The notes: generated from the letters alone by a model not told the origin. Shown: positions 1 to 10,828, counted from the first letter of the stretch. The stretch: DNA of 10,828 nucleotides from Verrucomicrobiota bacterium (GCA_023429545.1 JAEYUU010000461.1:1-10828); one strand, 5' to 3'. A program made the numbers and translations.

Positions 1-246
1 ACTGCAAGCAGTGACGTACAGGTCGCGGCTGCGGCATTGCAGGCGCAGACTGGCACCACGGTCATCGCCGTGGACACGACCCCGGACAAACGACTCCAGG
101 GCGATGGCACCGTGATGCTCTGGAACACGCAGACCCAGCGCTTCGTGGGAAATAACGTGTACGACATTTCCTCCCCGCCCGCCAAGGGCCAGGTGGCCCA
201 GTGGGGAAGCACCACGGCCCGCTATGTGGGCAGTGGTACATTCTAA
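1..246 (+). CDS. 3' end of an unrecognised protein gene (5' end outside window)
   Basis: The frame is open from the first base to a TAA at 244-246, giving 81 visible C-terminal residues. The segment is rich in Thr, Gly, Ser and Val, has no cysteine, and includes short stretches such as TVMLWNTQTQRFVGNNVYD. I see no catalytic motif or membrane segment and do not recognise the family; the composition would suit a secreted or surface protein, but that is a guess. It is convergent with the HNH gene, with a strong hairpin between the two, so it probably belongs to the neighbouring locus and not to the RNA-repair cluster. Confidence 0.55.
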   Translation, partial: TASSDVQVAAAALQAQTGTTVIAVDTTPDKRLQGDGTVMLWNTQTQRFVGNNVYDISSPPAKGQVAQWGSTTARYVGSGTF

Positions 247-293
247 GCAGGCGCTGGAGAAGCTTCTATCTAGGTTGAAGAAGGGTAGGGCGC

Positions 294-322
294 GAGAGAC
301 CGAGAGGTCCTCTTGGTCTCTC
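294..322. terminator. Hairpin between convergent genes, likely bidirectional terminator
   Basis: Arms 294-307 and 309-322 are complementary over 14 positions with a single G.T pair; allowing a 5-nt loop leaves about 12 stacked pairs. The hairpin lies between the stop at 246 (plus strand) and the stop at 358 (minus strand), where a shared terminator is expected. Neither side has a clear U-run, so intrinsic termination is probable but not proven. Confidence 0.5.
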
Positions 323-357
323 AACACCTCATCCTCAACTCGCAACATCCCTGGCCG

Positions 358-933
358 TCAGCCAAGGAAATGCTCCCAGTCCCGCACGCCGTGCAGGTTG
401 CGGATCACCATGGTTGAAGGCAGCGCCCGTGGTGTCACGGGCGTCTGGCGAAGGCGCAGTCCGGCTTCGTGCGGGAGGCGGCTGCCCTTGCGGGAATTCA
501 CCTCACGGTGTGCCAGTACGCAGTTGTCCCACGTGGACTTGCCGCCACGTGAGCGGGGCAGGACGTGGTCGATGTTGCCTTCGCCGGGCGCGAGTTTGCG
601 GCCGGTGTACTGGCACACGCCACCGTCACGCTGCCAGATGCCGCGCGCGCTGAAGCGCGGGCGCCGCAGCGGGACTCTGGCGTAGTTCGCCGAGACAATG
701 ACCGTGGGGATGCGCAGCGGACCGCGTGGGGTCTGCACGCACTGATCGTGCGCGCGTACTGGGAGCTGCATCCAGGCATCCCACGTCACGGGAACGATGG
801 ATGCATCATCCTGCACGTCGAGGCCCGTGGCCGCGCCGGTGGACAGCATGCAGAACGCCTCAGCAGGCGTCTTCACGTGAATGGCCTGCCAACATCGGTT
901 CAGCACGAGAACAGTTGGGAGATGGAGATGCAT
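358..933 (-). CDS. HNH endonuclease-family protein
   Basis: 191 aa. The C-terminal half carries an HNH fold signature: CQYTG at 107-111, the core NIDHVLPRSRGG at 120-131 with D122 and H123, DNCVLAH at 136-142, and the closing N146 and K149. This is a beta-beta-alpha metal nuclease module. Only one cysteine of the first knuckle (C107) is present, so a complete zinc ribbon is not formed. Residues 1-95 form an N-terminal extension without motifs I recognise. The ATG at 933 has no clear Shine-Dalgarno. The gene follows RtcB on the same strand after a 201-bp gap, so it may be read with the repair genes. HNH nucleases usually cut DNA, but the location beside RtcB makes an RNA-processing role thinkable; substrate unknown. 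Confidence 0.85.
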   Translation of the reverse strand: MHLHLPTVLVLNRCWQAIHVKTPAEAFCMLSTGAATGLDVQDDASIVPVTWDAWMQLPVRAHDQCVQTPRGPLRIPTVIVSANYARVPLRRPRFSARGIWQRDGGVCQYTGRKLAPGEGNIDHVLPRSRGGKSTWDNCVLAHREVNSRKGSRLPHEAGLRLRQTPVTPRALPSTMVIRNLHGVRDWEHFLG

Positions 934-1134
934 ACAAGAGGAATTGAGTGGTATAGGAGAAATGAATATTACCTAATACAAAACTGAAGCGAAGGCGATG
1001 GAGGCCGATGGCTCCGGTGGATCGGTCAACGATAGGGCAACTGGCCGCCAAAGCACTGAGCGACCCCTTCGGGCCACTCGATCCCCTGACTCACCAACAC
1101 AGTCCTACCGCTCACCGACCCACCGTCGCACCGG

Positions 1135-2556
1135 CTAATCCTCCGCCTTCTCACCTGCCGGTGCCATCTTCACCAGGCGAGGCTCGAACTTGCCGAGCAC
1201 ATCGACCAGATCCGTCTGGGCAGCCATTACGGTGTGGATGTCCTTGTAGACACCCGGGCACTCGTCGAGTCCGGCGGAGAGCAGCTCGACACCGGCGGCG
1301 GCGAGCTGTTTCTTGACCGCACTCCACGTGAAGGATTGCAGCGCCTTGCTGCGGCTCATCACACGACCTGCGCCGTGGGACGCGCTGTGCAGGGACTCCG
1401 CCTGACCCTTGCCACGCACGACGAATCCCGCCGTGGCCATGGAGCCAGGAATGACACCGAGCACGCCGGGGCCCGCAGGCGTCGCGCCCTTGCGGTGCAC
1501 GATCACCTCGCGTTCCACACCGTCCACGACATGGCGTTCCTTCCAGGCGAAGTTGTGATGGTTCTCGATATCGAGGATCACATGCGCACCCAGTTTCTTC
1601 GCGATGTGCTTATGGATCACGGCATGGTTCGCGGCGGCGTAGCGCCCCATGAGGTTCATTGCCGCCCAGTATTCCTGGCCGTCCTCCTCATCGAGCGTGA
1701 GCCACGCGAGATGCTTGAGTTCCTTCGGCAGATCGTAACGACGGGCCATGGCTCGCTTGCTGTACACGTCACACACCTGGGCGCCCGTACCACGGGAACC
1801 ACTGTGGGTGAGCAGCGCGAGGTAGTCACCCGCCCGCAGCTCGCCGTTGCCGGCGGCATTCAGCTCCTGCGCTTGCTCGTGTGTCACCGTGAAGGCGCCG
1901 AACTCGACAAAGTGGTTTCCGCTTCCGCTCGTTCCGAGCTGCGTCCACGCCTTGTCCTTGAGGCGATTCGTCACGGCGGACACGCTCCAGTCCTCGTCCA
2001 TCACTTCGTGATCACGAGGGTTCTTGAACGCGGCCCCCATGCCGAAGCGCGTTTCGCTCTCCAGCAGATTCGCGAGGCGGTCCTTCTGGCCCGGGATGGT
2101 GCTGGCCTTGCGGTCATACACCGTGAGCTTCATGCGACATGCGATGTCCACACCCACGGCGTACGGGATCACCGCGTTGTCTACGGCGAGTACGCCACCG
2201 ATCGGGAGGCCGTAGCCGAGGTGGGCGTCCGGCATGAGCGCGCCAGCCACCGCCACCGGCAGGGCACACGCATTCGCCATCTGCTGCACCGCCTGCGCCT
2301 CGAGGTCCGCACCCCACTGGCGCCATGGCGCGAGCTTCGCGCGCGGCGTGAAGGCCGGGCGGTAGATGGCACGGGCAAGAGGCGCACGGAGTTCGTCCGA
2401 GAAGAACGCAGGAGCATCGGCTACGATGCTCATGACCTCACCTTCGAGTTGTGCACCCACACCGCCCTGGGCCATGTAGTTGCGGATGAACTCATGGGCG
2501 AGGTGGAGAGGTTCACCGGCGGGCACGCCGATGCGGATGAGGTCTTGGGTGTTCAT
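1135..2556 (-). CDS. rtcB: RtcB-family RNA ligase
   Basis: 473 aa, close to archaeal-type RtcB length and longer than the roughly 408-aa E. coli enzyme. RtcB joins RNA 3'-phosphate or 2',3'-cyclic phosphate ends to 5'-OH ends using GTP and Mn2+, sealing tRNAs cut by ribonucleases. The metal and GMP-transfer motifs are visible: PDAHLGYGLPIGG at 109-121, VDIACRM with D137 and C140, SGNHFVE with H215, THSGSRG with H251, NHHNFAW with H333/H334, HRKGATPAG at 354-362, and SHGAGR with H394, which by family analogy is the guanylylated histidine. No key residue is missing, so the enzyme should be active. No obvious Shine-Dalgarno precedes the ATG at 2556. It lies downstream of the frameshifted gene and upstream of HNH on the same strand as the tRNA array. 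Confidence 0.96.
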   Translation of the reverse strand: MNTQDLIRIGVPAGEPLHLAHEFIRNYMAQGGVGAQLEGEVMSIVADAPAFFSDELRAPLARAIYRPAFTPRAKLAPWRQWGADLEAQAVQQMANACALPVAVAGALMPDAHLGYGLPIGGVLAVDNAVIPYAVGVDIACRMKLTVYDRKASTIPGQKDRLANLLESETRFGMGAAFKNPRDHEVMDEDWSVSAVTNRLKDKAWTQLGTSGSGNHFVEFGAFTVTHEQAQELNAAGNGELRAGDYLALLTHSGSRGTGAQVCDVYSKRAMARRYDLPKELKHLAWLTLDEEDGQEYWAAMNLMGRYAAANHAVIHKHIAKKLGAHVILDIENHHNFAWKERHVVDGVEREVIVHRKGATPAGPGVLGVIPGSMATAGFVVRGKGQAESLHSASHGAGRVMSRSKALQSFTWSAVKKQLAAAGVELLSAGLDECPGVYKDIHTVMAAQTDLVDVLGKFEPRLVKMAPAGEKAED

Positions 2557-2682
2557 AAAGAGAGGGGAAAGGGATAAGTGAAAAGAGAAAAGGGGGAGAT
2601 GGAAAATTCAGCGACAACAAGTCCCGGGGAAGAGGACACTCCTCCGGCTGCGGTGTTTGTTCTTTTTAGTCGTAAGAAACAA

Positions 2683-2718
2683 CAGGCCGTGGAGAGCCTT
2701 GCGACCCTCCACGGTCTG
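2683..2718. terminator. 12-bp intergenic hairpin upstream of rtcB
   Basis: Arms 2683-2694 and 2707-2718 pair over 12 positions (one G.T on the plus strand, a C.A mismatch on the minus strand) around a 12-nt loop. The hairpin falls 20 nt after the minus-strand stop of the frameshifted gene and about 130 nt before the rtcB start. The minus strand continues with a T-rich stretch, so it could end or attenuate transcription entering rtcB. An RNA regulatory role is also possible. Confidence 0.4.
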
Positions 2719-2737
2719 AGTCGGGTAATGCCATCCC

Positions 2738-3542
2738 TCAGTCGAGGAAGGCAACGTTCGCCATGGTGGGCGATTCGTTTTCGGTATTCATCAGCACTTG
2801 GTGCCAGTACGGCAGCGTAATGGTGGCGTGGTCGGGATGACGCACCATGCCCCGGGCATAGACACCCGGATTGCGACGCATCATGTTCCAGCCCCATGAT
2901 TTTGCCTTGGGATTGCTCGCAAGGATCCTCACGTACCGTGACTCCGCCACACCGTTGGGATGGCGGGAACACACATACACCTTCTCCCCACCCGTGCGAT
3001 AAAGCTGGGAGACCAAGTGAGGCTTGCCGCCCCCACGTTGAATGGGCTCATCGCACCGGACAAAGGTCGAGGTGACCGTCATGCCGGGACGAGGGCACAA
3101 AAAACCACTCACCCTGGCGGATGGACGCCGCATTGCGACGTCGCGCCCGCTCACTGGTGCGAAGGCCAGAACGGACTTCCGCGAGACGAATTGCCGTGGG
3201 CTTGAGGGCCTCTTTGGCCTGCGTCACCGTGGTGACTGCTTCGGGCACTGCTGCCACGAACCATTCGCGTTCGTCATGCCCGCAAAGAAAGCGATCCTTT
3301 CTCTGCGAGTTTTTGACGAGCAGGACGAGGTGCCGATCCTGCGGCTGCACATTGAGCACAGCCACATCGTGCGATGCTTCCACCGCTTCCGGCATACGCA
3401 GCTCGAAGATCTGACCATTTCGATCAGAACGAATGTCGAGAGCGTAGTCAGAGCGGTTGCCCCAGCGGGCCACATGCTGATGCACTAGCCGGAAACGTGC
3501 GCCCATGCGGGCGAACTGTTTTCCGATGGATTCAGTATTCAT
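2738..3542 (-). pseudogene. Conserved-looking gene of the repair cluster, split by a frameshift
   Basis: Two overlapping minus-strand frames make one protein. The first starts MNTESIGKQFARMGARF at ATG 3542 and runs out of frame to a stop at 3048; the second supplies the C-terminus and ends at 2738. The frames join naturally at an A6/T6 run (3099-3104): removing one T reads ...QGEWFFLCPRPGMTVT and gives about 267 aa. The C-terminal part (HPNGVAESRYVRIL, GMVRHPDHATITLPYWHQVLMNTE) looks like a conserved domain ending. I do not recognise a named family or a catalytic motif; it looks like a protein of RtcB neighbourhoods. The break may be a true homopolymer mutation, a sequencing error, or slippage. 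The tail after the break keeps good coding character, which favours an error or a very recent mutation. Confidence 0.7.
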
Positions 3543-3781
3543 GGATTCGAATTTGAAATTGCATTGTCCCCGAATCAGCACCCGTGAACGGATGAGATCG
3601 GGGAATGGGAGGCAGATTTGGAGTGCGTATGCATGGTGGTAATGGGTTGAGGGTTAATGAAAAATGGTCCGCTTGTGCCATGGCGGGCTTGCGCGTGGCA
3701 TCAGGGTGGAAATCCCGGAGTCCTGGTTGTGCTATGGTTCGTACCCCTTGGGCAGCATCGAACTCCAACTCAGACACTCAC

Positions 3782-4819
3782 ATGGAATACAGACTTCTCG
3801 GCGGTTCAGGATTCAAGGTCCCCGCACTCACCTTCGGCACAGGTACCTTTGGTGGCACTAATGAGTTCTTCAAAACATGGGGCTCCACAGACGTGGCGGA
3901 AGCCACCAAGCTGGTGGACATCTGCCTGGATGCAGGCCTCACCATGTTCGACACGGCGGACATCTATTCGGATGGCGCTTCGGAAGAAATCCTGGGAGGA
4001 GCCATCAAGGGCCGACGCGACAAGGTGCTCATCTCCACCAAGGCCACCTTCCGCAGTGGTGAAGGCCCCAATGATGTAGGATCTTCGCGGCACTATCTGA
4101 CGCGTGCAGTGGAAGGCTCACTAAAGCGCCTCGGTACGGATTACATCGATCTTTTCCAGCTCCATGCATATGATGCCCTGACTCCAGCAGAAGAAGTGCT
4201 CAGCACATTGGACGACTTGGTGAAGGCCGGGAAGATCCGCTACATTGGATGTTCCAACTTCTCCGGCTGGCACCTGATGAAGGGGCTCTCGGTCTCGGAA
4301 AAACATGGGCTCGCGCGTTATGTGGCGCATCAGGCTTACTACTCGCTGGTGGGACGTGAATACGAGTGGGAACTCATGCCGCTGGCTCTGGATCAAAAAG
4401 TGGGAGCGGTGGTCTGGAGTCCGCTGGGGTGGGGAAGGCTCACCGGCAAGCTCCGCCGCGGTGTGCCGAAGCCCGCGAACAGTCGCAGCAACGAAAAAAT
4501 CTCGCTCGATATGGGACCACAGGTGGACGAAGAATATCTGTACAAAGTGGTCGATGCCCTGGACGAGGTTGCGAAGGAAACGGGCAAGAGCGTTCCGCAG
4601 ATCGCGTTAAACTGGCTGCTGCAGCGACCTACAGTTTCAACGGTAATCATCGGTGCCCGCAACGAGGAGCAGCTTCGCCAGAATCTCGGCGCGGTAGGCT
4701 GGAACCTCACGAAAGATCAGGTCGCCAAACTGGATGCCGCCAGCGCAGTGCCGCTCACCTATCCCTATTGGCACCAGGCATTCTTCAACGAGCGGAATCC
4801 ATTTCCTACTGCGGTGTAG
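3782..4819 (+). CDS. Aldo/keto reductase family oxidoreductase
   Basis: 345 aa, the usual length for an NADPH-dependent TIM-barrel aldo/keto reductase. The catalytic tetrad is visible: D57 and Y62 in FDTADIYSDG, K87 in ISTK, and H128 in LFQLH. IRYIGCSNFSGW, the SPLGWGRLTGKL segment and the cofactor-phosphate region TVIIGARNEEQLRQNLGAV follow in the normal order. I chose ATG 3782 because the family N-terminus (MEYRLLGGSGFKVPALTFGTGTFGG) starts there; an in-frame start at 3605 adds unrelated residues. Substrate cannot be predicted. It is the only clear full-length gene on the plus strand and interrupts the co-directional RNA-repair genes, so it is probably functionally unrelated. Confidence 0.93.
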   Translation: MEYRLLGGSGFKVPALTFGTGTFGGTNEFFKTWGSTDVAEATKLVDICLDAGLTMFDTADIYSDGASEEILGGAIKGRRDKVLISTKATFRSGEGPNDVGSSRHYLTRAVEGSLKRLGTDYIDLFQLHAYDALTPAEEVLSTLDDLVKAGKIRYIGCSNFSGWHLMKGLSVSEKHGLARYVAHQAYYSLVGREYEWELMPLALDQKVGAVVWSPLGWGRLTGKLRRGVPKPANSRSNEKISLDMGPQVDEEYLYKVVDALDEVAKETGKSVPQIALNWLLQRPTVSTVIIGARNEEQLRQNLGAVGWNLTKDQVAKLDAASAVPLTYPYWHQAFFNERNPFPTAV

Positions 4820-4904
4820 TGAAGTGTGGTGTGTCCGGTACCGCTTGAACTTGGAATATACGTACTGATTCGCCACACGGGGATCTATTGCAATTTAGAA
4901 GCTC

Positions 4905-4921
4905 GCTGTCTGAAAGACAGC
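4905..4921. terminator. Short perfect hairpin downstream of the reductase
   Basis: A 7-bp perfect stem (4905-4911 with 4915-4921) closes a GAA triloop. It is the first of three hairpins between two convergent genes. It lacks a following U-run on either strand, so termination is only a suggestion from position. Confidence 0.35.
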
Positions 4922-4931
4922 AGGATCCCAG

Positions 4932-4966
4932 CCAGGGGTAGGGAGTCTTGACGACCGACCCCCTGG
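4932..4966. terminator. Second hairpin in the convergent intergenic region
   Basis: CCAGGGG (4932-4938) pairs with CCCCTGG (4960-4966) around a 21-nt loop. It sits between the reductase stop and the RlaP stop. Function unknown; terminator by location. Confidence 0.3.
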
Positions 4967-5010
4967 GTATGCAGGAACAGATAATGGTCGCCTGAAAGGG
5001 CGAAGGAGTG

Positions 5011-5069
5011 CGTGAAGTTCCCTGTCGGCGATGCTCAACCGAGCACCACCGACAGGGCAGTCATTCACG
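5011..5069. terminator. Long three-tier hairpin at the 3' end of the RlaP gene
   Basis: Nested complementary blocks: 5011-5016 with 5064-5069 (6 bp), 5020-5028 with 5049-5057 (9 bp, perfect), and 5032-5036 with 5041-5045 (5 bp) around an AACC loop, separated by small internal loops. The outer arm overlaps the RlaP stop codon. A terminator or 3'-end stabiliser for the minus-strand operon is the simplest reading; no U-tract is seen, so it may instead be a stable structured RNA. Confidence 0.45.
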
Positions 5070-5847
5070 GAACACCCGCGAGCGCGTATCTGCGGAAGAA
5101 CCTGTTCAGCTCTTCCACATCTCCCGCGGAATCCTCGGGATCCTTGAGCTTATCAAGCCTCGCCAGCTCCTCCTGCACGAAGCGCGAAAGCACTTCATCA
5201 GGCGGCGCTTCATCGAGCTCATCACCCGACTGCTTGCGCTGCACCAGCGCACCTAGCGCGGTGCACACCTCAGGTACTTCCAGCGTGGCATCCACGAGTT
5301 CCTGGAAGAGCATGGGCACCTGGCCGAGTTGGCGCTCCAGCCAGCGGCACGCCAGCATTGGTCTGAAGACGTACAGGTACTTCTTCAGGCTCACACGCTC
5401 ACGGCCTGCGAGGTAGTCACGCCAGGTGCCGAACGCCATGTGCAGGTAGTGCGAGAAGCATCGCCGCGGTGAGTAGAACTCCTCCGCCAGCGTGCCAAAC
5501 TCGGTGGTGAACACCGGGTCGCACTGGTACACCACCGGGGACTTCAGCCACTGCAGCAGCGGCGGGTTGCTCTTGCGCAGCAGCTTGAGTGCCTTGCGCA
5601 ACTCCCAGCCACTGACATCAAGGTCATCGGACAGGGGTAGCTCAACCACATCGCGCTTTTCATCGACGGAGAGATACCAGTCGCGGTTGTGCACATAGAG
5701 GAAGCGCACATCGTAGTCGCTGTCGCGCGAAGCGAAGCCCCACGCACGGCTACCGCTTTCGCAGGCATAGAGCACACGTAGCCCGCGTTCCGTATCGAGT
5801 TCGGAAAGCGTGTCACGCACGCGTTGGAATACTTGGGGATCGAACAT
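5065..5847 (-). CDS. RlaP-type nucleotidyltransferase (DNA polymerase beta superfamily, RNA repair)
   Basis: 260 aa. The N-terminal polymerase-beta-type nucleotidyltransferase core is clear: ESGSRAWGFASRDSDYDVRF at 30-49 gives the GS motif (32-33) and the metal pair D44/D46, and D77 in DLDVSGWEL is a plausible third carboxylate. The DVSGWELRKALKLL...NPPLLQWLKSP pattern is that of the YcgL/RlaP family, which comparative genomics links to RNA repair beside RNA ligases. The expected activity is adding a nucleotide, perhaps to a damaged RNA end, before ligation; the substrate is unproven. The ATG at 5847 has a GGAG Shine-Dalgarno 8 nt upstream. It lies 69 bp downstream of slipin on the same strand, so the two are probably an operon. 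Confidence 0.88.
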   Translation of the reverse strand: MFDPQVFQRVRDTLSELDTERGLRVLYACESGSRAWGFASRDSDYDVRFLYVHNRDWYLSVDEKRDVVELPLSDDLDVSGWELRKALKLLRKSNPPLLQWLKSPVVYQCDPVFTTEFGTLAEEFYSPRRCFSHYLHMAFGTWRDYLAGRERVSLKKYLYVFRPMLACRWLERQLGQVPMLFQELVDATLEVPEVCTALGALVQRKQSGDELDEAPPDEVLSRFVQEELARLDKLKDPEDSAGDVEELNRFFRRYALAGVP

Positions 5848-5916
5848 AAGAGAGACTCCATTCTATGGTTAAATGGTTTGGTGATTCACGGGTGAGCGCG
5901 GTGCAGCGGCATTCAC

Positions 5917-6717
5917 TCACTGCACCTCGTCTGTGTCTTGAGCCGAGGCGGCATTTGAGCCCCGCCCACGCAAGGTTGGTAGGAAAGCAGACAGGTCATT
6001 CATCATGTAAGTCTGCCCGGCTCCCTTCGCCTCGAGCGTTTGCAGGAAGCGCAGCGTAGTAAGACCCGGGTGGCTTTCCATCAGGCGCGCGGTGTTCGCG
6101 AGATGACGGAGGGCCGCGGATTCTCCACGAGCGCGTTCCAGGGAAGCGTGGCTTTCCTGGCGCGCCTTGAGCGTGTCGCTGAAGGCCTTGCGGAGTTCGC
6201 CTGGCAGCATCACATCGCGCACTTCCACGGCATGCAGTTGCACGCCCACAGAATCCGCGATGGGTTGCACGGCAGCACGAAGGTCTTCGCCGATGGCCGC
6301 CCGCTGGTTGAGCAGAGCTTCCGCGCTGACAGCAGCCACGGAGGCACGCATGGCGGCCTGGGTCGCATGGTAGAGGTGGGTGATGTAGTTGTCCGCCACC
6401 AGCACGCTCTTCGCGGCATCCATGATTTGCACCGTAAGCACAGCGCTGAGTTTCACTGTGACATTGTCCGCAGTGAGCACTTCCTGTCCGGCGACTTGAA
6501 GCAGCGTCTTGCGAATGCCAATCACGTCGACGCGGTAGTTGCGACCCCAGCGGACATGACGTCCAGCGGGAAGGGTTTCCAAGAGCTTTCCGTCATGGTA
6601 GAGGAGGCCTACGCAGCCTTCGGTCAGCACGCATTCATAGCGATAGCGCGCGGAGATCACCATGGCGGGAAGCACGACCATGATGAAAGTAGTCAGAACG
6701 TAAGGGAAGTAGTCCAT
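5917..6717 (-). CDS. Slipin (SPFH/band 7 family membrane protein)
   Basis: 266 aa, normal for bacterial slipins. One N-terminal membrane segment (about residues 4-22) is followed by the SPFH/band 7 domain, with LLETLPAGRHVRWGRNYRVDVIGIRK and the typical QEVLTADNVTVKLSAVLTVQI (78-98). VEVRDVMLPGELRKAF (164-179) and a charged helical region (about 183-215) lead to the C-terminal LRFLQTLEA and NDLSAFLPTL. Slipins form membrane-bound oligomeric scaffolds and recur beside RtcB and RlaP in RNA-repair loci, where their task is not settled. Start ATG 6717; no clear Shine-Dalgarno. It is the first protein gene after the tRNA array on the same strand and precedes RlaP by 69 bp. Confidence 0.93.
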   Translation of the reverse strand: MDYFPYVLTTFIMVVLPAMVISARYRYECVLTEGCVGLLYHDGKLLETLPAGRHVRWGRNYRVDVIGIRKTLLQVAGQEVLTADNVTVKLSAVLTVQIMDAAKSVLVADNYITHLYHATQAAMRASVAAVSAEALLNQRAAIGEDLRAAVQPIADSVGVQLHAVEVRDVMLPGELRKAFSDTLKARQESHASLERARGESAALRHLANTARLMESHPGLTTLRFLQTLEAKGAGQTYMMNDLSAFLPTLRGRGSNAASAQDTDEVQ

Positions 6718-6755
6718 GGGAGTTGATGAGTGTGGTGTTGGAAATTGGATTCACG

Positions 6756-6844
6756 ATGGCGGCCACCGCTTCACGACGGGCGACATGGCCTGGGCCAGCC
6801 GCGCAAGGCCGTGTTGGGGCTCACACTTGCGTGCCGGCCGCCAT
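6756..6844. repeat. 9-bp inverted repeat enclosing a structured segment
   Basis: ATGGCGGCC (6756-6764) is perfectly complementary to GGCCGCCAT (6836-6844). The enclosed 71 nt can form smaller hairpins (GTGT/ACAC and GGCCT/AGGCC on the minus strand). The segment is preceded by the same GAAATTGG string that marks tRNA 3' ends in the array, but I could not fold a proper T-arm or name an anticodon. It may be a decayed array member or a leader between the array and slipin. Confidence 0.4.
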
Positions 6845-6847
6845 AGT

Positions 6848-6925
6848 GAGTTTGGTGTTTGGGAGTCGAACCCAGGTTACCGATCTGGTCCTAAGCCAGG
6901 ATTTCCTGAGGGCCTGATTCGCAGA
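6848..6925 (-). tRNA. tRNA-Leu(UAG)-like remnant with canonical T-loop
   Basis: A T-arm with a canonical TTCGACT loop (6864-6870) and an anticodon arm CTGG-CTTAGGA-CCAG (anticodon UAG at 6891-6893, G37) are visible. The variable region is about 9 nt, too short for a bacterial tRNA-Leu. No 5' acceptor strand complementary to the 3' side (6852-6858) is found and CCA is not encoded. I read it as a degenerate or chimeric tRNA; the outer limits are approximate. Confidence 0.4.
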
Positions 6926-6973
6926 ACCGGATCCGGGGATGCCGGACGACTGCTCGAAGCGTCTCGGGAAAGT

Positions 6974-7048
6974 AGGTGAGCCCGCAGGGAGATGCACCCT
7001 GCTCTGCCGCTTAAGAGGCGGCTGCTTCGCTATCTAAGCTTCAGGCCC
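6974..7048 (-). tRNA. tRNA-Lys(CUU), altered elbow
   Basis: Acceptor 7042-7048 pairs with 6978-6984 (7 bp, two wobbles). D-stem GCTT/AAGC has loop AGATAGCG. Anticodon stem GCCGC/GCGGC has loop CTCTTAA with anticodon CUU at 7013-7015. T-stem CAGGG/CCCTG has loop TGCATCT. A73 matches Lys. The 3' end reads CCT, not CCA, so CCA would have to be made or repaired after transcription. Decodes AAG. Confidence 0.82.
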
Positions 7049-7065
7049 AAAAAATGAAAAGAAAT

Positions 7066-7141
7066 TGGTAGTCTCGACTGGACTTGCACCAGCACTCGCG
7101 GCGCTCTCGACGCCGTGCCTCTGCTGTTGGGCTACGCGACC
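7066..7141 (-). tRNA. tRNA-Leu(GAG), short variable arm, C33
   Basis: Acceptor 7135-7141 pairs with 7070-7076 except one G-A mismatch. D-stem is GCC/GGC, loop CAACAGCAGA. Anticodon stem CGGCG/CGCCG closes loop TCGAGAG, giving GAG at 7106-7108 with C instead of U at 33. The variable region is only 5 nt, unlike normal bacterial tRNA-Leu. T-loop TGCAAGT; A73 (a Leu identity base); CCA encoded. Decodes CUC/CUU if charged with Leu. Confidence 0.78.
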
Positions 7142-7171
7142 ATGAGAAATAAGATAGGAGTCATTCGCCCT

Positions 7172-7310
7172 GATTCCTGCAGGGGGCCCGCAAAAGGGAG
7201 CATGAGCTATCGGTCTGCCATCCCGTGACCCACAGTTTCCAGATCATGCTGGATAGTTGGTGATGGTGCCGGAGCTCGATGCCGTCGATCGCGAGGCCCC
7301 TGCAGGAATC
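7172..7310. repeat. Inverted repeat of about 16 bp in a tRNA linker
   Basis: GATTCCTGCAGGGG with trailing GCC (7172-7188) is the reverse complement of 7295-7310, with one extra G in the left arm. Each arm contains the 8-bp palindrome CCTGCAGG. About 106 nt lie between the arms with no tRNA and no convincing gene. It looks like a small insertion, such as a MITE-like element or a foldback RNA, placed between Leu(GAG) and Ser(GCU), where the linker is unusually long. Confidence 0.55.
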
Positions 7311-7341
7311 CAGGGGCGGGACAGACTGCACAAAAGGAAGA

Positions 7342-7435
7342 TGGCGGAAGAGGCGGGTGCTGCCCCGCAGTTCCCGATGAAGGGAACACCTGTTTAGCAA
7401 ACAAGCGCGACGACCTGGCTAGTCGCCTCTCTTCC
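7342..7435 (-). tRNA. tRNA-Ser(GCU), long variable arm, 6-nt T-loop
   Basis: Acceptor GGAAGAG/CTCTTCC is perfect; G73 and CCA are encoded. D-stem CGAC/GTCG has loop TAGCCAG. Anticodon loop TTGCTAA gives GCU at 7396-7398. The variable arm folds with a 6-bp stem GTTCCC/GGGAAC, as SerRS requires. T-stem GCGGG/CCCGC closes an unusual 6-nt loop, GCAGCA. Decodes AGC/AGU. Confidence 0.87.
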
Positions 7436-7447
7436 ATGATGTGAAAT

Positions 7448-7526
7448 TGGTGGTGCCCGCGACGGGAGTCGCGCCCGCACTACACGAGGTTTGAGCTCGC
7501 TGCCTCTGCTATTGGGCTACGTGGGC
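7448..7526 (-). tRNA. tRNA-Leu(CAA), short variable arm, encoded CCACCA
   Basis: Acceptor GCCCACG/CGCGGGC has one A.C mismatch. D-stem is GCC/GGC, loop CAATAGCAGA. Anticodon stem GCGAG/CTCGT has loop CTCAAAC, giving CAA at 7491-7493. Variable region GTAGT is 5 nt (type I, unusual for Leu). T-loop CGCGACT. A73 is followed by CCACCA; in other bacteria tandem CCACCA is known as a decay mark on unstable tRNAs, here it is genomic. Decodes UUG. Confidence 0.82.
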
Positions 7527-7534
7527 GAAAGATT

Positions 7535-7792
7535 ATGACACGAAGGATTGACGAACGGTCATCTAGAAGTTGGTTGAGAGCGATGTCGAAGAGCGACTCA
7601 GAAAGTAGCCAGAGCCGGACTTCGAAGATCGCCTTTGTCGTGGCGACATTCTTGCTCGCTGGGTATGTGGGACTATATCTCTTGGTGCGCCCGGTGTTGT
7701 ATGGACCCAGGTCGAATATTGGCCCTGATGCGTTCTGGCAGCTCATACTCTTTGAGCCATGCCAGCGAATTGAGAACCTGCTTTTCAATTAG
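7535..7792 (+). CDS. Possible small single-span membrane protein inside the array
   Basis: An 85-aa frame on the strand opposite the tRNAs fills the gap between Leu(CAA) and Leu(CAG) almost exactly: it starts 8 nt past one tRNA and stops 4 nt before the next CCA. A hydrophilic Ser/Arg-rich N-terminus precedes one hydrophobic helix (about 32-51, IAFVVATFLLAGYVGLYLLV), then a C-terminal GPDAFWQLILFEPCQRIENLL segment. An alternative start at 7583 gives 69 aa with GAGAG just upstream. No family recognised. Chance is possible at this size, but the tight fit and membrane helix favour a gene. Confidence 0.45.
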   Translation: MTRRIDERSSRSWLRAMSKSDSESSQSRTSKIAFVVATFLLAGYVGLYLLVRPVLYGPRSNIGPDAFWQLILFEPCQRIENLLFN

Positions 7793-7796
7793 AAAA

Positions 7797-7872
7797 TGGT
7801 CCCGGCGGCAGGAATTGCACCCGCACTACATCCGTTCTGAGCGGACTGTCTCTGCTGTTGGACTACGCCGGG
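7797..7872 (-). tRNA. tRNA-Leu(CAG), short variable arm
   Basis: Acceptor CCCGGCG/CGCCGGG is perfect; A73 and CCA are encoded. D-stem GTC/GAC, loop CAACAGCAGA. Anticodon stem GTCCG/CGGAT, loop CTCAGAA, anticodon CAG at 7837-7839. Variable region GTAGT, identical to Leu(CAA), so type I. T-stem GCGGG/CCTGC, loop TGCAATT. The three Leu members share D-arm and variable features, suggesting one ancestor within the array. Decodes CUG. Confidence 0.87.
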
Positions 7873-7884
7873 GAAAAGTGAAAG

Positions 7885-7960
7885 TGGTACTCCCGACAGG
7901 ATTTTCGCCTGCAACCTCCGCGTTCGAAGCGCGGCGCTCGATACATTGAGCTTCGGAAGC
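7885..7960 (-). tRNA. tRNA-Arg(UCG) with likely T19-A56 elbow pair
   Basis: Acceptor 7954-7960 pairs with 7889-7895 (two wobbles). D-stem GCTC/GAGC, loop AATGTATC. Anticodon stem CCGCG/CGCGG, loop CTTCGAA, anticodon UCG at 7925-7927. T-stem GCAGG/CCTGT, loop CGAAAAT. C56 is A here, and the D-loop offers T at 19 in place of G, a compensating change. A73 and CCA are encoded. Decodes CGA. Confidence 0.85.
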
Positions 7961-7984
7961 ATTGATGATGAAACGAACATAAAA

Positions 7985-8059
7985 TGGTGCGCCAGGACGG
8001 TTCTGCCCCGCCGGCCTCCGCCGTGTCAGGACGGTGCTCTCCTATTGAGCTACTGGCGC
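7985..8059 (-). tRNA. tRNA-Val(GAC), altered elbow
   Basis: Acceptor GCGCCAG/CTGGCGC is perfect; A73 and CCA are encoded. D-stem GCTC/GAGC, loop AATAGGA, which aligns as A18-G19-G20. Anticodon stem CCGTC/GGCGG, loop CTGACAC, anticodon GAC at 8025-8027. T-stem GGCGG/CCGTC, loop GGCAGAA. Decodes GUC/GUU. Confidence 0.87.
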
Positions 8060-8069
8060 GAATGGAAAG

Positions 8070-8142
8070 CCGCCCCGGATGGATTTGCACCATCAACCTC
8101 CCGGGCCAAAGCCGGACGCTCTGCGAATTGAGCCACAGGGCT
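8070..8142 (-). tRNA. tRNA-Gln(UUG), no adjacent CCA
   Basis: Acceptor AGCCCTG/CGGGGCG has six pairs and an open 1-72 position (A.G); an easily melted first pair suits GlnRS. D-stem GCTC/GAGC, loop AATTCGCA. Anticodon stem TCCGG/CCGGG, loop CTTTGGC, anticodon UUG at 8107-8109. T-stem GATGG/CCATC, loop TGCAAAT. G73 is followed by CTTTCCA, so CCA is displaced by 4 nt. Decodes CAA. Confidence 0.82.
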
Positions 8143-8188
8143 GTTCAAGCATGTGTAGGATGACATAAGCTGAATGAACGATGAGGAA

Positions 8189-8263
8189 TGGTCGGGCACC
8201 CCGGTGTTGCTCCGGGTCTCTCGCCGATCCGAACGGCGCGGATTGCTGTCTTCCTCGTGCCCC
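8189..8263 (-). tRNA. tRNA-Pro(CGG), altered elbow
   Basis: Acceptor 8257-8263 pairs with 8193-8199 except G1.G72. D-stem GGA/TCC, loop AGACAGCAA. Anticodon stem CGGCG/CGCCG, loop TTCGGAT, anticodon CGG at 8229-8231. T-stem CCCGG/CCGGG, loop AGCAACA. A73 and CCA are encoded. The D-arm closely matches Pro(GGG). Decodes CCG. Confidence 0.85.
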
Positions 8264-8290
8264 AGAAATTGAATAGAGTGAAAAGCGAAG

Positions 8291-8360
8291 TGGAGTCACG
8301 GGACTCGCACCCCGATCCGCGCCATGCCGTGACGCTGTCCTGCTTTTGAACGATGACCCC
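8291..8360 (-). tRNA. tRNA-Ala(GGC) with G3.U70, C33, no CCA
   Basis: Acceptor GGGGTCA/TGACTCC contains the G3.U70 wobble that defines Ala identity; A73. D-stem GTTC/GGAC, loop AAAAGCA. Anticodon stem GCGTC/GGCGC, loop ACGGCAT, anticodon GGC at 8326-8328 with C33. The T-arm reads CGGGG-TGCGAG-TCCCG with a 6-nt loop, or 4 bp with 8 nt. The 3' end continues CTTC, so CCA must be added. Decodes GCC/GCU. Confidence 0.8.
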
Positions 8361-8375
8361 GTGTGGTTATAGAAA

Positions 8376-8450
8376 TGGTCGGGCCAGCCGGTAACGCACC
8401 GGCTATCTCAAGTCCCCCAGACTTGCGGATTGCTTTCTTCCTCTGGCCCG
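8376..8450 (-). tRNA. tRNA-Pro(GGG), altered elbow
   Basis: Acceptor CGGGCCA/TGGCCCG is perfect with C1-G72, typical of bacterial Pro; A73 and CCA are encoded. D-stem GGA/TCC, loop AGAAAGCAA. Anticodon stem CAAGT/ACTTG, loop CTGGGGG, anticodon GGG at 8416-8418. T-stem GCCGG/CCGGC, loop TGCGTTA. Decodes CCC/CCU. Confidence 0.87.
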
Positions 8451-8461
8451 TGTGAGTGAAA

Positions 8462-8537
8462 TGGACGCGCGACCCGGACTCGCACCGGGTAAGCCGATTT
8501 TGCAGACCGACGGCTCGACGACTTTACCTTTCGCGCG
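8462..8537 (-). tRNA. tRNA-Cys(GCA) with U73
   Basis: Acceptor CGCGCGA/TCGCGCG is perfect, with U73 (the Cys identity base) and CCA. D-stem GGT/GCC with an 11-nt loop in which C18-G19 is the best match. Anticodon stem TCGGT/ATCGG, loop CTGCAAA, anticodon GCA at 8501-8503. T-stem CCCGG/CCGGG, loop TGCGAGT. Decodes UGC/UGU. Confidence 0.86.
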
Positions 8538-8562
8538 GTGAATGAATGGAATGAAACGAAAT

Positions 8563-8638
8563 TGGGGAGACCAACCGGGATTGCACCGGTACCACAGCGT
8601 TCACAGGGCTGGATGCGTACTATTACACCATGGTCTCC
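8563..8638 (-). tRNA. tRNA-His(GUG) with G-1 and C73
   Basis: Acceptor GAGACCA/TGGTCTC is preceded by an extra G opposite C73, the G-1:C73 pair unique to tRNA-His; CCA is encoded. D-arm GTGT/ACGC or GTG/CGC, core AATAGTA. Anticodon stem CAGCC/CGCTG with one C.C mismatch, loop CTGTGAA, anticodon GUG at 8602-8604. T-stem ACCGG/CCGGT, loop TGCAATC. Decodes CAC/CAU. Confidence 0.88.
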
Positions 8639-8685
8639 ATTGAAGATGGGGGTGAGTGATACGAATACTCGAAACATATCTGTGA

Positions 8686-8760
8686 TGGTGGGCCGCCACG
8701 GTGCTGCCCCGTGTTCTGCGGATTAAAAGCCCGCTGCATCGCTGGCAATGCTTGCGGCCC
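8686..8760 (-). tRNA. tRNA-Lys(UUU), altered elbow
   Basis: Acceptor GGGCCGC/GCGGCCC is perfect; A73 and CCA are encoded. D-stem GCAT/ATGC, loop TGCCAGCG. Anticodon stem GCGGG/TCCGC, loop CTTTTAA, anticodon UUU at 8725-8727. T-stem CACGG/CCGTG, loop GGCAGCA. Decodes AAA (AAG by wobble). Differs strongly from Lys(CUU), so the two are not a recent duplication. Confidence 0.88.
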
Positions 8761-8772
8761 ACGAAGGGAAAA

Positions 8773-8868
8773 TGGCGGAGACCAGTGGACATGCTCCACT
8801 ACCCGCGAGGGATCGCGGATTCATCCGGCTTCCAACCGGTGGCGGCACGCTGGTCCGCTTTGGTCTCC
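8773..8868 (-). tRNA. tRNA-Ser(GGA), long variable arm
   Basis: Acceptor GGAGACC/GGTCTCC is perfect; G73 and CCA are encoded. D-stem GCGG/CCGC, loop ACCAGCGTG. Anticodon loop TTGGAAG on a 4-bp stem (the fifth position is A.A), anticodon GGA at 8831-8833. The variable arm folds as CCGCGA-TCCC-TCGCGG. T-stem AGTGG/CCACT, loop AGCATGT. Decodes UCC/UCU. Confidence 0.87.
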
Positions 8869-8885
8869 TCTAAGTAAGGAGAAAT

Positions 8886-8961
8886 TGGCGGCCCTGGTTG
8901 GATTCGCACCAACAACCTCCCGGGTCAGAGCCGGGCACTCTACTGGTTGAGCTACAGGGCA
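8886..8961 (-). tRNA. tRNA-Gln(CUG) with open 1-72 pair
   Basis: Acceptor TGCCCTG/CAGGGCC has six pairs and a U1.C72 mismatch; the other Gln tRNA here also has an open first pair, matching GlnRS preference. D-stem GCTC/GAGT, loop AACCAGTA. Anticodon stem CCGGG/CCCGG, loop CTCTGAC, anticodon CUG at 8926-8928. T-stem GTTGG/CCAAC, loop TGCGAAT. G73 and CCA are encoded. Decodes CAG. Confidence 0.87.
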
Positions 8962-8980
8962 ATTGAGTGTTGAAACGAAA

Positions 8981-9056
8981 TGGATCCTCCGGCCGGAGCT
9001 GCCCCGGCATGGGTCGCTTTACGAGAGCGGTGCATTGCTGACTCTGCCACGGAGGA
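8981..9056 (-). tRNA. tRNA-Thr(CGU), altered elbow
   Basis: Acceptor TCCTCCG/CGGAGGA is perfect; U73 and CCA are encoded. D-stem GCA/TGC, core AGTCAGCAA. Anticodon stem CCGCT/AGCGA (outer C.A), loop CTCGTAA, anticodon CGU at 9021-9023. T-stem GCCGG/CCGGC, loop GGCAGCT. It is the only Thr tRNA in the window; decoding of ACC, ACU and ACA would need members outside it. Confidence 0.86.
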
Positions 9057-9071
9057 ATTGATCGGGGAAAG

Positions 9072-9148
9072 TGGTGCTCCCGCGAGGACTTGCACCTCGA
9101 GCCTCGGTCTTCGCAGAACCGTGTGCAGTCTCGTTACACCTCGGGAGC
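9072..9148 (-). tRNA. tRNA-Arg(GCG), altered elbow
   Basis: Acceptor GCTCCCG/CGGGAGC is perfect; A73 and CCA are encoded. D-stem GTGT/GCAC, loop AACGAGACT. Anticodon stem CGGTT/GACCG, loop CTGCGAA, anticodon GCG at 9112-9114. T-stem CGAGG/CCTCG, loop TGCAAGT. Most bacteria read this box with an A34 (inosine) tRNA, so a G34 Arg tRNA is itself unusual. Decodes CGC/CGU. Confidence 0.87.
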
Positions 9149-9165
9149 TTTTGGGAATGAAAATT

Positions 9166-9239
9166 TGGAGCGCCATGCCGGTACTGCCCGGCACTCTCAA
9201 CTTGGAAGGATGACGTGCTCGCTACTACACCAATGGCGC
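9166..9239 (-). tRNA. tRNA-Gly(UCC) with U73 and 6-nt T-loop
   Basis: Acceptor GCGCCAT/ATGGCGC is perfect; U73 matches bacterial Gly; CCA is encoded. D-stem GTGT/GCAC, loop AGTAGCGA. Anticodon stem TCATC/GTTGA with one T.T, loop CTTCCAA, anticodon UCC at 9204-9206. T-stem GCCGG/CCGGC closes a 6-nt loop, GCAGTA. Decodes GGA/GGG. Confidence 0.85.
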
Positions 9240-9253
9240 ATGGATAAACGAAA

Positions 9254-9329
9254 TGGTCGCTGAACCAGGAATCGCACCTGAATCTGCCGATCTTCAGTCG
9301 GCCGCATTGACTGACTCTGCCATTCAGCG
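9254..9329 (-). tRNA. tRNA-Phe(GAA), altered elbow
   Basis: Acceptor CGCTGAA/TTCAGCG is perfect; A73 and CCA are encoded. D-stem GCA/TGC, core AGTCAGTCAA. Anticodon stem GCCGA/TCGGC, loop CTGAAGA, anticodon GAA at 9293-9295. T-stem TCAGG/CCTGG, loop TGCGATT. Decodes UUC/UUU. Confidence 0.88.
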
Positions 9330-9338
9330 GGAAAGGAA

Positions 9339-9412
9339 TGGTCCCTCCACACGGTATCGCGCCGTGGTCTTCCGCTTATCGGGCGGGTGCTCTACTATTG
9401 AGCTACAGAGGG
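9339..9412 (-). tRNA. tRNA-Ile(GAU) with C33
   Basis: Acceptor CCCTCTG/TGGAGGG pairs with two wobbles; A73 and CCA are encoded. D-stem GCTC/GAGC, loop AATAGTA. Anticodon stem CCCGC/GCGGA (outer C.A), loop CCGATAA, anticodon GAU at 9378-9380, with C instead of U at 33. T-stem CACGG/CCGTG, loop CGCGATA. Decodes AUC/AUU. Confidence 0.85.
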
Positions 9413-9422
9413 AATCATAAGA

Positions 9423-9496
9423 TGGTCGCCTGAAACGGTAATGCTCCGCTGTCTTCCGGATGTGAGCCGGTTGCTCTCCTTTTGAGCTATCAGGCG
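9423..9496 (-). tRNA. tRNA-Val(CAC), altered elbow
   Basis: Acceptor CGCCTGA/TCAGGCG is perfect; A73 and CCA are encoded. D-stem GCTC/GAGC, loop AAAAGGA, the same A18-G19-G20 arrangement as Val(GAC). Anticodon stem has four pairs plus A.A, loop CTCACAT, anticodon CAC at 9462-9464. T-stem AGCGG/CCGTT, loop AGCATTA. Decodes GUG. Confidence 0.86.
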
Positions 9497-9520
9497 TGAA
9501 GGATGGATGGCTGTTGAAAA

Positions 9521-9595
9521 TGGCACCCGCACCCGGATCTGCCCCGGGATTTTCCGATAGAAAGTCGGATGTGCTGACTGTTGCACCATGCGGGC
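9521..9595 (-). tRNA. tRNA-Glu(UUC), altered elbow
   Basis: Acceptor GCCCGCA/TGCGGGT is complete with a G1.U72 wobble; G73 (as in bacterial Glu) and CCA are encoded. D-stem GTGC/GCAC, loop AACAGTCA. Anticodon stem TCCGA/TCGGA, loop CTTTCTA, anticodon UUC at 9560-9562. T-stem CCCGG/CCGGG, loop GGCAGAT. Decodes GAA/GAG. Confidence 0.87.
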
Positions 9596-9615
9596 GTGAT
9601 GAAGGACTCACGAAA

Positions 9616-9704
9616 TGGCGGAGCACCAGGGACTCGCACCCCGAATTCCACGAAGTGGAACAGCGGTTTTCAAGACCGCGTCCTCGTCTGGCCGGACATG
9701 CTCC
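9616..9704 (-). tRNA. tRNA-Ser(UGA), long variable arm
   Basis: Acceptor GGAGCAT/GTGCTCC is complete; G73 and CCA are encoded. D-stem GTCC/GGAC follows the acceptor directly, without the usual two linking bases; loop GGCCAGACGA. Anticodon stem GCGGT/ACCGC, loop CTTGAAA, anticodon UGA at 9670-9672. Variable arm TTCCAC-TTC-GTGGAA. T-stem CGGGG/CCCTG, loop TGCGAGT. Decodes UCA/UCG. Confidence 0.87.
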
Positions 9705-9723
9705 AAAATGAACGATTAGAAAT

Positions 9724-9797
9724 TGGCTGCCCGCCGTGGACTCGCACCACGACAATCCGCTTAACAGGCGGTCATGCTCCTTTGACATCAGCGGGCA
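9724..9797 (-). tRNA. tRNA-Asn(GUU), altered elbow
   Basis: Acceptor TGCCCGC/GCGGGCA is perfect with U1-A72, and G73 fits bacterial Asn; CCA is encoded. D-stem ATG/CAT, core AAAGGA (A18-G19 by alignment). Anticodon stem has four pairs plus A.A, loop CTGTTAA, anticodon GUU at 9763-9765. T-stem CGTGG/CCACG, loop TGCGAGT. Decodes AAC/AAU. Confidence 0.86.
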
Positions 9798-9817
9798 ATT
9801 GAAATGAAAACATCGCA

Positions 9818-9943
9818 AGGTACTCCCGGCAGAGCCGAGCGAAGCGAGACAGCCGCTCACTTGTCTTCAAACTTTAAGCGGCAACTTGCACCTGCATATC
9901 TCCGTTTAGAAGACGGATGCCTCATCTCTTCGACCACGGGAGC
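9818..9943 (-). tRNA. tRNA-Arg(UCU) interrupted by about 50 nt in the T-stem
   Basis: Acceptor 9937-9943 pairs with 9822-9828 (G1.U72 wobble, otherwise complete). D-stem GTC/GGC, loop GAAGAGATGA. Anticodon stem TCCGT/ACGGA, loop CTTCTAA, anticodon UCU at 9908-9910. T-loop TGCAAGT (9884-9890) follows T-stem GCAGG, but the 3' half of the stem lies about 50 nt away: 9829-9832 restores it. The insert (about 9833-9882) contains a GCCGCT/AGCGGC hairpin. A73 is followed by CCT. Without removal of the insert this gene is broken. Confidence 0.75.
9833..9882 (-). repeat. 50-nt insert inside tRNA-Arg(UCU)
   Basis: The insert separates the two halves of an otherwise normal tRNA at about position 61/62. 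It carries a 6-bp terminal hairpin (GCCGCT with AGCGGC) and a GAGCGAAGCGAG-type block near the acceptor side. Limits are uncertain by a few bases. It could be an intron-like sequence or a small palindromic insertion element. Confidence 0.55.
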
Positions 9944-9968
9944 GTGATGAGAGGCGGTGATAAGAATA

Positions 9969-10045
9969 TGGTCGCGCGCCCCGGTTCTGCCCCGGGCATC
10001 TACCTCGTCCCAAACGAGGCGGGTTCGATAGCTCCCTCGCACGCG
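9969..10045 (-). tRNA. tRNA-Pro(UGG), altered elbow
   Basis: Acceptor CGCGTGC/GCGCGCG has C1-G72 and one wobble; A73 and CCA are encoded. D-stem GGG/CCC, loop AGCTATCGAA (C18-G19 is the best alignment). Anticodon stem CCTCG/CGAGG, loop TTTGGGA, anticodon UGG at 10010-10012. T-stem CCCGG/CCGGG, loop GGCAGAA. Decodes CCA; with CGG and GGG the Pro box is complete. Confidence 0.86.
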
Positions 10046-10078
10046 ATAAAGTAAAACGAAGGGGATGCTGGATGAAAT

Positions 10079-10155
10079 TGGCGGCCTGTGCGGGCATTGC
10101 TCCCGCGACCTTCCGCTCGACAGGCGGTTGCTCTTCGTGGCTGAGCTAACAGGCC
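10079..10155 (-). tRNA. tRNA-Asp(GUC), altered elbow
   Basis: Acceptor GGCCTGT/ACAGGCC is perfect; G73 matches Asp; CCA is encoded. D-stem GCTC/GAGC, loop AGCCACGAA (C18-G19). Anticodon stem has four pairs plus A.A, loop CTGTCGA, anticodon GUC at 10119-10121. T-stem GCGGG/CCCGC, loop AGCAATG. Decodes GAC/GAU. Confidence 0.87.
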
Positions 10156-10164
10156 GTATAAAAT

Positions 10165-10251
10165 TGGTGCGCCGTTCAGGTACTGCCCCTGATTGGCCGG
10201 GTAGGCAGTGGTTTTACGGACCACTTCGTATCTTTAGCGAGCCACCGGCGC
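10165..10251 (-). tRNA. tRNA-Tyr(GUA), type II, C33
   Basis: Acceptor GCGCCGG/ACGGCGC has six pairs and one G.A; A73 and CCA are encoded. D-stem TCG/CGA, loop CTAAAGATA. Anticodon stem GTGGT/ACCAC, loop CCGTAAA, anticodon GUA at 10215-10217 with C33. The longer variable region forms a small GCC/GGC stem, as expected for bacterial Tyr. T-stem TCAGG/CCTGA, loop GGCAGTA. Decodes UAC/UAU. Confidence 0.84.
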
Positions 10252-10268
10252 ATGTGGTGACATGAAAT

Positions 10269-10341
10269 TGGTTGCGGGACGTGGCGTCGCACCACGATGA
10301 GGAAGCTTATGAGACTTCCGCGGTTGCTCAACCTTCCCGCA
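10269..10341 (-). tRNA. tRNA(CAU), Met or Ile2, reduced D-arm
   Basis: Acceptor TGCGGGA/TCCCGCA is perfect; A73 and CCA are encoded. Only 16 nt lie between acceptor and anticodon stem, folding as GGTT-GAGC-AACC, a very small D-arm. Anticodon stem GAAGT/GCTTC, loop CTCATAA, anticodon CAU at 10309-10311. T-stem CGTGG/CCACG, loop TGCGACG. It lacks the initiator features (unpaired 1-72, three G-C pairs above the loop). It may be elongator Met or a lysidine-type Ile tRNA. Confidence 0.82.
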
Positions 10342-10366
10342 ATTGATGAGATCGGCCGATTGAGAT

Positions 10367-10441
10367 TGGTGGACCGCCAGGGAGTTGCACCCTGCTCTCC
10401 CGCGTGCGAGGCGGGTGACCTTCTGGATGATCGAGCAGCCC
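10367..10441 (-). tRNA. tRNA-Ala(CGC) with G3.U70
   Basis: Acceptor GGGCTGC/GCGGTCC is complete with G3.U70, the Ala identity pair; A73 and CCA are encoded. D-stem GATC/GGTC, loop ATCCAGAA. Anticodon stem CCCGC/GCGGG, loop CTCGCAC, anticodon CGC at 10406-10408. T-stem CAGGG/CCCTG, loop TGCAACT. Decodes GCG. Confidence 0.87.
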
Positions 10442-10448
10442 ATGAAAC

Positions 10449-10524
10449 TGGTAGCGGAAGCGGGACTCGAACCCGCGTGTAAGCGGCTTATGAGGCCGCT
10501 GCCTTACCCCTTGGCTATTCCGCA
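10449..10524 (-). tRNA. tRNA-Met(CAU), canonical elbow
   Basis: The only full-length member with normal elbow bases: T-loop TTCGAGT and D-loop AAGGGGTAA containing GG. Acceptor 10518-10524 pairs with 10453-10459 except U1.U72; A73 and CCA are encoded. Anticodon stem GCGGC/GCCGC, loop CTCATAA, anticodon CAU at 10490-10492. The mismatched 1-72 pair recalls initiator tRNA, but the GGG/CCC run of the initiator anticodon stem is absent, so elongator Met (or Ile2) is more likely. It would be picked up as an ordinary tRNA. Confidence 0.9.
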
Positions 10525-10536
10525 GTTGGAAAATTT

Positions 10537-10637
10537 ATGATTTACGATTGATGATTTTTGATTGGAGGTCTGCAATCACAATGCGCCTTTGCATGGCCGC
10601 ATCGGACCGAAATCAAAAATCACACATCACAAATCAT
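10537..10637. repeat. AT-rich imperfect inverted repeat (MITE-like)
   Basis: Arm 10537-10563 matches the reverse complement of 10611-10637 at 22 of 27 positions, including a perfect 12-bp core (TGATTTTTGATT). The 47-nt centre is GC-richer and can form small hairpins. The AT content differs sharply from the surroundings. It occupies the linker between Met(CAU) and Trp, with no gene inside. Confidence 0.6.
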
Positions 10638-10645
10638 CAATGATT

Positions 10646-10719
10646 TGGCACGGCGTCCCGGTGCTTCCCCGGTCCCACAGAGTTTTGGAGACTCCGTTGC
10701 GCAGGCTGGCGCCCGCCGT
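10646..10719 (-). tRNA. tRNA-Trp(CCA), compact D-arm, A56
   Basis: Acceptor ACGGCGG/ACGCCGT has six pairs and one G.A; G73 (as in bacterial Trp) and CCA are encoded. D-arm GCGC/GCGC, loop CAGCCT, without the usual linker bases. Anticodon stem GGAGT/ACTCT, loop CTCCAAA, anticodon CCA at 10686-10688. T-stem ACCGG/CCGGG with one mismatch, loop GGAAGCA: position 56 is A, and a T is available at 19. Decodes UGG. Confidence 0.83.
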
Positions 10720-10747
10720 GTTCTCTTTTTGTATGAGAGATGAAAAT

Positions 10748-10821
10748 TGGAGCGGCCAGCCGGAATTGCACCGGCATTCCCTGACTGGCGTTCAGGCGTC
10801 CTGCTCTTGGACGATGGCCGC
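10748..10821 (-). tRNA. tRNA-Gly(GCC) with U73 and C33
   Basis: Acceptor GCGGCCA/TGGCCGC is perfect; U73 matches Gly; CCA is encoded. D-stem GTCC/GGAC, loop AAGAGCA. Anticodon stem CCTGA/TCAGG, loop ACGCCAG, anticodon GCC at 10787-10789 with C at 33. T-stem GCCGG/CCGGC, loop TGCAATT. The last member in the window; decodes GGC/GGU. Confidence 0.87.
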
Positions 10822-10828
10822 ATAAAGG

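Follow-up and report, generated by a model that had tools for sequence, protein, structure and literature searches.

The tRNA array and neighbouring genes

The window, i.e. the whole stretch of 10,828 nt analysed here, comes from a Verrucomicrobiota bacterium (GCA_023429545.1 JAEYUU010000461.1:1-10828). It contains an array of 34 tRNA-like genes at positions 6974-10821, every one on the minus strand. A structural scan combined with reading by eye bears out the count given in a preliminary description, 34 tRNAs for 20 amino acids with only the CAU anticodon repeated. An RtcB RNA ligase and RlaP are encoded near each other (PF01139 and PF10127), and RtcB has the catalytic stretches, its active-site stretches aligning with those of 1uc2. 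The features are as follows.

10748..10821, minus: tRNA-Gly(GCC), T-loop TGCAATT, C33
10646..10719, minus: tRNA-Trp(CCA), T-loop GGAAGCA (G55, A56)
10449..10524, minus: tRNA-Met(CAU), canonical T-loop (TTCGA), GG in D-loop
10367..10441, minus: tRNA-Ala(CGC), G3-U70 retained
10269..10341, minus: CAU tRNA, D arm unusually short, T-loop TGCGACG
10165..10251, minus: tRNA-Tyr(GUA), long variable arm, C33
10079..10155, minus: tRNA-Asp(GUC), T-loop AGCAATG, C read at base 18
9969..10045, minus: tRNA-Pro(UGG), T-loop GGCAGAA, C read at base 18
9820..9943, minus: tRNA-Arg(UCU), insertion in 3' side of T arm, partial Rfam match
9724..9797, minus: tRNA-Asn(GUU), T-loop TGCGAGT
9616..9704, minus: tRNA-Ser(UGA), long variable arm, T-loop TGCGAGT
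9521..9595, minus: tRNA-Glu(UUC), T-loop GGCAGAT
9423..9496, minus: tRNA-Val(CAC), T-loop AGCATTA
9339..9412, minus: tRNA-Ile(GAU), T-loop CGCGATA, C33
9254..9329, minus: tRNA-Phe(GAA), T-loop TGCGATT
9163..9239, minus: tRNA-Gly(UCC), 6-nt T-loop GCAGTA
9072..9148, minus: tRNA-Arg(GCG), T-loop TGCAAGT
8981..9056, minus: tRNA-Thr(CGU), T-loop GGCAGCT
8886..8961, minus: tRNA-Gln(CUG), T-loop TGCGAAT
8773..8868, minus: tRNA-Ser(GGA), long variable arm, T-loop AGCATGT
8686..8760, minus: tRNA-Lys(UUU), T-loop GGCAGCA
8563..8637, minus: tRNA-His(GUG), C73, G encoded before position 1, T-loop TGCAATC
8462..8537, minus: tRNA-Cys(GCA), U73, T-loop TGCGAGT
8376..8450, minus: tRNA-Pro(GGG), T-loop TGCGTTA
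8291..8360, minus: tRNA-Ala(GGC), 4-bp T stem, C33, no encoded CCA
8189..8263, minus: tRNA-Pro(CGG), T-loop AGCAACA
8069..8142, minus: tRNA-Gln(UUG), T-loop TGCAAAT, no encoded CCA, C read at base 18
7985..8059, minus: tRNA-Val(GAC), T-loop GGCAGAA
7885..7960, minus: tRNA-Arg(UCG), T-loop CGAAAAT, family varying at both elbow pairs
7797..7872, minus: tRNA-Leu(CAG), short variable arm
7451..7526, minus: tRNA-Leu(CAA), short variable arm
7342..7435, minus: tRNA-Ser(GCU), 6-nt T-loop GCAGCA
7066..7141, minus: tRNA-Leu(GAG), short variable arm, C33
6974..7048, minus: tRNA-Lys(CUU), T-loop TGCATCT, CCU replaces CCA
5917..6717, minus: slipin / band-7 (SPFH) protein, PF01145
5065..5847, minus: RlaP, RNA-repair pol-beta nucleotidyltransferase, PF10127 (E 1.1e-85)
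2738..3581, minus: two small overlapping frames (2738-3154, 3048-3581), no known family, relatives in L009 and L141
1135..2556, minus: RtcB RNA ligase, PF01139 (E 1.1e-85), DIACRM and SHGAGRVMSR align with P. horikoshii RtcB
358..933, minus: HNH endonuclease, PF13395, related to HNHs adjoining other tRNA arrays

ARAGORN detects only 13 of the 34 array genes in the window, and the Rfam tRNA model at its gathering score 14, so that tRNA sets of this kind are probably undercounted. A custom covariance model gives 31 matches in the window, 18 of its 39 training sequences being genes of this array. The strict structural scan finds 27 candidates in the array; when the bases of this stretch were shuffled 20 times, it found 0.95 on average.

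The T-loops of 33 members do not start with TTC, as had been described: 7-nt loops bearing G55 account for 31, and the other two, in Ser-GCU and Gly-UCC, are 6-nt loops reading GCAG. The sole canonical T-loop belongs to Met-CAU (10449-10524). The T arms of some members (Ser-GCU, Gly-UCC, Ala-GGC, Arg-UCU) were read by eye. The acceptor stems, earlier called near-perfect, form 6 or all 7 of their 7 pairs in each of the 33 members without an interruption (by eye for Ser-GCU and Gly-UCC). CCA is encoded in 30 of the 34 genes and missing from four. The set is complete, as claimed, for amino acids (20/20), but not for codons: under simple wobble rules eight codons have no reader (ACA, ACC, ACU, AUA, CUA, UUA, GCA, GUA). 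The array may continue beyond the window end, which bears on these eight codons. A CAU RNA whose D arm is very short recurs in several arrays. A consensus scan for promoters gave nothing above chance.

Coupled changes in the tRNA elbow

The shared T-loop change is real, but it is only half of the alteration, as base 18 in the D-loop changes too in most window members, a partner change that the preliminary description leaves out, as it does the neighbouring RNA-repair genes. In array tRNAs the replacement of U55 by G55 is usually accompanied by that of G18 by A18, and the 19-56 pair retains complementarity even after a swap to U-A, C-G or A-U. This was scored as an elbow rule (A18 with G55, G18 with U55, base 19 complementary to base 56) in 269 tRNAs from 15 Verrucomicrobiota arrays. 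Under strict scoring, with A14-G15 and A21-G22 excluded, the rule fits 250 of 269 tRNAs (permutation mean 215); under wider scoring it fits 265 of 269 (permutation mean 240). In both cases none of 10,000 permutations was as good. All 23 array tRNAs with unusual bases at 55-56 obey the rule.

Strictly scored, AG is found in 227 of the 246 G55-C56 array tRNAs and GG in 12 of 12 with U55-C56. Among tRNAs with fixed-length D arms, A18-G19 occurs in 46 of 49 G55-C56 array tRNAs and G18-G19 in 14 of 14 canonical housekeeping ones; the fixed-length test in 120 IMG/VR stretches gave 116/117 against 107/109. Exceptions under strict scoring number 19 of 269. In the window's strict set they are three of 27 (Pro-UGG, Asp and the short-armed CAU), base 18 being C or unplaceable. 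The window Trp falls below the parse score, lies outside the 269 and shows no clear fit to the rule. The Arg(UCG) orthologues have G-U or A-G at 18-55 and G-C, A-U, U-A or C-G at 19-56; for the elbow of Arg(UCU), L002 shows GG/TTC, and both L003 and L005 show AG/TGC.

The preliminary description would have given up its reading had the main tRNA genes carried the same T-loops. The genomes of six relatives have 38-58 tRNA matches each, and the 30 unique housekeeping tRNAs retrieved from them are all canonical. Because bases 18 and 55 are coupled and 19-56 is complementary (250/269, 46/49), the elbow appears, from the sequence patterns, to have been rebuilt under selection and not decayed.

Doyon, Zagryadskaya, Chen and Steinberg (2004) reportedly selected "specific purine trap" suppressor tRNAs from a random library in E. 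coli, and the active suppressors are said to have required either G18 with U55 or A18 with G55. In the specific purine trap (the A18-G55 elbow), purine 18 of the folded RNA stacks with the 54-58 pair on one side and purine 57 on the other. The array tRNAs follow the same rule, with exceptions; their 54-58 combination is T-A in 158 of 269 and differs in the others. However, the suppressors came from a laboratory selection, whereas the arrays use this elbow naturally and set-wide.

Related arrays and known systems

Nine arrays were found by the tRNA model alone, and in seven of them a gene for RtcB, RlaP or HNH lies close by; within 20 kb, HNH is present in seven, RtcB in six and RlaP in three. 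Six of the 15 arrays (window included) were found via the window or RlaP, and for these six the linkage is not independent of how they were found. In Verrucomicrobiota, arrays with the same T-loop adjoin RtcB genes that fall into two distant types. In the examined stretches, no repair gene accompanies two of the 15 arrays (L142 and L149), and repair genes without an array occur in L001, L006, L007 and L008; an array is present in L002-L005 and L009. For the relatives of the window array, this patchy presence, together with two related cassettes in phage-like DNA, points to the horizontal spread expected of L-arrays.

The closest known kind is the long tRNA arrays of Anabaena, mycobacteria and phages. 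With 34 genes for 20 isotypes within 3.9 kb, the window array has the size and content of an L-array (some 20 tRNA genes or more, closely spaced and covering most isotypes), a unit defined here with the help of PMC5966550 and PMC12803027. Like other L-arrays, that of Anabaena PCC 7120 (the trn operon) gathers additional tRNAs for many isotypes in a single array. According to the accessible part of PMC10272220, the Anabaena array of 26 tRNAs is silent under TrcR repression, translation stress relieves this repression, and the induced tRNAs are functional; deletion of TrcR raises rtcB, a slipin gene and an HNH gene. These three genes belong to the regulon of the array repressor and have counterparts in the window. 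However, the partner genes are scattered in Anabaena and clustered in the window. On three Nostoc plasmids an HNH gene adjoins the array, and short-armed Leu tRNAs are found there as well. The three Nostoc stretches differ in having TTC in 21/23, 18/23 and 17/21 scan matches and G55 in only 2, 2 and 3, whereas 33 of 34 window members are non-TTC.

Mycobacterial and phage array units comprise twenty to thirty-odd tRNAs with an HNH endonuclease as the commonest companion (PMC5966550, in excerpt), and an antidefence role is presumed for the mycobacterial ones (PMC12803027, in excerpt). The only mycobacterial array examined, L153, differs in its canonical elbow, with TTC in 27 of 31 scan matches and a single G55-like match outside the array; no RtcB or RlaP relative was found in its stretch. 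In jumbo phages RlaP and RNA ligases accompany tRNAs, as the available text of PMC7824862 has it, and their tRNA clusters (RtcB, Rnl, RlaP) resemble the window in uniting tRNAs, an RNA ligase and RlaP in one genome. Of the IMG/VR records with G55 tRNAs, 5 of 16 tested have RtcB. Most of these records mix canonical and swapped elbows, whereas in the window nearly all elbows are swapped and stand in one block with the repair genes.

Proposed role and alternatives

The locus is probably a mobile tRNA replacement and repair kit against tRNA damage; we give this reading a probability of roughly 55%. An attack on the tRNA pool, possibly by a toxin, a phage or host defence, would leave tRNAs cut. The array would meanwhile supply replacements for 20 amino acids, its RNAs being made, charged and used by ribosomes, and the neighbouring RtcB and RlaP would reseal the cut tRNAs. 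The swapped elbow would hold the L-shape without modifications at U55 and G18. As it presumably cannot receive pseudouridine 55 or the G18 modification, a burst of unmodified tRNA would work at once, and the array tRNAs would escape factors needing U55 or G18. Weighing against this reading are the exceptions to the elbow rule, the C33 and missing U8 of some array tRNAs, several unusual discriminators, the eight unread codons, the one interrupted and three damaged window members, the two arrays without repair genes and the four stretches with repair genes but no array, the near absence of G55 in five named phages, and the promoter scan. A bolder version, which we advance only tentatively, is a parallel tRNA set on a second natural elbow (A18-G55 for G18-pseudouridine 55), able to move between phages and bacteria and equipped with repair enzymes of its own. 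Such a set would allow translation without the most conserved tRNA modification and would be invisible to elbow-reading attackers and to quality control.

Another explanation, which we consider unlikely, is phage-style anti-defence cargo without a host role: it would replace host tRNAs cut by nucleases, with the elbow or anticodon-loop changes making it uncuttable. Of two related cassettes on phage-like records with GpA terminase genes (L283, L284), one is close; phage genes adjoin L283, whose record also has a portal gene, and occur on the same record as L284. Three records carrying a T4-like capsid gene have arrays in which nearly all tRNAs are G55. The hypothesis has been published for phage tRNAs (PMC10264068) and mycobacterial arrays (PMC12803027), as far as the accessible portions of both papers go. 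However, the neighbours at the two bacterial loci with examined flanks (L145, L002) are chromosomal in appearance, no phage gene was recognised within the window itself, and elbows are mostly canonical in five named phages, with G55 in only 1 of 80 parsed tRNAs (83 annotated). Since phage arrays have the same elbow and the two cassettes lie in phage-like DNA, the contrast with phage tRNA islands drawn in the preliminary description is not supported; the reserve set it proposed stays the best of its readings.

Array RNAs acting as decoys that bait anticodon nucleases or tRNA-binding toxins would need neither charging nor translation. It would matter little to a decoy that C33 occurs in 37 and U8 is absent from 88 of the 269 array tRNAs, U33 and U8 being invariant in 30 housekeeping tRNAs. 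Some discriminators across arrays are unusual (A73 in 12/13 Gly and 8/10 His, G73 in 6/13 Phe), although Gly (U73) and His (C73) look usual in the window, and every window anticodon except CAU is single-copy. But most isotypes keep their charging signals: G3-U70 is present in 7/7 Ala array tRNAs versus 2/262 others, and the customary discriminator is found in Cys 12/12, Asn 9/9, Gln 10/10, Trp 8/8, Ser 13/14 and Asp 8/9. The frequently encoded CCA also speaks against decoys, and coupled elbow changes are needless for an anticodon-loop decoy; this reading is improbable.

A decaying island of former phage or plasmid tRNAs, drifting and unused so that elbow changes are tolerated, was already disfavoured and is quite improbable. 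The interrupted Arg(UCU), the two 6-nt T-loops, the 4-bp T stem of Ala-GGC and the C33 and U8 losses would agree with it. However, drift would not alter 18 and 55 jointly, and orthologues obey the elbow rule and retain stems via double changes, pairing being kept in 1,294 of 1,400 with 406 double changes expected, in comparisons that are not independent. In homologous arrays the stems and anticodons are preserved along with the T-loop change, with no random decay found, and the view that this is not a random pseudogene cluster is supported. Finally, tRNA-like RNAs outside translation, e.g. RtcB/RlaP substrates or guides or RNA-damage sensors, are very improbable, as the frequent repair-gene neighbours, the imperfectly kept U33 and U8 and the recurrent short-armed CAU RNA are set against 20/20 isotypes, most of which carry the usual identity elements.

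Few tRNA bases are as conserved as U55, according to the available part of PMC7912444. Dozens of natural tRNAs, nearly all without U55 and with base 18 mostly matched, indicate a second way of locking the elbow and its use by a whole set. This opens the questions of whether elbow modification is needed once the elbow pair has changed, why phage and mobile tRNAs diverge from the pattern of cellular ones, and whether spare tRNAs constitute a single unit with RNA-repair enzymes.

The array and its neighbours in the window

Read from right to left, the window contains the following genes.

10821 to 6974, minus strand: tRNA array, rightmost
left of the array, minus strand: slipin (band-7 protein)
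left of the slipin gene, minus strand: RNA-repair nucleotidyltransferase RlaP
2738-3581, left of RlaP, minus strand: two small overlapping frames
left of the small frames, minus strand: RNA ligase RtcB
left of RtcB, last in the minus-strand reading, minus strand: HNH endonuclease
among the minus-strand genes, plus strand: aldo/keto reductase

The array begins 7 bases from the window end and thus may extend further. ARAGORN finds 13 tRNAs in the window, and Rfam finds 14. A structural scan (at least 4/5 T-stem, at least 5/7 acceptor and 4/5 anticodon pairs), a covariance model built partly from the window's own genes, and reading by eye together give 34 tRNAs for all 20 amino acids, with CAU the sole anticodon seen twice, as the preliminary description had claimed. 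The shared departure of the T-loop from TTC in 33 of the 34 is likewise borne out: 31 have a seven-nucleotide loop with G55, and two have six-nucleotide loops reading GCAG. The completeness claimed for the set stands for amino acids, but not for codons, eight of which have no reader in the window. CCA is encoded in 30 of the 34 genes. The Arg(UCU) gene is interrupted, its T arm being split by a palindrome-rich insertion at 9820-9890, and three further tRNAs are slightly damaged. A 20-nt inverted repeat at 7172-7310 (99 nt spacing, 90% complementary), situated between two tRNA genes, resembles a small mobile insert; a further inverted repeat lies at 10533-10641.

RlaP of the window is 75% identical to the protein of Prosthecobacter, 73% to that of Chthoniobacter, and 82-89% to its five nearest relatives. 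Both named genera belong to the Verrucomicrobiota, which is therefore the likely phylum of the source. The small frames near RtcB have no family match in Pfam, NCBIfam, PADLOC or PHROGs; their relatives were found at two other array loci (L009:11007-11813 and L141:7828-8652). PADLOC yielded only weak HNH matches, a promoter scan was uninformative, and a protein scan of the genome contigs found no relative of the slipin.

Related arrays and their gene neighbourhoods

Arrays are present in five loci reached through RlaP relatives (L002, L003, L004, L005, L009). The covariance model, applied to 387 Verrucomicrobiota genomes, revealed evident arrays in at least 10, which is a lower bound, as at most 12 candidates were scored per genome. 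Nine of these genomes supplied loci L141-L149; the tenth is the genome of L004. The preliminary description had called for such a search and for a comparison with the main tRNAs. The RlaP relatives and the covariance model together gave 14 arrays besides the window. The 15 arrays, with the window included, contain 269 strictly parsed tRNAs; besides the stem pairs, each of these had to encode CCA and to score 14.5, so that strongly decayed members are uncounted. Base 55 is G in 255 and U in 14; C56 is kept in 258, and G53-C61 in all 269. The housekeeping tRNAs sampled from relatives are canonical: 30 unique parsed tRNAs from six relatives, being the best-scoring matches returned as loci and not whole sets, all have U55, C56, U33, U8 and T54-A58. 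As a second control, 20 of 30 model matches returned as loci lay outside arrays, and all 19 that could be parsed have TTC and a GG D-loop. The array is real and conserved, and by kind it belongs with the long tRNA arrays.

Two groups of neighbourhoods can be told apart. In the first (the window, L002-L005, L009, L141, L144) all eight loci have RtcB and HNH genes close to the array, and all but L141 and L144 have RlaP there as well; in L002 an RNA ligase gene (PF09414) is located inside the array. In the second (L143, L145, L146, L148) the array is beside an HNH gene, a sigma-70-type factor and a distant RtcB (33-34% identical to that of the window), with a slipin and two RlaP genes as well in L143 and L145. 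The sigma factor gene directly follows the HNH gene in all four (L145:12463-13185), and the factor may control the array. L147 has RlaP and HNH; RtcB was not found within the stretch. Nine arrays were located by their tRNAs only, with 20 kb examined for each; of these, HNH occurs in seven, RtcB in six and RlaP in three, and none of the three was found in the 20 kb of L142 and L149. A recurrent uncharacterised protein of about 220 residues (25-51% identity) is encoded beside or inside arrays (L145:13409-14074, L148, L144, L009:6153-6698, L004:9045-9563).

In Pseudomonas, some loci carry one or two tRNA-like genes close to RlaP, but the T-loops of these have the canonical TTC, and the loci thus are not of this kind. 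L029, L035, L044, L050 (Pseudomonas) and L046 (Aliikangiella) have tRNA-like genes in tandem upstream of slipin, RtcB and RlaP. Their T-loops are canonical (TTC) and their anticodon arms odd; possibly, they serve the repair operons concerned as sensors or as substrates.

Arrays on three Nostoc plasmids and on one mycobacterial plasmid likewise have an HNH gene next to them, and HNH is the most frequent companion of the mycobacterial arrays described in the literature (PMC5966550). According to a study of Anabaena (PMC10272220), TrcR binds and represses a 26-tRNA array, which is activated by translation stress, and deletion of TrcR raises one gene each for an RtcB, a slipin and an HNH protein. 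However, the three Nostoc arrays have G55 in only 2, 2 and 3 tRNAs, those with AG in the D-loop.

A coupled change of the elbow

In ordinary tRNA, pseudouridine 55 is contacted by G18, and C56 is paired with G19 (PMC4810234, PMC7912444). In array tRNAs with G55, base 18 is mostly A. Among D arms of one set length (15 nt, 4 pairs), where bases 18 and 19 can be placed without guesswork, A18-G19 is found in 46 of 49 G55-C56 array tRNAs, and G18-G19 in 14 of 14 housekeeping U55-C56 tRNAs. Over all D arms, the rule that A18 accompanies G55, G18 accompanies U55, and base 19 is complementary to base 56 fits 265/269 tRNAs when a wide range of the D-loop is admitted (240 on average in permutations, none of 10,000 as good). 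Since A14-G15 can satisfy this test, a narrow range excluding A14-G15 and A21-G22 was also used; the fit fell to 250/269 (mean 215, again none of 10,000), and the verdict is unchanged. Within the narrow range, 227/246 G55-C56 tRNAs have AG and 12/12 U55-C56 tRNAs have GG; eight of the 19 misses read CG, including Asp and Pro(UGG) of the window. All 23 array tRNAs with unusual bases at 55-56 fit in both ranges. The Trp tRNA of the window (G55, A56), which is under the parse score and outside the 269, shows no clear fit.

The best single case is Arg(UCG), whose D-loop/T-loop combinations across lineages are GG/TTC, GA/TTT, GT/TTA, AC/TGG, AT/TGA or CGA, and AG/TGC. Because the 18-55 and 19-56 changes are coupled, the elbow seems, from these sequences, to have been rebuilt under selection rather than lost. 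The 54-58 pair varies as well (T-A 158, G-G 36, A-T 33, C-A 24, C-C 7, A-A 6, T-T 5 in the 269). Two other geometries were rejected. A few members hint at a Watson-Crick helix joining the two loops (GCC with GGC), but it fails for most, and crossed pairing 18-56 and 19-55 is contradicted by Arg(UCG), whose changes go along with 19-56 and 18-55 instead.

In a 2004 study, Doyon and others reportedly selected suppressor tRNAs with random loops in E. coli and found that the active ones combined either G18 and U55 or A18 and G55; if so, the array elbow is one known to permit decoding. Pseudouridine 55 is made by TruB, which was found in 12 of 14 array-bearing genomes; thus these cells have the enzyme, yet its target is missing from most array tRNAs. 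A18-G55 as a trait of natural arrays of tRNAs did not turn up in the literature searched, which covers few subscription papers, and as far as this search goes, the set-wide coupled elbow and its packing with repair genes are new.

Phage DNA, signs of working tRNAs and a possible role

When IMG/VR was scanned with a pattern that calls for two adjacent tRNAs bearing the altered loop, at least 120 stretches came up, at least two records giving two each. G55 in both tRNAs is part of the pattern and the D-loop is left free; the proportion of G55 among these stretches is therefore not a prevalence. Among the matches listed, AG is found in 499 (wide) or 488 (narrow) of 506 G55-C56 tRNAs, and GG in 572 or 567 of 585 U55-C56 tRNAs, 12 of which have AG without GG (wide); fixed-length D arms give 116/117 versus 107/109. 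With another base at 56 (n=53) the rule fits 49 or 47, and nine listed stretches with at least eight tRNAs are at least 90% G55. Of 16 virus records that we chose among the 120 listed stretches, nine carry a gene over the cut-off for terminase or for a T4-like capsid protein, and five have RtcB; three with the capsid gene have G55 in 26/26, 18/19 and 9/9 tRNAs. Two other records contain cassettes resembling that of the window. One of them, L283, has the order terminase, array (a relaxed scan gives 33 tRNA-like genes, of which 30 have G55), slipin, RtcB, HNH, portal gene, with 66%, 81% and 77% identity to the slipin, RtcB and HNH of the window; RlaP was not found on it. Another, L284, has HNH (43%), array, RtcB (59%) and RlaP (57%), together with a GpA terminase. 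Such blocks thus occur in phage-like DNA, and pure phage anti-defence cargo is one rival reading of the locus. In five named phages, however, G55 is found in only 1 of 80 parsed tRNAs, that one with AG.

Use as decoys or in a non-translational role would be other explanations, and the identity elements bear on both. The charging signals are mostly kept: G3-U70 is present in 7/7 Ala array tRNAs versus 2/262 others, and the discriminator base is the standard one for most isotypes. Contrary cases are Gly (A73 in 12/13), His (A73 in 8/10) and Phe (split 7 to 6). C33 occurs in 37/269 tRNAs, most heavily in Ile(GAU) (10/14) and Leu(GAG) (5/6), and U8 is absent from 88/269. Decay of a tRNA array is at odds with the homologous arrays, which do not show the random loss of stems named in the preliminary description: between orthologues (those with fewer than 6/17 identical stem pairs excluded), 1,400 pairs changed on both sides, versus 406 expected under independence in comparisons that share ancestry, and 1,294 of them still pair.

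Two isotypes have unusual arms. One CAU tRNA, whose D arm is stable but very short (window 10269-10341; L002:4579-4651, L145:8866-8938, L148:8751-8823), occurs in arrays of both groups. Base 73 is C in the latter three, while L003 and L005 have U there; this tRNA may be something other than an ordinary Met tRNA. Leu tRNAs of bacteria normally have a long variable arm. Short variable arms are found in Leu tRNAs of the window (7066-7141, 7451-7526, 7797-7872), of the Nostoc arrays (L150-L152) and in two of the mycobacterial array (L153), which also has one long-armed Leu tRNA; the Leu tRNAs of L145 and L148 are long-armed.

The best reading, somewhat more likely than not, is that the locus serves as a replacement-plus-repair kit: RtcB and RlaP would mend tRNAs that have been cut, and the array would supply new ones. 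Most tentatively, the swapped elbow may allow the new tRNAs to fold without modification at position 55 and to escape readers of U55 or G18.
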